Source: Archaeoglobaceae archaeon (GTDB taxonomy: Archaea > Halobacteriota > Archaeoglobi > Archaeoglobales > Archaeoglobaceae). Taken from it: 64,000 bases of DNA. A program made the translations under genes and the position numbers. Shown here in pieces: positions 1-64,000 of the stretch. Within the stretch, counting starts at the first letter, position 1, and every line of letters begins with the position of its first letter. The notes under the pieces are model-generated. The model saw only the letters and a list, made by a program, of their open reading frames with translations. It did not search any database and had not been told where the DNA came from. The DNA lies in NCBI GenBank assembly GCA_025057895.1, contig JANXEF010000006.1, positions 1 through 64,000 on the forward strand, given 5' to 3'.

Positions 1-445
1 CAATTCGGATACTCTCTCCAAATCTGCATATTGTTTTGTTAATGGAGAAGTAACTTATGCCCAAATCTGAGGGCGCTACACTTATCAAAGCTGGGACAAC
101 TGTGAATTTTTCATCTGCTGCTTGACCTGTAGCTCCCTGCATACAAATAGCTCTTACAGTATGTTCACCAAATGCTACGTTGGGAACTGTGAAAGTCGCG
201 TTAAAACCTCCTGCAGTATCATTCCTCACAGATAGGACAACAACTACCCAATCTTCCCCTTTTCCATAAACGCTCTTGTTGAACAGAACTTGAAATTCAG
301 TACAGGTACCAAAACCTGAACCGGTCACTTTAACTGTTGTTCCAACTGTTCCATCCTGCGGATCAAGTGTTATACTACTTTGAGCCATTGCTGGAGCCAC
401 TAAAATCGCTAGCAAGATTAACCCTATCAATCCATATCTTTTCAT
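1..445 (-). CDS. secreted surface/S-layer-type protein, partial (runs off left edge)
   Basis: An open frame of 148 codons runs from an ATG at 445 off the left edge without a stop. The N-terminus is a Sec signal peptide: MKRYG, a hydrophobic core, and a cleavage-like APAMA just before Gln22. The mature part starts SSITLDPQDGTVGTTVKV followed by a GSGF turn, which resembles the opening strands of IPT/TIG-like or related beta-sandwich domains in archaeal surface proteins; two further Cys are visible. A full Shine-Dalgarno AAGGAGGT (453-460 on the minus strand) lies 7 nt before the ATG. Exported cell-surface location is well supported; the specific role is unknown because the C-terminus is outside the window. 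Confidence 0.75.
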   Translation of the reverse strand, partial: MKRYGLIGLILLAILVAPAMAQSSITLDPQDGTVGTTVKVTGSGFGTCTEFQVLFNKSVYGKGEDWVVVVLSVRNDTAGGFNATFTVPNVAFGEHTVRAICMQGATGQAADEKFTVVPALISVAPSDLGISYFSINKTICRFGESIRI

Positions 446-482
446 CCTCTCAACCTCCTTCCGCATTTTTGTTCACTCTCAA

Positions 483-493
483 CTATATAAATT
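483..493 (-). promoter_or_regulatory. TATA box of the surface-protein gene
   Basis: On the minus strand this reads AATTTATATAG, a good archaeal TATA element, about 40 nt before the ATG at 445. That leaves a short leader able to carry the Shine-Dalgarno at 453-460. Confidence 0.55.
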
Positions 494-513
494 CTACGGT
501 TTGGTTTGGCAAC

Positions 514-533
514 GGGTATAGCTTTAGCTATCC
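514..533. repeat. imperfect inverted repeat upstream of the surface-protein promoter
   Basis: GGGTATAGCTTTAGCTATCC: the arms (TATAGCT / AGCTAT, flanked by GGG and CCC) pair around a two-base centre with one bulged base. It sits 20-30 bp upstream of the TATA box at 483-493, a position suitable for an activator or repressor site. Function is inferred only from placement. Confidence 0.35.
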
Positions 534-783
534 CACCGCCAAAATTAGTGATAGTTCTAGTATATAAGCTTTTCCCATGCTTTTACGACGAATGACGGAA
601 GAAGATTCGACTTTGAACCCAGTAAAACAAATAATATAATAATATGTTATTTAAATCTATCTGAAAATTCTTAGTCCTAGCATGTAAATTGAATAGCAAG
701 TTCCTAAATATACTTTGCTTTATTGAGAACCTTTTTGCCAGAATAACCCAAAAATCTTTAAATCTGATTCTAAAATTATTTTT

Positions 784-800
784 GGAGACCTTTTGTCTCC
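784..800 (-). terminator. small hairpin downstream of tRNA-Gly(CCC)
   Basis: GGAGAC (784-789) and GTCTCC (795-800) form a perfect 6-bp stem with a 5-nt loop. It lies about 30 nt past the 3' end of the leftward tRNA. There is no strong T-run directly after it on the minus strand, so it may be a processing or termination hairpin, or chance. Confidence 0.25.
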
Positions 801-828
801 TAACTTGATTCTTTTAACCTAAAATCCA

Positions 829-899
829 TGCGGTCGCCGGGATTTGAACCCGGGCAACGGGCTCGGGAAGCCCGTGTCCTGCCACTAGACTACGACCGC
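829..899 (-). tRNA. tRNA-Gly (anticodon CCC)
   Basis: The minus strand folds as a full cloverleaf: acceptor arms GCGGTCG/CGACCGC (893-899 with 830-836), anticodon stem CGGGC/GCCCG with loop TTCCCGA giving anticodon CCC, and a T arm containing GGTTCAAATCC. The discriminator base is A (829). The 3' CCA is not encoded. An upstream TATA element, ATTTTTATAACC on the minus strand, is at 919-930. No intron is seen. Confidence 0.95.
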
Positions 900-972
900 T
901 GAATAGCTTCCGTCATTTGGTTATAAAAATTTTGCCCTGAAATAGAATTCAATGAAACTGCGTAAATCTTAA

Positions 973-986
973 ATCCGAAATCGGAT
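973..986. promoter_or_regulatory. 14-bp palindrome in the galT promoter
   Basis: ATCCGAAATCGGAT is a palindrome with a 2-base centre. It lies just downstream of an AT-rich TATA-like stretch (about 961-972) and ends 9 bp before the ATG at 996, so a bound protein would block transcription initiation. Operator function is inferred from position. Confidence 0.4.
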
Positions 987-995
987 AAAATTAGC

Positions 996-1982
996 ATGGA
1001 ATTCAGAAAAGAAGTAGAAGTTGCAAAAGTTCTAGTGGGGGGAAAAGTGGATGAAAGCTTTGTAGAAGTCCGTTATGATCCCTTAACACTGCAGACAAGT
1101 AGGGTTGTAAGAAAGAGTCTCTCCATCGCTAAATTTGAGGGTTTTGAGGAGGAAATCGAGAGCACAAGGAGTTGGTGCCCATTCTGTGAGGAAAGAATTA
1201 ACAATTTGGTAGCCAGAGATCCGGAGATAATGGAGGGAGAGATATGGAAAAGAGGAGAATGTAGAGCTTTTTCAAATTTAGTTCCATATGCAAGATACTC
1301 TCTAGTTTTGAGAATTTCGGAGAAACATTTTCTCAGGCTTTCTGAGTTCAAAGAATCGCAATTCTTTGATGCTTTCAAGTTAATTCAAGAATACTTGAGA
1401 AGATTACCCGAAGAGAAGGTTTTTGTAACAATAGGTATGAATTATCTGAAATCAGCTGGCAGCAGTATAATGCATCCACACATCCAGCTCATAGCTTCCG
1501 AAAACTCTCCTGATTACTTTGCAAGGTTAGACTGGAGTTCTCTCGAGTTCATGGAATCTCATGGAAAAGACTTCTGGACTGCTCTGGTTGAGAGAGAAAA
1601 AGGAAGAGAGAGATATGTGGGAAGAACTGAAAAGACAGATTGGCTATCGGCTTTCGCTCCAAAAGGCTTCATGCATTTCATTGGGGTTCCAGAAGAGAGA
1701 GAATTTGCAGAAATGAGTGAAGAACAGCTAATGGGCTTCTCGAAAGGGATAATAAAGATTCTAAGGTATTACGAGATCAAAGGATTCAATGCATTCAATT
1801 TTTCGTTCTTTTGTGCAGACAAGCTGAACAGGCATTTCAGAACAAATTTTCACATCATAGCAAGAACCCCATTTGGAAAATATTATTGGTGCGATGTCTT
1901 TTTCCCAAAAATTCTTCAAGATGAGAGCGTAGTGTTCTATATTCCAGAAGAGAGCGCAAGAGAATTAAGGGAGATATGGTAA
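996..1982 (+). CDS. galT: galactose-1-phosphate uridylyltransferase-like nucleotidyltransferase (HIT superfamily)
   Basis: A 328-aa protein of the GalT branch of the HIT superfamily. The active-site signature HPHIQ (in SSIMHPHIQL, about residues 155-164) carries the histidine that is uridylylated in GalT. A zinc-type CPFC pair is near residue 62, and a second histidine-rich segment (FHII) sits near the C-terminus. Known family members move a nucleotidyl group between a hexose-1-phosphate and a UDP- or ADP-sugar; which sugar is used here cannot be read from the sequence. The 3' end overlaps amrS by 7 nt, so the two are probably cotranscribed. A palindrome precedes the start. Confidence 0.8.
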   Translation: MEFRKEVEVAKVLVGGKVDESFVEVRYDPLTLQTSRVVRKSLSIAKFEGFEEEIESTRSWCPFCEERINNLVARDPEIMEGEIWKRGECRAFSNLVPYARYSLVLRISEKHFLRLSEFKESQFFDAFKLIQEYLRRLPEEKVFVTIGMNYLKSAGSSIMHPHIQLIASENSPDYFARLDWSSLEFMESHGKDFWTALVEREKGRERYVGRTEKTDWLSAFAPKGFMHFIGVPEEREFAEMSEEQLMGFSKGIIKILRYYEIKGFNAFNFSFFCADKLNRHFRTNFHIIARTPFGKYYWCDVFFPKILQDESVVFYIPEESARELREIW

Positions 1983-2974
1983 TAGAATCCTATCTCTATG
2001 AAAAACTGAACGGAGAAGTGAGATGTAAAACCTGCTGGCACAACTGCAAACTTAAAGAAGAGCAGTGGGGGATATGTAGAGTTAGAAAGAATGAAAAAGG
2101 TAGACTCATGGTTTACAACTATGGTTTAGTCTCTTCGATTGCATTGGATCCAATTGAGAAAAAACCCTTGCACAATTTCAAGCCTGGAAGCAGAGTTTTA
2201 TCTTTTGGCAGTGTGAGTTGCAACTTCAAGTGCGATCACTGCCAAAATTTCGAAATCTCTTTCGCTGATCTTTCTTTCCCCTATCTGAAAGAGTTGAGTA
2301 CCGAAGATGTCCTAAGACTTTGCAAGGAAAGAAATGCAGATGGCGTAGCTTGGACGTACAATGAGCCATCTATATGGCATGAATTCGCTCTTGACGCTTC
2401 TAAGATTGTTAAAAAACACGGATATTTCGTAGTATACGTTACAAATGGATACATGAGCTATGAAGCCATCGATCAATTCAAAGTACTGGATGCAGCAAAC
2501 GTTGATGTCAAAGCTTTTTCGCAGAAGTTCTACAGTAAGATCTGCAAAGCAAAACTCGAAAACGTAATCAAAACTGTTGAGTATCTCCATAGGAAAGGTG
2601 TCTTTGTAGAGATAACCTATCTAATCATTCCTGAGGAGAACGATAGTAGAGAGGAGATCAAAGATTTTTCAAAATGGGTTGTATCAGTTGACAGAAGGAT
2701 TCCGGTTCACTTCTCTCGATTTCATCCAGATTTCAAGATGTTGGATAAAATCGTAACTCCAATTAAGAAAATAGAGGAGGCAGTTGAAATTGCAAAAGAA
2801 GAGGGAGTCGAGTACGTATATGCAGGAAACGTTTGGGGACACAGGTATGAGAATACATATTGTCCAAATTGCAACTATTTGCTAATTGAAAGACATGGTT
2901 TCTATTTAAGAAAAATAAATGTAAAAGATAAAAAATGTCCAAACTGTGGATATGGGCAGAACATAGTTCTATGA
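1976..2974 (+). CDS. amrS: AmmeMemoRadiSam-system radical SAM enzyme (AmrS)
   Basis: A 332-aa radical SAM protein. An N-terminal cysteine set (CKTC..HNC..GIC) precedes the conserved DPIEKKPLHNF segment and the CNFKCDHC [4Fe-4S]/SAM motif near residue 82, the layout of the AmrS family. The C-terminus has two CxxC pairs (CPNC, CPNCG), a zinc-ribbon-like end common in archaeal members. The family is named for co-occurrence with AMMECR1 and MEMO; neither partner is next to it here. The start overlaps the end of galT by 7 nt. The substrate is unknown. Confidence 0.85.
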   Translation: MVIESYLYEKLNGEVRCKTCWHNCKLKEEQWGICRVRKNEKGRLMVYNYGLVSSIALDPIEKKPLHNFKPGSRVLSFGSVSCNFKCDHCQNFEISFADLSFPYLKELSTEDVLRLCKERNADGVAWTYNEPSIWHEFALDASKIVKKHGYFVVYVTNGYMSYEAIDQFKVLDAANVDVKAFSQKFYSKICKAKLENVIKTVEYLHRKGVFVEITYLIIPEENDSREEIKDFSKWVVSVDRRIPVHFSRFHPDFKMLDKIVTPIKKIEEAVEIAKEEGVEYVYAGNVWGHRYENTYCPNCNYLLIERHGFYLRKINVKDKKCPNCGYGQNIVL

Positions 2975-3049
2975 AAAACCACTTTTCTTCTTCGAGAGAC
3001 AAAAGTGAGTATCGAAACGGTAAAATAATTATTCAGATGTATTTTTTTT

Positions 3050-4045
3050 ATGCGAACAATATTCTGGGAAAATGGAATTCGACTCATCGATCAAACAAAA
3101 CTTCCAGAAAAGGAAGAATATATACATTGTAAAAAGGTTGAAGAACTTATCGATGCAATAAAAAGGCTTGCAATTCGTGGTGCTCCAGCACTTGAGGCTG
3201 CTGGTGCTTATGGTGTCGCCTTAGCATGTTTTGAGAGAGATTTTAAAAGTTTAGAAGAGATTAGAAATCATTTGATTTTTGAAGCTGAGAAGATAGCAAA
3301 TACAAGGCCTACTGCTGTAAATCTGAGTGTAGGAGTTCAAAGAGTGCTTAAAAAAGCTTTAAATGGAAGTAGTATAGAGGAGATCCGAAAATTCGCTCTT
3401 GAAGAAGCTGAAATAGTTGCAAAAGAAGATTTGAATAGAAACAAAAAGATTGGTAAAAATGGTGCAAAGCTATTAAAAGATGGGGACACTGTCTTGACTC
3501 ACTGCAATGCTGGAAGACTTGCAACCGTTGACTGGGGAACTGCTCTGGGTGTTGTGAGATCAGCTATAGAAGAGGGAAAGAATATCAAGGTGTTCGCATG
3601 TGAAACTAGACCACTGAACCAAGGATCAAGGCTAACTTGCTATGAATTGATGAAAGATGGCATAGATGTAACTCTAATCACAGACTCAGCAGTGGGTATC
3701 GTGATGAGAAAGGGGTTAGTCAACAAAGTAATCGTAGGAGCTGATAGGATTGTCAGAGATGGTGTTTTCAACAAGATAGGAACTTATACTTTAGCAATAA
3801 ATGCAAAATTCCATGGAATTCCTTTCTATGTTGCAGCTCCAAAAAGCACTTTTGATTTACAAAAGAGATCAGAAGAAGTTTTAATAGAAGAAAGATGTAA
3901 AGATGAACTTCTTTTCTGTGGAACAAAGCTTTTAGCTCCAAAAGAAACAAGAATATACAATCCTGCGTTTGACTTTACACCAATAAATCTGGTGAGTGCA
4001 ATAATAACAGAGGAAGAAATATTATTTTATCCTATAAATTTTTGA
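3050..4045 (+). CDS. mtnA: S-methyl-5-thioribose-1-phosphate isomerase / eIF2B-like sugar-phosphate isomerase
   Basis: A 331-aa member of the MtnA/eIF2B-alpha family. Signatures in order: RGAPALEAAGAYGVALA (about 44-60), NAGRLATVDWGTALGV, ETRPLNQGSRLT with its catalytic-region acid and arginine, DSAVG, and GADRIVRDGVFNKIGTY near residue 230. These match MtnA of the methionine salvage pathway. Archaeal relatives include ribose-1,5-bisphosphate isomerase of the AMP pathway, so the substrate is not certain. The last 14 nt overlap the convergent ubiA gene. Confidence 0.8.
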   Translation: MRTIFWENGIRLIDQTKLPEKEEYIHCKKVEELIDAIKRLAIRGAPALEAAGAYGVALACFERDFKSLEEIRNHLIFEAEKIANTRPTAVNLSVGVQRVLKKALNGSSIEEIRKFALEEAEIVAKEDLNRNKKIGKNGAKLLKDGDTVLTHCNAGRLATVDWGTALGVVRSAIEEGKNIKVFACETRPLNQGSRLTCYELMKDGIDVTLITDSAVGIVMRKGLVNKVIVGADRIVRDGVFNKIGTYTLAINAKFHGIPFYVAAPKSTFDLQKRSEEVLIEERCKDELLFCGTKLLAPKETRIYNPAFDFTPINLVSAIITEEEILFYPINF

Positions 4046-4874
4046 ATATAAAATTAGTAAATATAGATAAGAGAACAGTTGAACTAAGAATTGCGTTGAT
4101 GTAAAAGAAAGAAAACTGAATTCTCTTTTCTTTGTGGTCTTTTCTTACGATGTAATGTTCTAGGAAAAGCAATACAGCTATGAAAGGTAAAGAAACTGCG
4201 ATCTCTTCTTTTAGGAAAAATGCGAGTAAGGAAAAGAAGATGAGATGGTTCAATCTTGAAATCCTCTTTGCAAATCTCTCCCCAAAATGAGCACCGATCG
4301 AGTGAAGTCTGTTCTTTCTGTCGAATTCAGCATCCTGTAGAGCATATATTATGTCGAAACCTGCAACCCAAAAAATGACTGAAGCTGAAAAAGCTAGGAT
4401 TTCAGCATCGAAATTTATCGAATCCATCACAGCGATCCAGCCACCAAGAGGGGCAAAAGCTAAGTTTAAGCCAAGAAAATAATGGGAGAGACATGTAAAC
4501 CTCTTCAAATATGGATAAAAATAAGAAACAATCGCTGGAATGAAAGAGAAGAGAAAAGCTGTCCAATTTATGAAAAAGGCTGAAAATATGTATAATGCCA
4601 GGCCAAAAAATGCAATGGTATGAGCTTCTTTGAGACTCATCATTCCAGAAGGAAGATGTCTTTTTGCAGTTCTAGGATTCAAAGCGTCGATCTCTCTGTC
4701 TATAATTCTGTTAAAAGACATAGCAAAAGTTCTGAGCCCAAAAAAAGCTGTGAAGATTAGAAAAGATGTCTTCAAATCAATACTCCCAGCTATGAGTGCG
4801 CCAGCATATGCAAAAGGCAGTGCAAAGAGTGTATGCTCGATTTTGATAAAATCTAAGTAGTTTCGAAACTTCAA
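4032..4874 (-). CDS. ubiA: UbiA-family polyprenyltransferase (probable menaquinone pathway)
   Basis: A 280-aa membrane protein with about eight hydrophobic helices. Both aspartate motifs of the family are present: NRIIDREIDALNPR near residue 55 and DAEFDRKNRLHSI near residue 180; these bind Mg-prenyl diphosphate. It fits the 4-hydroxybenzoate polyprenyltransferase-like group that in menaquinone-making archaea attaches the isoprenoid tail in the futalosine route (MqnP-like). That assignment is inferred from the lineage; other UbiA roles, such as archaeal lipid synthesis, are possible. The start overlaps the lhr stop by 4 nt. Confidence 0.75.
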   Translation of the reverse strand: MKFRNYLDFIKIEHTLFALPFAYAGALIAGSIDLKTSFLIFTAFFGLRTFAMSFNRIIDREIDALNPRTAKRHLPSGMMSLKEAHTIAFFGLALYIFSAFFINWTAFLFSFIPAIVSYFYPYLKRFTCLSHYFLGLNLAFAPLGGWIAVMDSINFDAEILAFSASVIFWVAGFDIIYALQDAEFDRKNRLHSIGAHFGERFAKRISRLNHLIFFSLLAFFLKEEIAVSLPFIAVLLFLEHYIVRKDHKEKRIQFSFFYINAILSSTVLLSIFTNFIFKNL

Positions 4875-7441
4875 CCTTCACCTCCGATAACACTCATGAC
4901 CTTTTCGTGCAATTCTTTCAACACCCTTCTTCTATCTTCCATCAGAACAACGTCTTCTTCACCAAGGATGAATAGATTGAAAGCAAAAGGACTCGGATAT
5001 GGAACACGAACAACATGCAACTCTATTTCTTTACCAACTCTTGAAATGTACTCCATCGCATTGTGTATATCCATAGAGTCCTCCATTATCTCTCTATAAG
5101 TCTCCCTCAGCACTGGAAAATCTGGATAGTAACGTTTTAAAAAATTGAGTATCATGTCTGCGTTTAGCTGTTGCTTCCAAACACTCTTTTCTCTACCAAG
5201 ATAATTGCGTAGTATCATGAAACTGCGAACTGCAACGTGTCTAAATCTGCGTCTTAACATTTCTGTGTGATCAAGAGATTTCTTGAGATGATCCTCAAAG
5301 TTTGGCATTAGAAAAAGGCTCTCTATTTCTGATTCGTTCAAATACTTGTTTCCTGCCAAAATGAGAGCAAAACCATTGTCATTGGAAACGATTTGTACAT
5401 TGCAATCTTTCATGATACCAACACGGTAAGCAAAAGCTCTCGAAATTGCATTGTTAGCCTTTCTACCAACGAGAGTGTGGAAGAAGTAGTAATTTTTCTC
5501 TCCCTCGAATTTTTCCACAACTAATTTTCTGTCTGTAGGAATTTCACTGAAGAGCTTCTGCTCAACAAAGAATCTGTATAAAGCGTTTGCAGCAACTCTG
5601 TCAATACTGTAATTTTTCACAAGCCATTCGATAGCATTTTTTTCTAGTCTATCTTCCACTTCTCTTCTGAATTTCTGAATTCTCAAGGCCAAATCATAGC
5701 TCAATGGTAATTGCTCGCTGAACCAACTCGGAACAGTTGGTCTCTCTCCTTCAACCTCTTCGACTATTATGTTCATTCCCTTTGACTTTAAGAATCTGAA
5801 AGTTCTTCCAGCTAATACAAAAATGTCTCCAAAGATCAGTCTTTCGGCAAAATCCTCCTCTACTCTGCCAACCATCTTTCCTTCATTTGTCAAAACGTTT
5901 ATCGCAACTTCCTCAGGAATTGTGCCGACGTTTAAATAATATATCGGTCTCAACATTTTTCCTCTTTTACCAAAAACCTCTTCTCTTTCATCAAACCATA
6001 TCTTCGCGTAAACATTTTTCCTTTCAAGTTCAGAAAATTCACCAGAAAGATAACGCAATACTGAAATGAAATCTTCTCTTTTTAGATTTCTGTATGGGTA
6101 TGCATTTCTTATCAGCGCTAAAGCTTCATCGACACTCCACTTTTTCTCGATCGCCATTCCGACAACGTGCTGGCATAGGACATCTAGACAGTTTTCTGGA
6201 ATTCTTATTCTATCGAGATTCCTATCCATTGCCTCTTTTGCAAGAACTGTACACTCTACGAGATCATCTGGATCAAGAACTATTATTTTACCAACCGAAA
6301 TTTCATGAAGTTTGTGCCCACTTCTCCCAATTCTCTGTAAAGCTCTGTTTATACTCTTCGGCGAACCAAGGAGAATCACTAAATCGATGTAACCAATGTC
6401 GATACCAAGCTCAAGACTTGTCGATGAAACAACGCACTTCAACTTTCCTTCTTTTAACTCGTTCTCCACTTCTAGTCTAACTTCTCTTGATAGAGAGCTG
6501 TGATGCGCTTTTATTGGATCATTCAATCTTTTTTTGAGATAGTAAACAACTCTTTCCGTTGCACTTCTGGTGTTCGTAAAGATTAGAGTTGTCTTGGAGT
6601 TCTTAACGAATTCTGCAATAGTGTTGTAAAGTCTTTCGTTTATCTCTTCTGCAGTGAGATTGAAGAAGTCGCTCATAGGGGAGACAACCTTTATATCGAT
6701 CTTCTTTTCAAAAGTAACATCAGCTATAAGGCAATCTCTTTCAAAACCATATTCTCTGCCCACAAGGAATCTTGCAACATCCTCTATGGGAGCTATGGTT
6801 GCTGACAAACCAATCCTCACCATTTTTCCAAGCTGAATTCTCTGCAATCTTTCCATCGAAAGTGCTAGGTGTACACCTCTCTTGTTTTCTGCTACTGCAT
6901 GGATTTCATCTATTATCAGATATCTCACATTTCTCAGACTTTTTGAGAACTTAGGACTGCATAGCGTTATTGCTAGAGTTTCAGGAGTTGTTATCAAGAT
7001 ATGAGGTGGTTTTTTCATTTGTTTTTGTCTTTCTCCAGCATCTGTATCCCCGGTTCTGACAGCAACTCTTATTTTCTGGAGATCAATTCCCTTTCTCTCT
7101 GCAAGTTCGTAGATTTCGAAAAGAGGTTCTTCCAAATTCTTTTTTATGTCGTTGTTCAAGGCTTTTAGAGGAGAAACATACACCACATGAACTTCGTCGC
7201 TCAAATCTTTTCTCTCAGCTCTTTCGATTAGCATACTCAGAGCTGACATAAAAGCTGCAAGAGTTTTCCCACTACCAGTTGGAGAAGTCACAAGTATGTT
7301 TTTCCCTCTAGCAGACTCGACGATTGCAAACCTCTGTGGAGGAGTAAAAGTTTTGAACTTTGATAAAAACCACTCTCTGAGCAATGGATGCATCGATGAA
7401 AGTATTTCTTCATCACTGTGCTGTCTAGCCTTGGTTATCAT
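4871..7441 (-). CDS. lhr: Lhr-type superfamily 2 DNA/RNA helicase
   Basis: An 856-aa helicase of the archaeal Lhr family. SF2 motifs run in order: Q-motif region TPPQRFAI, Walker A TSPTGSGKT near residue 57, PLKALNND, TPETLAI, DEIHAVAENKRG (a DEIH box) near 175, LSATI, and the C-terminal STSLELGIDIG and QRIGRSGH. The long C-terminal part carries the winged-helix and Lhr-specific regions. Family members unwind DNA and RNA:DNA hybrids and are linked to repair. It follows moaD after about 50 nt and overlaps ubiA by 4 nt. Confidence 0.9.
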   Translation of the reverse strand: MITKARQHSDEEILSSMHPLLREWFLSKFKTFTPPQRFAIVESARGKNILVTSPTGSGKTLAAFMSALSMLIERAERKDLSDEVHVVYVSPLKALNNDIKKNLEEPLFEIYELAERKGIDLQKIRVAVRTGDTDAGERQKQMKKPPHILITTPETLAITLCSPKFSKSLRNVRYLIIDEIHAVAENKRGVHLALSMERLQRIQLGKMVRIGLSATIAPIEDVARFLVGREYGFERDCLIADVTFEKKIDIKVVSPMSDFFNLTAEEINERLYNTIAEFVKNSKTTLIFTNTRSATERVVYYLKKRLNDPIKAHHSSLSREVRLEVENELKEGKLKCVVSSTSLELGIDIGYIDLVILLGSPKSINRALQRIGRSGHKLHEISVGKIIVLDPDDLVECTVLAKEAMDRNLDRIRIPENCLDVLCQHVVGMAIEKKWSVDEALALIRNAYPYRNLKREDFISVLRYLSGEFSELERKNVYAKIWFDEREEVFGKRGKMLRPIYYLNVGTIPEEVAINVLTNEGKMVGRVEEDFAERLIFGDIFVLAGRTFRFLKSKGMNIIVEEVEGERPTVPSWFSEQLPLSYDLALRIQKFRREVEDRLEKNAIEWLVKNYSIDRVAANALYRFFVEQKLFSEIPTDRKLVVEKFEGEKNYYFFHTLVGRKANNAISRAFAYRVGIMKDCNVQIVSNDNGFALILAGNKYLNESEIESLFLMPNFEDHLKKSLDHTEMLRRRFRHVAVRSFMILRNYLGREKSVWKQQLNADMILNFLKRYYPDFPVLRETYREIMEDSMDIHNAMEYISRVGKEIELHVVRVPYPSPFAFNLFILGEEDVVLMEDRRRVLKELHEKVMSVIGGEG

Positions 7442-7491
7442 TTATCTTTCATACTCTGCAGAGAAGAAAAGTTTACCGTTAATGCTAGTTT

Positions 7492-7752
7492 TTAACCACC
7501 ACTCACCGGTGGAAATATTGCCACGACATCTTTTTCATCAACTTCGAAGTTCATTTCTTCCTTGAAATGTTTTCCATTGATCATGATTTGAACAAATTCC
7601 CTCAACTTTCCATCAGCAAAGAAGATCTCCTTCAATTTTGGGAACTTTTCAGTTACATTTTCGAGTACTTCTCCAATATTTCTACCCTCAACATCAAATT
7701 CGCTAATTCCAGCTATCTCTCTGAAAATTGCGAATAGTTTAACCCTTGGCAT
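7492..7752 (-). CDS. moaD: MoaD/ThiS-type ubiquitin-like sulfur carrier (SAMP)
   Basis: An 86-aa beta-grasp protein ending in the diglycine PPVSGG needed for adenylation and thiocarboxylation. The opening VKLFAIFREIAG is typical of MoaD. It supplies sulfur for molybdopterin or tRNA thiolation and could act as a SAMP-type protein modifier. The start overlaps the aminotransferase 3' end by 14 nt. A candidate E1 partner is the ThiF/MoeB-like protein at 38765-39532, and moaC is at 11047. Confidence 0.85.
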   Translation of the reverse strand: MPRVKLFAIFREIAGISEFDVEGRNIGEVLENVTEKFPKLKEIFFADGKLREFVQIMINGKHFKEEMNFEVDEKDVVAIFPPVSGG

Positions 7753-8911
7753 TCAAAAAATCCTCCATTCTGTCAATAGCTTCCTTCAATTTCTCGAACT
7801 TCACTGCAAAGGCCATTCGCACATAACCTTCTCCACACTCTCCAAAAGCGTTTCCAGGAACAACTGCAACATTTTTCTTAAACAACAAACCTTCAGCAAA
7901 CTCTTCACTACTCATTCCCGTCTCGGAGATGTTTGGAAAAGCGTAAAAAGTACCTTCTGGTTTTTTTATTTCAAGAAATTCGTTCAACCTTTTCACAACA
8001 TAGTTTCTCCTTCTCAAATACTCTGCTTTCATTTTTTCCACTTCTTCAAGGCATTTTAGAGCTTCTATTGCTCCAATCTGCGAAGTTATTGGAGCACATA
8101 GCATGCAATACTGATGAATTTTCAGTATTGCATTTAAAATGTCCTCGGGAGCAATGAGATATCCAATTCTTAGTCCGGTCATTGAGAAAGCTTTTGAAAA
8201 ACCGTTTATGACTATGCAACGGTCATCCATTCCATTTAGCGATGCAATAGAAACATGTTTGAAATCGTATGTCAACTCAGCATAGATTTCATCAGAAATA
8301 ACGATTAAATCATGCTCTAAAACAATATCCGCAATCTCTTCAAGCTCTTTTTTCGTATAACTCACACCTGTCGGATTAGAAGGATAGTTGAGGATTAAAA
8401 CTTTAGTTCTATCGTCCAAGTATTTTTCTATCATCTCTTTCGTCAATTTAAACTCAGGATTAGTTGCAATCGAAATAGCTTCTCCATGACATATAGACAC
8501 AAGAGGCTTGTAGCTAACATAACAGGGTTCCGGAATCAATACTCCATCTCCCGGATCTATAGTCGCCCTTATAGCCAAATCTATTGCTTCACTTGCTCCA
8601 GTTGTGATTAGAATTCTGTTTGGAAGCACTTCAAGATAAAAACGCTTGTAGTATTCCGATATTTCCTCTCTAAGTTCTGAAAGACCTAGATTAGATGTGT
8701 AAGATGTAAAACCTTTTTCGAGTGAATATATCATTTCCTCTCTTATTCTCCAAGGAATAGGGAAGTCTGGTTCTCCCACACCTAGACTGATTACATCTTC
8801 TCTACCCATTACGAGATCGAAAAATCTTCTTATTCCAGATGGTTTCAATTCTTCAACTTTCTTAGCAACTCTACGGGACAAACGCGAGTCTTCTGTCCTC
8901 TTCATCTGCAA
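7739..8911 (-). CDS. class I/II PLP-dependent aminotransferase (aspartate/aromatic type)
   Basis: A 390-aa fold-type I aminotransferase. It shows SLGVGEPDFPIPW near residue 42, the NYPSNPTG segment, the DEIYAEL motif and the PLP lysine in NGFSKAFSMTGLRIGYL near residue 238. This is the group annotated as AspC-like in archaea; substrate range cannot be fixed by eye. Its frame overlaps the Lrp-like regulator upstream by 41 nt; a start at the second Met (8905) is equally possible. Cotranscription with the regulator suggests amino-acid responsive control. Confidence 0.85.
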   Translation of the reverse strand: MQMKRTEDSRLSRRVAKKVEELKPSGIRRFFDLVMGREDVISLGVGEPDFPIPWRIREEMIYSLEKGFTSYTSNLGLSELREEISEYYKRFYLEVLPNRILITTGASEAIDLAIRATIDPGDGVLIPEPCYVSYKPLVSICHGEAISIATNPEFKLTKEMIEKYLDDRTKVLILNYPSNPTGVSYTKKELEEIADIVLEHDLIVISDEIYAELTYDFKHVSIASLNGMDDRCIVINGFSKAFSMTGLRIGYLIAPEDILNAILKIHQYCMLCAPITSQIGAIEALKCLEEVEKMKAEYLRRRNYVVKRLNEFLEIKKPEGTFYAFPNISETGMSSEEFAEGLLFKKNVAVVPGNAFGECGEGYVRMAFAVKFEKLKEAIDRMEDFLNAKG

Positions 8912-9362
8912 AGAGAGTCACCCCTTCTTCCTTGTAAGTCCTCAAAACAAAATGGGTTACGGTATCTCTTACTTCAGGAATCGTTGAGATCTTTTCAGCA
9001 ACAAAAAAGGCGACGTCTTTAAGACTTTTCCCTCTTATAACTACTTGGAAATCAGCTTCTCCACTAACAAGCCTAACAGCATGCACTTCAGGGAACTTAG
9101 CAATCCTCCTTGCGATGTCTTCGTAGCCTTTTTCCCTTGATAGAGAAACCTTTACATTTATGACTGCATAAACGTAATCTTCTTGCAGTTTTTCCCAGTT
9201 AACAATAGCTTTATATTTCAAGATCACTCCGTCCTCTTCCATTCTTCTTATGCTCTCCTTGACAGTTTCAATGCTAACTCCAAGTGCTTCAGATAATTCT
9301 TCATAGCTAACTCTCGCATTCTCTTCAAGAAGTTTTAACAACTCGATTTCGAATTTTTCCAC
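8871..9362 (-). CDS. Lrp/AsnC-family transcriptional regulator
   Basis: 163 aa. The N-terminal helix-turn-helix (about residues 5-50: LLKLLEENARVSYEELSEAL, then SIETVKESIRRMEEDG) is followed by an AsnC/RAM ligand-binding domain with ETHF-like VTHFVLRTYKEEG near the C-terminus. The likely start is a GTG at 9362, which sits about 24 nt from a TATA box and so would be leaderless. It is the first gene of a run with the aminotransferase, moaD, lhr and ubiA, and probably senses an amino acid and controls that aminotransferase. Confidence 0.88.
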   Translation of the reverse strand: MEKFEIELLKLLEENARVSYEELSEALGVSIETVKESIRRMEEDGVILKYKAIVNWEKLQEDYVYAVINVKVSLSREKGYEDIARRIAKFPEVHAVRLVSGEADFQVVIRGKSLKDVAFFVAEKISTIPEVRDTVTHFVLRTYKEEGVTLFADEEDRRLAFVP

Positions 9363-9380
9363 AGGTTAACTTAGAGTCGT

Positions 9381-9409
9381 TGTATTTTAACCTTCTTATG
9401 CGAAATTTC
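9381..9409 (-). promoter_or_regulatory. promoter of the Lrp-like regulator operon
   Basis: The minus strand has TTAAAATACA (9381-9390), a TATA element about 24 nt before the GTG at 9362, implying a leaderless transcript. A short palindrome GAAATTTC (9402-9409) lies just upstream, where an Lrp-type protein could bind for autoregulation. Confidence 0.45.
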
Positions 9410-9537
9410 ACTTTTGACAGAAAAAGTTTATTAACTATAATGTGCAACTATGATTGGGGGTGAGGAGCCAAGGTTGAGAAGTCTTAAATTGGTATCTCCA
9501 GACTCTCGAATATTACCTCTTTTCTTTATTTTGAGAA

Positions 9538-10413
9538 TTACTTTGGGATTACTCTAAGAATTTTCGCTTTTTCACTGTGAATGGAGTAATTTGCAGTGGT
9601 TGCAGGAATTAAGCAGGAATATCCCTTTTGTAATTCTACAACCTCTTTCTCACTCCTCAGAATCGCAAATCCATCAAGGTTGAGAAGAATATTAAATGTG
9701 TTGATCGCAAAATCTTGTTTTCCAACAACCTCTACAATTTCTGCTGTGAAAAATTCTGTCTCTATTTTCCCCTTTTTGCCCCTCACTTCAAAATCTTCCA
9801 CTTTCTTTAAGTTAATAGCCTTTTTTATTTTCTCATCTCTCATCTCAACACTTGCCTCAGAGCTAGTTCCAATTTCTATGAATTTTGCATTCTCTGCGGA
9901 ATGTATAATTCCTGGGGGGATTAGAAACGTGTCGTAAGCAGTTGCTGAAAATCTGTTCATTCTATTCCATATCTCCTCGTTCAAGATATGATCGAGTTCA
10001 TCTGGCTTGACTTCTCCATTGAAACCAATGTATACAACTCCGGATATAATAATCCAGGCCTTAAACTTTCCACCTTCGCTCATTCCGAAAATTTCTGCAG
10101 TTTTTTCAGATGGATGGACATGTGGATCAATTTTTCCAGAAACGTCCACTATTTTTAAGAGAATGGGAAAAGTCCTGTATTTTTCTGCGAGAGAGCCCAT
10201 GATCTCCGCTTTTTTCTCTATAAAAAATTCTGATAGTTTTGAAATTCCTTTTTTAATTAAAATATATGATGGATTTGAAGGATTGGCTGAAAATTCCCAT
10301 GATTCCCCAATACCCTTCCTTCTAAAACCTTTCAGTAAGGCTATCCATTCACCACCCCAAGGTCTTTCTATCAAGTTTTCTGTTGCCTGAAATATGAACT
10401 TTGGAAGTTCCAT
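9538..10413 (-). CDS. manA: type I mannose-6-phosphate isomerase-like protein
   Basis: 291 aa. The metal-site motifs of type I phosphomannose isomerases are present: DPHVHPSEKTAE (about 108-119, two His and a Glu) and the late His in PPGIIHSAEN; RPWGGEW near residue 18 is also conserved. It converts fructose-6-P and mannose-6-P for nucleotide-sugar and glycan synthesis. It is short compared with bacterial ManA, as usual for archaeal members. Single gene with its own short upstream region (10414-10463). Confidence 0.8.
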   Translation of the reverse strand: MELPKFIFQATENLIERPWGGEWIALLKGFRRKGIGESWEFSANPSNPSYILIKKGISKLSEFFIEKKAEIMGSLAEKYRTFPILLKIVDVSGKIDPHVHPSEKTAEIFGMSEGGKFKAWIIISGVVYIGFNGEVKPDELDHILNEEIWNRMNRFSATAYDTFLIPPGIIHSAENAKFIEIGTSSEASVEMRDEKIKKAINLKKVEDFEVRGKKGKIETEFFTAEIVEVVGKQDFAINTFNILLNLDGFAILRSEKEVVELQKGYSCLIPATTANYSIHSEKAKILRVIPK

Positions 10414-10463
10414 GGTTTAAGTTGCCTCGGAGATATATATTTTACATTTGAAGTCTTCCTAAG

Positions 10464-10997
10464 CTATCCTCTCAAGAATTCTTTTGAATCTATTATCTCC
10501 GCGTTGAAAACGTTTCTCATGTGTCTTATTGCATACTCTTGCTCGTAATCGCTCAGGGCTTTTGTACAATCCTGAATTACTGAAACTCTATACCCTCTTA
10601 TCGCCGCATCTCCAGCTGTGTGGAGAACACATATATTCGTTGCAACACCACAGATGTACAATTTTTCTATTCCAAGTTCTATGAGTAAAAGATCAAGATC
10701 TGTGCCAAAAAAAGCTGAATATCTTCTTTTTTTCACAAAATAATCTTCATCTCTTACTTTCAACTCATCGATTATTTCTGCACCCTCTGTGTTCATTATA
10801 CAATGTTTTGGCCAGATCTTAAACTCTTCATCATCAGTTCTATGCCAGTCTTGGGTGAATATTATCTTCATTCTCCTTCTAGCTCTCTCGACAACTTTTT
10901 CCATACTTTCGAATATTTCCTCAGCTTTCGGAATATACAGAGCTCCTTTTGGATAGCAAAAATCCTTTTGCATGTCAACAACGATTAGAGTTTCCAT
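10464..10997 (-). CDS. pncA: nicotinamidase / isochorismatase-family hydrolase
   Basis: 177 aa. The catalytic triad of the cysteine hydrolase family is visible: Asp in IVVDMQKDFC (about residue 8), Lys in YFVKKRRYSAF (about 89) and Cys in GVATNICVLHTA (about 127). TQDWH supplies metal-site residues. The YSAFFGTDL segment is typical of nicotinamidase, which makes nicotinate for NAD salvage. Stands alone between manA and the divergent moaC. Confidence 0.82.
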   Translation of the reverse strand: METLIVVDMQKDFCYPKGALYIPKAEEIFESMEKVVERARRRMKIIFTQDWHRTDDEEFKIWPKHCIMNTEGAEIIDELKVRDEDYFVKKRRYSAFFGTDLDLLLIELGIEKLYICGVATNICVLHTAGDAAIRGYRVSVIQDCTKALSDYEQEYAIRHMRNVFNAEIIDSKEFLRG

Positions 10998-11046
10998 GAT
11001 TTCTGTTGTTGAGAGAGAAATATATTTCTAACTACTCTCTCTTTTC

Positions 11047-11508
11047 ATGGAGTTTGCACACATCAGTGAAGGAAAAGCAAGAATGGTGGATATTTCAGAA
11101 AAAGTAGAAGTACCTAGAATTGCAGTTGCAGAAGGTATAATAAAACTAAAAAAGAAGACCATTGAAGCAATCATGAGAAATGAAGTTGTGAAGGGAAATG
11201 TCCTTGCAGCTGCGAATATAGCTGGAGTTATTGCTGTAAAAAAGACCTCTGAACTCATTCCCATGTGTCACCAAATACCTATAAACTCTGCTGAGTTCAA
11301 ATTCGAAATAGAAGAGAATTCTATTCGTGTCTTTTGCACTGTAAAGTCAAAAAGTAAAACAGGAGTTGAAATGGAAGCTTTGACTGGAGTTTCAATTGCT
11401 TTGCTAACTATTTGGGATATGGTTAAATCTCTCGAGAAAGATGAGAGTGGGAACTATCCAGAGACGTCAATAGAAAAAATAGTGCTCTTGAAAAAAATCA
11501 AAGGATAG
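11047..11508 (+). CDS. moaC: cyclic pyranopterin monophosphate synthase MoaC
   Basis: 153 aa, the normal MoaC length. Conserved pieces: KARMVDISEK at the start, GNVLAAANIAGVIAVKKTSELIPMCHQIP as separate blocks about 55-83, and GVEMEALTGVSIALLTIWDM with catalytic-region Glu/Asp. It completes formation of cPMP in molybdenum/tungsten cofactor synthesis. Divergent from the nicotinamidase gene. It is not next to other moa genes; moaD is 3 kb away. Confidence 0.92.
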   Translation: MEFAHISEGKARMVDISEKVEVPRIAVAEGIIKLKKKTIEAIMRNEVVKGNVLAAANIAGVIAVKKTSELIPMCHQIPINSAEFKFEIEENSIRVFCTVKSKSKTGVEMEALTGVSIALLTIWDMVKSLEKDESGNYPETSIEKIVLLKKIKG

Positions 11509-11521
11509 TTTAATTTTTGAA

Positions 11522-11565
11522 AAGACTTTCTAGAAGGGGTGTCCCATATTTTTAGCGAAAGTCTT
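11522..11565. repeat. stem-loop between moaC and tRNA-Gly(GCC)
   Basis: AAGACTTTC (11522-11530) and GAAAGTCTT (11557-11565) are perfect 9-bp inverted arms around a 26-nt loop, which itself can pair GGG with CCC. It lies 14 nt after the moaC stop and overlaps the start of the tRNA TATA region (GTCTTATTAAAC, 11561-11572). It may end moaC transcription or regulate the tRNA promoter. Confidence 0.4.
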
Positions 11566-11592
11566 ATTAAACAAAGAAGGAATTTTCCCTCA

Positions 11593-11667
11593 GCGCCGAT
11601 GGTGTAGCCTGGTCTAACACAGGGGCTTGCCGAGCCCCTGCCCCGGGTTCAAATCCCGGTCGGCGCA
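11593..11667 (+). tRNA. tRNA-Gly (anticodon GCC)
   Basis: Acceptor arms GCGCCGA/TCGGCGC, anticodon stem GGGGC/GCCCC with loop TTGCCGA (anticodon GCC), T arm with GGTTCAAATCC, discriminator A at 11667. No encoded CCA and no intron. The TATA element is at about 11563-11572. The 3' two thirds overlap the end of a convergent GNAT reading frame. Confidence 0.96.
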
Positions 11668-12225
11668 TTCTTCCAAAGAGGTCGTTTGAATCTCTCTGAT
11701 CATTCTGACCCATTTTCCCACTTTGTTAACACCTCTAAAACCATTTCTCTCATAAAACAATCTCGCAAAATGATTTCCTTCACCAACCCAAAGTTCCATC
11801 AGATCTCTTTTCATATTAAGAGCATGGAATAGGGCTGATCTAAGCAATTTTGAACCAATTCCCCTTTTTCTAAAATCAGGTAGAACGAAGATTTCGTGGA
11901 TTTCGCAGACTTTTTTCAGTTCAAAAAGACTTAACCAGTTTGCGTCACAAGCGATGAAGCCAACGGTCTTTGAATCCATTTCTGCAACCATAAATCCACT
12001 CTCATCTCTTTTTAGCAACCAGTTGAAGTAATTTTTTATTTCCCTTCTCGTTTTATAAGCGTACTCTTCTAACCCTCTGTAGCTGATTAAATAAGCTTCG
12101 ACGAAGTTTTTTAAATCTTCTCTCCTGATCTTTCTAACCTCCACAAAAATTAAGTCTTTAATTTCTGCTTTTAAATCCTTTTGAAAATCTGGGTCTAAGC
12201 AATTTAAAAATTTAGAGCTGTTCAA
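11614..12225 (-). CDS. GNAT-family N-acetyltransferase
   Basis: 203 codons. The GNAT acetyl-CoA-binding core is seen in IHEIFVLPDFRKRGIGSKLL (about 120-139, R-x-x-G-I-G), followed by a terminal LFYERNGFRGV. The N-terminus begins with MNSSKFLNCLDP and the first 30 residues are not obviously part of the fold. The last roughly 18 residues (ending RDLNPGQGLGKPLC) are translated from the antisense strand of tRNA-Gly(GCC), because no stop occurs earlier. Start overlaps the DHPS-like gene by 4 nt. Substrate unknown (RimI-like or small molecule). Confidence 0.72.
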   Translation of the reverse strand: MNSSKFLNCLDPDFQKDLKAEIKDLIFVEVRKIRREDLKNFVEAYLISYRGLEEYAYKTRREIKNYFNWLLKRDESGFMVAEMDSKTVGFIACDANWLSLFELKKVCEIHEIFVLPDFRKRGIGSKLLRSALFHALNMKRDLMELWVGEGNHFARLFYERNGFRGVNKVGKWVRMIREIQTTSLEECADRDLNPGQGLGKPLC

Positions 12226-13637
12226 TAAAATCCAAAATTCAAATCTCTGTCCTGAATGTAGTTCTTTCCCAACTTCAACGCAATCTCAGCTTTCATCAGT
12301 TCTCTACCAAGATAACCAGCATGATCAAGTCTTGAAACTAGTCCAAATCTTAGAACGGTGTCAAGTATTTCCTTGGCATTCTTTCCTGCAATCGTTAACT
12401 TTTCGTGTTTGCAAAAGATTTTTCCTTCTGAAATGAAAATTATAAAATCTCCAAAAGGATCTCTTTGGAATTCACTAAACTCCTGAGCAATCAAAAAATC
12501 TTCAGCCTTTGTAGTTTCATACTTCAATTTTTCTTTGAGAACAAGAAGACTGACTCCAGCATCCTTTGGCGGAGAGTTCCTAATTTTCGAAATTTTTGCA
12601 AGGTAGGAAGCAATTCTTAGCTCTTTTACACTTCCAAAAGTTTTTGGACTCGCTTCTGTTGTGAAAAGCAAATTACAACCTATTTCTTCCGCTATAAAGG
12701 CAAGTAAAGCGTTAATACCAATGCTGTCTGCGTCGCTTAATTCAGTCACGTTTCCCACACCGAATAAGAGTGGAGTTTCAGAATCGAGTTTCCTAAAATC
12801 CAAATATCTTTCTATCGATTTTGCAACGTTAAGAGGTGGGTCAAGAATGGGATCTGCAATGACTTTTTCTGTTCTCTTTCTAGCAACTTCTAGTAACTTG
12901 AGAAGACTTTCAATGTTCTTTTCTGCCACAACGATTGCTTGATCTTCTAAAAATTCCAATATTTCAATGTTTGAACTTGAAAGACTCATTACCATGTCTA
13001 CACCATGTTTTACAGCAATTTCAATCGCTTTTTTGCTGAAAGTATCAACACTAATGGGTTTTTTTGACTCATCAACTGCAATTTTTATAATTCTGCTTAT
13101 TTTTTCGGTTTCGAATTCTAAAGGGATTCCAATGTCGATTATGTCCGCATTCTCCGATAGATATTCGATTTTCTCTTTAAATTTCTCGACATCAGTTATG
13201 GTAATTTCTGCAACAATTTTCATCCTACTATTACCCCCAATCGAGATATCACGTATCTTGAAAACTGGAGCTTTTTCGAGCTCATTTACTTCTTTAAAAA
13301 CTTCTTCAGCTTTTATTGCATCGATGAGCTTGCAAGCAGGAATTTTATGTGAAAAATCTATTTTTCCAACAAATCTTAAAACTCTTTTTATGTCAGAAGC
13401 ATGCAAAGGCCCAAGCCTAATCTTTACACCTTTTTTTTTCTCGAATTCTTCCCAATTGCAATCCTTTGTTAATCCAGGGACAAAAACTATATCGTAATTC
13501 CCTAAATCCAAGTTTTCTAGGTTTTTTGGAGTTATAAAAGCAGCCACGTCCAAATCGCATACGTAAACATCTGCATTTTCAGAATTTTCCCTTACGATCT
13601 TTTCTGCGAGTTTTCCAGTTGTGATAAGGATTCTCAC
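12222..13637 (-). CDS. dihydropteroate synthase-like protein (archaeal TIGR00284 type)
   Basis: A 471-aa archaeal protein with a central TIM-barrel related to dihydropteroate synthase (ADIIDIG near 165, KPISVDTFSKKAIEIAVKHG near 192, IADPILDPPL near 260), flanked by an N-terminal domain of about 130 residues and a C-terminal domain that canonical FolP lacks. The family is found in archaea that use methanopterin, so a role in pterin synthesis is plausible but not proven. The downstream GNAT gene overlaps it by 4 nt. Confidence 0.8.
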   Translation of the reverse strand: MRILITTGKLAEKIVRENSENADVYVCDLDVAAFITPKNLENLDLGNYDIVFVPGLTKDCNWEEFEKKKGVKIRLGPLHASDIKRVLRFVGKIDFSHKIPACKLIDAIKAEEVFKEVNELEKAPVFKIRDISIGGNSRMKIVAEITITDVEKFKEKIEYLSENADIIDIGIPLEFETEKISRIIKIAVDESKKPISVDTFSKKAIEIAVKHGVDMVMSLSSSNIEILEFLEDQAIVVAEKNIESLLKLLEVARKRTEKVIADPILDPPLNVAKSIERYLDFRKLDSETPLLFGVGNVTELSDADSIGINALLAFIAEEIGCNLLFTTEASPKTFGSVKELRIASYLAKISKIRNSPPKDAGVSLLVLKEKLKYETTKAEDFLIAQEFSEFQRDPFGDFIIFISEGKIFCKHEKLTIAGKNAKEILDTVLRFGLVSRLDHAGYLGRELMKAEIALKLGKNYIQDRDLNFGFY

Positions 13638-13710
13638 ATTCTCCCCCCAAATCCAATCGAAATGAATGAATGAGATTAGGTAAAATATTTTTAAATAATT
13701 ATTTTTGATA

Positions 13711-14169
13711 TCATCTCAATATTGGTCCCACATCTGGATAACCTTGTCTTTGGCCAGTACCAGCCATTTTTTGCAATTTTTTTGGATTTAAGAGCAAATC
13801 AACAGCATTTCTCACGTGTTCACGAATTCTGTTCTCCGCAATCATTAACAAATCTTTCTCGTTATCTGCTTCATCTTCGTGTATAGTCACATCGATCACA
13901 TGTTTTCCAGTTGAAAGCTGCACGATCATCAGTCCTATACTCAAGGTAAGATAGCTCAAAAGATCTTTTTGCGTCTTTCCAACCCATCCTAGCGAAATCG
14001 CAATATCGCAACCTCCCTCTAGCAATTTCTTCACTGCAATTGGTAGATCCTTTATTCCTGGAACTGTATATCTTTCATACTTTAGACTTGATATTTTTCT
14101 TAACTCCTCTATTGCGATCTTACCCATGTCGATTCTTGAGAAAGTTGTATCTGCGATGCCAATTTTCAA
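13711..14169 (-). CDS. ribC: archaeal riboflavin synthase
   Basis: About 152 aa from a TTG at 14169. I prefer this to the in-frame ATG at 14202 because the archaeal RibC family begins right at KIGIADTTFSRIDMGKIAI, a purine-rich GGGGGG lies just upstream, and the TTG follows the aminotransferase stop with only a 1-nt gap. Other marks: YTVPGIKDLPIAVKKLLEGG and the conserved GWVGKTQKD. It dismutates two lumazines to riboflavin; the fold is that of lumazine synthase. Third gene of a set with ribL. Confidence 0.85.
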   Translation of the reverse strand: MKIGIADTTFSRIDMGKIAIEELRKISSLKYERYTVPGIKDLPIAVKKLLEGGCDIAISLGWVGKTQKDLLSYLTLSIGLMIVQLSTGKHVIDVTIHEDEADNEKDLLMIAENRIREHVRNAVDLLLNPKKLQKMAGTGQRQGYPDVGPILR

Positions 14170-14170
14170 A

Positions 14171-15286
14171 TCAATCCCCCAATAATCGCATCGCCTTTTC
14201 AAGCGATGAATTTATCAAAGATTTTCTCAACAAAACGTCTTCGATTGCAGAGAGAGTTGCAATGACTTCAAGTTTTCCAATGTTCCCCATAGTCCCAATT
14301 CTAAATATCTTACCCTTTATCCTGTCCTGTCCACCACTTATGAGTATTTCATATTCTCTTCTCAGCGTATCTCTCAGCTCTTTTTCTGTTATTCCATTCG
14401 GAACTCTTATCGCTGTAACTGTGTTTGAAAATTCTGCCTTTTCATCAATATCTGGGAACAACTTCAGTCCTGCAGAAATTGCCCACTCTCTGACAGCTTT
14501 GCTCATCTTTCTGTGTCTCTTTATTCTATTCTCAAGTCCTTCTTCTCTTATAATTTTCAAAGCTTCTTCTAGAGCAAAGAAGAGTGGAATTGCTGGAGTA
14601 TATGGGGTCTGAAGCTCTATAAACTTTTTCTTGTAGGCTTTTAGATCAAAATAGTAAGGGCATTTTGGATTATAGAAATCCCAAGCTCTTTCGTTGACAG
14701 CTACAACCGCAATACCGGGAGGGGCACCAAGACATTTTTGACTACCAACAATTGCAACATCGATTCCCCATTCATCCATTTTCACATAATCTCCGCCTGC
14801 AGATGTTATAGCATCCATAATCGTAAGTGCCCCATATTTCTTTGCAATCTTTCCAATCTCCTCCGCTGGATTTAAAATTCCAGTTGATGTCTCGTTGTGA
14901 ACAAAAGCGACAACATTAGCTCCTCTCTCAAGACTTTCTTTCAATTTCTCTAGTTTAATTGTTTTTCCCCAATCAAAGCTTAGTCTTTCAACCTCAACAT
15001 AACGTTCTGCAATTTCTCCTAGTCTTTCTCCGAATTTTCCATTTTCAAGTGTAACAAATTTCGCAGATTTGCTGAATGAAGCTATCGCAGCCTCAAGACC
15101 TGCAGTTCCTGATCCCGATATAAAGAATATGTCCCCTTTTGTTGAAAAAACTTCTTTCATAACTTCAACACAAAAACGCAGAATCTCTCCAAATTCTGCT
15201 GATCTATGACCTATCATCTGTCTGCACATAGCCTTTATTATCCTCTCATGCACCTGAACCGGGCCCGGAATCATCAACAGCATCAT
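14171..15286 (-). CDS. class V PLP aminotransferase (alanine/serine-glyoxylate type)
   Basis: 371 aa. MIPGPVQVHERI at the N-terminus, GHRSAEFGEI, the SGSGTAGLEAA loop, DAITSAGGDYV, and the PLP lysine in GSQKCLGAPPG near residue 191 define the alanine-glyoxylate/serine-pyruvate aminotransferase family. In archaea members have been tied to several amino acid routes; the substrate is open. It is locked between ribL (4-nt overlap) and ribC (1-nt gap). Confidence 0.85.
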   Translation of the reverse strand: MMLLMIPGPVQVHERIIKAMCRQMIGHRSAEFGEILRFCVEVMKEVFSTKGDIFFISGSGTAGLEAAIASFSKSAKFVTLENGKFGERLGEIAERYVEVERLSFDWGKTIKLEKLKESLERGANVVAFVHNETSTGILNPAEEIGKIAKKYGALTIMDAITSAGGDYVKMDEWGIDVAIVGSQKCLGAPPGIAVVAVNERAWDFYNPKCPYYFDLKAYKKKFIELQTPYTPAIPLFFALEEALKIIREEGLENRIKRHRKMSKAVREWAISAGLKLFPDIDEKAEFSNTVTAIRVPNGITEKELRDTLRREYEILISGGQDRIKGKIFRIGTMGNIGKLEVIATLSAIEDVLLRKSLINSSLEKAMRLLGD

Positions 15287-15708
15287 TTCACCCCATATTT
15301 CTCGACTATTCTTTCAATAATCTTGTGCGAACTACAAAGTTTACAATCTTCCCTAGCTTTTATTCTTACAACTTCGCATCTCAAGTTACGTTTTTTAAGT
15401 TCTTCTCTAAGCCATTCCTCGCTGAAATGCTGATCATAACCCAAGACGATTATGTCAGGCTTTAGCTCAATTATTGGTTTGAAGATGTCATTTTCGTCTC
15501 CAAGAATAGCTTTATCCACAAATTTCAATGCTTCAACAACTTTTCTTCTCTGTTCCTCTGGAATAACAGGTTTTGGTTTGTGTTGGACATTTTTTTCTCT
15601 AGCAATGATTACGATCAGCTCATCTCCAAGCTTCTTAGCTTCTTCAAGAAACCTTATGTGTCCTGGATGGAGAATGTCAAAAGTTCCTGTGGCGACAACT
15701 CTCTTCAT
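15283..15708 (-). CDS. ribL: archaeal FAD synthetase RibL
   Basis: 141 aa from the ATG at 15708; the frame could start at a TTG at 15717, but the family begins MKRVVATGTFD. The nucleotidyltransferase motif GTFDILHPGH is near residue 6 and GYDQHFSEEWL near 97. The C-terminal CKLC pair matches the two cysteines of archaeal RibL. It adenylates FMN to FAD. It heads the set ribL, aminotransferase, ribC, so cofactor production from lumazine to FAD is coordinated. Confidence 0.88.
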   Translation of the reverse strand: MKRVVATGTFDILHPGHIRFLEEAKKLGDELIVIIAREKNVQHKPKPVIPEEQRRKVVEALKFVDKAILGDENDIFKPIIELKPDIIVLGYDQHFSEEWLREELKKRNLRCEVVRIKAREDCKLCSSHKIIERIVEKYGVK

Positions 15709-15821
15709 CCCAAGCAAATTTTAAAGATGTTGCATAAACTTTTTTCGTTCTTAAAAACTCAATGTTGCATTGGAAATTGGGGAACTAGAAAAATACTTTA
15801 ACTCTATTTAAGAATTTTTTT

Positions 15822-16526
15822 GTGTATGGTAGCTACAAACTCCGCGATCTTAACATCGAAATTAACGATATAAGAATTTGGACAGAATATGATGGATTTT
15901 ACAGATATAAGAGGAGATCTAGAGAATCCGAAATCGAAAAAATTTTGTTAAACGACTCTGAAATCCTTTTAAATCCAGTAGAACCAGTAAATCTTCCAAA
16001 AAAAATAACGAATTATCTATTCCTTCATTTTGAAAAACCATTAGTCGTTGAACCAGATCTGAGTGTCGAGATCTTTCTAACTTTTCCAATAGAGATCGGT
16101 GTTTTTGCTGTGAAAGATGGACTATTCGAAGACATAGACATCTTTAGTTTTGTGAGACCAAAGTTTACGCTTTATGGAGAGCCAAGAGGAGGAACAATAG
16201 CTAGATACTGGAAAACTGAAGTTTTTAACAAAATACCAGAAATCAACGTTCTCGAGATGGGTGTTATGAAGCTAAAAATCTTGAACATGAGTGATTCGTG
16301 GTGTGAAGTGAGCAAAGCCGTTTTCGACGTTCATGGAATGAAGATATACTATAATAGTAATATGGTTTCATCGATTGCAGAGATGAGAATTCATTCTAAA
16401 AGAGTTGCTGAAACTAGCTTTTTTGATAGACCTATTTTCGAGAACATGAAGACAGCCATTGAACTATACACTACAAGGAAGATTCCAATACTAAGCACTA
16501 AATTCACGATGGAGTGGGGAACATGA
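15822..16526 (+). CDS. DUF432-family protein paired with MscS
   Basis: 234 aa, starting at a GTG (15822) that lies about 25 nt behind the AT-rich element ACTCTATTTAAG, consistent with a leaderless message. It has no signal peptide or membrane helices and is rich in beta-strand-like segments, e.g. KFTLYGEPRGGTIARYW. This is the archaeal DUF432 family, which I recall being encoded next to MscS-type channels, as here with an ATGA overlap. A cytoplasmic accessory or sensor of the channel is an inference from context. Confidence 0.7.
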   Translation: MYGSYKLRDLNIEINDIRIWTEYDGFYRYKRRSRESEIEKILLNDSEILLNPVEPVNLPKKITNYLFLHFEKPLVVEPDLSVEIFLTFPIEIGVFAVKDGLFEDIDIFSFVRPKFTLYGEPRGGTIARYWKTEVFNKIPEINVLEMGVMKLKILNMSDSWCEVSKAVFDVHGMKIYYNSNMVSSIAEMRIHSKRVAETSFFDRPIFENMKTAIELYTTRKIPILSTKFTMEWGT

Positions 16527-17362
16527 TTGAGGAGATTTTTTTATTAACTTTGCGAATTCTCGAATTCCCTCTATACGGTGAAGTGAAAGTAAGAGATCTG
16601 ATACTTGCAATTCTCGTAATTATAATTGCAGCAATCATTGCCAAGTTCATTTCAATGAGCCTGAGAAGGTCCCTTACAGACAAAATGCGAAAAGATCAGT
16701 TAGAACTACTCTTGAAATTTGTCTATGCAACGATATTACTCTTCGCATTCGCCTCTGTTACACCAATACTTGGTGTTAATCTTACAGGTTTACTAGTCGC
16801 TGGGGGAATAGTAGGTATAGCGATAGGCTTTGCAAGCCAAAAGGTTGTTTCAAACTTTCTCTCAGGGCTTTTTCTCATTGCAGAAAGACCTATCAAGATA
16901 GGAGACCAGATAATTGTCGAAAACGTTGCTGGCTATGTCGAAGACATGAGTATAATGTCAACTATTGTTAGGACATACGATGGATTATATGTTAGGATTC
17001 CAAACGAGAAGTTGTTTTCTTCCAATATAACAAATCCCATAGCAAATGTTGCAAGAAGATTCGATTATCAGATGAGCATTCGTTACGGCGACGACGTAAA
17101 TAAGGCGATTGAGATTATAAGGAAAGTGATTGAAGATTATCCCTTTGCTCTAAAAATTCCAGAACCAAGAGTTTTCGTCGACAATCTTGGAGATAGTGGT
17201 TTTAACATAGTTGCAAGGATCTGGACCCCATCTGGTGTTTGGCTTGAAGTCAAAATGGATTTACTATTGAAGATAAAGTTGGAACTAGAGAAGAATGGAA
17301 TCGAAATATCTTTACCGCAGAGAGTTATATGGTTTGGAAAAAGTGAAAAAAAGTCAGCTTAG
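16523..17362 (+). CDS. mscS: MscS-family mechanosensitive ion channel
   Basis: 279 aa from the ATG at 16523, which overlaps the upstream TGA in ATGA; a GTG at 16514 is less likely. Three N-terminal membrane helices (about 20-110) end in the pore helix GIVGIAIGFASQKVVSNFLS, followed by the MscS signature IKIGDQI and the cytoplasmic beta/alpha-beta domain. It opens under membrane tension to release solutes in hypo-osmotic shock. Its last 9 nt overlap the convergent aconitase X gene. Confidence 0.9.
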   Translation: MIEEIFLLTLRILEFPLYGEVKVRDLILAILVIIIAAIIAKFISMSLRRSLTDKMRKDQLELLLKFVYATILLFAFASVTPILGVNLTGLLVAGGIVGIAIGFASQKVVSNFLSGLFLIAERPIKIGDQIIVENVAGYVEDMSIMSTIVRTYDGLYVRIPNEKLFSSNITNPIANVARRFDYQMSIRYGDDVNKAIEIIRKVIEDYPFALKIPEPRVFVDNLGDSGFNIVARIWTPSGVWLEVKMDLLLKIKLELEKNGIEISLPQRVIWFGKSEKKSA

Positions 17363-18457
17363 AGCAACTTCTATACATTTTTTTAAATTACCAAAAGATA
17401 CATCTACTTTTCTCTTCTTTGGTAGATATTCTAATGCTTTCCCAGAGTTCACCATCACACACCTAAACTTTTCTGTTGCTGGTGAGACGACCATACATGT
17501 ATCTCTAAAAATTTTAGCACCAAGTTTTTCTAGTTCCACAACAATTCTCTCTGCTTCCTCCGCAACTCTTCGCGAAGTGAATATCCAGAGCTCTCTTTTT
17601 ACTTTTCTACCATCTAGTAGCTTCAAAATGGTTTCAAGTTCATCTTTTGAACAGTGAGGACATCCAATTGCAATTAGATCAGCATAGCAGTCCTTTTCTA
17701 TTTTGCCTTCAATTTCCAAAACTTCTTTCGGTACATCAAAATCCTTATACTCAGGAGTTAATCCCTCCACATGGAACATGGCAACATTACCTGTTGCTGC
17801 GATCGAAGCAGAGAGTAGTTTTAATTCATCAAGAGGAACTCTTTTATCAAAAACAAAGTAGGGAATTTCTCCAGGAAGTTCGATTCCCGCTCTGTAGCCC
17901 ACTGCAGATGGGTCGCCTGAAGCTTTTACAGTTACTGTCGGTGCTCTCAAATCTTTCAAATGAAGCCCATAGTAAGGAGTAACACCTGAAATAGCAGAGG
18001 CAAGAGCACTTATACCACTCTCTCTGTTAGTTCTAGCACCGATCACTGAGTTAGAATAAACGATTGCTGAACTCTCAGCCCAAGCCAAATGATCCCCAAA
18101 TTTGGGAGGTCTCAAGTAATATGGTGTGCAAGTTAAAGAAATTTTGGCCCCCATTTTTTTAAAAACTTCTATTATCTCCATTTGTTTTCTATAAAATTTT
18201 TCACTTATTCCCATTTCTTTCCACCTTTCTAAATCCATTCCTGCTGGATTTAGTGTTGTCTCAACCCTTACCTTCCCTCTGATCGATCTAAGCCATTCTA
18301 AACCCTCATCACCTATGTTATCATAGCTAACCCCAGAGATGTGCGCAGATTTGATCTCAACAAATCCCCTAGCCTTATAGATCTTCGAAAGAGCTAGAAG
18401 TATTCTAATGCATCTCTCATCGATTTCAAGAGATATCAGCTCATCCTCGTCCAGCAT
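17354..18457 (-). CDS. aconitase X large subunit (phosphomevalonate dehydratase large subunit type)
   Basis: A 367-aa DUF521/AcnX protein: SAHISGVSYDNIGDEGLEWL near residue 39, TLNPAGMDLERW, CTPYYLRPPKFGDHLAWAES near 110 (includes an Fe-S cysteine), GARTNRESG and IAIGCPHCSKDEL near 265 with further Cys. In archaea this family, with a small DUF126 subunit, dehydrates mevalonate 5-phosphate in the archaeal mevalonate pathway to isoprenoids. The small subunit is not adjacent. The start overlaps speE by 17 nt. Confidence 0.82.
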   Translation of the reverse strand: MLDEDELISLEIDERCIRILLALSKIYKARGFVEIKSAHISGVSYDNIGDEGLEWLRSIRGKVRVETTLNPAGMDLERWKEMGISEKFYRKQMEIIEVFKKMGAKISLTCTPYYLRPPKFGDHLAWAESSAIVYSNSVIGARTNRESGISALASAISGVTPYYGLHLKDLRAPTVTVKASGDPSAVGYRAGIELPGEIPYFVFDKRVPLDELKLLSASIAATGNVAMFHVEGLTPEYKDFDVPKEVLEIEGKIEKDCYADLIAIGCPHCSKDELETILKLLDGRKVKRELWIFTSRRVAEEAERIVVELEKLGAKIFRDTCMVVSPATEKFRCVMVNSGKALEYLPKKRKVDVSFGNLKKCIEVALS

Positions 18458-19268
18458 TTCTAATCTCCTCCTTGAGCCATTCTGGTAGTATGAAGGCTGA
18501 AAAGTGAACTTCTGGATTGTAATGTCTTGTTTTACCCATAATTCTCTTGAATTTTCTTTCTACATATTTGAAACTAAAATCCCCGCCAATTATGAAGCTC
18601 CAAATGGCTAAAGGATAAGTTGGAATTGCTGAAATGAATACGGACCTGTTTTTTATCACTGAAGAATTTTGTAGCATCTTTCTGAATAGATCTCTCTGTA
18701 TAATAGGTGACTGAGATTGGCTGCAAAAAACTTTGCACTTTTCTGCACAGAGTTCAAAGAAATCCCTTCCAAATAGAGGATCGCTTACACCAACTGGGTC
18801 TGTGCCATCTACTATTATAACATCGAATTTTTCACAGCTCTCTACATATTTTTTCCCATCTTCGAACACAATTTCAACTCTCGGATCATCAAAAGCTCCA
18901 TTTTCTATCTTCAAAAATTTCTTGCAGAGCTCTATGACATTTCTATCTATTTCGACTAACACTACTTTTTCTAAATCGTGTTTAAGAGCTTCTCTCAACG
19001 CCCCTCCATCACCTCCACCAACTATGAGCACACTTCTTGCATCTTTACAGCTGTTCATTGGCACATGGACTAGCATCTCGTGATATATGTGCTCGTCGAA
19101 TTCAGTAACCTGAACCTTTCCATCGATCACGAGCATTTTTCCAAGACTTTCAGTTTCGAAGATTTCTACTTTCTGGATTTTCGTTGCTTCAGCTAGTTTT
19201 TTTCTAATCTTTATCACCAATCCACAACCATCGTATTTTTCGATGAATTCCATATCAAAAAGTTTCAA
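18441..19268 (-). CDS. speE: spermidine synthase-family aminopropyltransferase
   Basis: 275 aa. The decarboxy-SAM site is clear: LIVGGGDGGALREALKHD near residue 83, VEIDRNVIELCKKF, and the catalytic Asp in IIVDGTDPVGVSDPLF near 150, with YHEMLVHVP before them. It transfers aminopropyl groups to make spermidine or agmatine-derived polyamines. A PotABCD-type importer for similar compounds lies at 55960-59654 in this window. The 3' end overlaps the aconitase X gene by 17 nt. Confidence 0.88.
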   Translation of the reverse strand: MKLFDMEFIEKYDGCGLVIKIRKKLAEATKIQKVEIFETESLGKMLVIDGKVQVTEFDEHIYHEMLVHVPMNSCKDARSVLIVGGGDGGALREALKHDLEKVVLVEIDRNVIELCKKFLKIENGAFDDPRVEIVFEDGKKYVESCEKFDVIIVDGTDPVGVSDPLFGRDFFELCAEKCKVFCSQSQSPIIQRDLFRKMLQNSSVIKNRSVFISAIPTYPLAIWSFIIGGDFSFKYVERKFKRIMGKTRHYNPEVHFSAFILPEWLKEEIRNAGRG

Positions 19269-19312
19269 AAACTTGGATAAATATATCTATTCCTGACAAA
19301 TCTGCTAGAAAT

Positions 19313-19942
19313 TCAAAAACGTGAATATTTTACATACCTTACGAGCTTTGGAACTTTTGCCATTTCAATATGGAAACCGATTCTATTCAAAAAAGATCTT
19401 GAAAGTTTTCCTTCCCCATGTATCATGAGTTCGAGAATATCATCCTCAGTGTCGATATCAATTGAAGCATAAAAAGAATCGAAAATCCTGTAAGAATAGC
19501 CAAGAGATCTCGCAGTACTAACGTGTTTCAAAAAACTGCAGTAATGATAAGACACTTTAAAACCTTTTCTTCTAACTGCAAGCATGTTTGTACCACCTTT
19601 TCTTCCCGGTGCTATGATTACATCTTCTTTCATTTCAAAGAATCTTTCAATTGTCTCCAGATTCAATAGAGGTAGATCAGACATCACTACTGCCTTTGGA
19701 ACCTCGATGAGCTCTGCGTTTATACATTCATCGAGTTCTCTATTATCCTCCACTATCTCCGCATCAACGCCGACATCGATCTTTGAAGTCGTTATAACCT
19801 TTACTTCGAGTCCTGACTCTCGAAGAACTTTTAATACATCTAAAAGCATGAGTTTTGCAAACTCTTCTCTTTCATCACTGTTCAAAACATTTCCAAGCCT
19901 CGATTTAGGATTTATAGGCTTAAATGGTACGATTACTTTCAT
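19313..19942 (-). CDS. cofC: 2-phospho-L-lactate (or PEP) guanylyltransferase CofC
   Basis: 209 aa. The start MKVIVPFKPINPKSRLGNVL is the nucleotide-binding entry of CofC, followed by VVMSDLPLLN (metal-binding Asp) near residue 105, APGRKGGTNML near 130 and IDIDTEDDILELM near 180. It activates the lactyl/PEP side-chain precursor of coenzyme F420. The start overlaps the ftsY stop by 4 nt, so F420 synthesis is tied to the translation/targeting operon upstream. Confidence 0.88.
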   Translation of the reverse strand: MKVIVPFKPINPKSRLGNVLNSDEREEFAKLMLLDVLKVLRESGLEVKVITTSKIDVGVDAEIVEDNRELDECINAELIEVPKAVVMSDLPLLNLETIERFFEMKEDVIIAPGRKGGTNMLAVRRKGFKVSYHYCSFLKHVSTARSLGYSYRIFDSFYASIDIDTEDDILELMIHGEGKLSRSFLNRIGFHIEMAKVPKLVRYVKYSRF

Positions 19943-20880
19943 GAGAATATCCTTTCAACAAGCCATTTTGCATCAAATTTGATCAGATCATCATACTTTT
20001 GCCCAGTTCCTAGGTATAAAATTGGTTTTTGAGTGGTGTAGCATATAGAAATCGCAGTACCCCCTTTTGCATCGGCATCGATCTTTGTTAGAATTGTTCC
20101 GTCAATGCCAATGGTTTCTCTGAACATCTTCGACCTCTCAACGGCATCGTTTCCTGCAATGCTTTCATCGACGAATATTATGAAATCTGGTTTTGTAACT
20201 CTTTTAACTTTTTCAAGTTGGTCAAGTAAGTTCTTTTTTGTGTGCATTCTTCCTGCAGTGTCAGCAAGAATTATGTCGATCCCTTTACTTTCTGCATGTT
20301 TTATTGCATCAAAAATTACTGCAGCTGGATCAGAACCTTGTTTGTGTTTTATTACCTTTACTCCAAGCCTCCTACCATGCTCTTCTAACTGCTCTATAGC
20401 CCCAGCTCTAAAGGTATCAGCAGCAACGATTATCACTTTGTACTTGTTCATTAACATCTTCGCGATCTTTGCAATGGTCGTAGTTTTTCCAGTGCCATTT
20501 ACACCAACAAAAATTATGTTTAGGGGTCTCTTCTCTTTTAACCTTCTCTCGATTTCAGACTCAAAGTCATAATAGTTTCTTTCGAGTATCTCAATCAAAG
20601 AAAGTTTCAATTCATTCTCAACCATCTGATAAAGGCTCTCACTTATCTTTTTCCTTTTTCCAACTAGTCTCTGCTTCATCTTTTCTCTTATTTCACTCAC
20701 AACTTCAAGAGCAACATCACTTTCGATCAAAGCTAATTCGAGTTCGTCTAAGATTTCATCCACTTTTCCCTCACTTATTACTAATTCCCCACTGATCAGC
20801 GCTGAAATCTTCTCTTTTGCTTCACTAACATCTATTTTTTCTTTTAACTGTCTTAACTTTTCTTTAAGGGTTTTGAACAT
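19939..20880 (-). CDS. ftsY: signal recognition particle receptor FtsY
   Basis: 313 aa. A charged N-domain four-helix bundle (about 1-110) leads to the SRP-type GTPase: G1 GVNGTGKTTTIAKIA near residue 126, the insertion with DTFRAGAIEQLEEHG, G3 DTAGRMHTKKNLLDQL, TKIDADAKGG (G4) and a C-terminal GTGQKYDDL. It docks ribosome-SRP complexes at the membrane. It lacks the long acidic A domain of E. coli, as usual in archaea. It overlaps pfdA by 17 nt and cofC by 4 nt. Confidence 0.95.
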   Translation of the reverse strand: MFKTLKEKLRQLKEKIDVSEAKEKISALISGELVISEGKVDEILDELELALIESDVALEVVSEIREKMKQRLVGKRKKISESLYQMVENELKLSLIEILERNYYDFESEIERRLKEKRPLNIIFVGVNGTGKTTTIAKIAKMLMNKYKVIIVAADTFRAGAIEQLEEHGRRLGVKVIKHKQGSDPAAVIFDAIKHAESKGIDIILADTAGRMHTKKNLLDQLEKVKRVTKPDFIIFVDESIAGNDAVERSKMFRETIGIDGTILTKIDADAKGGTAISICYTTQKPILYLGTGQKYDDLIKFDAKWLVERIFS

Positions 20881-21295
20881 CTACCTTTCCCTTTTCTTTC
20901 TTCGAGAGTTCCGCTAATTCTTGCTGTATCTTTGAAGCTTGAACTGCAATATTTCTCAGAGCATTTGTTACTTCTAAATTCGCTTTTTCAACTTCCTCAA
21001 GCTTTTTTTTCACGAATTCGAGTGTGTTTTGAACATCTTTCTCGATCACAATTCCAGCACCAACTTCGACAAGAAACTTTTTTCCCTCCTTTATATCTGC
21101 ATATCCAAAAACCCCGCCACCAAGACTTATGAGTGCGCTTATAACACCTTCAGAAGATTTGAGAAATTCTAATGTAGAAATCGCCTTTTTGTATTCGTTT
21201 GCAAGTAGTTCAAGTTCGACAATTCTTCTTTGCAAAAGTTCAAATTCTCTTTGAAGCTGTTGCAGCATCGCAACCTTTTCTTCTATTTCGCTCAT
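20864..21295 (-). CDS. pfdA: prefoldin alpha subunit
   Basis: 143 aa with two long coiled-coil helices (about 1-50 and 95-135) around a central beta hairpin region (GGGVFGYADIKEGKKFLVEV near residue 57), the standard alpha-prefoldin build. With prefoldin beta it forms a hexameric holdase that passes unfolded chains to the thermosome. Its start overlaps the LX stop by 4 nt and its end overlaps ftsY, an order conserved in many archaea. Confidence 0.92.
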   Translation of the reverse strand: MSEIEEKVAMLQQLQREFELLQRRIVELELLANEYKKAISTLEFLKSSEGVISALISLGGGVFGYADIKEGKKFLVEVGAGIVIEKDVQNTLEFVKKKLEEVEKANLEVTNALRNIAVQASKIQQELAELSKKEKGKVDVQNP

Positions 21296-21468
21296 TCACC
21301 CACCCTTCTTATTTCCTCCACCTTTATTAGATTTCTTTTAACTTTGTGGTTGCTTCCAATTATTGAGTATAGCTTCTCAAGGGCCATTTTTTCACTCCTA
21401 GCATCTACGAGTTTTCTAAACTTTTTCCAACCATCTAAGTCTTTATAAACTCCCTTTATTTCAAACAT
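21292..21468 (-). CDS. rplX: 50S ribosomal protein LX (L18a/L20a)
   Basis: 58 aa from ATG 21468 (MFEIKGVYKDLDGWKKF). The open frame extends 5 codons to a TTG at 21483, but a GAGGTGG Shine-Dalgarno ahead of 21468 and the family start both favour the ATG. It matches the short archaeal LX protein. It sits between aIF6 and prefoldin alpha, the usual archaeal context. Confidence 0.9.
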   Translation of the reverse strand: MFEIKGVYKDLDGWKKFRKLVDARSEKMALEKLYSIIGSNHKVKRNLIKVEEIRRVGE

Positions 21469-21479
21469 ACGGTACCACC

Positions 21480-22130
21480 TCAAGGAAGTAAAGCTTCATC
21501 GATTACTCCAAGCTCATAACCTGTAGTATCTCTCCCAACTAGATATCCCTTAGAATTTGCAACAATACTTGAGCCAAGCATGTCATTTCCAAAATTTGCA
21601 GTCCCTTTTAGTGGTTCTATTCCCATTATATTCTTCAACTTTTTAATCTCCCAATCATTTGCATTGGGATGTATGATTCCACCTCTGTTTGTTACAACAG
21701 CCGCCATTCCAACAGTCTTTATTCCTCCGACTGTTCCAGGGATTATCTTTATATTTAGAAAATTAGAAACCTCTTCAACAACTTTTTCTGGAACTTCGGG
21801 ATGCACAATACCTCCACGATCATTAACGAGAAAATTATTACCTAGACATGACATAGGTGTGTTTATAACTTTTACATCAAAAAAACTTTTCATCTTTTCG
21901 AGCTCCTTGCTCGTCACGAGATTGCTGACAACTAATCCATTTGAATTCATAGAGATCATTGCTCCTACAAGTTCCGATCCAGATATTGTTGTTATCAGGA
22001 CTTCAACTCCGAGAAATTCCTTTAGAGATTGCTCGAATTTCTCATCTTGTACGCCAAGAACTGCAAAATTCTCAGAAACTTTCGCATAAAGTCCTATCAA
22101 AGGACTTCCACGAACTGAAAGGAGCTTCAT
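21480..22130 (-). CDS. eif6: translation initiation factor aIF6
   Basis: 216 aa with the pentein fold repeat pattern of IF6: NGLVVSNLVT, NDRGGIVHPEVP, NRGGIIHPNA and NSKGYLVGRDTTGYEL recur about every 45 residues. IF6 binds the large ribosomal subunit and blocks joining to the small one. It overlaps the L31e gene by 4 nt, and LX follows after 11 nt. Confidence 0.95.
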   Translation of the reverse strand: MKLLSVRGSPLIGLYAKVSENFAVLGVQDEKFEQSLKEFLGVEVLITTISGSELVGAMISMNSNGLVVSNLVTSKELEKMKSFFDVKVINTPMSCLGNNFLVNDRGGIVHPEVPEKVVEEVSNFLNIKIIPGTVGGIKTVGMAAVVTNRGGIIHPNANDWEIKKLKNIMGIEPLKGTANFGNDMLGSSIVANSKGYLVGRDTTGYELGVIDEALLP

Positions 22131-22393
22131 GCAAGTTCAACTTCGACTACTCCATCGTCAAACTTTACAGCTCTTATTCTTATCCTTGCTGGGGCCCATT
22201 TGGCTCCTCTGCTCCAGAGAAATTCATTTACCTTCTCATCAAATTTCACTTTTTCCGGTGACACTTTCATGTGTCTGCTGAGAAAGTTTCTGATGTATTT
22301 CACTGATTTTTTTGATCTGAGCCATCTAGGATATCTAACGAGCTTTTGTCTTAACCTAATCGAGTATATCCTTTCAAGCTGAATGTTTGCCAT
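22127..22393 (-). CDS. rpl31e: 50S ribosomal protein L31e
   Basis: 88 aa. RIYSIRLRQKLVRYPRWLRS and FLSRHMKVSPEKVKFDEKVN are characteristic of archaeal L31e, and the acidic C-terminus DDGVVEVELA is typical. It lies at the exit tunnel of the large subunit. It follows L39e by 9 nt and overlaps aIF6 by 4 nt. Confidence 0.94.
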   Translation of the reverse strand: MANIQLERIYSIRLRQKLVRYPRWLRSKKSVKYIRNFLSRHMKVSPEKVKFDEKVNEFLWSRGAKWAPARIRIRAVKFDDGVVEVELA

Positions 22394-22402
22394 AAAAAGA
22401 CC

Positions 22403-22555
22403 TCATACCTTGAGTTTCCTTCTTCTCCAATATCTTCTCTTTGGACTACCAAATACTCTCCTCTTAGTTCTTATAGTGACCCAAACGGGTGCCCTAACGT
22501 TTTGTTTCAAAGCTTTGGCAAGTCTAAGTTTAACCCCAAGTGTTTTCTTACCCAT
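22403..22555 (-). CDS. rpl39e: 50S ribosomal protein L39e
   Basis: A 50-aa gene on the minus strand starting [16 protein letters not shown] and ending [11 protein letters not shown]. Length, extreme basicity and the conserved [11 protein letters not shown] / [10 protein letters not shown] segments identify L39e, which lines the peptide exit tunnel. It sits directly before L31e, 4 nt after the PDCD5 stop. Confidence 0.95.
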
Positions 22556-22559
22556 AAAA

Positions 22560-22886
22560 TCACTTCCTTATTATTTTTGTCTCTCTTCTTTTTTGAACTC
22601 TTTTCAAGATTTCAACCAGCATTTCATCTGTTATCTTATTTTGAATCTTCCCTGCTTGAGCTAAATAAATGAGCTGGGCCTCTACATTTTCTGCAAGTTC
22701 AGGATGAGCTAATCTCAATCTTCCAAGTCTTTCTCTAGCTTCAGGTTCAAGAATTGCCCTTAAAATTGCTTGTTTCTGGATTTCAGCTTGTCTTCGCATT
22801 TCTTCCTGCTTCCTCAACTCTTCTAACTCTTTTTGTCTTTGTAATTCGAGAAGCTTTCGCTTTCTGATCTCTTCGATGTTGTCCAT
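22560..22886 (-). CDS. PDCD5-family (TFAR19-related) nucleic-acid-binding protein
   Basis: 108 aa from ATG 22886. The frame has earlier GTG/ATG codons (22895, 22892), but a GAGGTGA Shine-Dalgarno is correctly spaced only for 22886. A charged N-terminal helix ([20 protein letters not shown]) leads to the three-helix core [18 protein letters not shown]. Archaeal homologues bind DNA; the cellular role is poorly defined. Placed between S19e and L39e as in other archaea. Confidence 0.9.
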
Positions 22887-22902
22887 TTTCATCACCTCTA
22901 AA

Positions 22903-23343
22903 TCAGTATTTCATAATTTCTGGGATCTTCTGGGAAATCTCCTCCTTTATCTCCCTAGCAACTTTATCGAGGAAAGCTCTTCCCGATGGAGTTAAAATTC
23001 TACCTTCCTTTGTTTTTGTAACATATCCAAGTTGCTCAAGTTGATGTAAGGCGTTTCTAACTATTGCTCCACTCCCCTTTGCAAAATGTGCCAGTCTTAC
23101 TCCTCTTCTCTTTCTTCCTCCATAAAAGGTTCTTAGTCTCTCTATTCCAACTGGTCCATCTATGTAAATTCTTCTAAAAATAGAAGCAACCCTCGTATAC
23201 CACCAGTCTCTCTGTTCTGGAGATCTCTCACGGTTTATCCCTGTTTTAACAAAATTAGCCCATTCAGGCTGTGAGATAACATTTTTGAGTTTTTCGGCAA
23301 CCTTTTTTATCAACAATTCTGCTGGAACATCATACACACTCAT
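22903..23343 (-). CDS. rps19e: 30S ribosomal protein S19e
   Basis: 146 aa. The start [19 protein letters not shown], the block [20 protein letters not shown] near residue 43, [12 protein letters not shown], and [20 protein letters not shown] are standard for S19e, needed for small-subunit maturation. A GAGGTGATC Shine-Dalgarno precedes the ATG. Confidence 0.95.
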
Positions 23344-23347
23344 GAGA

Positions 23348-23566
23348 TCACCTCTCGAGTGTTATTACAAAACCTCTAACATCTTTAATTCTGCAATTGA
23401 GCTTTTCTTTCAATTCATTCACCACCCACTCTTTCTCACTCCTCATACTGAAGTTTTTGAGGAGCTTTACCTCAACAGTACTCTTTTTTTCAAGTAGCAA
23501 CTTTATTTCGTTTAATAAGCTTTCTGTTAACCCATTCTTGCCAACGTTAACTCTTACGATTTCCAT
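23348..23566 (-). CDS. YhbY/CRM-domain RNA-binding protein
   Basis: 72 aa. [20 protein letters not shown] matches the GKxGLT core of the CRM/YhbY domain, and the later [13 protein letters not shown] completes it; it lacks the longer N-terminal helix of bacterial YhbY. CRM proteins associate with pre-50S ribosomes and structured RNA. It is the first gene of the ribosomal run, 4 nt before S19e. Confidence 0.75.
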
Positions 23567-23600
23567 CCTTTCTATGACTTCCTACTACTAAAAAATCTTT

Positions 23601-24599
23601 TCATGGGAATATGGGAGGTATCTTCAGTCCAAGAGTTTCATCAAAACCAAGAACGATATTCATGTTTTGAATTGCTTGTCCACTTGCTCCCTTCACCATG
23701 TTGTCAATTGCTGATACGACTACAGTTCTTTCCTTACTAGAATAGATCGAAATATCACAAAAGTTACTTCCTCTGACCTGAATTAGTTTAACCTCATCTT
23801 GTAATCTTACAAAATAGCATTCTCTGTAAAAATCTTCGTAGATCTTGTAGAGTTCTTCTTCGTCAAGTTCTCCACGTAGAAACACATGTGCATTGCACAA
23901 AATACCTCTAGAACCTGGAAAAACTTGAGGTGTGAAATGTACTCTTATGTCTCTCTGAAATTTTCTAAGTTCTTGTATCATCTCGTAGTAATGACGATGA
24001 TCTGTTACTTTGTAGACGACTACTGATTCATGTAGATTAGGATAATGTGTGAAATCCGAAGGACTTTCTCCAGCCCCTGTTATCCCACTTTTACAGTCAA
24101 ATACAACGTTTTCAACGAGTTCAAGCTTTGCAAGTGGAGCAATTGCAAGAATAGTAACCGTAGAATAACATCCAGGATTTGCAACGATTTTAGCTCTTTT
24201 TATTTCATTCTTATGCAATTCTGGAAGTCCAAAAACTGCATCCATGTAACCTGTATGCTTCTTACCATATACTTTTTCATAAGTTTCTTTAGGCAATCTA
24301 TAATCAGCAGAAAGATCTACAATTTTTATCCCCAAATCAAAGAGTCTTGGAACATAAACCATTGCCTCACCATGGGGCACAGCTGTGAAAACGAGGTCGC
24401 AGTTTGTAAAATTCTCTAGATCAGGACTGCAGAATTTGAGATCATAAAAACCCTTAAGAAATCTGTGAACTTTCCAAACTTCTTTACCCTCAAATCTCCG
24501 TGATGATATCGCAGCAACTTCTACTCTTGGATGTAAGGTTAACAATCTAAGCAACTCAGCCCCAGTATAGCCGCTTGCTCCTATTATTCCAATCTTCAT
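23601..24599 (-). CDS. argC: N-acetyl-gamma-glutamyl-phosphate reductase (ArgC)
   Basis: 332 aa from ATG 24599. The open frame reaches back 15 codons, but the family starts at MKIGIIGASGYTGAELLRLL, the NAD(P)-binding loop. The catalytic cysteine is in IVANPGCYSTVTILAIAPL near residue 140, and HYPNLHES and CNAHVFLRGEL also fit. It reduces the acyl phosphate in arginine synthesis; LysW-dependent dual-use versions exist, so lysine synthesis cannot be excluded. No other arg gene is adjacent. Confidence 0.88.
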   Translation of the reverse strand: MKIGIIGASGYTGAELLRLLTLHPRVEVAAISSRRFEGKEVWKVHRFLKGFYDLKFCSPDLENFTNCDLVFTAVPHGEAMVYVPRLFDLGIKIVDLSADYRLPKETYEKVYGKKHTGYMDAVFGLPELHKNEIKRAKIVANPGCYSTVTILAIAPLAKLELVENVVFDCKSGITGAGESPSDFTHYPNLHESVVVYKVTDHRHYYEMIQELRKFQRDIRVHFTPQVFPGSRGILCNAHVFLRGELDEEELYKIYEDFYRECYFVRLQDEVKLIQVRGSNFCDISIYSSKERTVVVSAIDNMVKGASGQAIQNMNIVLGFDETLGLKIPPIFP

Positions 24600-24714
24600 A
24601 CCGAGCATTTGAACCACTAAATATAGTTTTTTCTCTTGTTTCAATCTTTCATCTTCTTCTTTTACCCAAAAAGATAAAAATGAAGATAGAACAGCTTTTT
24701 GAAAGATTTAATGG

Positions 24715-25839
24715 TTATTCAAACCTTAAAGCCTCTATAGGCTCAAGTCTACTTGCTTTCCATGCTGGATAAAGCCCGCTAATGACTGAAGTTCCAATCC
24801 CAACTATGAAACCAAGAAAAACGTAGCCAATGGTTGCAAACTGAAATATGAACTTCGTTTCATTGAGTATAAGATAGTTTATCCCGTAGCCCGCAACGAT
24901 GCTCAAGACGCTACCACCAAGACTTCCGATGAGTCCGAGAATTAAAGCTTCCAACAAAAAGAGTTTAAGAACAGTTGTCTTTCTAGCTCCAATTGCTCTC
25001 ATTATTCCAATTTCTTTCGTTCTTTCAATCGTGGACATTAGCATGATGTTCAGAATACTAACTCCAGCTACGAGAAGCGAAACACTAGCAATTGCCATGA
25101 GAAAAAGATTGATCTGGTTAAAAGCTTCGGTTATCATTTCGAGTATTGCTTTCATTTCAAAAACATGGACTTTTTCTTCCTTTGCATTCAATCTTCTCTC
25201 TATTTCTCTCTTCACTCTAGAAACATCTTCTATTTCCTTGGTTTTTACAACAATACTCGAATAACCAGAAGTTGAGATTGTAGAAAAATCTTTTTCAGAA
25301 ATTATGACTGCAAGATTTGGATTTATGTCGTATCTAATACCAGCGTCTTCGAGAATTCCTGCAATCTTGAATTCTCTATCATTGATAATAATCTTTGATC
25401 CTGTTTTGACTTCTAACAATCTAGCAAATGAGTTGCCAACCACACAATTTCCGTCCAAATCGATGGAGCCCCTCTCAACTTTGAACATCGCTTTGACATC
25501 ATCTTCTTTTAACCCATAAACGGTTGCGTAGGTCTTCAAATCTCTGGATTCTATTAAAAGGTATTCATTTTTCACAGCAATTGCTCTTTCAATTCCTGAG
25601 ATCTTCTTTATCGATTCAATTTCTCTTTCTTCAAGGTATCTATAACCTTTTTGATAGTTTGGAGTAACTATGATCTCATTTGCAACATCTTTGAAGTTTT
25701 CAAGAACTGCAGATTTTAGGCTTTCACCAAAGATTCCAATAGCAGAGATTGCCATCACTCCGATAAGAATTCCAACGATTGCAAGAATACTCCTAATCTT
25801 TGTCCTATGGATATTTCTCTTTGCGAGTTCCAGATACAT
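24715..25839 (-). CDS. FtsX/MacB-type ABC transporter permease
   Basis: 374 aa. One N-terminal helix (RSILAIVGILIGVMAISAIG), a large extracytoplasmic MacB-PCD domain (about 45-230), then three helices with the typical TIGIMRAIGA-like segment TKEIGIMRAIGARKTTVL, ending YPAWKASRLEPIEALRFE. These permeases do not form a pore in the usual sense but transmit ATPase motion to the outside. The expected ATPase gene is not on either side; the 446-aa secreted protein upstream is 2 nt away. Confidence 0.88.
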   Translation of the reverse strand: MYLELAKRNIHRTKIRSILAIVGILIGVMAISAIGIFGESLKSAVLENFKDVANEIIVTPNYQKGYRYLEEREIESIKKISGIERAIAVKNEYLLIESRDLKTYATVYGLKEDDVKAMFKVERGSIDLDGNCVVGNSFARLLEVKTGSKIIINDREFKIAGILEDAGIRYDINPNLAVIISEKDFSTISTSGYSSIVVKTKEIEDVSRVKREIERRLNAKEEKVHVFEMKAILEMITEAFNQINLFLMAIASVSLLVAGVSILNIMLMSTIERTKEIGIMRAIGARKTTVLKLFLLEALILGLIGSLGGSVLSIVAGYGINYLILNETKFIFQFATIGYVFLGFIVGIGTSVISGLYPAWKASRLEPIEALRFE

Positions 25840-25841
25840 AA

Positions 25842-27182
25842 TTACTTCTTTCTTGAACGAATGAAGATGTAGAGGATAAAAACAAAGACTGCAACGGAAG
25901 TTATTACTGCGACGAATAAGGGTATGATGCTCCCTTCTTCTCTAACGATCTCTGATTTTACCATTTCAGAGACTGAAAAGCTCTCACCAACCTCGTTCCA
26001 CCAAGAAAGCTTTAGTATTACTTCTGTACAGCCTACTTCAAGTTCGAAAGTTTCGTAATCATTGGCTTCTATTTCACCTATAAAATTGTTTATTTTAGTG
26101 TCATTACAAAAAGCCGAGACTTCAGCGCCCAAAACGTTTCTATGACCATAGTTCACTACTTCTCCCGATATCCTAGTTTTCCCGAAAACATTCTCACTCT
26201 TCAAGTTTGTGATCTGTAAAACTTCTCTACTGAGCACTAAAAGCGATACATTTTCCCACTTCTCGTGTTTCTGCCCGAAGAAATCTCTATAAGTTATCAA
26301 TATGCTCACTTTTCCACTTTCTCTGGGACTAAAGATAAAGTTCAAAATCCTCTTTTCTCCAGAACTCAGTTTTTCAACTTTTGCATAATCTCGAGAGAAC
26401 TTTCCGCTACCGAAATTATAAACTTCAATTTGGTAAATTTCATCACTTCTCAAATTCACAATCTCTAGAGATATGCTTAGAACTTCTCCAACAAAAACAA
26501 CATCTCTTGAAAGTTGTAAATTCGTTGAAATACCTCTAGATGGAATATAGCTTGGTTTTAAAGATCTCTCAAGCTCATGATAACTTCTTCCATTGTAGAA
26601 ATAGATCCTAAATCGAAGATTCTCTAAATCTTCGCTGAATTTTAGATTTAACTGTGCAAAATTGCTCAAAGTCCCAACATACAGAATTTTCGGAGTTGCA
26701 TTGAAAAGAGCCTCTATTCTAAGGTCTCGAAGCATTACAGGGGAGGATACCATGATTGTAGCATATTTCACTTCGTTTCTATAGAGGGGTGATGAAATTG
26801 TCAGCTGTGGAAAATTGTCGTCAACGATGAGTTCTATTGGTTGATAAATAGAATAGTTGTCTGCTGAGATTTGCATTTCAACAACGTGTCTTCCGGTGTA
26901 GCTTGATTTCATAGAAACTTTAAGAGTATAAACACTGTTCGGACCGATTTTACCCACAGTAGTATAGGAGGGGAAAACCTCTACAGTATTGGAAAAGAAA
27001 GATATGGAGTTTATTTTCACATCGCTGATATTGTTGTTCACAATTTTTATAATGCAGTCAGCGTAGCCATTTGGAAGAACTATCTCAGGAGATACTTCAT
27101 AGCTGATGGTAATCGCTCCTACAGGTAGTGCAAGAAGTATGATAGAAAATAAAATTGTTAAACGCATGGATTTAAGTGACAT
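25842..27182 (-). CDS. membrane-anchored extracellular beta-sandwich protein (COG1361/NEW3-like)
   Basis: 446 aa. A signal peptide (LTILFSIILLALPVGA) is followed by about 385 residues of repeated beta-sandwich-like segments (e.g. SYEVSPEIVLPNGYADCIIK, LSISLEIVNLRSDEIYQIEV), and one C-terminal membrane helix (about 418-440) with a positive cytoplasmic tail RSRKK. This is the architecture of archaeal S-layer-related (COG1361, CARDB/NEW3-like) proteins encoded with FtsX permeases. It probably forms the outer part of that complex. Confidence 0.7.
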   Translation of the reverse strand: MSLKSMRLTILFSIILLALPVGAITISYEVSPEIVLPNGYADCIIKIVNNNISDVKINSISFFSNTVEVFPSYTTVGKIGPNSVYTLKVSMKSSYTGRHVVEMQISADNYSIYQPIELIVDDNFPQLTISSPLYRNEVKYATIMVSSPVMLRDLRIEALFNATPKILYVGTLSNFAQLNLKFSEDLENLRFRIYFYNGRSYHELERSLKPSYIPSRGISTNLQLSRDVVFVGEVLSISLEIVNLRSDEIYQIEVYNFGSGKFSRDYAKVEKLSSGEKRILNFIFSPRESGKVSILITYRDFFGQKHEKWENVSLLVLSREVLQITNLKSENVFGKTRISGEVVNYGHRNVLGAEVSAFCNDTKINNFIGEIEANDYETFELEVGCTEVILKLSWWNEVGESFSVSEMVKSEIVREEGSIIPLFVAVITSVAVFVFILYIFIRSRKK

Positions 27183-27188
27183 TCTTGC

Positions 27189-28082
27189 TTAAAAATCTAT
27201 TGGAACCGATCTTGGTAACCCCGCTCTGGCACCGATTTGCTGAATGCAGAGAGATGCTACGTAGTTTCCAATTTTTCCACATTTTTCAATATCCTTTCCA
27301 TTGATATAGCCATAGAGAAAGCCAGCATTGAAGGCATCACCTGCTCCAGTTGTATCTACGACTCTTACGGAAAAAGGCGGAATAAAGATTTCTTTTGATT
27401 TACTCTTTATCCAGCATCCCTTTTCACCAAGCTTAACAGCAACAACTTCTATACCGAGCGAAATACACTCCTCAGCAGCGCTCATATAATCCATGTTAAA
27501 AATTTTCTCGATCTCTATTTTGTTTGGCAGGAAAATCGTGGTTTTTTTCAATATTGGAATTATTTCATTTCCACGTTCTGCGTACGGCATCCCAGGATCG
27601 AAACTTACTAGTTCGAATTCTCCAACGATCTTTTTCTGTGACTTAAATGATTCGAAACCATTCTTGCAGATAAAGGATGTGAGGTGTATGAGTGAGTGAC
27701 TTTTCACGAAATTGAGGTCTATTTCCTCGTAACGAATTGTGTCGTTCACTCCTGGATCGACGAGAATTGCCCTATTTCCGAGATCGTCTACGAAAATTAT
27801 TGCTGTCCCACTTCTTCCATCAGCCTTTATAACAGCTTTTGTATCAACTCCCTCTTTTTCCAAATCTTCAAGTAAAATCTTGCCTTCTACATCATCTCCG
27901 ATCTTACCTATGTATGCACTTCTAACTTTAAGCCTCGAGAGGCCAACTATCGTATTTGCTGCACTTCCACCCGGAAAAAGTTGGATATCCCTTACAAATC
28001 CCTCTTCATCGGCTGCAGGAATCTTGTCTACCCTATAGATTTTGTCAAGGTTCAAAGCTCCGAAACCTATCACGCTATTCAA
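27189..28082 (-). CDS. PfkB-family carbohydrate/nucleoside kinase
   Basis: 297 aa starting at TTG 28082 (a GTG 9 nt on is possible). The first PfkB signature is FPGGSAANTIVGLSRL near residue 36 and the second, DTTGAGDAFNAGFLYGY with the catalytic Asp, is near residue 248. Family members phosphorylate sugars or nucleosides (ribokinase, adenosine kinase and so on); the substrate cannot be assigned. The start overlaps the end of the small ferredoxin gene by 8 nt. Confidence 0.82.
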   Translation of the reverse strand: MNSVIGFGALNLDKIYRVDKIPAADEEGFVRDIQLFPGGSAANTIVGLSRLKVRSAYIGKIGDDVEGKILLEDLEKEGVDTKAVIKADGRSGTAIIFVDDLGNRAILVDPGVNDTIRYEEIDLNFVKSHSLIHLTSFICKNGFESFKSQKKIVGEFELVSFDPGMPYAERGNEIIPILKKTTIFLPNKIEIEKIFNMDYMSAAEECISLGIEVVAVKLGEKGCWIKSKSKEIFIPPFSVRVVDTTGAGDAFNAGFLYGYINGKDIEKCGKIGNYVASLCIQQIGARAGLPRSVPIDF

Positions 28083-28245
28083 GGCTTATCGCCTCGTTTG
28101 GACAAACATCCACGCAGCTTCCACAGTCTGTGCATATATCCACATCCACGCTTGCACAGTCGTTGAGCTCTATCGCTCCAACTGGACACTCGTCAACGCA
28201 ATTTCCACAACCATCGCATTTCAGTCTGTCCACAACTGCTGGCAT
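28075..28245 (-). CDS. 2[4Fe-4S] ferredoxin
   Basis: A 56-aa gene, starting MPAVVDRLKC, with two complete clusters: CDGCGNCVDECP (about 10-21) and CTDCGSCVDVCP (about 38-49). Its length and spacing are those of a clostridial-type ferredoxin that carries low-potential electrons, e.g. for the POR 3 kb away. It reads divergently from the KaiC-like cluster and shares the 79-bp intergenic region with it. Confidence 0.92.
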   Translation of the reverse strand: MPAVVDRLKCDGCGNCVDECPVGAIELNDCASVDVDICTDCGSCVDVCPNEAISLE

Positions 28246-28294
28246 AAAGTTCGTAAACCCAAGACTTATAAGATTCTTTCAATTTTGAAGGTTA

Positions 28295-28306
28295 GATTTA
28301 TATTTG
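28295..28306 (+). promoter_or_regulatory. promoter of the KaiC-like gene cluster
   Basis: GATTTATATTTG is a clear TATA element centred about 25 nt before the ATG at 28325. That spacing puts the transcription start at or next to the start codon, so the message is probably leaderless. This also supports 28325 rather than the upstream TTG at 28304. Confidence 0.55.
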
Positions 28307-28324
28307 AGAGAACAAAACAACCCT

Positions 28325-29047
28325 ATGGATTATGCAAGATTTGGCATATCAAGGCTTGACAGCTATTTGGGCGGTGGACTTGATAGAAACACCATAAATC
28401 TTCTCATCGGAAGAAGTGGAATTGGTAAAACTATTCTTGCAGCTCATTGGGCTGCAGAAGGTGCTAAAAATGGTGAAACAGTTATATACATCTCTACGAC
28501 AATGAACAAATACAACTGTAAGAACTATCTTGGAGATTTCAGCTTCATGAAAGATTTATATGAAAAGATCCATTGGCGTTTCATAAGGATTGAACCTAAA
28601 TATCTTCTGCCAATGAGTAAAGAGAAGGTCAGAGAAGCTCTTGAGGCAACATATGGTATGAGAGGAGAAGAAGTTGATAGAGTAATTTTTGATTCTTGCA
28701 CAGATCTAGAGAAAACATTGGCAGATGTTGTTCTTTACAGAAGAGCAATAAGATATATGGCTGATCTTGCTTATAAGTATGAGTTCACATCGCTTTGGGT
28801 TGAAGAAGCGCCTATGAATGGAACTTGGAGTGATACAAAAAACCTAGTGGAAACTGCAATTTTCATGAATATTCTTAGAATTCCTGATGGTTATATAAGA
28901 GCAATGAGGATTTTGAAAAAATACCGATCCATGCACCCACTCGAATGGTTTCCATACGAGATAACAAAGGAGGGTTTGATTGTAAAAGAGGGTTGGTATG
29001 TGAAAAAGGACTATGATTACAAATTCAAGCCTTCCAGAGAAGATTAA
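28325..29047 (+). CDS. KaiC/RadA-like ATPase, cluster gene 1
   Basis: 240 aa. A single KaiC domain: FGISRLDSYLGGGLDRNTIN entry, intact P-loop GRSGIGKT (29-36), Walker B-like RVIFDSCTDL near 127. Where KaiC has its paired catalytic glutamates after the second strand, this protein reads YISTTMNK, so hydrolysis may be weak. The C-terminus is long and basic-aromatic (KEGWYVKKDYDYKF). Start chosen by the promoter spacing. It overlaps gene 2 by 35 nt. Related archaeal KaiC-like proteins have been proposed as signalling hubs; no specific role is known here. Confidence 0.72.
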   Translation: MDYARFGISRLDSYLGGGLDRNTINLLIGRSGIGKTILAAHWAAEGAKNGETVIYISTTMNKYNCKNYLGDFSFMKDLYEKIHWRFIRIEPKYLLPMSKEKVREALEATYGMRGEEVDRVIFDSCTDLEKTLADVVLYRRAIRYMADLAYKYEFTSLWVEEAPMNGTWSDTKNLVETAIFMNILRIPDGYIRAMRILKKYRSMHPLEWFPYEITKEGLIVKEGWYVKKDYDYKFKPSRED

Positions 29048-29570
29048 AAGAGCGATGGAAAATGGAGCAGAGATAATTCTAGTCAAATTAGATGCAAAAA
29101 ACTATGTAAGGATTAGCATTGAAATTTTAAAGTTTCTATCATCCTTCGCTGAGGGAATTTATGTTACTCTTAACAAACCACATTTCAGTCTGAAAAAGCT
29201 TCTTGGAAAAGAGGGAATAGATCTTAGAAAGCTATACTTCATTGACAGCATTACGATGCAAGTAGGAGGGGAAATAATAGATGAAGAGAGGTGCTTTTAT
29301 CTCAATTCTCCTGATCCAGTCCAGCTTCAAATAGCTATAGAAAGAGCAATGGATCTGATCAGTTCAGAAAATCGCTTTATTTACATCGACTCTCTTTCCA
29401 CTATATCACTCTATAAATCGTTCGAAACTTTAATAAAGTTTCTCAGACATATAACAGGAAAAATTAGACTTCGTGGATTTATTGGGACTATCTTCACTCT
29501 CGAGAGAGAGATGGATGAGGTATACTATTCTCAAATAACACTCATGTGCGACGAGGTGATCGAGGCTTGA
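29013..29570 (+). CDS. KaiC-like protein lacking the P-loop, cluster gene 2
   Basis: 185 aa, no Walker A anywhere. The fold is suggested by ILVKLDAKNYVRISIEILKF, the strand IYVTLNKPHFSLKKLL where KaiC has its second strand, and a Walker-B-like FIYIDSLSTISLYKS near residue 128 followed by a long helix and a terminal RGFIGTIF strand. It looks like a KaiC/RadA relative reduced to a pseudo-ATPase. It is not simply a frameshifted copy: it is open throughout and overlaps both neighbours, so it is translated as part of the operon. Confidence 0.55.
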   Translation: MITNSSLPEKIKRAMENGAEIILVKLDAKNYVRISIEILKFLSSFAEGIYVTLNKPHFSLKKLLGKEGIDLRKLYFIDSITMQVGGEIIDEERCFYLNSPDPVQLQIAIERAMDLISSENRFIYIDSLSTISLYKSFETLIKFLRHITGKIRLRGFIGTIFTLEREMDEVYYSQITLMCDEVIEA

Positions 29571-30301
29571 TTTCAACAGGTATTGAATCTCTTGATAAAC
29601 AGATCGGTGGTTTTTATGAAGGACTTGTAATACTATACGAGCAAAGTGGAGCAGGAGGAAAAGAATTTGGACTCACCATGCTTTTTAATAATTCAGGAAA
29701 AATGCCCCTATACTACGTTGCGATTACAAAAACAATAGATGAGATCAAAAGAGATATAAGACTTTCATTTCCGGAAATGAAAAAACAAGCTGACATTAAA
29801 CTCTTGAGTCTCGCAGATTACTATTTCAGAGATTCAGTCATTCCAATGAAATGGATATCGGAAAAAGGTTCTCTGAAACTCTTGAAAGAAGAAAAGGGTG
29901 TTCTTGCAAAACTCGTGGAAGTTTTTGACAACGTTTATGGTATTGTAATGCTAGACTCTTTGACAGATTTAGCAAGAGTTGCGAGGAAAATCGGCTGGAT
30001 TGCATTTATAGATATTCTTAAGGGATTTAAGGCAGTTTGTTTAAAAAAGAAGATTCTACTACTCGCTTTACTTACTGCCAATGTCCTTGAAAGAGGCCTT
30101 GAAGAAGAGCTTTTCGAAACCTCCGACGGAGTTATAGTTTTTGAATGGTCTTTTGAAAAGGAAGCGATAACTAGATGGATGTTTTTCAGGAAAATGCTTG
30201 GAATAATGCCAATCCTTGAAAAAGAGAGAGTAATAAAGTACAGCACAAAAATCGATCCTTCACAAGGTTTTACGATCTCAAGAATAATGAGAATTTTATA
30301 A
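29567..30301 (+). CDS. KaiC-like protein with degenerate P-loop, cluster gene 3
   Basis: 244 aa from a TTG at 29567 that overlaps the previous TGA (TTGA) and has a well placed GAGGTGAT Shine-Dalgarno; a GTG at 29546 is the alternative. The entry STGIESLDKQIGGFYEGLV is typical KaiC, but the P-loop position reads EQSGAGGKEF (25-34), missing the first glycine and the Ser/Thr. Walker B region IVMLDSLTDLARVA is present. Probably binds no ATP or binds it unusually. Confidence 0.6.
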   Translation: MISTGIESLDKQIGGFYEGLVILYEQSGAGGKEFGLTMLFNNSGKMPLYYVAITKTIDEIKRDIRLSFPEMKKQADIKLLSLADYYFRDSVIPMKWISEKGSLKLLKEEKGVLAKLVEVFDNVYGIVMLDSLTDLARVARKIGWIAFIDILKGFKAVCLKKKILLLALLTANVLERGLEEELFETSDGVIVFEWSFEKEAITRWMFFRKMLGIMPILEKERVIKYSTKIDPSQGFTISRIMRIL

Positions 30302-30307
30302 AAATTT

Positions 30308-30988
30308 ATGAGACTCTCAACCGGAATCTTTGGTCTAGATGCCCTTCTCGGTGGTGGTATTCCAAAAGGATACGTCATTGCGGTTATTGGAAGCTACGGA
30401 ACCGGAAAAACGATTCTTGGTATTCACTTCATATACGAGGGATTGAAAAGAGGAGAGAGTTGCATCCTACTGAGCCTCGATGAGGATGAAGAGAGCATAA
30501 TGCGAAATGCAAGGAGTGTTGGCATGGTTCTCGAAAATTTCAAAAATCTTGAAGTAGTGAGACTAGAGGCTTTAGAAGTAAAAAAGAGTTTTGAAAAAAT
30601 CGAAAACGATTTACCAGAGTTGATAAGAAGTCTCAATGCTAGTAGAATGCTCATCGATTCGATAAGCATCCTCGAAACTCTTTTCAGCGATGCAGAGAGG
30701 TATCATATGTTATCTTCTCTCAAGAGAATCATGAAATCTGCGGGAATAACAGCGATTCTGACGAGTGAAGCAGATAAATATCTGCCCACGACCTCTAAGT
30801 ATGGAATTCTCGAATACGTCTGTGATGGAATGATTTGTTTGAAGATGGTAAGAAAAAATGAGCTAGAGGAGCCAACATTTGGACTTGAAGTTGTAAAAAT
30901 GCGAGGAATAAAACATTCGAGGAAACCAAAACCATATGCAATCACAGAAAATGGAATAGTTGTTTACGAAGAAGCTGAGATTTTGTAA
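30308..30988 (+). CDS. KaiC-domain ATPase, cluster gene 4
   Basis: 226 aa, the most canonical of the four. Entry STGIFGLDALLGGGIPKGYV, P-loop GSYGTGKT (28-35), an acidic stretch SLDEDEESI near 55-63 at the catalytic-glutamate position, Walker B SRMLIDSISILETLF near 113, and the C-terminal strand GLEVVKMRGIKHSRKPKPY usual in KaiC domains. It starts 6 nt after gene 3. It is the likely active partner for the reduced copies upstream. Confidence 0.8.
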   Translation: MRLSTGIFGLDALLGGGIPKGYVIAVIGSYGTGKTILGIHFIYEGLKRGESCILLSLDEDEESIMRNARSVGMVLENFKNLEVVRLEALEVKKSFEKIENDLPELIRSLNASRMLIDSISILETLFSDAERYHMLSSLKRIMKSAGITAILTSEADKYLPTTSKYGILEYVCDGMICLKMVRKNELEEPTFGLEVVKMRGIKHSRKPKPYAITENGIVVYEEAEIL

Positions 30989-31039
30989 AGTTTTGTCAAA
31001 AACAGCACAATTTTTTTAATTTGCGTCTCTTCAAATTTT

Positions 31040-31555
31040 GTGCTCATCGAACTAATCATATATTCAAGAGGGGGACAAGGTGGTGTGACGGCAGCTAGAT
31101 TTGTCGGTACTGCTGCCATGCTTCAGGGTTTCTTTGCTCAGACAATTCCTCAATTTGGTCCAGAAAGGAGAGGTGCAAGAGTTTACACTTATCTCCGAAT
31201 ATCAGACAAGCAAATAAGGAAAAGATCACAGATAAAAAATCCCAACTGTATAGCGCTCTTCGACAAAAAAATAGAGATAAAAGATGGAACGAATATTGCA
31301 ATTGTTAATTCCAGAGAACCATTAAAACTAGCTGAAAAAACTTTCTACGTTGATGCAACTTCTATTGCAGAGAAATATGGACTAATAAATGCTGGTTGGC
31401 CAATTTTAAGCGCTCCAATGAGTGGAGCTATAACAAGAGCTATCGGAATTGAGACCAGCTATCTTATCGAGGCAATAAAAATTGAATTAGGCGAAAAAGC
31501 TGAAAAAAGTTGTTTAGCAGCAAAAGAAGCTCATGAGGTGGTAAATTGGATTTAG
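31040..31555 (+). CDS. porG: 2-oxoacid (pyruvate):ferredoxin oxidoreductase gamma subunit
   Basis: 171 aa from a GTG. The signature GRGGQGGVTAAR-like SRGGQGGVTAARFVG is at residue 9, then FGPERRGARVYTYLRIS near 43. This is the gamma domain of ferredoxin-linked 2-oxoacid oxidoreductases. A TATA-like TTTTTTAAT at 31011-31020 lies about 25 nt before the GTG, again suggesting a leaderless transcript. First gene of the four-gene por operon; it overlaps porD by 10 nt. Confidence 0.9.
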   Translation: MLIELIIYSRGGQGGVTAARFVGTAAMLQGFFAQTIPQFGPERRGARVYTYLRISDKQIRKRSQIKNPNCIALFDKKIEIKDGTNIAIVNSREPLKLAEKTFYVDATSIAEKYGLINAGWPILSAPMSGAITRAIGIETSYLIEAIKIELGEKAEKSCLAAKEAHEVVNWI

Positions 31556-31782
31556 AGCCTCTAATCTCTAAAGCTAAGATTGGTTCAGCAGGTATAACGG
31601 GATCCTGGAGAAACTACCGTCCAGTTTTTGATGTAAATCTATGCACTAAATGTGATATGTGCACGATTTATTGTCCAGAAGGAGTTATTGTTCAAGGAGA
31701 AGTAAACTACGAGTTTTGCAAGGGGTGTGGAATTTGCAAGGAAATTTGCAAACAAAGAGCAATAAAAATGGTTCAAGAATGA
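31546..31782 (+). CDS. porD: 2-oxoacid (pyruvate):ferredoxin oxidoreductase delta subunit
   Basis: 78 aa from a TTG start preceded by a GAGGTGG Shine-Dalgarno. It carries two [4Fe-4S] motifs, CTKCDMCTIYCP and CKGCGICKEICK, with the TGSWRNYRPVFD lead typical of PorD. It passes electrons from the TPP centre to external ferredoxin. Overlaps porA by 4 nt. Confidence 0.9.
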   Translation: MDLEPLISKAKIGSAGITGSWRNYRPVFDVNLCTKCDMCTIYCPEGVIVQGEVNYEFCKGCGICKEICKQRAIKMVQE

Positions 31783-32861
31783 GAAGACTATTGACTAGTA
31801 ACGAAGCAATTGCTCAAGCTGTGAAAATTGCAGAACCAGATGTGATTGCAGCTTATCCGATAACTCCACAATCACCTATTGTAGAGAAACTAGCTGAGAT
31901 GATCGAGAGAGGTGAATTAAACTCCAGATTTATATGCGTTGAATCTGAACATTCAGCAATGGCAGTTATCCATGGGGCTGCAACAACTGGAGCCAGAGTT
32001 TTTACCGCCACTTCCAGTCATGGACTTGCTTATATGTTGGAAATGTGCTGGTGGCTTGCTGGTTCGCGATTACCAGCTGTGATGGCAGTAGCGATGCGAT
32101 CCATTGGTGCTCCTTGGAACATTCATGGAGATCATACAGATATAATGCTCTTAAGAGATGCTGGATGGATAATAGCAATAGCAGAAAATGCACAGGAAGC
32201 TTTTGACATAACTCTACAGGCTTTTTATGTAAGTGAAGAAATAAATATTCCATTTGCCATTGGAATAGATGCATTCACGATGAGTCATACTGCAGAAGTG
32301 GTTGAAATCTGGAAACCAGAGATTCCAAACAGAAGACAAGCCTATCGTGTTCTTCCTGGTCAAGAAATATCTGTTAACGCTGTTACATTTGGAAAAGCGA
32401 GAATGAAGGCAAGATACGACTTAGCTTTAGATTTAGAAAAATCTGCTGAAATAATAGAAAAAAGTGATATGGAATTTGGAAATCATGGTGGATTGGTGGA
32501 GAAGTATAGGCTCGAGGATGCAGATTTCGTAGTTGTGATGACTGGAAGCTGGTGTGGTGATGCAAAAGATGCGATTGACTTGCTCAGAGATGAAGGTGTA
32601 AAGATTGGTCTCCTCAGGCTTCGTTTTATCAGACCTTTTCCAAGGAAATTTTTAAAAGAATTGGACTGTGAAATTCTAGTCGTTGATAAGAGTAACACAA
32701 CACTCCACGGAGTCCTTGGTACTGAAATAGGTGCATGTGGTCTTAAAGTTAAAAATGCCATTGCCGGCATTGGTGGGCTTGAGGTAGGATTTTATGACTT
32801 CTATACACTTTTTAAGAGATTCGTGAAAGGTGAAGTGAACGAAGTGGAGTGGTTGATATGA
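31779..32861 (+). CDS. porA: 2-oxoacid (pyruvate):ferredoxin oxidoreductase alpha subunit
   Basis: 360 aa from ATG 31779 (ATGA overlap with porD); the open frame extends 40 codons further upstream but that part is the porD gene in another frame. AAYPITPQSPIVEKLAEMI near residue 22, ESEHSAMAVIHGAATTGARV near 50, GTEIGACGL near the end. These match the PorA alpha subunit; the YPITPQ block binds substrate/TPP. Pyruvate is the likely substrate because of the gamma-delta-alpha-beta order, though a 2-ketoisovalerate enzyme cannot be excluded. Confidence 0.9.
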   Translation: MRRLLTSNEAIAQAVKIAEPDVIAAYPITPQSPIVEKLAEMIERGELNSRFICVESEHSAMAVIHGAATTGARVFTATSSHGLAYMLEMCWWLAGSRLPAVMAVAMRSIGAPWNIHGDHTDIMLLRDAGWIIAIAENAQEAFDITLQAFYVSEEINIPFAIGIDAFTMSHTAEVVEIWKPEIPNRRQAYRVLPGQEISVNAVTFGKARMKARYDLALDLEKSAEIIEKSDMEFGNHGGLVEKYRLEDADFVVVMTGSWCGDAKDAIDLLRDEGVKIGLLRLRFIRPFPRKFLKELDCEILVVDKSNTTLHGVLGTEIGACGLKVKNAIAGIGGLEVGFYDFYTLFKRFVKGEVNEVEWLI

Positions 32862-33733
32862 TTCTGCCTGGAAATGCAAGTTGTCAAGGCTGTCCAATCT
32901 CGCTTGCGATGCGCTGTCTCGATGAAATAGAGAATCCGGTTGTAGCGATGCCGGCTGGATGTTCAACTGTCATCGCAGGACTTCATCCAAATTCAGCGAT
33001 GAAACTGCCAGTCGTCCATGTCCCATTTGCATCAACTCCTGCAGTGGCTTGTGGTTTAAGCGAAGCTTATAAAAGAGGAGGAATTAAAGCAAACGTGATA
33101 GCTTGGATGGGAGATGGGGCCGCTGATATAGGCTTTGCAGTTCTGAGTGCATCCGCAATTAGAAACGATGATATAATCGTAATTGTGGTTGACAATGAGG
33201 CCTACATGAATACTGGAACACAAGCAAGCCTGAGTACACCGTTTGGAGCTAGAACAACAACTTCTCCAATGGGAAAAAAACAGGGAAGGAGAAATCTAGG
33301 GCTTATAATGGTTGCACATCGTGCAAATTATGTTGCAACCGCAACAGTTGGTTTTATTCATGATCTAAGAAAAAAGTTCAAGAAAGCTGGAAAGATAGGA
33401 GGTTTCAGATTTCTTCATGTTCATACTCCATGTCCACCAGGATGGAAGTTTCCAAGCGATAAAACAATAGAAGTTGCGAGACTAGCTGTAAAAACCGGTG
33501 CATGGGTTCTATATGAGTACGAAAATGGTAAAATAGAATTTTCCGAACCTGGAAAAAGATTTCTCGACAAAAAAAACAGACTGCCATTGAAAGATTACAT
33601 AAGAATGCAGGGAAGGTTTACACTCAGAGACGAGGAAATAAATATAATTGAAGAAGAGATCGATGAGGAGATCAGAATTCTTTCTAATTTAAAAAAATCA
33701 CAAAACAACAAAAACCATAATGGAAATTTTTAG
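32858..33733 (+). CDS. porB: 2-oxoacid (pyruvate):ferredoxin oxidoreductase beta subunit
   Basis: 291 aa from ATG 32858, again an ATGA overlap. GNASCQGCPISLAMR gives two Fe-S cysteines near residue 9, and GDGAADIGFAVLSASAIRND through VVDNEAYMNTG is the TPP/Mg site near 87-120. A late Cys in HVHTPCPPGW near 190 completes the proximal cluster set. Last gene of the operon; a 124-bp convergent gap separates it from cdc48. Confidence 0.92.
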   Translation: MILPGNASCQGCPISLAMRCLDEIENPVVAMPAGCSTVIAGLHPNSAMKLPVVHVPFASTPAVACGLSEAYKRGGIKANVIAWMGDGAADIGFAVLSASAIRNDDIIVIVVDNEAYMNTGTQASLSTPFGARTTTSPMGKKQGRRNLGLIMVAHRANYVATATVGFIHDLRKKFKKAGKIGGFRFLHVHTPCPPGWKFPSDKTIEVARLAVKTGAWVLYEYENGKIEFSEPGKRFLDKKNRLPLKDYIRMQGRFTLRDEEINIIEEEIDEEIRILSNLKKSQNNKNHNGNF

Positions 33734-33857
33734 AGATTTTTCACTTTTGAATTCCTTTCAGAATTTTTGCATTCCTCAAATCCTCACCTAAATCTAAATC
33801 GAGTTCTGAATTATTCAAACAGTCTTATGTCGTCGAATTGAGTTTATATTCAAGCTT

Positions 33858-37470
<3,613 letters not shown>

Positions 37471-37493
<23 letters not shown>

Positions 37494-38127
37494 TTGCATA
37501 GATTCTCTTTTAGCAGGTGGCGTTGAGACTGGAACAATAACTCAGCTCTATGGAGCGAGTGGGACAGGAAAGACAACACTGTGTCTGATGTTTTCGAAAA
37601 ATGCGGCTAAGATGTACAAAGTTGCATATATAGACACAGAAGGACTTTCTGCTGAGAGAGTTAAACAGATTTTTCAAGATACATCTCTTTTTTCAAAAGT
37701 CTTTGTTCACGAGGTTTTCACGTTTAAACAACAAGGAACTGCACTCAAAGAGGCTGAAAAACTGTGTAAAGAGGAAAATGTAAAGTTGATAGTCGTTGAC
37801 AGTTTTACAGCCCTTTACAGAAGCGAACTTGAGGATTTAGATAGACAGATAAAAGTTAAGAGAGAGTTGACAGCTCAACTAACCTTTTTACTTAGCATTG
37901 CTAGGAGGCTTGATTTGGCTGTGATTATAACGAATCAGATGTTCACAGATATCAAAACTGGGCAGGATAAGCCACTTGGTGGAACAAGCATCGAGCATTT
38001 GTCAAAAACCTCGATCTTCCTCGAGAGGGTTGGTTCGATGAGAAGGGCTACGCTAACAAAACATAGATTCAAAAGAGAAGGAGAAAGTTGTGAATTCATA
38101 ATAAGCGATAGAGGGATAGAGCCTTAA
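37471..38127 (+). CDS. radB: DNA repair and recombination protein RadB
   Basis: 218 aa from ATG 37471 (MFIPSGSSCIDSLLAGGVET); the preceding ATG at 37465 is also in frame. P-loop GASGTGKTTL near residue 29, Walker B IVVDSFTALY near 110, and GGTSIEHLSKT near 170 follow the RadB plan: a RecA core without the N-terminal domain of RadA. It aids RadA in euryarchaea. It overlaps larC by 23 nt and its end overlaps convergent pth2 by 4 nt. Confidence 0.9.
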
Positions 38128-38468
38128 AGCAGTGGCAGACTTCCCGTTATTTTGTCTATCCTCTTGCTCTCATCAGGACCAATAGATATTGCAGTTATAG
38201 TTCCTGGAGGTATTTCAGTCAGTCCAGCATCTTCAACAATCGCTGTCACAAGTTTTTCTCTCTCAGCTTTGTTTTTGATCTCAAAAAGCTCCTCAAGACT
38301 TTTTACTTTTAAAACGACTTTTTTCTGTCCTTCTTTAATCCAAATTTCTCTCTTCTCTTTTTCACTTTTCAAGAAACCAAGAACACTCGCATGGGCAACC
38401 TGGACAGCTAGTTTTCCTCTTGAAAGATTAAGATCTTCTCTGACGATGATTACTTGCTTAAACTCCAT
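38124..38468 (-). CDS. pth2: peptidyl-tRNA hydrolase, Pth2 family
   Basis: 114 aa from ATG 38468 (MEFKQVIIVREDLNLSRGK); the frame extends six codons to 38486 but the family starts at MEFKQ. RGKLAVQVAHASV near 20 contains the catalytic His/Lys region, and GLTEIPPGTITAISIGP near 85 the conserved TEI and TxTxxxIGP elements. It recycles peptidyl-tRNA. It overlaps the preceding hypothetical gene by 11 nt. Confidence 0.92.
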   Translation of the reverse strand: MEFKQVIIVREDLNLSRGKLAVQVAHASVLGFLKSEKEKREIWIKEGQKKVVLKVKSLEELFEIKNKAEREKLVTAIVEDAGLTEIPPGTITAISIGPDESKRIDKITGSLPLL

Positions 38469-38727
38469 CCTCTTCACAAAAACCAAAAAATTTCAACTCT
38501 TTCTCATCAAAAGCTCTGAATTTACTCATCCATTTAATCCCAATTTCTATGCCCTTTTCTTCATCGAAATCTTTTACTATAATCTTTTCTCCATCAAATT
38601 TAACTATTCCCATAGGAACTGCGATAAACTTCTCCCTAACCTTAACGATCAGATAATCCTCGTAAACATCAATGCTCTCTCCATACTCTTTCCCATCTTT
38701 GTAAACGAACCTACAGATCATATCCAT
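38458..38727 (-). CDS. small archaeal conserved-type protein, function unknown
   Basis: 89 aa, acidic, no signal or membrane segment. Predicted strands alternate (ICRFVYKDGKEYGESIDVYE, YLIVKVREKFIAVP, IVKFDGEKIIVKDF), suggesting a small beta-barrel. I do not recognise a firm family. It is translationally coupled to pth2 (11-nt overlap), so it may act in the same process. Confidence 0.6.
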   Translation of the reverse strand: MDMICRFVYKDGKEYGESIDVYEDYLIVKVREKFIAVPMGIVKFDGEKIIVKDFDEEKGIEIGIKWMSKFRAFDEKELKFFGFCEEDGV

Positions 38728-38764
38728 ACTCCCGATTCGTCCTGTTATTTAAATTTTTTACAAA

Positions 38765-39532
38765 TCATTCGAGTTTCACTATCTGGCAATCACCTTCGTA
38801 GTTCTCTTCGTAAATACCCTTCAGCTTTCCATTACAAACTGGGCAATCTTTTCTTTCTGTTAGTGCAATTTCAAATAATTTCATCGTACTTAGATCAAAA
38901 ATAATTATTTTTTTTGTTGTGAGCTCTCCGTAGCCTGTTAAAAGCTTTATTACTTCTAATGCCTGCATACAGCCAAATATTCCAACTGTTGCCCCAATAA
39001 CACCTCCTACAGATGGGACAGTGGCTTTTGGAAGATAACATCTGTAGCATGGCCTACCTAAAAACGTAGATAGCTCCCCAAAAAAAGAATAGACAGCAGA
39101 ATGTACAAAAGGTTTTTTTAGCAGATTACAAGTGTCATTTATCAAAAAACGAATTCTAAAATTGTCAGGACATCCAACAATGACATCGTATGCATTTAAA
39201 ATCTTCTCAGAATTCCTAGGAGTTATATTGTAGGGATAAACATCAACGACGACTTCTGGATTGAGCTTTTCAACAAAAGCACATGCAGATTCAGCTTTGT
39301 TCATACCAAGATTTCCAGCGTGGATCGTCTGTCTTTGAAGATTTGACTTCTCAACGATATCACCATCAATTATTCCAAGTCTTCCAATTCCTGCAGATGC
39401 CAGATATTGAATTACTGCGCTCCCAAGACCTCCTGCTCCAACGACGAGGGCTGAAGAGTTAAAAAGCTTCTCTTGTCTTTTTGTTCCCAATATTTCGATC
39501 TGTCTTGAGTAACGTTCAAAGTCAAATGTCAA
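38765..39532 (-). CDS. moeB: ThiF/MoeB/HesA-type E1-like adenylyltransferase
   Basis: 255 aa. FERYSRQIEILG, the ATP site VVGAGGLGSAVIQYLASAGI near residue 30, DGDIVEKSNLQRQTIH near 57, and a zinc site of two CxxC pairs (CYRC near 160, CPVC near 233). The crossover loop reads KATVPSVGGVIG where the family normally has a PSCAEAGVLG-like sequence, so the usual loop cysteine is missing. It probably adenylates a MoaD-type carrier such as that at 7492-7752. Start overlaps gyrB by 11 nt. Confidence 0.82.
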   Translation of the reverse strand: MTFDFERYSRQIEILGTKRQEKLFNSSALVVGAGGLGSAVIQYLASAGIGRLGIIDGDIVEKSNLQRQTIHAGNLGMNKAESACAFVEKLNPEVVVDVYPYNITPRNSEKILNAYDVIVGCPDNFRIRFLINDTCNLLKKPFVHSAVYSFFGELSTFLGRPCYRCYLPKATVPSVGGVIGATVGIFGCMQALEVIKLLTGYGELTTKKIIIFDLSTMKLFEIALTERKDCPVCNGKLKGIYEENYEGDCQIVKLE

Positions 39533-41390
39533 GATTCCTCACCTCTTTTGAGTAAGCCATTATGAAGTTCTTTCTACTTTCCACATCTTCGCCCATTAGT
39601 ACCCTGAACAATTCATCCGCTTTCTTAGCATCTTCTATCTTTACCTGTATCATAATTCTTTTTTCAGGATTCATCGTTGTCTCCCAAAGCTGTTCAGGAT
39701 TCATCTCTCCAAGTCCTTTATATCTCTGCACCTCTACCTTGCCGATTTTTTCAATTAGTTTCTTTAATTCACCATCGTTGTAAGCGTAGTAAATCTTTTC
39801 TCCCTTTTTTACTCCATAAAGAGGTGGTTGAGCTATGAAAAGACGTCCAGTTTCGATTATTGGTTTCATGTGTCTATAGAAGAATGCTAGAAGCAAAGTT
39901 CGAATGTGTGAGCCATCTACGTCAGCATCACTCATTATTATGACTCTAGAATACCTCATCTTACTGATATCAAAGTTCTTGTCTATTCCTGTTCCTATTG
40001 CGGAAACAATTGCTTTTATCTCCTCGTTTTTAAGAATTTTTATCATTCCAGCCTTTTCAACGTTTATTATTTTTCCCCTTATTGGAAGAATTGCTTGAAA
40101 TCTCCTATCCCTTGCCTGTTTTGCTGAACCACCAGCAGATTCACCCTCAACTATAAAAAGCTCTCTCTCTTCTGCTTTCTTAGATGAGCAATCTGCAAGT
40201 TTTCCTGGAAGTGTTATTGATAATTCCTCTCTACTCCTAAAGAGTTCTTTAGCTCTTCTTGCAGCTTCTCTTGCCCTTTTAACAACTAAAAGTCTATTTA
40301 TCAGCATTTCAGCATCTTTGGGATTATCTTCCAACCATTTTAGCATTCCTGAGTAAACCATTGACTCCACAGCAGTTTTGACTTCAGTGTTCGTGAGCCT
40401 GTTCTTCGTCTGACCTTCGAACTGGGGTTGAGGGACTTTGACGCTGATCACTGCAGTCAAACCCTCTCTTATCTCCGCTCCACTCAAAATTTCGAACTTC
40501 TTGAAATTTTTCTTTCCATATTCATTCACAGCTCTTGTAAGTCCTGCTCTAAAACCTATTAAATGCGTTCCACCTTCGGAATTTTTTATGTTGTTCGCGA
40601 AGGCGTTAACATTTTCGAGCTCAGAATCTGTGAATTGCAGTGCTATTTCCGCAATTATACCATTCTTCTTCCCCTCTATATATATGGGTTCATGTAAAAC
40701 CTTTTTTCCTACGTTTAGACTCTTTAAAAGTCCCAATATTCCCTCCGTAAAGAAATATTCTTTTTCCTTAGAATTCCTCTCGTCTTTCAAGACAATTCTC
40801 AATCCAGAGCTGAGATAAGCTATCTCTTTCAAACGTCGAGAAACTATTTCATAGTTGAACTCTGTCGTTTCGAAGATCTCTGGATCTGGCTTAAATCTAA
40901 CCTTGGTTCCAGTTTCATTTGTTTGCCCTATGGTTATTAGTTCAGTTTTAGGAACTCCTTTTTCATACCTTTGGTAATAAATTTCTCCATCTCTCTTCAC
41001 CCACACTTCGAGCCATTCTGAAAGTGCGTTTACAACTGAAACTCCAACCCCATGCAAACCACCTGCAACCTTGTAAACTTTGTTTCCAAATTTTCCACCA
41101 GCATGAAGCTTTGTCATAACGATCTCAAGCGCTGGTTTACCGAGTTCGTGAAGATCTACAGGAATTCCTCTACCATCATCCTCAACGCTAGCTGATCCGT
41201 CCGAGTGGAGAGTGACAATTATTTTCTTACAAAAACCTGCAAGCGCCTCATCAACACTGTTGTCAACTACTTCCCATAGCAGATGATGTAATCCTCTAAT
41301 GTCGACGCTGCCGATATACATCCCAGGTCTTTTTCTCACAGCCTCAAGATCGTCTAGAACTGTGATATCCTTTGCAGTATAATCATTCAC
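39522..41390 (-). CDS. gyrB: DNA gyrase subunit B
   Basis: 622 aa, the short GyrB form. GHKL ATPase: EVVDNSVDEALAGFC near 40, DDGRGIPVD near 70, GGLHGVGVSVVNALS near 110; TOPRIM: EGESAGGSAKQARDRRFQAI near 410 and DADVDGSHIRTLLLAFFYRH near 485; terminal GLGEMNPEQLWETTM. Bacterial-type gyrase introduces negative supercoils and occurs in some euryarchaea including Archaeoglobales. gyrA is not adjacent in this window. A separate 3' gene (ThiF-like) overlaps by 11 nt. Confidence 0.95.
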   Translation of the reverse strand: MNDYTAKDITVLDDLEAVRKRPGMYIGSVDIRGLHHLLWEVVDNSVDEALAGFCKKIIVTLHSDGSASVEDDGRGIPVDLHELGKPALEIVMTKLHAGGKFGNKVYKVAGGLHGVGVSVVNALSEWLEVWVKRDGEIYYQRYEKGVPKTELITIGQTNETGTKVRFKPDPEIFETTEFNYEIVSRRLKEIAYLSSGLRIVLKDERNSKEKEYFFTEGILGLLKSLNVGKKVLHEPIYIEGKKNGIIAEIALQFTDSELENVNAFANNIKNSEGGTHLIGFRAGLTRAVNEYGKKNFKKFEILSGAEIREGLTAVISVKVPQPQFEGQTKNRLTNTEVKTAVESMVYSGMLKWLEDNPKDAEMLINRLLVVKRAREAARRAKELFRSREELSITLPGKLADCSSKKAEERELFIVEGESAGGSAKQARDRRFQAILPIRGKIINVEKAGMIKILKNEEIKAIVSAIGTGIDKNFDISKMRYSRVIIMSDADVDGSHIRTLLLAFFYRHMKPIIETGRLFIAQPPLYGVKKGEKIYYAYNDGELKKLIEKIGKVEVQRYKGLGEMNPEQLWETTMNPEKRIMIQVKIEDAKKADELFRVLMGEDVESRKNFIMAYSKEVRNLDI

Positions 41391-41423
41391 AAAACAATTA
41401 CTTTTTTCGATTAATAAGCCTTC

Positions 41424-42194
41424 TCAAATATGTTGGAAAGCAGATTTTGCTATAACTCCGCGTTCTTCACAATAAATCTTCATTTTTTTAAAAACTTCAT
41501 TCCAGTTTGTCTTTTTTGCCTTATCAGCTAAATACTTTGCGATTCCTGAAATCATAAATGGTTTTATTCTATATTTATCGTAATATAAAATACTTCCAGT
41601 TTCCTTTGCTAATTCTACGATATCTTCAAAATTCTCTCCAGGTAACAAAGGGCCAAGAAAAATCCATGTTTTTATACCTTCCGAAGCAAGTTTTTCTAAT
41701 GCTTTCTCCCTCTCACTTGGCAAAGGAGCATTAGGTTCAACAACTCTTGCAACTTCATCGTTTAGGGTTGTTATGGTTAAACCTACGTCAACTTTATCTG
41801 AATTTTCTCTCAATAGATCGATGTCTCGGATCACTAAGGAACTTTTAGTCTGAATGCTAACATGAAATCTATTTTCAAAAAGAATCCTCAAAGTCTCTCT
41901 TGTTAGCTTTTCCTTCTCTTCTATGTATTGATATGCATCTGTAACCGTGCTCAAAGCAACTATACCTCTTTTAATCTTTCTAACCTCCTCTAAAAGAGTC
42001 TCGATTAAGTTCTCTTTCACAATAACAATTCTACCCCAATTCTCCCCAATTCTTCTCTCACAGTAGAGCCTTGCATAGCAATAAATGCACCCATGTGCAC
42101 AGCCTAAATAAGGGTTTACAGTGTAGTCAAGATCTGGAAGATTACTTCTCCCTATAGCTTTTCTTATCTTCTTTCTCTCTATGAGAAGTGACAT
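41424..42194 (-). CDS. radical SAM protein of the spore photoproduct lyase-like (COG1533) type
   Basis: 256 aa. The SAM [4Fe-4S] motif is CAHGCIYCYAR (about 32-42), preceded by the LDYTVNPYLG lead, with ALSTVTDAYQYIEEK near 80 and IFLGPLLPGENFED near 165. COG1533 includes the DNA repair enzyme spore photoproduct lyase and unrelated relatives; the substrate is unknown. It overlaps nreA by 16 nt, linking it to DNA repair. Confidence 0.78.
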   Translation of the reverse strand: MSLLIERKKIRKAIGRSNLPDLDYTVNPYLGCAHGCIYCYARLYCERRIGENWGRIVIVKENLIETLLEEVRKIKRGIVALSTVTDAYQYIEEKEKLTRETLRILFENRFHVSIQTKSSLVIRDIDLLRENSDKVDVGLTITTLNDEVARVVEPNAPLPSEREKALEKLASEGIKTWIFLGPLLPGENFEDIVELAKETGSILYYDKYRIKPFMISGIAKYLADKAKKTNWNEVFKKMKIYCEERGVIAKSAFQHI

Positions 42195-43363
42195 AGCATC
42201 TTTTGCTCTCTTATCTTCTTCAATAGTTTTGAATTCCTTTTCCAGTCTTCGATAAGCTGTGAATAATTTGAAAGAAAATCAAAGACTTCTTCCAGTGTTT
42301 CAAAAAAGACGGGTTTTTGCAAAAACATCTCTCTTAACATCTCTCTGACAAACCATACTCCTATTGGAAGTTTGAAACCAGGATAAATTTCTCTCCATAG
42401 AATAGCTGAAGCTTGTCTTCTCATTTTTTTCAAGTGTTCAACTGTTGCAAGTCTTGCTGAGTAGTAGCATCCTCCAAGAGTTGCATAGTCATTCCTGCCG
42501 TTGTGATCTTCACTATCGCATTCGATAACTGTTTTATTTCCAAAGTTCCACGTTGTTTCTGGAAACCACGCTTCTCCCCACTCAAAACTCCAAATTCTTG
42601 GAATTAAAATTGCTATGAACAAATTTCTAGCTTTTTTATGCACAAATACTTGGTAATCGTCTATAACTTGAAATTCTCGCACTTCTTCAATCAATAGTTT
42701 CGAAATCGTGTCATCAACAGCTGTTATCGCCCATCTCGTTGGAACAAGCTTTCTTTTTTTTCCAAGAGAACCAGCTGATAAAAGTTTTTGAATATGTGAA
42801 ACTGCGATTTTTCGCTCGTAGAGCATTTTAATCGCATCGACAGCAGAAATTTTGTTCTCTTCATATACTTTCTCTATAATCTCGGGTACTCTCGAAGGAC
42901 CGCAAATTCTTGCAGTCCTTGCAGGGGCAAAGGGACCAAATGGAGCATGACGATCATCGAAAAATATCTTTGGTTTTGGAGGTTTTTCAAACTTCAATTC
43001 CATGTCCACGGGTTTCTCATAGAGACTCAGCTCTTGAATGAGTTCCAAAATTTTTGGGTTTGGTTTTTTAACGTTCACTCGGAACTGACCAAGTATTAAA
43101 GAGTATCTTAAATTTAGGATCTCTTCAATACTCAGATCTCTCCAGAACTCGGGTTTATCATAAATTTCTGTGTCTCCAGTGAAAGGAGGGAGTGCAGGAC
43201 AAGCGAAGACTTCAGGGTAATTATTCTTCCCAACGAATATCGCAGGAGGAGATGAACCGAAAATTTCGGTCGAGTAGGATATTCTTAACCAATGATCGAA
43301 AGCTCTACAACTTCTACCACAGAAAACTCTCCCTCTACAGATTATGCACAGCTTTTCGTCCAC
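42179..43363 (-). CDS. nreA: archaeal DNA repair protein NreA
   Basis: 394 aa. N-terminal zinc-finger cysteines (CIIC..FCGRSC, about 6-19), then GSSPPAIFVGKNNYPEVFACP near 37, DDRHAPFGPFAPA near 136, and WNFGNKTVIECDSEDHNGRND near 275 in parts, as in the archaeal Nre family. The extreme C-terminus QKMLCHFS fits a loose PCNA-interacting (Q-x-x-L-x-x-F) motif, as known for NreA. Family members protect against mitomycin C damage. Cotranscribed with the radical SAM gene. Confidence 0.85.
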   Translation of the reverse strand: MDEKLCIICRGRVFCGRSCRAFDHWLRISYSTEIFGSSPPAIFVGKNNYPEVFACPALPPFTGDTEIYDKPEFWRDLSIEEILNLRYSLILGQFRVNVKKPNPKILELIQELSLYEKPVDMELKFEKPPKPKIFFDDRHAPFGPFAPARTARICGPSRVPEIIEKVYEENKISAVDAIKMLYERKIAVSHIQKLLSAGSLGKKRKLVPTRWAITAVDDTISKLLIEEVREFQVIDDYQVFVHKKARNLFIAILIPRIWSFEWGEAWFPETTWNFGNKTVIECDSEDHNGRNDYATLGGCYYSARLATVEHLKKMRRQASAILWREIYPGFKLPIGVWFVREMLREMFLQKPVFFETLEEVFDFLSNYSQLIEDWKRNSKLLKKIREQKMLCHFS

Positions 43364-43411
43364 TGATAGAATTGCACAGAAATCTTAAAAACTTTTTTTC
43401 AAACCAACTGT

Positions 43412-44533
43412 ATGGAAAAAGCAGTGAAATTCGTGATATTCATGGGTTTTGTGAGTCTTTTCGCTGACATGAGCTATGAAGGGGCAAGAAGCATTTCTGG
43501 TGCTTATCTCGCAACTCTTGGAGTCAGTGCAATTTTAATTGGAATTTTAATTGGATTAGGAGAATTTTTGGGCTTTTTCCTTCGAATATTTTCCGGATAT
43601 TTCGCAGACAAATCTAGAATGTATTGGCCTTTAACTTTTATCGGCTATTTTTTGGTATTTTCAATTCCTCTTATTTATTTCTCAAACTCCTGGAGAATAG
43701 TCATTCTTTTGCTCATCTTGGAAAGAGTTGGAAAAGCAATCAGAACTCCAGCAAGAGATGCAATCATCTCGTTTGCAACTTCCAAAATTGGCATTGGTAG
43801 GGGTTTTGGGATTCATGAAGCTTTAGATCAAATCGGCGCTATGATTGGTCCTCTAATTGTCTTTTTATCTCTCTACTTTGGCTTTGAGTATAAAGAGAGT
43901 TTTGGCTTCCTATTTTTACCAACTATTTTTATGACATTTCTACTATTTCTCGCGAGAAGAGAATACAAGACCGAAATAACCTTGCCAAGAGATACCAAAA
44001 TTGGAAAAATCTCCTTTAAATACATGTTCTTCACGATATTCTCTCTAGCTGGATTTGTAAACTTCCAACTCATCGCATACCACTTTGAAAGTAATGCAAT
44101 CTTTAATAAAGAGATGATACCCCTACTCTATGCTCTGGCCATGGGTACAGATGCGATTTCGGCTTTTATTTCTGGAAAATTTTACGACAAATTCAGTCTA
44201 AAATTCTTATCGGTAATTCCTTTGCTAACTCCAATTTCAATCTTTTTTACTTTCTCTTTGAACCCAATCGCTGGTATTTTACTTTTTGGAGCAATTCTTG
44301 GAATGCATGAATCTATAATGCGTGCTGGAGTTGCTGAGGTAAGTTCTGCAGATAAAAGAGCTACTGCTTATGGAATTTTTAACACAGCAAATGGAATTGG
44401 ATTTCTCGTAGGTGGAGTCGCTTTCGGTTTTCTATATAACAATCTACAGTTGATGCTACTCTTCTCAATCCTTTCAGAAACAATTGCACTCGTCTCACTC
44501 CTTTTTATTATAAAGGGGCGAGTATATAGCTAA
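43412..44533 (+). CDS. major facilitator superfamily transporter
   Basis: 373 aa with about twelve hydrophobic helices. FADMSYEGARSISGAYLATL at residue 16 and the loop GYFADKSRMYWP near 65 (MFS motif A-like), and RTPARDAIISFATS near 112 define an MFS group common in archaea and bacteria. The substrate is unknown; the family in question has been annotated as drug or metal exporter without firm evidence. Divergent from nreA, 48 bp apart. Confidence 0.82.
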   Translation: MEKAVKFVIFMGFVSLFADMSYEGARSISGAYLATLGVSAILIGILIGLGEFLGFFLRIFSGYFADKSRMYWPLTFIGYFLVFSIPLIYFSNSWRIVILLLILERVGKAIRTPARDAIISFATSKIGIGRGFGIHEALDQIGAMIGPLIVFLSLYFGFEYKESFGFLFLPTIFMTFLLFLARREYKTEITLPRDTKIGKISFKYMFFTIFSLAGFVNFQLIAYHFESNAIFNKEMIPLLYALAMGTDAISAFISGKFYDKFSLKFLSVIPLLTPISIFFTFSLNPIAGILLFGAILGMHESIMRAGVAEVSSADKRATAYGIFNTANGIGFLVGGVAFGFLYNNLQLMLLFSILSETIALVSLLFIIKGRVYS

Positions 44534-44575
44534 GATAAAAAGTTGAAATCATTTAAATCATCTTTTCAACAAAAC

Positions 44576-44650
<75 letters not shown>

Positions 44651-44697
44651 ATTTATTGCTTTTATGTTGAGTATAAAAATTTTGAGTTCCCAATGTA

Positions 44698-44709
44698 ACT
44701 TTTTAATTT
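44698..44709 (+). promoter_or_regulatory. promoter of the rqcH gene
   Basis: CTTTTTAATTTC resembles a TATA element about 25 nt before ATG 44729, consistent with a leaderless transcript. Confidence 0.4.
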
Positions 44710-44728
44710 CTCTCCATAAACTTAATTC

Positions 44729-46492
44729 ATGAAACAGATGAGTTCCTTCGATATCAAAGCTTGCGTTGGAGAACTTCAAAAACTCGTAGGTGGAAAAGTT
44801 GAGAAGATCTACCATCATCCACCCGATGAAATAAGGATAAGAATATATGCAAAAGATAGGTTTGATCTAGTCTTAGAGGCTGGTAGAAGGATTCACATCA
44901 CAAAGTTTCCCAAAGAGAGTCCGAAATTTCCAACTCCTTTTGCGATGTTGCTTAGAAAACACTTAGAAGGAGCAAGAATTAGAGCCATAAAACAGAGAGA
45001 ATTTGATAGAGTTGTAATCATCGATTTTGAGAGAGAAAGAAAGAAGAAGATTGTTTTGGAGCTTTTCTCGAAAGGAAATATCATTCTTATGGAGGAGGAT
45101 CGTATCATAATGCCTCTGAAAGAAATTAAAAGACAAATTTCAGAAAAAAAGGTCGATGCTGAGAAGGATGTCGTTCGCTATCTCGCAAATTCTGGATTTG
45201 GTGGCCTATATGCCGAAGAAATCTGTTTAAGATCTGGAATTGATAAAAAAAAGAAGTTTTCAGAATTAAAAGAGGAAGAGAGGAAAATATTAGAATATGT
45301 GATTGAGGAGATAAAGAATTTTGAATTGAAACCACAGATAATAATTAAAGACTCGAAAATGATCGATGTTGTACCAATGGATCTTCAATACTATGAGAAA
45401 TACGATAAAAAGTATTTTAAAACATTTAACGAAGCTCTTGATGAGTTTTACTCAAGAGTGGCAATTGAAAGTTTTGAGAAAAGTGAAGAGGTTGAAAAAC
45501 TACAAAGAAGGTTGAAAATCCAAGAGGAAACTTTGAAAGTATATGAAGATGAGATGAACAAAAGTAGAGAAATAGGGGATTTGATATATTCGAACTATTC
45601 TGTGATCGAGGATATTCTTACAAATCTAAGAAAGGGCAATATTGTTGAGAAAGTTAAGAATTATAGCCAAAAAGATAAAAAAGCTTTGATCAGTATAGGA
45701 GAGAAGGAATTTGAAATATACATCGATAGCAATGTCCATCAAAACGCCGAGTTTTATTACGAGAAAGCTAAGAAAATCAAAGAAAAGATTGAAGGACTCA
45801 AGCTCGCAATAAATAAAACTCTCGAAGAAATTGAAAAAGAAAAAAGACTAGTAAAAGTTGTTTTTAGCGTTCGAAGAAAGAAAGAATGGTTCGAAGAATA
45901 CAGATGGTTCTTCACGTCTGATGGATTCCTCGCAATAGGTGGTAGAAATGCTAAGATGAATTCAGAAATTGTTTCAAAGCATTTGGAGAGTAAAGACCTA
46001 TTCTTCCATACGCAAAGTCCAGGAGCACCAGTAGTTATACTAAAAATGGGTCAAGAAGCTTCTGAAAAAAATTTAATTGAAGCTGCAGAGTTTGCAGCAA
46101 TCTATTCTTCTCTGTGGAAAGAGGGAAAGCATTCTGGAGAAGTTTACTACGTTAAGCCTGAGCAAGTTCTGAAAGCCGCAAAAGCGGGGGAATTCTTGCC
46201 GAAGGGTAGCTTTTACATAGTAGGTGAAAGAAATTATATAAAAGTTGAACTGAGATGTGCAATAGGGGTTGAACTCGAAAAGATGCGCTTGATTGGAGGA
46301 CCAGTTAATGCTGTGAAGAAAAGAGCTGATTATTATGTGGAGCTTGAAATAGGTGAACTTGACCATGATAAGCTTAGTTTAGAGATTTCAAGGATTTTGG
46401 CAGAGAAAGCAGGAGATTACATAGTTAAGGTAATTGCAAAACCAGAAGAGATTGCTAAGTTCTTACCACCTGGTAGATCGAGAATAGTATGA
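44729..46492 (+). CDS. rqcH: ribosome quality control protein RqcH (NFACT family)
   Basis: 587 aa: NFACT-N domain, helix-hairpin-helix, coiled coil (about 250-390), and a C-terminal NFACT-R domain (WFFTSDGFLAIGGRNAKMNS near 395, FHTQSPGAPVVILK near 430). Residues used for C-terminal tailing in bacterial and eukaryotic homologues are present: Asp8 in SSFDIKA and Asp93-Arg94 in REFDRVV. It binds stalled large subunits and probably adds tails to nascent chains. The RNA methyltransferase gene overlaps its end by 4 nt. Confidence 0.9.
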   Translation: MKQMSSFDIKACVGELQKLVGGKVEKIYHHPPDEIRIRIYAKDRFDLVLEAGRRIHITKFPKESPKFPTPFAMLLRKHLEGARIRAIKQREFDRVVIIDFERERKKKIVLELFSKGNIILMEEDRIIMPLKEIKRQISEKKVDAEKDVVRYLANSGFGGLYAEEICLRSGIDKKKKFSELKEEERKILEYVIEEIKNFELKPQIIIKDSKMIDVVPMDLQYYEKYDKKYFKTFNEALDEFYSRVAIESFEKSEEVEKLQRRLKIQEETLKVYEDEMNKSREIGDLIYSNYSVIEDILTNLRKGNIVEKVKNYSQKDKKALISIGEKEFEIYIDSNVHQNAEFYYEKAKKIKEKIEGLKLAINKTLEEIEKEKRLVKVVFSVRRKKEWFEEYRWFFTSDGFLAIGGRNAKMNSEIVSKHLESKDLFFHTQSPGAPVVILKMGQEASEKNLIEAAEFAAIYSSLWKEGKHSGEVYYVKPEQVLKAAKAGEFLPKGSFYIVGERNYIKVELRCAIGVELEKMRLIGGPVNAVKKRADYYVELEIGELDHDKLSLEISRILAEKAGDYIVKVIAKPEEIAKFLPPGRSRIV

Positions 46493-47430
46493 TACTTGAC
46501 TATCCTTCAACGCAGAAATCGAGAGAAATTGCCAATAAATATGGTTACGATGAATTCATAGTCAGGAGGTGGTTGAACTTTTTTGGTGATGAAACACTAA
46601 AGATCATCGAGCTTTTTGAAAAGGGTTTACCAAAATATATTAGAATAAATATTATAAAAATATCTGAAGATTATCTTATCGATCGCCTTGAAAAAAGAGG
46701 TTTTAAGTTAAAAAAGACCGAAGTTCCATATTGTTACGAAGTTATCAAGGAAAAATACTCAATCGGTGCCACTCCTGAATACCTCATGGGCTACTACTAT
46801 ATAATGGACAAGAGCTCTTGCATACCTCCTCTTGTACTTGATCCAAAACCAAAAGAAATTGTTGTCGATTTCTGTGCATCTCCTGGAGGAAAAACAACAT
46901 TTATGGCAATGCTTATGAAGAATTGTGGTGTCATATTGGCTATTGAACCACAAAAAGAGCGTTTACAAGCTCTAATAGATAACATAAATAGAATGGGGGC
47001 TATGAACGTTGCAGTTTTGAACATGGATGCAAGAGATTTTCCAAAGCTTAAAATAAAAGCTGATAAAATTCTATTAGATGCACCATGTACTGGAGAGGGT
47101 ATAATATTCAAAGATAAGACAAGAAAAACAGATAGAGGTTTAAAAGATATTCTTTTCTGTTCTAAATTACAGAAAGAACTTATTTTTGCCGCTTTTGACT
47201 CTTTAAAGCCTAGAGGCATTCTTGTCTATTCTACATGTTCTTTGACCCCAGAAGAGAACGAATTCGTTGTTGAAAACTTGCTTTCAAAAAGAAATGCAGA
47301 ACTATTAGACATAGAATATGGAGAAAAAGCACTAGAATTGACAAAAATCGACTTAAGTAAGGCAAAGAGATTCTATCCACATATCCACCGTTGTGCTGGT
47401 TTTTTTGTTGCAAAGATCGTGAAATTGTAG
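46489..47430 (+). CDS. RNA m5C methyltransferase (NOL1/NOP2/Sun family)
   Basis: 313 aa. SAM motif I VVDFCASPGGKTTFMAMLM near 128, then motif IV LLDAPCTGEGI (about 195) and motif VI YSTCSLTPEENEFVVENLL (about 247), giving the two catalytic cysteines of 5-methylcytosine RNA methyltransferases. The N-terminal domain (1-110) is the RsmB/NSUN type without an obvious PUA domain. The target, rRNA or tRNA, is unknown. Cotranscribed with rqcH. Confidence 0.88.
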   Translation: MILDYPSTQKSREIANKYGYDEFIVRRWLNFFGDETLKIIELFEKGLPKYIRINIIKISEDYLIDRLEKRGFKLKKTEVPYCYEVIKEKYSIGATPEYLMGYYYIMDKSSCIPPLVLDPKPKEIVVDFCASPGGKTTFMAMLMKNCGVILAIEPQKERLQALIDNINRMGAMNVAVLNMDARDFPKLKIKADKILLDAPCTGEGIIFKDKTRKTDRGLKDILFCSKLQKELIFAAFDSLKPRGILVYSTCSLTPEENEFVVENLLSKRNAELLDIEYGEKALELTKIDLSKAKRFYPHIHRCAGFFVAKIVKL

Positions 47431-47488
47431 ACTTTTGCACTCTTGCATTGTTTTTTAGGGTTTTAAGGTAAAAGATCTATTTCCCAAT

Positions 47489-47872
47489 TTACCCTAATTT
47501 ACAAAGTTTCAGAAACCAAACTTCAAGTTTTAAACATCTCTCTGCTTCGCACTCGAGATTCAGACAACCATAACAAGGAGGTAACTTTGCTACTTGTTCC
47601 ATTCTATCCATCACTGTCTTTAGATCGAGTTTCTCCGCTTCAGCTCTTCCCTCCTCGAATTTTGACGAGACTATTTTGAAAGTCTTTACACCATCGACAA
47701 CAACTTCTACCCTCTTTATTAAGCCCTCCTTTTCAAGTTTTCTAAGAATTCTCGAACATTTACTACTATCTATTCTCAATTCCTTCCATAGATCTTTCTG
47801 CAAAATCTCTCCTTTTTGTTCAAGTATCTTCAAAATTTCTTCTCTTGTGTCGACTACCTGAAAATCAGTCAT
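47489..47872 (-). CDS. winged-helix protein with C-terminal Fe-S/zinc cysteine cluster
   Basis: 127 aa. The winged helix spans about 10-70 (ILKILEQKGEILQKDLWKEL, then SSKCSRILRKLEKEGLIKRV). The C-terminus has five cysteines spaced C-x2-C-x4-C-x4-C-x11-C (PPCYGCLNLECEAERC), fit for an Fe-S cluster or zinc. This layout is reminiscent of the RPC34/TFIIE-beta-like and related archaeal winged-helix proteins, but I cannot assign it. The start overlaps the Sm gene by 4 nt, hinting at an RNA-linked regulator. Confidence 0.65.
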   Translation of the reverse strand: MTDFQVVDTREEILKILEQKGEILQKDLWKELRIDSSKCSRILRKLEKEGLIKRVEVVVDGVKTFKIVSSKFEEGRAEAEKLDLKTVMDRMEQVAKLPPCYGCLNLECEAERCLKLEVWFLKLCKLG

Positions 47873-48087
47873 TCTGGCTTTATGAGAACGACATTATTTC
47901 CCCTAAGGATTATATCCCCTAGGCTCCTTATTTTCTCATCTCCCTTACATTCCATCGCGTTGGTGAGGAAGAGGTTCATGTATTCGTCTACACCTTCAAG
48001 TCTACCAACTAATTCGTTTTCTTCACCCTTCATCTCCACTCTGATCACTTTTCCAAGTAGTGATTTCACCATTTGATTCGGAAGCAT
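47869..48087 (-). CDS. archaeal Sm-like protein (SmAP2 type)
   Basis: 72 aa. Sm1 motif KVIRVEMKGEENELVGRLEG with VDEYMNLFLTNAMEC, and Sm2 motif IILRGNNVVLIKPE, are complete. From memory it is very close to A. fulgidus Sm2 (AF-Sm2), an RNA-binding ring protein. The adjacent Fe-S winged helix gene is coupled by a 4-nt overlap. Divergent from the epimerase gene. Confidence 0.93.
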   Translation of the reverse strand: MLPNQMVKSLLGKVIRVEMKGEENELVGRLEGVDEYMNLFLTNAMECKGDEKIRSLGDIILRGNNVVLIKPE

Positions 48088-48145
48088 TCACAGTTCACCC
48101 CCAAAGTGGGAAAAAGTATATCAACTACCTATAAAAGCTTTGCTA

Positions 48146-49054
48146 ATGATTCTTGTTACTGGTGGGGCGGGTTTCATAGGGAGCCATTTAGTTGACAAAC
48201 TAGTAGAAATAGACAACGTTATTGTTTTGGATAATCTTTCAAGTGGTAGAAGAGAATTTATCAACGAAAAAGCGAAATTCTTTTTAGTTGATCTTGCAAG
48301 CGACGAGTTGAACAAATTTTTAAGGGGCGTAGATGAAGTCTGGCACTTAGCAGCGAATCCAGATGTTAGAATTGGCTACGAAAAACCAGAGGAGATCTAT
48401 AGAAACAACGTCATTGCGACTTTTAGATTGCTTGAAGCTATGAGAAAGGCGCAGGTGAAAAAAATAGTATTCACATCAACTTCAACTGTTTATGGAGAAG
48501 CGAAAGTCATTCCCACTCCTGAAGACTACCCAACTCATCCTATAAGTATTTATGGAGCATCAAAGCTTGCTTGTGAAGCTTTAATCGAATCCTATTGCCA
48601 CACTTTTGGAATGTTTGCCCACATCTACAGGTTTGCAAATGTGATTGGCAAAAGAAGTTCCCATGGGGTTATATATGATTTTATAAAAAAATTAAAAACA
48701 AATCCTAGAGAATTAGAAATTCTCGGTAATGGAGAGCAAAACAAATCCTACATTTACATAGACGATTGCATCGAAGCAATTTTCACCGGTTTAAAGGCGG
48801 ATGAAGTTATAAACGTATTCAACATAGGTAGCGAAGATCAGATCAAGGTCAGAAGGATTGCTGAAATCGTATGCGAGGAGATGAACCTAAATCCTGTTTT
48901 CAAATTTACAGGTGGTGATAGAGGATGGGTTGGAGATGTGCCAGTAATGCTTCTTTCTATAGAAAAGTTGAAAAAATTGGGATGGAAACCAAGATACAGT
49001 AGTGAAAAAGCGATCAGAAAAGCAGTCAGAGATCTTCTAAATGAAAAAAACTGA
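48146..49054 (+). CDS. NAD-dependent nucleotide-sugar epimerase (GalE-like extended SDR)
   Basis: 302 aa from ATG 48146; a TTG two codons earlier is also in frame. Rossmann motif TGGAGFIGSHL (about 6-16), STSTVYGEAKVIPTPEDYP near 110, catalytic YGASK near 142, and a substrate region typical of UDP-sugar 4-epimerases. Could act on UDP-glucose/galactose or UDP-GlcNAc for surface glycans, together with the GalT-like and ManA genes. The end overlaps the convergent DUF1614 gene by 18 nt. Confidence 0.85.
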   Translation: MILVTGGAGFIGSHLVDKLVEIDNVIVLDNLSSGRREFINEKAKFFLVDLASDELNKFLRGVDEVWHLAANPDVRIGYEKPEEIYRNNVIATFRLLEAMRKAQVKKIVFTSTSTVYGEAKVIPTPEDYPTHPISIYGASKLACEALIESYCHTFGMFAHIYRFANVIGKRSSHGVIYDFIKKLKTNPRELEILGNGEQNKSYIYIDDCIEAIFTGLKADEVINVFNIGSEDQIKVRRIAEIVCEEMNLNPVFKFTGGDRGWVGDVPVMLLSIEKLKKLGWKPRYSSEKAIRKAVRDLLNEKN

Positions 49055-49735
49055 AAATAGAACTGCGAAGACCCCGGTTAAAAATATACCATCGAAAGTT
49101 CCAGCACCACCTATACTCACAACCCCATATCCAACTTTTTCGATATCTCTAAGATGAAGGATATCAGCTCCAAATAGAGCAGATAAAACGCCAACTGAAA
49201 AGGACATCTTTGGAAGTAAAGTCAAAGGTTTCTCAGATATAGTCAGGGCCATGAAGCTTGTTAGTGTTGCCACAAGTGGGGGTAGAATCATTGGAACCAC
49301 AATTCCAACACCAGCAATGGGTTTTGCAAATCCATAAATTATAAGGGAAGAGATAATAAAAGCCACAAAAAATACTAAAATTGGTAAAAATTCAAGAATA
49401 TCATATAAAAGCTTCGTTGCAAGGATTGAGGGAAGAATGCAACCTCCAACGTTTACTGCAATTATCAGCTTTTTCCTAGTTCTTACAGTATAAATGAGGC
49501 CAAAGATCTCATATTTCCTAACGACTTCTACTCCTTTTTTTTCGTAAAGAGGTATATTGATCAAACTACCAATCACTATCATTGCAAAGAGTAAGAGCGC
49601 TTTATCGCTCTCGATACCAAAGACTATTTCGAAAACAGCAGAACCAGCAAATATTAAGAATAGAACGATTATTGGTAGAACTACGAGAATTAAAAATAAG
49701 GGAAAGATTATAGGAGGAAAAAAATAATCTCTCAA
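49037..49735 (-). CDS. DUF1614-family multi-pass membrane protein
   Basis: 232 aa with six to seven hydrophobic segments; conserved-looking inner parts INIPLYEKKGVEV near 59, NVGGCILPSI near 95, KPIAGVGIVVPMILPPLVA near 143 and SIGGAGTFDGIFLTG near the C-terminus. This is the archaeal DUF1614 family of unknown function. It overlaps the PRC-barrel gene by 4 nt and the epimerase gene by 18 nt. Confidence 0.75.
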   Translation of the reverse strand: MRDYFFPPIIFPLFLILVVLPIIVLFLIFAGSAVFEIVFGIESDKALLLFAMIVIGSLINIPLYEKKGVEVVRKYEIFGLIYTVRTRKKLIIAVNVGGCILPSILATKLLYDILEFLPILVFFVAFIISSLIIYGFAKPIAGVGIVVPMILPPLVATLTSFMALTISEKPLTLLPKMSFSVGVLSALFGADILHLRDIEKVGYGVVSIGGAGTFDGIFLTGVFAVLFSVFFI

Positions 49736-49974
49736 GTTCTCAGCTTCCCCTTATCGACTACTATATAGTCTTTTAAAGAATTAACTGAGGAGAAGGGAAT
49801 TATGTACATATTCTCCTCTTTTCTGAATTCCTGGATTTCGTTCAGAGGTTTGACTATCAAATTAAGAAGAGCACCAGTTTTGAAGTCCACAGTTATGTTA
49901 TAAAGTGCTCCCACTACAGTTCCATCCGTCAATACAACTGTTTTTCTTGAAAGACTTCTTGCTGGGACTTTCAT
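49732..49974 (-). CDS. PRC-barrel domain protein
   Basis: 80 aa. KVPARSLSRKTVVLTDGTVV and LLNLIVKPLNEI, with IPFSSVNSLKDYIVVD, form the beta-barrel of PRC domains, small RNA- or membrane-associated scaffolds common in euryarchaea. Translationally coupled to the DUF1614 membrane protein, which may be its partner. Confidence 0.8.
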   Translation of the reverse strand: MKVPARSLSRKTVVLTDGTVVGALYNITVDFKTGALLNLIVKPLNEIQEFRKEENMYIIPFSSVNSLKDYIVVDKGKLRT

Positions 49975-50362
49975 TGCGATCCCCCTTACGCCTTGCCCTA
50001 ATTAAATATAAAAATTTTGCTCTCTCGATATATCAAATATATTCCAATGCATTCGACATTGCCAAACTTTTTCTTCTCGCTCAAATCGTATCATTCTTAT
50101 CACAAAATAATAAAATAAATTTAGATGAGACCATCGATTTATCCAAGTTCTTGATTGTGAAAAATTGTTTTTTTGTCAAATTGCAGAGAAATCTTTGAAT
50201 TTTTTTGAATTCATTCGCAGCGTTGGACAAACATTTAGAATTTGGAAAACTGAAAATATCAATGAAATGATAAAAATTAAAAGCAATTGGGAGAAAATCA
50301 AAATACAAAAATCGAAAAATCTTAACAACGATTTTCTATTGTCTCCAATTCCCGAGAAAAAG
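49975..50362. other. AT-rich intergenic region before tRNA-Lys
   Basis: No gene seen. The short frames here (49905-50198, 50081-50308, 50165-50401) are low complexity; the last one ends inside the tRNA with the antisense tRNA-type sequence RRDLNPRPTG. It holds the promoter of the leftward PRC gene near the left end and the 3' flank of tRNA-Lys at the right end. Confidence 0.6.
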
Positions 50363-50436
50363 CGGGCTCGACGGGATTTGAACCCGCGACCGACGGGTTA
50401 AAAGCCCGTCGCTCTACCTGGCTGAGCTACGAGCCC
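50363..50436 (-). tRNA. tRNA-Lys (anticodon TTT)
   Basis: Minus-strand cloverleaf: acceptor GGGCTCG/CGAGCCC, D arm with GCTCAGCCAGGTAGAGC, anticodon stem ACGGG/CCCGT with loop CTTTTAA (anticodon TTT), T arm GCGGGTTCAAATCCCGT, discriminator G at 50363. No intron or encoded CCA. A TATA-like TTTAAATC lies upstream near 50456-50467. Confidence 0.95.
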
Positions 50437-50444
50437 TCAAAAAA

Positions 50445-50633
50445 ATGTTTTACGAAGATTTAAATTTTTTTCGTAAAGAATCCTTTCTGACAAAAAATAA
50501 AAATTGGCTGTGTTCTGGTAATCAAGTTAGAAAAAATAGGAATGCTTTTATATTTGGAAATGCTGCGTTTTACATGCCTGAGCCTAGTGACAACGACAAG
50601 TTTGAAGAACTACTTGACAAGCTTGGGTTGTAA
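50445..50633 (+). CDS. possible small protein, uncertain
   Basis: An open frame of 62 codons beginning 9 nt from the tRNA-Lys 5' end. The second half (FIFGNAAFYMPEP, then NDKFEELLDKLGL) looks protein-like, but the first half overlaps the tRNA promoter and there is no Shine-Dalgarno. A shorter product from an internal Met is possible. I do not recognise it. Confidence 0.2.
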   Translation: MFYEDLNFFRKESFLTKNKNWLCSGNQVRKNRNAFIFGNAAFYMPEPSDNDKFEELLDKLGL

Positions 50634-50734
50634 AAAGACAGTTTTTAACTCATCAAAAAAGTAAAGAAAAGATTTCTTTTTCGATCGTTCCCCATTTCGG
50701 AAGATTGAAATAACGAACCAAAGATGAAATTTCC

Positions 50735-51097
50735 ATGAGATATCTGATGCTCTCTATTCTAATCTTAGGCTTCCTAGATTCGTCCTATCTTCTTTATACT
50801 CATTACAGTATCTATACTCAAACTTATTGTCCTGTTGACATATGTATACCTCCCGAACTCCCATTTCCCAGCTATATTTTTGCTTTTTTTGGTGTCATAT
50901 GGTTTTTAGCCGGAATTATTCTAATCTTCAAAAAAATAAAATTCTTTTTGAGAATTTGGCAAACAATTGGCCTTGTTGGAGCAGTTTCGCTTTTTAGCTA
51001 TTCACTTTACATAGGTTTCTACTGTCCATATTGCTACTTTGCTCATTTAATCGGCTTCTTTTCAGTAATCATCTCTTGGAAATTCGTTAAATACTGA
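50735..51097 (+). CDS. VKOR-family thiol-disulfide oxidoreductase
   Basis: 120 aa with four membrane helices. The active-site CxxC is CPYC in FYCPYCYFAHLIG near residue 95; a second cysteine pair in TYCPVDICIPPELPFPSY near 30-36 corresponds to the shuttle/loop cysteines, with the conserved Ser nearby. These VKOR homologues reoxidise periplasmic thioredoxin-like proteins using quinone, so it would support disulfide bonds in exported proteins such as cytochromes. Followed 16 nt later by the TIGR00725 gene. Confidence 0.82.
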   Translation: MRYLMLSILILGFLDSSYLLYTHYSIYTQTYCPVDICIPPELPFPSYIFAFFGVIWFLAGIILIFKKIKFFLRIWQTIGLVGAVSLFSYSLYIGFYCPYCYFAHLIGFFSVIISWKFVKY

Positions 51098-51112
51098 ACC
51101 TAGTCTTTTTTT

Positions 51113-51565
51113 ATGCAAATAGGTGTTATAGGTAGCGGAGTTTGTGATGAAGAAACATACAGGCTTGCCTATAGAGTTGGAGAACTGATCGCTGAGAGTG
51201 GATGTATATTGATCAACGGAGGCTTATACGGTGTTATGGAGGCAAGTGCTAAGGGGGCAAAGAGTAGAGGTGGAATTACAGTCGGTATCCTTCCTGGAAA
51301 TAGGAGTGATGCAAACCCTTACATAGACATAAAGATTTCTACAAACATGGGACATGCAAGAAACATCATCATAGTTCACTCTTCAGATGCTCTTATATCT
51401 ATAGCTGGAGAATATGGAACGATTTCAGAAATTGCCATAGCTCTAAGAGAAGGTAAACCACTCGCATCTCTAAAACCTCCAGTCATACTAAAAGGAATGA
51501 ATATATTTGAAAAGCCTGAGGACGCCATCGAATACATACTTTCTTTTCGATTAAAAAATTTCTAA
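51113..51565 (+). CDS. LOG/TIGR00725-family Rossmann protein
   Basis: 150 aa. GVIGSGVCDEETYRLAYRVG, INGGLYGVMEASAKGAKSRG and ISIAGEYGTISEIAIAL are the TIGR00725 layout, related to lonely-guy and molybdenum cofactor carrier proteins. The classical PGGxGT loop is partly replaced (AGEYGT), so phosphoribohydrolase activity is uncertain. Probably binds a nucleotide or Moco. Confidence 0.75.
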   Translation: MQIGVIGSGVCDEETYRLAYRVGELIAESGCILINGGLYGVMEASAKGAKSRGGITVGILPGNRSDANPYIDIKISTNMGHARNIIIVHSSDALISIAGEYGTISEIAIALREGKPLASLKPPVILKGMNIFEKPEDAIEYILSFRLKNF

Positions 51566-51613
51566 GAAAATTTATGATGAAAAGATTAAAGTTATAGAAA
51601 ACACATATTTGTT

Positions 51614-51934
51614 ATGAAACCACACTGTATTTATATTGTTAAATACGTTCTGCCAGCTTTGAGAGCTATGGTTGCAAGAGAACTATTAAAAAGAGGTTTT
51701 AGAATGAAAGATGTCGCTGAAATGCTTGGATTAACTCAAGCTGCAGTTTCGCAGTATATAAGCTACAAAAGAGGCCAAAAAGGACTTAAAGCTATCGAGA
51801 AAAATGAAAATATTAGAAGAATAGTAATGGAACTAACTGAGCTCATCGCTCAAGGGAAGGCTAAAGCTGATGATGGAGCTGAATATCTTTGTAGAATCTG
51901 TGAATCTATAAGAAGCTTTGAAGAAATTGAATAA
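51614..51934 (+). CDS. HTH transcriptional regulator (COG2522-like)
   Basis: 106 aa. A helix-turn-helix MKDVAEMLGLTQAAVSQYIS spans about 31-50. The first 25 residues (IYIVKYVLPALRAMVARELL) and a late CxxC (YLCRICESI) fit a small euryarchaeal regulator family. It stands between the LOG-like gene and purD with a 29-nt gap to purD, so it may regulate purine synthesis, an inference from position only. Confidence 0.75.
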   Translation: MKPHCIYIVKYVLPALRAMVARELLKRGFRMKDVAEMLGLTQAAVSQYISYKRGQKGLKAIEKNENIRRIVMELTELIAQGKAKADDGAEYLCRICESIRSFEEIE

Positions 51935-51963
51935 AATACTAATATCCAGCATAAACTGAAAAT

Positions 51964-53361
51964 ATGAATGTACTCGTCGTAGACGCTGGTGGTAGAGGAA
52001 ACGCTATTGCACATGCATTTTCAAGAAGTGAAAAAGTAAGGAGAATATTTGTCGCTCCTGGAAATGCTGGAAGTGATTTTTTTGAAAAATGCTCTATTGC
52101 AAAAATTGAAGGGAAACAGATTCAATCAATAAGAAGTATTGAAGAAATCATAAGTTTTGCGAAGAAAAATGTGGACATAGCTTTTATCGGTCCTGAAGAA
52201 CCCCTCAGCCTTGGTATTGTAGACAGACTTGAAGAAGAAGGAATACCCACTGTTGGACCGAGAAAAGAACTAACTTGGCTTGAAGCGAGTAAGTGTAAAA
52301 CAAAAGACTTCCTTAATAACCTAGGAGTTCCAATACCTGCCTATAGAAACTTTTATTCCGCTGAAGAGGCAAAAGAGTTCATTAAAAACTCTTCTGGAAG
52401 TTTAGTTGTCAAAGCAGATGGTCTTGCTGCTGGAAAAGGAGTTTACGTTTGTGAATCGGTTGAAGAGGCGTTAAGAGCTGTGGAAGAGATAATGGTAGAA
52501 AAAAAGTTTGGCCAATCGGGTGATAGAGTTGTCATCGAAGAGAAATTGAGTGGCGTCGAAATTGCTTTTACTGCAATATGTGATGGAAAAAATGCAATTT
52601 CATTTGGAAATTTGAAGGATTACAAATCTGCATTTGATCTAGATGACTTCGATGGATTGAGAGACTTCTATATTGGTTTGAGAAGAAAGTTTTATCGAAG
52701 AGAAGAGATAGAAAATCTTTTCAGAAATGGAAAATTGATCAATCCAAACACTGGAGGAATGGGTGCAATCAGCCCTCATCCTGAAGTTGACGAAGAAGTT
52801 GAAGATAGAATAATGAAAAAGGTCGTAAAACCGGTTGTGAAAGCTACGGGTTTCAAAGGAATTCTTTATCCAGTTATCATGCTAGTAGATGGAGAACCAA
52901 AGGTTTTAGAAATAAACATCCGTGAATGCGATCCTGGAGCTCAAGCAAAGTTTCCAAGACTAAAAAGCGATCTTTTAGAAATCTCTTTGGCAATAGTAGA
53001 GGGAAGAATTCAAGATATTTCTTTAGAATTCAGCAGTGATTTTTGCTGTGCGGTTTGTGCAGTTAGTGGTGCTCTCAAAGGTAGAGAAGGATTTAAACCA
53101 GGATATCCTGCAGATCATTACACAAATCAACCAATTATTGGAGTTGAAGAAGCGAGAAAAATCGCAGAAATTTATGTGAATGGAATGGCAAAGCAGGACG
53201 GATATGTGACCACAGGTGGAAGGGTCTTAACAGTCGTGGGTAGGGGAAAGACGATTAAGGAAGCTAGAGATAGAGCTTATAGTGCTTTGAAGCTTATAAG
53301 TTTTCCAGGAATGCGGTACAGAAAAAGCTTAGGCTTGGAGTATGTTTCTCAAAACTCTTAG
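51964..53361 (+). CDS. purD: phosphoribosylamine-glycine ligase PurD
   Basis: 465 aa. N-domain VLVVDAGGRGNAIAHAF and AFIGPEEPLSLGIVD near 75, ATP-grasp core FVVKADGLAAGKGV-like LVVKADGLAAGKGVYV near 142, LEINIRECDPGAQAKFPRLK near 318 and a C-terminal VTTGGRVLTVVGRGKTIKEA. It makes glycinamide ribonucleotide in purine synthesis. The last 33 nt overlap the convergent metallophosphoesterase gene. Confidence 0.93.
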   Translation: MNVLVVDAGGRGNAIAHAFSRSEKVRRIFVAPGNAGSDFFEKCSIAKIEGKQIQSIRSIEEIISFAKKNVDIAFIGPEEPLSLGIVDRLEEEGIPTVGPRKELTWLEASKCKTKDFLNNLGVPIPAYRNFYSAEEAKEFIKNSSGSLVVKADGLAAGKGVYVCESVEEALRAVEEIMVEKKFGQSGDRVVIEEKLSGVEIAFTAICDGKNAISFGNLKDYKSAFDLDDFDGLRDFYIGLRRKFYRREEIENLFRNGKLINPNTGGMGAISPHPEVDEEVEDRIMKKVVKPVVKATGFKGILYPVIMLVDGEPKVLEINIRECDPGAQAKFPRLKSDLLEISLAIVEGRIQDISLEFSSDFCCAVCAVSGALKGREGFKPGYPADHYTNQPIIGVEEARKIAEIYVNGMAKQDGYVTTGGRVLTVVGRGKTIKEARDRAYSALKLISFPGMRYRKSLGLEYVSQNS

Positions 53362-53997
53362 CTCTCCCAAGTAAAATATCTCACTCTCAACTGCATAAAC
53401 TTCAATTTTTTCAGCTCTTTTAACTATAGGTGACAGAAATTCAGTTTGAAGTATATCACTACCAGCTACAAGCTTTGAAAAAGCTGGTAAAACTATTTGA
53501 GTATCGTTAAGAACTAAAAAACATGGAAAAGAGTAATTAGCTCCTCTAAATCTTATCTTTATCGCTGGATGTTCGTGCCCTAAGATCAATTTTCTCTCTT
53601 CGCAGTCTTTATGACCGTGTACTATTGTGTAGCCCTTAACGACTTCTTTTTCTTTGAGTTCTATCGAATAGTCTTTAAGAATGGCTGCGAGAAAGTTGTC
53701 GTGATTTCCTCTCACAACCGATACTTCAACGTCTAAAGAGTTAAGAAAGCTTCTAACATCGTCCCACTCGTAGGGAAGATTCTCACCAAACTCATGCTTT
53801 AGATCACCAGCTATCACAAGCTTTTCAACATCATATTTTTCTAAAAGCCTCTTTGTTCTTTCGATTACATCCATAATCTGCATCCTTGGTAAAGCTATTC
53901 CTGAGTTCTGCATCGCATTCTCTATTCCTAAATGGAGATCCGAGATCACCGCTGTCTTTTCTATTAGCACTCCCATCTCCGGAATTAATCTCAACAC
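53329..53997 (-). CDS. metallophosphoesterase (COG1407-like)
   Basis: 222 aa from a GTG at 53997. I prefer it to the frame start at 54057 because VLRLIPE is where family members begin and a TATA-like AATTTAAG lies about 25 nt upstream. Metal-site motifs: ISDLHLGIE (about 18-26), AGDLKHEFG, RGNHDNF, HGHKDCEER and GHEHPAI, all in order. It would cleave a phosphodiester, perhaps in DNA repair as in relatives encoded with helicases. The divergent P-loop gene starts 53 bp away. Confidence 0.8.
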   Translation of the reverse strand: MLRLIPEMGVLIEKTAVISDLHLGIENAMQNSGIALPRMQIMDVIERTKRLLEKYDVEKLVIAGDLKHEFGENLPYEWDDVRSFLNSLDVEVSVVRGNHDNFLAAILKDYSIELKEKEVVKGYTIVHGHKDCEERKLILGHEHPAIKIRFRGANYSFPCFLVLNDTQIVLPAFSKLVAGSDILQTEFLSPIVKRAEKIEVYAVESEIFYLGELRVLRNILQA

Positions 53998-54050
53998 ATA
54001 GGATCCATAGCAGAAAAACTTAAATTTCTTTCCGTAGAAGAAAGGAAAGA

Positions 54051-54629
54051 ATGTCATATCTTTTACTCCTTGGGGAGCCTGGAGTGGGAAAGTGTAGATT
54101 GCTGGAGAAACTTATAAATGATTTTGAAAACGTGATTTGGATAACTACTGTTTACAGCTTTGAGAAGGTTAGAGAGAGAATAGGAGATAAAGCTTGGATC
54201 GTAGATGTCTTCAGTTGGGGGATGAAAGAAGTTAAGAGCGAAAAAGATCTCATAGTTGCAAATCCGACAAACATGAATGAGATAAGCCTTGCAGTTTCAA
54301 AAGTTCTTCAAAAGATTAAAAAAGATTACCTTCTAATTCTTAATTCGATTTCTGGTCTTTCTGTTTACCAGCCACTTTCAAAAGTGATGAATCTCCTTCG
54401 TGTTTTGTTGATGAAAATAGAGGGCGACAAAGCAAAAGCTGTTTTCACTCTAGTAACTGGTGCACAAGATAGACAATTCGAAATAGGAACCATGATGCTT
54501 TTTCCATGTATTGTAGAGCTTTTAGACCGCGAGGTAAGAGTTTTGAAATCTTTTAGTTCAGAAATTGATAAAGGGGATTACAACGTGGAGAGAGCGAAAG
54601 AGATATTAAGTAAATTACTCAGCTCATAA
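54051..54629 (+). CDS. P-loop RecA/KaiC-like ATPase of unknown role
   Basis: 192 aa. The P-loop GEPGVGKC (8-15) ends in Cys instead of Ser/Thr. YLLILNSISGLSVYQPLSKV near 98 is Walker-B-like, and VNLLRVLLMKIEGDKAKA... through FTLVTGAQD resembles the second half of a KaiC core. It is about half the size of the cluster proteins at 28325-30988 and more diverged. The DUF362 gene follows after 1 nt, probably cotranscribed. Confidence 0.5.
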   Translation: MSYLLLLGEPGVGKCRLLEKLINDFENVIWITTVYSFEKVRERIGDKAWIVDVFSWGMKEVKSEKDLIVANPTNMNEISLAVSKVLQKIKKDYLLILNSISGLSVYQPLSKVMNLLRVLLMKIEGDKAKAVFTLVTGAQDRQFEIGTMMLFPCIVELLDREVRVLKSFSSEIDKGDYNVERAKEILSKLLSS

Positions 54630-54630
54630 C

Positions 54631-55716
54631 ATGGATGTTTTTTACGTCGATTCCCGTGCAAAAGTCCGAGATCCAGATAGGTGGTTTCAGCCAAGTCTAA
54701 GCTTGGTAAGTAAGCTTAAGCATTTGCTTGAAAAAAGCCCTATTTTGGATTTTATACGCTCCGGTGACATTGTAGCAGTGAAAACCCACTTTGGCGATAG
54801 AGGTACGACAAAAACGCTAAGAAGTCAATTCATAAGAGCTGTCGTTGAAAAATTACTTGATATTGGTGCAAAACCATTTGTTACAGAGACAACAGGTTTA
54901 GGACTAACTAGGTTACGCTGTTCTGCTCTTGGAAGATTGCAGATAGCTGAAGAAAATGGATATACACATCAAACCTTGAAAGCTCCAATAATAATAGCAG
55001 ATGGTTTGCTCGGTTTTGACTTTGTTGAAGTAACGGTAGATGGAAAGTATCTGAAGAAAGTATATGTTGCAAAGGCTATCGCAGAATGCGATGCAATTGT
55101 TTTCTGTACTCATTTCAAATTGCACATGCAGTCTGGGATTGGAGGGAGTATCAAGAACGTCGGTGTGGGTTGCGTTGCAAAACCATCGAAATACGACATA
55201 CACATTGACGGATTTCCAGAGATAATTGAAAAAAGATGCACAAAATGCAATAAATGCATTGAAATATGTCCTTCTGAAGCCATAGTGAATTATAGAATTT
55301 TAAGGGAAAAATGTTTGAAATGTGCTGGCTGTTATGAGGTTTGTGATGAAAAAGCTGTGAAGATTTCTTGGCTTATTGGAAAAGATGTTAGTAGCAGAAT
55401 CGTTGAATGTGCAAAAGCTGTTTACAAGCTCAACAAAAATTTAGCCTTTCTTAATTTCCTAGTAGACATAACTCCACACTGTGATTGTCATCCATACAGT
55501 GATAATGCTGTAGTTTCTGATTTTGGAATCCTTGCATCTAAAGACATGGTTTCTGTGGATAGAGCAAGCTACGATATCTACAAAAGCTTACCAAGTATCA
55601 GCGATATACTCGAAGGGGAGAAATTCTGGACATGGACTGATCCAGAGAGTATGTTAGATTATGCTGAACATCTTGGACTTGGAGAACAAAAATACAGATT
55701 GTTAGAAGTTGATTAA
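54631..55716 (+). CDS. DUF362-family protein with two [4Fe-4S] clusters
   Basis: 361 aa. The DUF362 part holds AVKTHFGDRGTTKTLRSQF near residue 49, ETTGLGLTRLRCSALGR and THFKLHMQSGIGGSIKNVGVG in separate blocks; two ferredoxin motifs follow, CTKCNKCIEICP and CLKCAGCYEVCD (about 204-240). A cysteine-rich TPHCDCHPYSDNAVVSDFG lies near 285. Redox role unknown; the family may move electrons. Likely an operon with the preceding P-loop gene. Confidence 0.8.
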   Translation: MDVFYVDSRAKVRDPDRWFQPSLSLVSKLKHLLEKSPILDFIRSGDIVAVKTHFGDRGTTKTLRSQFIRAVVEKLLDIGAKPFVTETTGLGLTRLRCSALGRLQIAEENGYTHQTLKAPIIIADGLLGFDFVEVTVDGKYLKKVYVAKAIAECDAIVFCTHFKLHMQSGIGGSIKNVGVGCVAKPSKYDIHIDGFPEIIEKRCTKCNKCIEICPSEAIVNYRILREKCLKCAGCYEVCDEKAVKISWLIGKDVSSRIVECAKAVYKLNKNLAFLNFLVDITPHCDCHPYSDNAVVSDFGILASKDMVSVDRASYDIYKSLPSISDILEGEKFWTWTDPESMLDYAEHLGLGEQKYRLLEVD

Positions 55717-55930
55717 AGTTCTAGATTCAACACAGTGAGGAAAAAGTTCAGAAAGATTTAATTCAAGAAAAATATATTATATTTTTCCTTAATATCATTT
55801 AAATCAGACTTTTTTTGATTTCATAGCAAAAAATTGAATTTTTAAAAACTCAAAACAATTTTTGCAGTTTTCTCCTAATGAATTTTAATAGAATCAGTTT
55901 GTTCTGCAAGAAAATGCAAAAACGTAAATT

Positions 55931-55950
55931 TTTTAAACTAAAGTGCACTT
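55931..55950 (+). promoter_or_regulatory. potABCD promoter with palindromic operator candidate
   Basis: A TATA element TTTTAAAC (55931-55938) lies about 26 nt before ATG 55960, so the transcript is probably leaderless. AAGTGCACTT (55941-55950) is a perfect 10-bp palindrome placed between the TATA box and the start site, where a bound protein would block initiation. Confidence 0.5.
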
Positions 55951-55959
55951 AAACCTATA

Positions 55960-56994
55960 ATGGTCGAGTTTGCAGTCGAACTCGATGGAGTTTCAAAGAA
56001 ATACGGCAATTTTGAGGCAGTTAGCAATATAAAAATTTCGATTCGTAGGGGAGAATTTTTCTCTATCCTCGGACCGAGTGGATCAGGAAAGACGACAATT
56101 TTGAGACTAATTGCAGGACTTATTTTCCCAGATAGTGGTTTAATTAAAATAATGGGACAAAATTGTACCTTTATCCCACCATATAAGAGAAATATTGGGA
56201 TGGTTTTTCAAGATCTTGCTTTATTTCCACATTTGAATGTTTTTGAGAATGTAGCGTACGGTTTGAGAATAAGGAAGCTTCCAGAAATTGAGATAAAGAG
56301 AAAAGTTTGTGAGTGGCTTGAAATTGTAAACCTCGATCCCAAAATTTTTTCCAGAAGAAAAATAAATCAACTCTCAGGTGGACAACAACAAAGAGTTGCA
56401 ATAGCAAGAGCTCTGGCGATTGAACCTTCTGTTTTACTACTAGATGAGCCTCTTGGATCACTTGATCTAAAACTGAGACAACACATGATGTCAGAACTAA
56501 AAAAGATTCAGAGAACTGTAAAAACAACATTTGTTTACGTAACACATGATCAATCTGAAGCTCTGGTTATGTCTGATAGACTCGCAGTAATGAATCAAGG
56601 TAAAGTTGAGCAAGTTGGAAGTCCTATAGAAGTATACGAGAAACCTCAAACCAGATTCGTTGCAGAATTCATAGGAGAAATGAATTTTATTCCAGCAGAG
56701 GTGTGTGAAGACCATCTTTTGAGTGAGCTAGGAAAAATAAAGGTGTCAAAAATCAATGGTGCAAAGAAGGTAGTTTTAGGAGTGAGACCAGAAAAAATCA
56801 AAGTTGGAAACAAAGCTGAAAACGTTTTCAGAGGAAAAATAGAAGAAGTAACTTATCTTGGCGGTTTTTTAAAAATTAAGGTAAACGTAAACGGTGTGAA
56901 AATAAAGTGTATAACTAGTTCTAATGGTCTTAGAGAAGAGGATGAGATTGAGATAGGTTGGAACTCAGAAGAAGCTATTGTTTTTGAAGCATGA
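55960..56994 (+). CDS. potA: polyamine-type ABC transporter ATP-binding protein (PotA-like)
   Basis: 344 aa. Walker A GPSGSGKTT near residue 39, Q-loop QDLALFPHLNVFE, signature LSGGQQQRVAIARAL near 138, Walker B VLLLDEPLGSLD, and switch His in YVTHDQSEAL near 193. A C-terminal TOBE domain (about 240-344) marks the MOI/PotA group. Drives import with the two permeases downstream; the stop overlaps potB by 4 nt. Confidence 0.93.
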   Translation: MVEFAVELDGVSKKYGNFEAVSNIKISIRRGEFFSILGPSGSGKTTILRLIAGLIFPDSGLIKIMGQNCTFIPPYKRNIGMVFQDLALFPHLNVFENVAYGLRIRKLPEIEIKRKVCEWLEIVNLDPKIFSRRKINQLSGGQQQRVAIARALAIEPSVLLLDEPLGSLDLKLRQHMMSELKKIQRTVKTTFVYVTHDQSEALVMSDRLAVMNQGKVEQVGSPIEVYEKPQTRFVAEFIGEMNFIPAEVCEDHLLSELGKIKVSKINGAKKVVLGVRPEKIKVGNKAENVFRGKIEEVTYLGGFLKIKVNVNGVKIKCITSSNGLREEDEIEIGWNSEEAIVFEA

Positions 56995-57737
56995 AAAAAA
57001 TCTCTGCTTATCCAGGAATCATTTATTTAATAGTTTTTTTCTATCTTCCCCTATTGATCGTCATTGTCTATAGCTTTGGTTTTCCAAATTTCAAATTCGA
57101 CTATTATATTGAGATCTCAAAACCCCTATATTTCAAAGTATTTTTAAATTCCTTTATCCTGGCAGGGATCACAACAATCTCATGCTTCTTACTCGCATAT
57201 CCTTTGGCCTACTACATAGCCCTAAGAGCCCAAAAATGGAAAAACCTGCTTCTCATACTCTTGATTCTCCCATTCTGGATGAGTCTCTTGCTCAGAACCT
57301 ATGCCATCATGAACATTTTAAATACATTTGGTCTAATGTTTACCTTTACTGCAGTTGTCATAGGAATGGTTTATGATTACTTACCATTCATGGTCTTACC
57401 ACTTTACGCCTCACTTGAAAAGCTAAAAAAATCACAGATCGAAGCTTCCTACGTTCTCGGCGCAAATCCATGGAAAACATTTTTTAAGATCACACTTCCA
57501 CAATCAAAATCTGGAATCATTGCTGGGGTTATTCTCGTATTCATTCCTTCTTTGGGTGAATTCGTTGTTCCCGCAATGCTCGGTGGAACTTATGTAACTA
57601 TTGGTACAATTACTTGGGATCTTTTCCTCAGATACCATGACTGGTGGCGAGGCTCTGCGCTTTCAATGCTATACATGGCAATCATCTTCATTGCACTCGC
57701 ATTTTATATGAGAAAAGAGGGGAAGATTGAGATATGA
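56991..57737 (+). CDS. potB: polyamine-type ABC transporter permease (PotB-like)
   Basis: 248 aa with six membrane helices. The EAA loop EASYVLGANPWKTFFKITLP near 155 contacts PotA. WMSLLLRTYA near 98 is typical of PotB/PotH-type permeases. Overlaps potA and potC by 4 nt on each side. Confidence 0.92.
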   Translation: MKKISAYPGIIYLIVFFYLPLLIVIVYSFGFPNFKFDYYIEISKPLYFKVFLNSFILAGITTISCFLLAYPLAYYIALRAQKWKNLLLILLILPFWMSLLLRTYAIMNILNTFGLMFTFTAVVIGMVYDYLPFMVLPLYASLEKLKKSQIEASYVLGANPWKTFFKITLPQSKSGIIAGVILVFIPSLGEFVVPAMLGGTYVTIGTITWDLFLRYHDWWRGSALSMLYMAIIFIALAFYMRKEGKIEI

Positions 57738-58462
57738 TGCAGATATTCGTTTTAATCGTCTTTACAATTCTATATGCTCCTATTGTTCTTGTAATCATCT
57801 CATCGTTTTTTGATGCTGGAAACTTTACCCTGAAATGGTTCGAGGATGTTTTTCAGGATGAAAAAATCTTAAAAGCTTTCTACAACAGCATTACCTTAGC
57901 AATACTTTCCACTCTCTTTTCTGTCATTCTTGGTACAGCCTCGGCTTATGCTTTTCTCAGAAGCAAGATGAAATTCGAATCACTGTTCTATACACCCATT
58001 ATTATCCCAGAAATAACTGAAGCGCTTTCACTTCTTCTCTTTTACAAGTTTTTATCATTCCCTCTTGGATTTTTCTCAGTTCTATTAGGACACATAGCCT
58101 TTAACATAGCTTTTGTTTTCGTAATAGTGAAAGCAAGACTTTCAGGTTATGAGAAGTCTATCGAAGAGGTATCTCTGACTCTTGGCGCAAATGAAGTTCA
58201 GACTTTTTTCAGAGTAACAATACCAATTGCAATGCCGGGAATAGTTGCCGCATCTCTCATAGCATTTACACTATCTTGGGACAATTTCATAAAAACCGTC
58301 TTCACAACTGGACCAGGATTTCAAACTCTTCCACTTCTAATCTGGTCTCAAGCTGCTAGAGGTGTTGTTAGTCCAAGCTTAAGCGCTTTGACAACTCTAA
58401 TGCTTCTAATATCAATGATACTTGCGTATTTCTACGTAAGAATTTCAATTAAAAGAGAGTAA
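57734..58462 (+). CDS. potC: polyamine-type ABC transporter permease (PotC-like)
   Basis: 242 aa, six membrane helices. The EAA loop is EEVSLTLGANEVQTFFRVTI near 140 and ends in IPIAMPGIV. LSWDNFIKTVFTTGPG near 185 is conserved in PotC/PotI. Overlaps potB by 4 nt; potD follows after 31 nt. Confidence 0.92.
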   Translation: MMQIFVLIVFTILYAPIVLVIISSFFDAGNFTLKWFEDVFQDEKILKAFYNSITLAILSTLFSVILGTASAYAFLRSKMKFESLFYTPIIIPEITEALSLLLFYKFLSFPLGFFSVLLGHIAFNIAFVFVIVKARLSGYEKSIEEVSLTLGANEVQTFFRVTIPIAMPGIVAASLIAFTLSWDNFIKTVFTTGPGFQTLPLLIWSQAARGVVSPSLSALTTLMLLISMILAYFYVRISIKRE

Positions 58463-58493
58463 AGCTTTTATTCTTGGATAAGCAAAGATTTTC

Positions 58494-59654
58494 ATGGTGA
58501 ATGTTGGCAGGAGAGATTTTCTAAAAATTGCAATTGCAGTAATTGCAGGAAATGCAACAGGTGGTTTTTTAGGATCTTTATTTGCTTCATCAGCATCACA
58601 ACGTAGGATTCTCGAGTTGGAAAGCGAAATCGAAAGATTGAAATCAAACGTGCAATTGATGCTTGAAAAAGATCTCAGAGTTTGGAATTGGTCTTATTAT
58701 ATAAACGAAGCCCTTCTAGATATCTTTTCTGAGCAAACAGGAATTCCAAGAAACAATATTGTCTATGATGAATTCGAAGATCCAAATTATGTCCTCACAA
58801 AACTCGAAGCTGGTGGAAGTGGTTATGACGTCGTAATTTTACCTGATTATTGTGTAGAGATTGCAAGGAGAAAAAAACTCTTGATGGAAATTGAAAAAAA
58901 GTTAGTTCCAAATGCTAAGTTCGTTGAAGAGAAATTTTTGAATCCACCATATGATCCGGAGGGAAAGTTCAGCATAGTTTATATGTGGGGCTCGACTGGT
59001 TTTGCTTGGAGAAAAGAAGTAACAGAAGGTGTTTACACGCTTGAACAAATCTTCAATCCAGATCAAGGATTTTTACCCAAGTATAGAAAGAAGATCACAA
59101 TGCTCGAAGAAGCTTTAGAAGTTGTGTGCCTCGCAAAAGCTTACTTAGGAAAAGATCTAGATGACTGGAGTGACAAAACAGTTGAAGAAGTGAAAGAAGT
59201 CCTTTTGAGGCAGAAACCTTATCTTGCTGGATATGCTGGGACTGAAAAATACTATCCTGGCTTGAAAACTGGAACAATATATGTTGCTCAAGCTTACAAC
59301 GGAGATATTGCAAGACTTAGAGAGGAATTCGGTGAAGTCCAGTATGCGGTCCCTGAAGAGGGGGGAACGATTTGGACAGACAATTTTTGCATTCCAAGAG
59401 ATGCGAAAAACAAAAATTCAGCTCATGCTTTCATAAACTTCCTTCTCGATCCGGCAGTTTCAGCTGTTAATTCAAGTTACATAAGATATGCAAACCCAAT
59501 AAGTGTTTCTTGGCAATTCCTTGGAGACATACTCGAAGATCCAATCGTTTACCCATCTGAGGACGTTCAGAAAAAGATGTGGTTTCTTCCGTCTTTGAGC
59601 GAGGAGGAGAGGAGAAAAGTTGTAAACCTGATGCTCGAAGTTAAGGCAAGTTAG
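58494..59654 (+). CDS. potD: polyamine-type ABC transporter substrate-binding protein, Tat-exported (PotD-like)
   Basis: 386 aa. The N-terminus has a twin-arginine signal, GRRDFLKIAIAVIAG, with no lipobox, so it is probably anchored by the uncleaved helix and a short coiled coil (RILELESEIERLKSNV, about 38-53). The binding fold shows LRVWNWSYYINEALLD near 62, YDVVILPDYCVEIAR and EGGTIWTDNFCIPRDAKNKN near 288. Similar proteins bind spermidine or putrescine; the ligand is inferred. Last gene of the operon. Confidence 0.9.
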   Translation: MVNVGRRDFLKIAIAVIAGNATGGFLGSLFASSASQRRILELESEIERLKSNVQLMLEKDLRVWNWSYYINEALLDIFSEQTGIPRNNIVYDEFEDPNYVLTKLEAGGSGYDVVILPDYCVEIARRKKLLMEIEKKLVPNAKFVEEKFLNPPYDPEGKFSIVYMWGSTGFAWRKEVTEGVYTLEQIFNPDQGFLPKYRKKITMLEEALEVVCLAKAYLGKDLDDWSDKTVEEVKEVLLRQKPYLAGYAGTEKYYPGLKTGTIYVAQAYNGDIARLREEFGEVQYAVPEEGGTIWTDNFCIPRDAKNKNSAHAFINFLLDPAVSAVNSSYIRYANPISVSWQFLGDILEDPIVYPSEDVQKKMWFLPSLSEEERRKVVNLMLEVKAS

Positions 59655-59717
59655 GAGAAATTAGTAAAGTTTATTAAAGACTATCACACTCATAAGAAAA
59701 ACTGAAAAGGTGACAAG

Positions 59718-60092
59718 ATGAAATTGAAACTCATTGCAATAGCTGTCGTTCTACTAATTCTTGGATGCGTTGAAGAAAAGAGTGTTTACACGTTTAGTGC
59801 TGAAAGAAATGTGGTTCTCGATTGTCAGTGTCACGAAGAGCCTTGGAAATATTCGAAACACTATGCAAATGTAACTAGTTGTAAAAGATGTCATGGAAAC
59901 GAAATAATTACCTCTCACAAAAATCTTATAGATTGGCGATGGGAAAACGTTGCAGAAGTTGCTTGCACTCTATGTCATGATCCATCTCTTCTCGCAAACC
60001 ATGGCGGAAAGTGTGAAACTTGTCATAAATCGATAGAAGAAACACATAGTAAGTTTTTGAAGAAATACATAAGACATGAGGTGAGATCATGA
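59718..60092 (+). CDS. secreted multiheme c-type cytochrome (lipoprotein)
   Basis: 124 aa. A lipoprotein-like signal (LILGC, about 13-17) is followed by three normal heme motifs CKRCH, CTLCH and CETCH and one CQCH (36-39) with only one residue between the cysteines. Each has a candidate distal His (SKHY, TSHK, ANHG, ETHS), a tetraheme-type pattern. It would shuttle electrons outside the membrane. The stop overlaps the next cytochrome gene by 4 nt. Confidence 0.82.
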   Translation: MKLKLIAIAVVLLILGCVEEKSVYTFSAERNVVLDCQCHEEPWKYSKHYANVTSCKRCHGNEIITSHKNLIDWRWENVAEVACTLCHDPSLLANHGGKCETCHKSIEETHSKFLKKYIRHEVRS

Positions 60093-60490
60093 AACTAGCG
60101 ACTCTTTTAATCCTCATTTTAATGGGTTTCATCGCGTTTTTTTATCCGATCAGTGCAGAGGTGGCTGGAGATAAATACACATGTGATACTTGTCACAATC
60201 ATGCAAATATCTATGAAAGGCACTTAGAAGGTGGAAAATATTGTTCTCAGTGCCATGGTGAGATACACGCACTACACAGTTTTAGCTGTGAAGTGTGCCA
60301 TGTGAAAAAACCATTGACGATTCTATGCCATTCAGCACCAAGCGATGCTCAGATTCTCACAATACCCACTGGAAAGAACGCGGTTTGCGAGAATTGTCAC
60401 ATAAACATAGTTGAAACCCATAAAGGTGATTGTCAGAGTTGTCACATTGATAATATAAACGAAATACACATAAAAGCGAATAGGAGGTGA
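60089..60490 (+). CDS. secreted multiheme c-type cytochrome
   Basis: 133 aa. Signal sequence LATLLILILMGFIAFFYPIS leads to five CxxCH motifs: CDTCH, CSQCH, CEVCH, CENCH and CQSCH. Several further His (RHLEG, HALHS, ETHK, EIHI) can be distal ligands. Small soluble or membrane-tethered pentaheme cytochrome. It overlaps its upstream neighbour by 4 nt and the membrane iron-sulfur gene follows after 5 nt. Confidence 0.85.
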   Translation: MKLATLLILILMGFIAFFYPISAEVAGDKYTCDTCHNHANIYERHLEGGKYCSQCHGEIHALHSFSCEVCHVKKPLTILCHSAPSDAQILTIPTGKNAVCENCHINIVETHKGDCQSCHIDNINEIHIKANRR

Positions 60491-60495
60491 TCAAA

Positions 60496-62445
60496 ATGCT
60501 AGAATTTGTTTACTATATACTACTGATTGTAGCTATTGCTGTTTTTTTGATAGGTTTAAAAAGAAACATCGATTTTGTTAGATCTGGACATAAAAGCTCC
60601 GAACCAAGGCTCGAAAATCTTGGAGAAAGAATAAAAGTAATGGTAAAAGACTCCTTGGCTTTTCTAAGGCTTTATCGCAGAGGGAAAATGATTTCAATTG
60701 CTCATCTCTTTGTTCTATGGGGCTTTTTAGTTCTCATATTTGACATTATACTTATTACAATCTGTTATGTTTTTCCAGATTTGTTTAGAAACCTTTATCT
60801 CCTCTTTAAGTTCTCCATGACTGCAGGTGGACTTTTGTTCACGTTTGGGTTGGTTTCAATGGCAATAAATCGATACATTGTAAAACCTTCGAGGTTTGAA
60901 AAGAAGTTCGATGCAAAAGATGATAACTTGGCCTTGTTAATTTTGCTTTTCGCTGCAATATTTGGATTTATATTGAAGGAGTTTTTCAGATTTTCTCCGG
61001 ATTTCGCAAACAGTTCTTTAGTTCAAACTTTCTGGTTCATACATGCAGTTATGATTCTCGCCTTTGTTGCTCTTATTCCCTATTCAAAGCTCATGCACAT
61101 TTTCGCTGCTCCTATTAGCGTATTGACAAAAACAAACCGACATCCTGGAATTGTTAGACCTCCGCAGCAAAGAGAAGATTACATAGGACTAGTCACAAGA
61201 AAGGATTTAACAAGAAGGGATCTACTTTCAAGCCTTGCTTGTATGAGATGTGGAAGATGTCAGGATGCATGTCCAGCTTTCAACTCACATACATCTCTTT
61301 CACCCATGTTTCTGATTCAAAATCTGAGGAACATCGAAAAGATAGCAAGTGGAAAGATGGAGATGCTAAAACCCTATGAAGTGAAGTTTGGAACTGAATC
61401 AGATGGTGGTGAAGCTGAAAAAGTAGAGAAAAAAGAGGAAGTCGACACAGAAGTTCGATTGGTGGATACAATCCTAGATATGGATGCAACCTGGGCTTGT
61501 ACTACTTGTAGAGCATGCATGGAGATGTGTCCTGTTTACATAGAGCAAATGGAAATAATCCAAGAAATTCGTAGAGGAATAATAGAGAGTGGAGAAGCTC
61601 CACCAGATATTAGAGATTTGCTAACAAATATACAAAAACAGAAAAACCCTTGGGGAGAGGCGAAGTTTAAGAGAGACCAATGGACCAAGAAATCGGAAAT
61701 TCCGGTAAAACTTGCGAAAGATGGTGAATTTGAATGGCTTTGGTTCGTTGGATGTGCAAACAGCTTTGATAACCGCAATATTCCAATTACTGCAAAGATT
61801 GCGAAACTTATGAACGACATTGGTGTTAATTATGCTGTTATTGGCAGAGATGAGGGTTGTTGTGGCAACGAAGTTCGTAGAGTTGGTGAGGAGGGACTTT
61901 TCCAGCTTCTTAAAGAAGAGAACGTTCGACAATTCGAGAAATTTGGAGTCAAAAAAATCATCACAATATCTCCACACTGTTACAACACTTTAAAGAACGA
62001 ATACGATGGCTATGAAGTCAAATTCGTTCTTGAAACAATTTATGAAGCAATAAAGAATGGAAAAATTAAACTCAAAAAAGAAATAAAGAAAAAGATTACT
62101 TTCCATGATCCATGCTATCTTGGAAGATATAACGGGATGTATGAGCTTCCAAGGGAAATTCTAAAGGCAATTCCTGGAATTGAACTTGTAGAAATGCCTA
62201 GAAACCGAAATAAAAGCTTCTGTTGTGGTGCAGGCGGAGGAAATCTTGTTAGAGAATATCCAGGAGAGTTTAGACCGAACAATCTGAGAGCTAGGGAAGC
62301 TGCAGAAACTGGAGCAGAGATTTTAGCAGTAGCATGTCCATTCTGCATGATCATGCTCGAAGATGGTGTTAAAACTGAGAAACTAGATAACAAGATAAAA
62401 GTATTGGATGTGATCGAACTCGTATATGAATCTGCCTATGAGTAA
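60496..62445 (+). CDS. fused heme-b membrane / HdrD-like iron-sulfur oxidoreductase
   Basis: 649 aa from ATG 60496, which has a perfect TAGGAGGTGATC Shine-Dalgarno; an in-frame GTG at 60487 is too early. Residues 1-220: six membrane helices of the NarI/HdrE/DsrM type with heme-ligand His candidates (IAHLFVLWG, WFIHAVMIL, KLMHIF). Then two [4Fe-4S] motifs CMRCGRCQDACP and CTTCRACMEMCP, and two CCG domains (EGCCGNEVRR; FCCGAGGG with CPFC). It resembles ETF:menaquinone oxidoreductase (EMO) and DsrMK/HdrDE fusions. Probably exchanges electrons between a quinone pool and a cytoplasmic partner. Confidence 0.85.
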   Translation: MLEFVYYILLIVAIAVFLIGLKRNIDFVRSGHKSSEPRLENLGERIKVMVKDSLAFLRLYRRGKMISIAHLFVLWGFLVLIFDIILITICYVFPDLFRNLYLLFKFSMTAGGLLFTFGLVSMAINRYIVKPSRFEKKFDAKDDNLALLILLFAAIFGFILKEFFRFSPDFANSSLVQTFWFIHAVMILAFVALIPYSKLMHIFAAPISVLTKTNRHPGIVRPPQQREDYIGLVTRKDLTRRDLLSSLACMRCGRCQDACPAFNSHTSLSPMFLIQNLRNIEKIASGKMEMLKPYEVKFGTESDGGEAEKVEKKEEVDTEVRLVDTILDMDATWACTTCRACMEMCPVYIEQMEIIQEIRRGIIESGEAPPDIRDLLTNIQKQKNPWGEAKFKRDQWTKKSEIPVKLAKDGEFEWLWFVGCANSFDNRNIPITAKIAKLMNDIGVNYAVIGRDEGCCGNEVRRVGEEGLFQLLKEENVRQFEKFGVKKIITISPHCYNTLKNEYDGYEVKFVLETIYEAIKNGKIKLKKEIKKKITFHDPCYLGRYNGMYELPREILKAIPGIELVEMPRNRNKSFCCGAGGGNLVREYPGEFRPNNLRAREAAETGAEILAVACPFCMIMLEDGVKTEKLDNKIKVLDVIELVYESAYE

Positions 62446-62493
62446 TAATTATTTTTATATTTTTATTTTAACTTAAATTAGTAGTTTTAGCTA

Positions 62494-62505
62494 AAAATAT
62501 ATATT
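62494..62505 (+). promoter_or_regulatory. promoter of the ZIP transporter gene
   Basis: AAAATATATATT is a TATA element about 25 nt before the GTG at 62527, consistent with a leaderless start. Confidence 0.45.
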
Positions 62506-62526
62506 TTCTGAAATCCCAAGGTTTCT

Positions 62527-63315
62527 GTGATAGAGGAACTCATAGAGAAAATATTGAGAATTTCAGGAGATAACGAGATTTCACTTGCACTCCTAGTTGG
62601 AACTATGCTCGTTTTTGCAACTTTTTTAGGAGCTTTTTCTGCTTTGTTCTATAAAAAAGCACCAAAGTATGGAATTGAGCTCAGTTTATCTTTTGCAGCA
62701 GGAATTATGCTTTTTGCTGGCTTTGTCAGCTTGATTCTTCCATCAATAAAACTCACAGATGATTTTCTTTCAACAAGCCTTGGAATTTTTCTCGGAATCC
62801 TCATGATTCTTGCAATCGATCTTCTCTTTCCTCATGAGCACGTGGTTAAAGGCTACGAAGGACCTGAGCACTTCAGAAGAATAAAGGTTGTGTGGCTAAT
62901 AATAATCGCTGTTTTGATTCACAACATCCCAGAAGGGCTTGCTGTTGGAACTCTGCTCGTTTTTGATGCTGAAAAGGGACTTATGACCGCAATAGGCATT
63001 GCAATTCAGGATGTGCCTGAAGGTGTGATCGTCGCTCTTCCAATTGCGGTTCTTGGAAAAAGAGTTTCAAAAGCTATTACGCTTGGATTATTGAGTGGAA
63101 TCTCAGAAATGTTTATGGTAGTTCTTGGAGCTTTTCTTTTCAGCTATTTCAGCTATATGCTTCCTTATGGACTTGCATTTGCAGGTGGAGCAATGTTATA
63201 CATCGTTGTGAAGGAAATGATACCTGAAATATATAGAAAAGAGGAAAATGCTCTTATTGTCACCTTCGGCTTCTTCTCAGGCTTCTATTTAATGTTATTC
63301 CTTGAATCAATATAA
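62527..63315 (+). CDS. zupT: ZIP-family divalent metal transporter
   Basis: 262 aa from a GTG, eight membrane helices. The metal-binding helices read HNIPEGLAVGTLL near 136 and QDVPEGVIVALP near 163, the ZIP signature, with a cytoplasmic His-poor loop. Imports Zn, Fe or Mn; the exact metal is unknown. Stands alone between the cytochrome operon and cdhB. Confidence 0.88.
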   Translation: MIEELIEKILRISGDNEISLALLVGTMLVFATFLGAFSALFYKKAPKYGIELSLSFAAGIMLFAGFVSLILPSIKLTDDFLSTSLGIFLGILMILAIDLLFPHEHVVKGYEGPEHFRRIKVVWLIIIAVLIHNIPEGLAVGTLLVFDAEKGLMTAIGIAIQDVPEGVIVALPIAVLGKRVSKAITLGLLSGISEMFMVVLGAFLFSYFSYMLPYGLAFAGGAMLYIVVKEMIPEIYRKEENALIVTFGFFSGFYLMLFLESI

Positions 63316-63320
63316 AAAAT

Positions 63321-63857
63321 TTATAATTTGCTTATAATCTCTTCAAGCATCGAGTAGTGCATTTCCTTGTCCTTTGTTAGATTTGTAAAGCTGAACTTTG
63401 CATGTGGATGGTAGAATTCATCGATCGATATTGTTGTCAAGTTCGAGAAGTGCTTCAAAGCGGATAGCATTCTTGAAAGATAGTATGGCAGAAAGCCAAG
63501 GAATATAACGAGATCAAAGTTCTTTCCATTGTATTTGAAGTCCTCGTCGAGCAAAAACTGGGTTATTTGATGCAAGGTGTAGGTTTTAAAGATTGGTCTA
63601 ACTCCTCGCTCAATTAAAGGCTTGCTTGAGCCACCTGTTGCTATTATCGGAATTCCCTTTTCATAGAACTTCACCGCAATTTCAACAAGCTTTTGCTCCC
63701 TCAGCAATGCTCCACCAGTGATCAGCACAGGATTCTTTGCCCTTTTTATCATATTAGCCACAACAACTGGCTTAACAGCGGTAGCTTCTTTCGAAACTTG
63801 GAGATCCGCTATGGTGTATCGCTTTGCAACCGGGAATTTCTCCTCCTTGCTTATCAT
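63321..63857 (-). CDS. cdhB: CO dehydrogenase/acetyl-CoA synthase epsilon subunit
   Basis: 178 aa from ATG 63857, which is preceded by AGGAGGTG at good spacing; a GTG at 63866 is also in frame. ADLQVSKEATAVKPVVVANM near 19, RAKNPVLITGGALL near 40 and FDLVIFLGFLPYYLSRMLS near 125 mark the CdhB subunit, which pairs with CdhA in the archaeal CODH component. The cdhA stop is 5 nt upstream. Confidence 0.9.
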   Translation of the reverse strand: MISKEEKFPVAKRYTIADLQVSKEATAVKPVVVANMIKRAKNPVLITGGALLREQKLVEIAVKFYEKGIPIIATGGSSKPLIERGVRPIFKTYTLHQITQFLLDEDFKYNGKNFDLVIFLGFLPYYLSRMLSALKHFSNLTTISIDEFYHPHAKFSFTNLTKDKEMHYSMLEEIISKL

Positions 63858-63862
63858 TCCCC

Positions 63863-64000
63863 TCACCTCCTATACTTTGCGAAAACCTCTTCAACGAGCG
63901 TTGGATTGAAGCCAGCATCGTAACTCCTAATTGGTCCCTCTAAGATTTTCTTCTTCTCCCAATCGATCTTCCACCCATGTTCTTCTTCAAGCACTCTAAG
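63863..64000 (-). CDS. cdhA: CO dehydrogenase alpha subunit, C-terminal end (partial)
   Basis: Only the last 45 codons are visible, entering from the right edge and ending at a TGA 5 nt before cdhB: EEEHGWKIDWEKKKILEG, then PTLVEEVFAKYRR. The identity as CdhA rests mainly on the strict cdhA-cdhB order of archaeal CODH genes; the sequence itself is too short to prove it. Confidence 0.7.
   Translation of the reverse strand, partial: LRVLEEEHGWKIDWEKKKILEGPIRSYDAGFNPTLVEEVFAKYRR

Follow-up and report, generated by a model that had tools for sequence, protein, structure and literature searches.

KaiC-like ATPases have been proposed as native signalling hubs of the Archaea, and few of them have identified partners. 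In the window, by which we mean the whole stretch of 64,000 nucleotides of an Archaeoglobaceae genome analysed here, four co-directional genes of the KaiC/RecA fold follow one another on the forward strand (28325-30988), and two of them have no working P-loop. What might four such proteins do together, and why would a lineage of heat-loving archaea keep the two that have lost their nucleotide site? The original prediction was a complex of one or two active ATPases with pseudo-ATPase subunits, expressed from one leaderless promoter and divergent from a ferredoxin gene. Our analysis suggests, from the conservation of genes 2 and 3, neither of which would grip ATP, a regulatory machine of mixed subunits. 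The reading that we prefer, and to which we give about an even chance, is a hetero-oligomeric KaiC-family regulator of unlike subunits that was linked to a pilus in its origin.

The open reading frames and their motifs are as first described, with one amendment. Gene 1 (28325-29047, + strand) encodes a KaiC-like protein of 240 amino acids from an ATG and overlaps gene 2 (29013-29570, + strand; 185 amino acids) by 35 nt, and gene 4 (30308-30988, + strand) starts 6 nt downstream of the end of gene 3. The start of gene 3 was first listed as the GTG at 29546, which is probably wrong. Because stops precede the codon matching the TTG at 29567 in two close orthologues (L072 and L074), whose proteins begin at that codon, we have moved the probable start to this TTG (gene 3, 29567-30301, + strand), and gene 3 then has a 4-nt overlap with gene 2. 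A BRE/TATA-like promoter element, GGTTAGATTTATATTTG (28290-28306, + strand), precedes the ATG of gene 1 by about 25 nt; it has one match in the 64,000-nt window against 0.03 expected by chance, and genus-level orthologues carry a similar element at a comparable distance from the start of gene 1. Because this element is conserved so close before the ATG, it supports a single leaderless transcript for the cluster, as had been proposed. The divergent ferredoxin (28075-28245, 56 amino acids, on the strand opposite to the cluster) is also a real reading frame.

The active site is complete in gene 4 alone. This gene encodes a single-domain KaiC ATPase (TIGR03880, KaiC_arch_3; 286.8 bits against a curated cut-off of 249.45) with a P-loop of the type GxxGTGKT (GSYGTGKT), an acidic pair within SLDEDEESI (the DEDEE motif), the Walker B motif IDS and a K-x-R finger (KMR); the site is conserved across 30 orthologues, in which KMR is invariant. 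Gene 1 has an intact P-loop, GRSGIGKT, conserved among its orthologues as G-R-[SN]-G-x-G-K-T, together with a Walker B Asp, and it may bind ATP. The pair of catalytic glutamates expected after strand 2 is absent from it, the position reading STT, and Thr-Thr (Thr58-Thr59) replaces the pair in all 15 gene 1 orthologues. When gene 1 is aligned to the profile, the finger Lys is matched by an invariant Lys and the finger Arg by a Tyr, with an Arg one residue later. Gene 2 has no Walker A P-loop, has an invariant DSxS where Walker B would stand, and ends before the C-terminal hairpin that bears the K-x-R finger in KaiC.

The P-loop of gene 3 has been lost in another way. The sequence EQSGAGGKEF stands at the P-loop place, with the Lys-Thr of the P-loop missing, and the resulting GAGxxEF signature is conserved in nearly all readable orthologues across the phylum, the exceptions being GGCAREF in two proteins of one genus (g11) and isolated GSG, DF or SF changes. 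Most orthologues keep a Walker-B-like DS, and a lysine that matches the lysine of the KaiC K-x-R finger is invariant in the alignment. The full K-x-R is present in most readable gene 3 orthologues from outside the Archaeoglobales, the haloarchaea-like ones aside, and the finger arginine is replaced in most Archaeoglobales. Taken together, the motifs of the four genes fit the prediction of one or two active ATPases accompanied by pseudo-ATPases.

The Pfam KaiC family (PF06745) is matched by gene 4 (E 6.5e-58) and gene 1 (E 5e-23), by gene 3 at a score slightly below the cut-off (E 8.6e-6; 25.7 bits against 26.6) and weakly by gene 2 (E 3e-4). Gene 2 scores 28.3 bits against DUF7504, above the Pfam cut-off of 27, and 26.2 bits against DUF835, below the cut-off of 33.1. 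All four genes stay below the cut-off of the NCBIfam model for ArlH (215 bits; gene 1 scores 29.4 and gene 4 scores 45.8). It had been considered that genes 2 and 3 might turn out to have unrelated folds, and both were modelled with AlphaFold from alignments of the window proteins with proteins of related genomes. The models have a mean pLDDT of 90.7 and a pTM of 0.87 for gene 2, and 91.5 and 0.90 for gene 3. In Foldseek searches of the PDB, the gene 2 model matches FlaH and KaiC, with FlaH 4yds as the top match (E 2.2e-7), and the gene 3 model matches KaiC 7s65 (E 3.4e-11) and SSO2452 (E 4.9e-11), as well as FlaH and PH0284. As modelled, both proteins have the KaiC/RecA fold.

Are the four genes recent copies of one another? 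We placed the four proteins in a tree with other KaiC-like proteins from several genomes (two wrongly extracted ORFs, L003 and L318, were left out), in which they fall into four separate clades with UFBoot values of 89, 100, 99, and 100. Genes 1 and 4 belong to the main KaiC-like group, yet they do not form a sister pair. Genes 2 and 3 come together close to the FlaH-like sequences; their branches are long and the support is modest, and we do not rely on their sisterhood (UFBoot 86). Four clades so deep and so separate rule out a recent tandem duplication; the phylogeny therefore indicates that the cluster is an assembly of old, separate families.

Searches for the four genes covered 60 related genomes, of which 40 are Archaeoglobi (G000-G039). 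Of these 40 genomes, 27 have gene 3, and exactly these 27 have gene 4; gene 2 is present in 20, all of them among the 27, and gene 1 in 15, all of them among the 20 (one genome, G011, is not scorable for gene 1, its contig beginning inside gene 2). In other words, presence across the 40 Archaeoglobi genomes is perfectly nested, gene 1 within gene 2 within the 3-4 pair. Four genomes have 2-3-4 without gene 1. Joint conservation in related genomes had been named as a check on the original prediction, and the full four-gene order is indeed found in 15 of the 40, far above chance; order and adjacency are identical in every locus fetched, with flanking genes that vary by genus. The named records recovered by a scan of genome contigs for gene 2 include Archaeoglobus and Archaeoglobales MAGs, a Ferroglobus MAG, and a Geoglobus MAG. 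The whole cluster is absent from some nearly complete congeners. Because all four genes are carried by a genome of the same order but of a different family (G036, locus L082), the tetrad was probably already present in the ancestor of the order and was later trimmed from its front, with gene 1 lost first and gene 2 next.

Judged by its distribution, the 3-4 pair is far older than the four-gene cluster. Of the 394 genomes of the phylum covered by a profile search, 187 have gene 3, usually as a single copy, and gene 4 stands directly after gene 3 in sampled loci from 14 other families. Six further families, haloarchaea-like by inferred affiliation, have a gene 3 that no gene 4 adjoins, so that gene 3 can evidently act without its partner gene nearby. 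The pair has a T2SSE ATPase and a T2SSF protein next to it in 12 genomes, which represent nine of the 14 families, and these pilus genes are divergent from it in 11 of the 12; the one pair-linked T2SSE ATPase that was scanned has a PilB3-type C-terminal domain (PilB3_C). The pair takes an ArlH-like place, beside a T2SSE/T2SSF pair, in the 12 genomes of other families, and it does not do so in the Archaeoglobales, where no locus examined has a pilus gene beside the cluster.

From these neighbourhoods, the ancestral role for which the 3-4 pair has the best support is pilus control. This role is not simply transferable to the Archaeoglobales, because a tree of PilB3-like ATPases places the pair-linked proteins with proteins from haloarchaea-like genomes, in a clade that has no Archaeoglobales member among the sequences sampled. 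The tree, with its partial sampling, leaves unsupported the idea that pilus control was carried into the Archaeoglobales together with orthologous pilus ATPases. PilB3-like ATPases occur in Archaeoglobales both with and without the cluster; since they are found nearly everywhere, their co-occurrence with it is uninformative.

How might the four proteins work together? Because each keeps particular parts of the active site and presence is nested, putative roles can be assigned to the subunits. Gene 4, as the sole catalytically complete subunit, would be the ATP-driven switch. Gene 3 would be its obligate partner, which does not bind ATP and flanks the ATP site of gene 4; it could flank that site and not fire itself because the fold, the neighbour-facing surface and the finger lysine are kept and the pocket is lost. 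Gene 1 would probably hold ATP without hydrolysing it, as ArlH does, and gene 2, having neither P-loop nor finger, would probably couple the assembly to a signal. Ancestrally, the 3-4 pair would have controlled a type IV pilus machine of the PilB3/PilC3 type, much as ArlI is controlled by ArlH. In the Archaeoglobales, this core would have been uncoupled from the pilus operon and would have gained gene 2 and gene 1.

The data described above show the genes, their folds and motifs, their conservation and nesting, the age of the 3-4 pair and its linkage to pilus genes outside the Archaeoglobales; complex formation, the donation of a finger in trans, ATP binding by gene 1, and a pilus or signal output are what we infer. 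A more specific picture, which we put forward tentatively, is a mixed KaiC ring with one hydrolysing subunit, one ATP-holding subunit and two ATP-less subunits, in which gene 3 would supply the gene 4 site with a finger in trans and so set when this site fires. Such a ring would have been assembled stepwise from ancient separate families, the 3-4 pair first, then gene 2, then gene 1. Besides the lack of adjoining pilus genes in the Archaeoglobales and the placement of the pair-linked pilus ATPases, the observations that speak against the preferred reading include the haloarchaea-like families with gene 3 and no adjacent gene 4, the four genomes that have 2-3-4 without gene 1, and the loss of the finger arginine from gene 3 in most Archaeoglobales.

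It is also possible, if doubtful, that the cluster is a signal-transduction hub without pilus output in the Archaeoglobales, in which gene 2 takes the input of sensor proteins and the targets of the assembly are transcription factors or kinases. The relatives of gene 2 speak for such a hub, as they do for the signal-coupling role of gene 2 in the preferred reading. Outside the Archaeoglobales these relatives stand alone as proteins, of which a genome often has several, and in methanogen-type genomes they lie directly downstream of a sensor gene in about 16 of 21 distinct loci. The upstream sensors are PAS or membrane proteins that end in a kinase-dimerisation-like helix pair and have a conserved tail of the type IPxxYRxFL (an automatic pattern found the tail in 11 of 26 loci, and the others were judged by eye from the tails); no kinase ATPase domain was found in the sensor proteins scanned. 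This gene order links the family of gene 2, one of inactivated KaiC proteins, to sensing. The proposal that KaiC-like ATPases are archaeal hubs also favours this reading. KaiC, DUF835, and MEDS domains are known fused to receiver domains (PMC5847659), and the KaiC-like protein CirA of Haloferax influences motility and cell shape (PMC13286277). The objections are that we recognised no gene for a sensor or receiver next to the cluster in the Archaeoglobales, gene 1 taking in the tetrad the upstream place that the sensor holds elsewhere, and that the link of the 3-4 pair to a pilus ATPase in nine families is specific.

An accessory complex of recombination or repair, comparable to the Rad51 paralogues or to iRadA in the PolB2 mutasome, is unlikely. 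In an A. fulgidus-like genome, genes that we take to be XPB-like and Bax1-like lie near the cluster, with what is presumably a sugar-kinase gene between; the XPB neighbourhood is confined to one genus-level clade. The tree is a further objection, since genes 1 and 4 cluster with KaiC-like proteins, apart from RadA/RadB. The precedent is iRadA, a catalytically dead RadA homologue that serves as a non-ATPase subunit and, being a dead RecA-fold subunit conserved in an operon, has something in common with the present cluster (PMC11791011). It differs in belonging to the RadA branch, not to KaiC, and in its partners PolB2 and PPB2, since no polB2-like gene and no PPB2 was recognised among the cluster neighbours inspected.

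That the genes encode four independent, co-transcribed proteins, with genes 2 and 3 as decaying copies, is very improbable. Genes 1 and 2 have been lost in some lineages, and gene 3 is interrupted by stops in one draft genome (G028), as such decay would have it. Against it stand a dN/dS of about 0.02-0.05 where measurable (synonymous sites are mostly saturated), the invariant motifs, the nested presence, and an adjacency maintained despite changing neighbourhoods. Within the genus, gene 2 is conserved at least as well as the active gene 4 (82-84% against 75-82% identity). Selection and motif conservation together rule out pseudogene decay. Least probable of all is a redox or metabolic regulator of the adjacent ferredoxin and 2-oxoacid:ferredoxin oxidoreductase genes, since the oxidoreductase genes adjoin the cluster in the window and two congeneric genomes but not in the congeners L072 and L073 nor in any other genus examined, and with the neighbourhood not conserved outside close relatives we reject a functional tie and consider the ferredoxin and the downstream oxidoreductase genes probably unrelated to the cluster.

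The cluster offers candidate partners for a KaiC-like ATPase, with gene 3 for gene 4 in much of the phylum, and it shows a strict order of dependency, gene 1 on gene 2 on the 3-4 pair. If it is indeed a regulator built of unlike KaiC-family subunits, inactivated KaiC proteins would gain a testable role as finger-donating or signal-coupling subunits, and the pilus-linked pair of other families provides a setting in which a phenotype should be directly readable. How much of this is new? The statement that no described system has such a layout stands for the four-gene arrangement: in the literature surveyed, which covers part of the work on archaeal KaiC hubs, we found no description of the module, nor of the nested conservation, of a phylum-wide GAGxxEF with finger lysine, or of a sensor partner for the gene 2 family. 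It does not stand for the elements of the system, some of which are already known. KaiC hubs are among these. Inactivated KaiC domains (PMC5847659) and the association of KaiC with pili (PMC4858521) have likewise been published.

Among known systems, cyanobacterial KaiC resembles gene 4, whose whole length can be aligned with either of the two KaiC domains, the K-x-R finger included; the difference is that gene 4 is single-domain and that no kaiA or kaiB was recognised nearby. The inactivated KaiC domains (iKaiC: DUF835, MEDS) described in signalling proteins (PMC5847659), together with DUF7504, are KaiC-derived and have no working ATP site, and gene 2 matches DUF7504 and, below the cut-off, DUF835. 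However, the cases tabulated in that study are response regulators with receiver domains, whereas gene 2 is a stand-alone protein in a KaiC operon, and gene 3 matches neither DUF and has its own GAGxxEF signature. The part of PMC4858521 concerned with pilus operons places KaiC ATPases of arCOG01172 and arCOG01173 near VirB11/TadC pilus operons in Methanomicrobia, the kind of association that we see for the 3-4 pair. These proteins are probably the 3-4 pair, and that part of the source mentions neither a pseudo-ATPase partner nor the four-gene Archaeoglobales version.

A further system to compare is ArlH (FlaH), which binds ATP without hydrolysis, forms hexamers and controls ArlI (PMC8978795). 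It shares with the cluster a single-domain KaiC fold in which ATP is bound and not hydrolysed, as predicted for gene 1, and it has a T2SSE-type ATPase and a T2SSF-type platform alongside, as the 3-4 pair has in genomes outside the Archaeoglobales. In the Foldseek searches, FlaH also ranks first for gene 2 and is one of the leading matches for gene 3. The cluster is nevertheless distinct from it: judged by sequence, these genomes carry their ArlH-like gene at a locus of its own (L004, L317), and ArlH is one homomeric protein where the cluster has several unlike subunits.

Directly downstream of the tetrad, the cluster of four co-directional KaiC-like genes, lie the 2-oxoacid:ferredoxin oxidoreductase genes gamma, ferredoxin-like delta, alpha, and beta (window 31040-33733), and these adjoin the cluster only in some congeners. 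In G036, a genome from another family within the same taxonomic order, the region upstream of the tetrad encodes, at a distance of about 1.3 kb, a further KaiC-like pseudo-ATPase (locus L082 1508-2221) whose P-loop is replaced by EEPGAGAHVF.

Where the pair (the pseudo-ATPase gene 3 and the complete ATPase gene 4) stands beside the type IV pilus operon, two genes of the TldD/PmbA type and one for a LonB-type protease often accompany them (L088, L092, L157, L162, L163, L175, and L176), and all of these together form a larger conserved neighbourhood. A single gene 3 orthologue with a GAGAREF-type motif is kept in haloarchaeal-looking genomes, where gene 4 does not adjoin it (L093, L094, L159, L160, L166, and L171). 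In the draft genome G028 (L095 877-1615), stops or frameshifts break gene 3 while gene 4 is open; the broken gene could be a decaying copy or an assembly error.

In methanogen-type genomes, relatives of the P-loop-less gene 2 are each paired with a gene that lies upstream and encodes a PAS or membrane sensor, the two genes making up one unit (L087 7050-8338, L183 3562-4771, L186 2552-4607, L191 4012-5247, and others among L177-L196). The sensors end in a histidine-kinase-dimerisation-like helix pair in which the phospho-acceptor His is not evident, they share a conserved IPxxYRxFL tail, and those scanned contain no kinase domain. Gene 2 relatives were also found in Aenigmatarchaeota, Micrarchaeota, and Burarchaeum metagenome-assembled genomes and in one uncultured archaeon (L246-L249), and the sensor-tail partner pattern was not seen beside them. 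The sensors in the methanogen-type units may represent a previously undescribed type, whose signal would pass through an inactivated KaiC protein.
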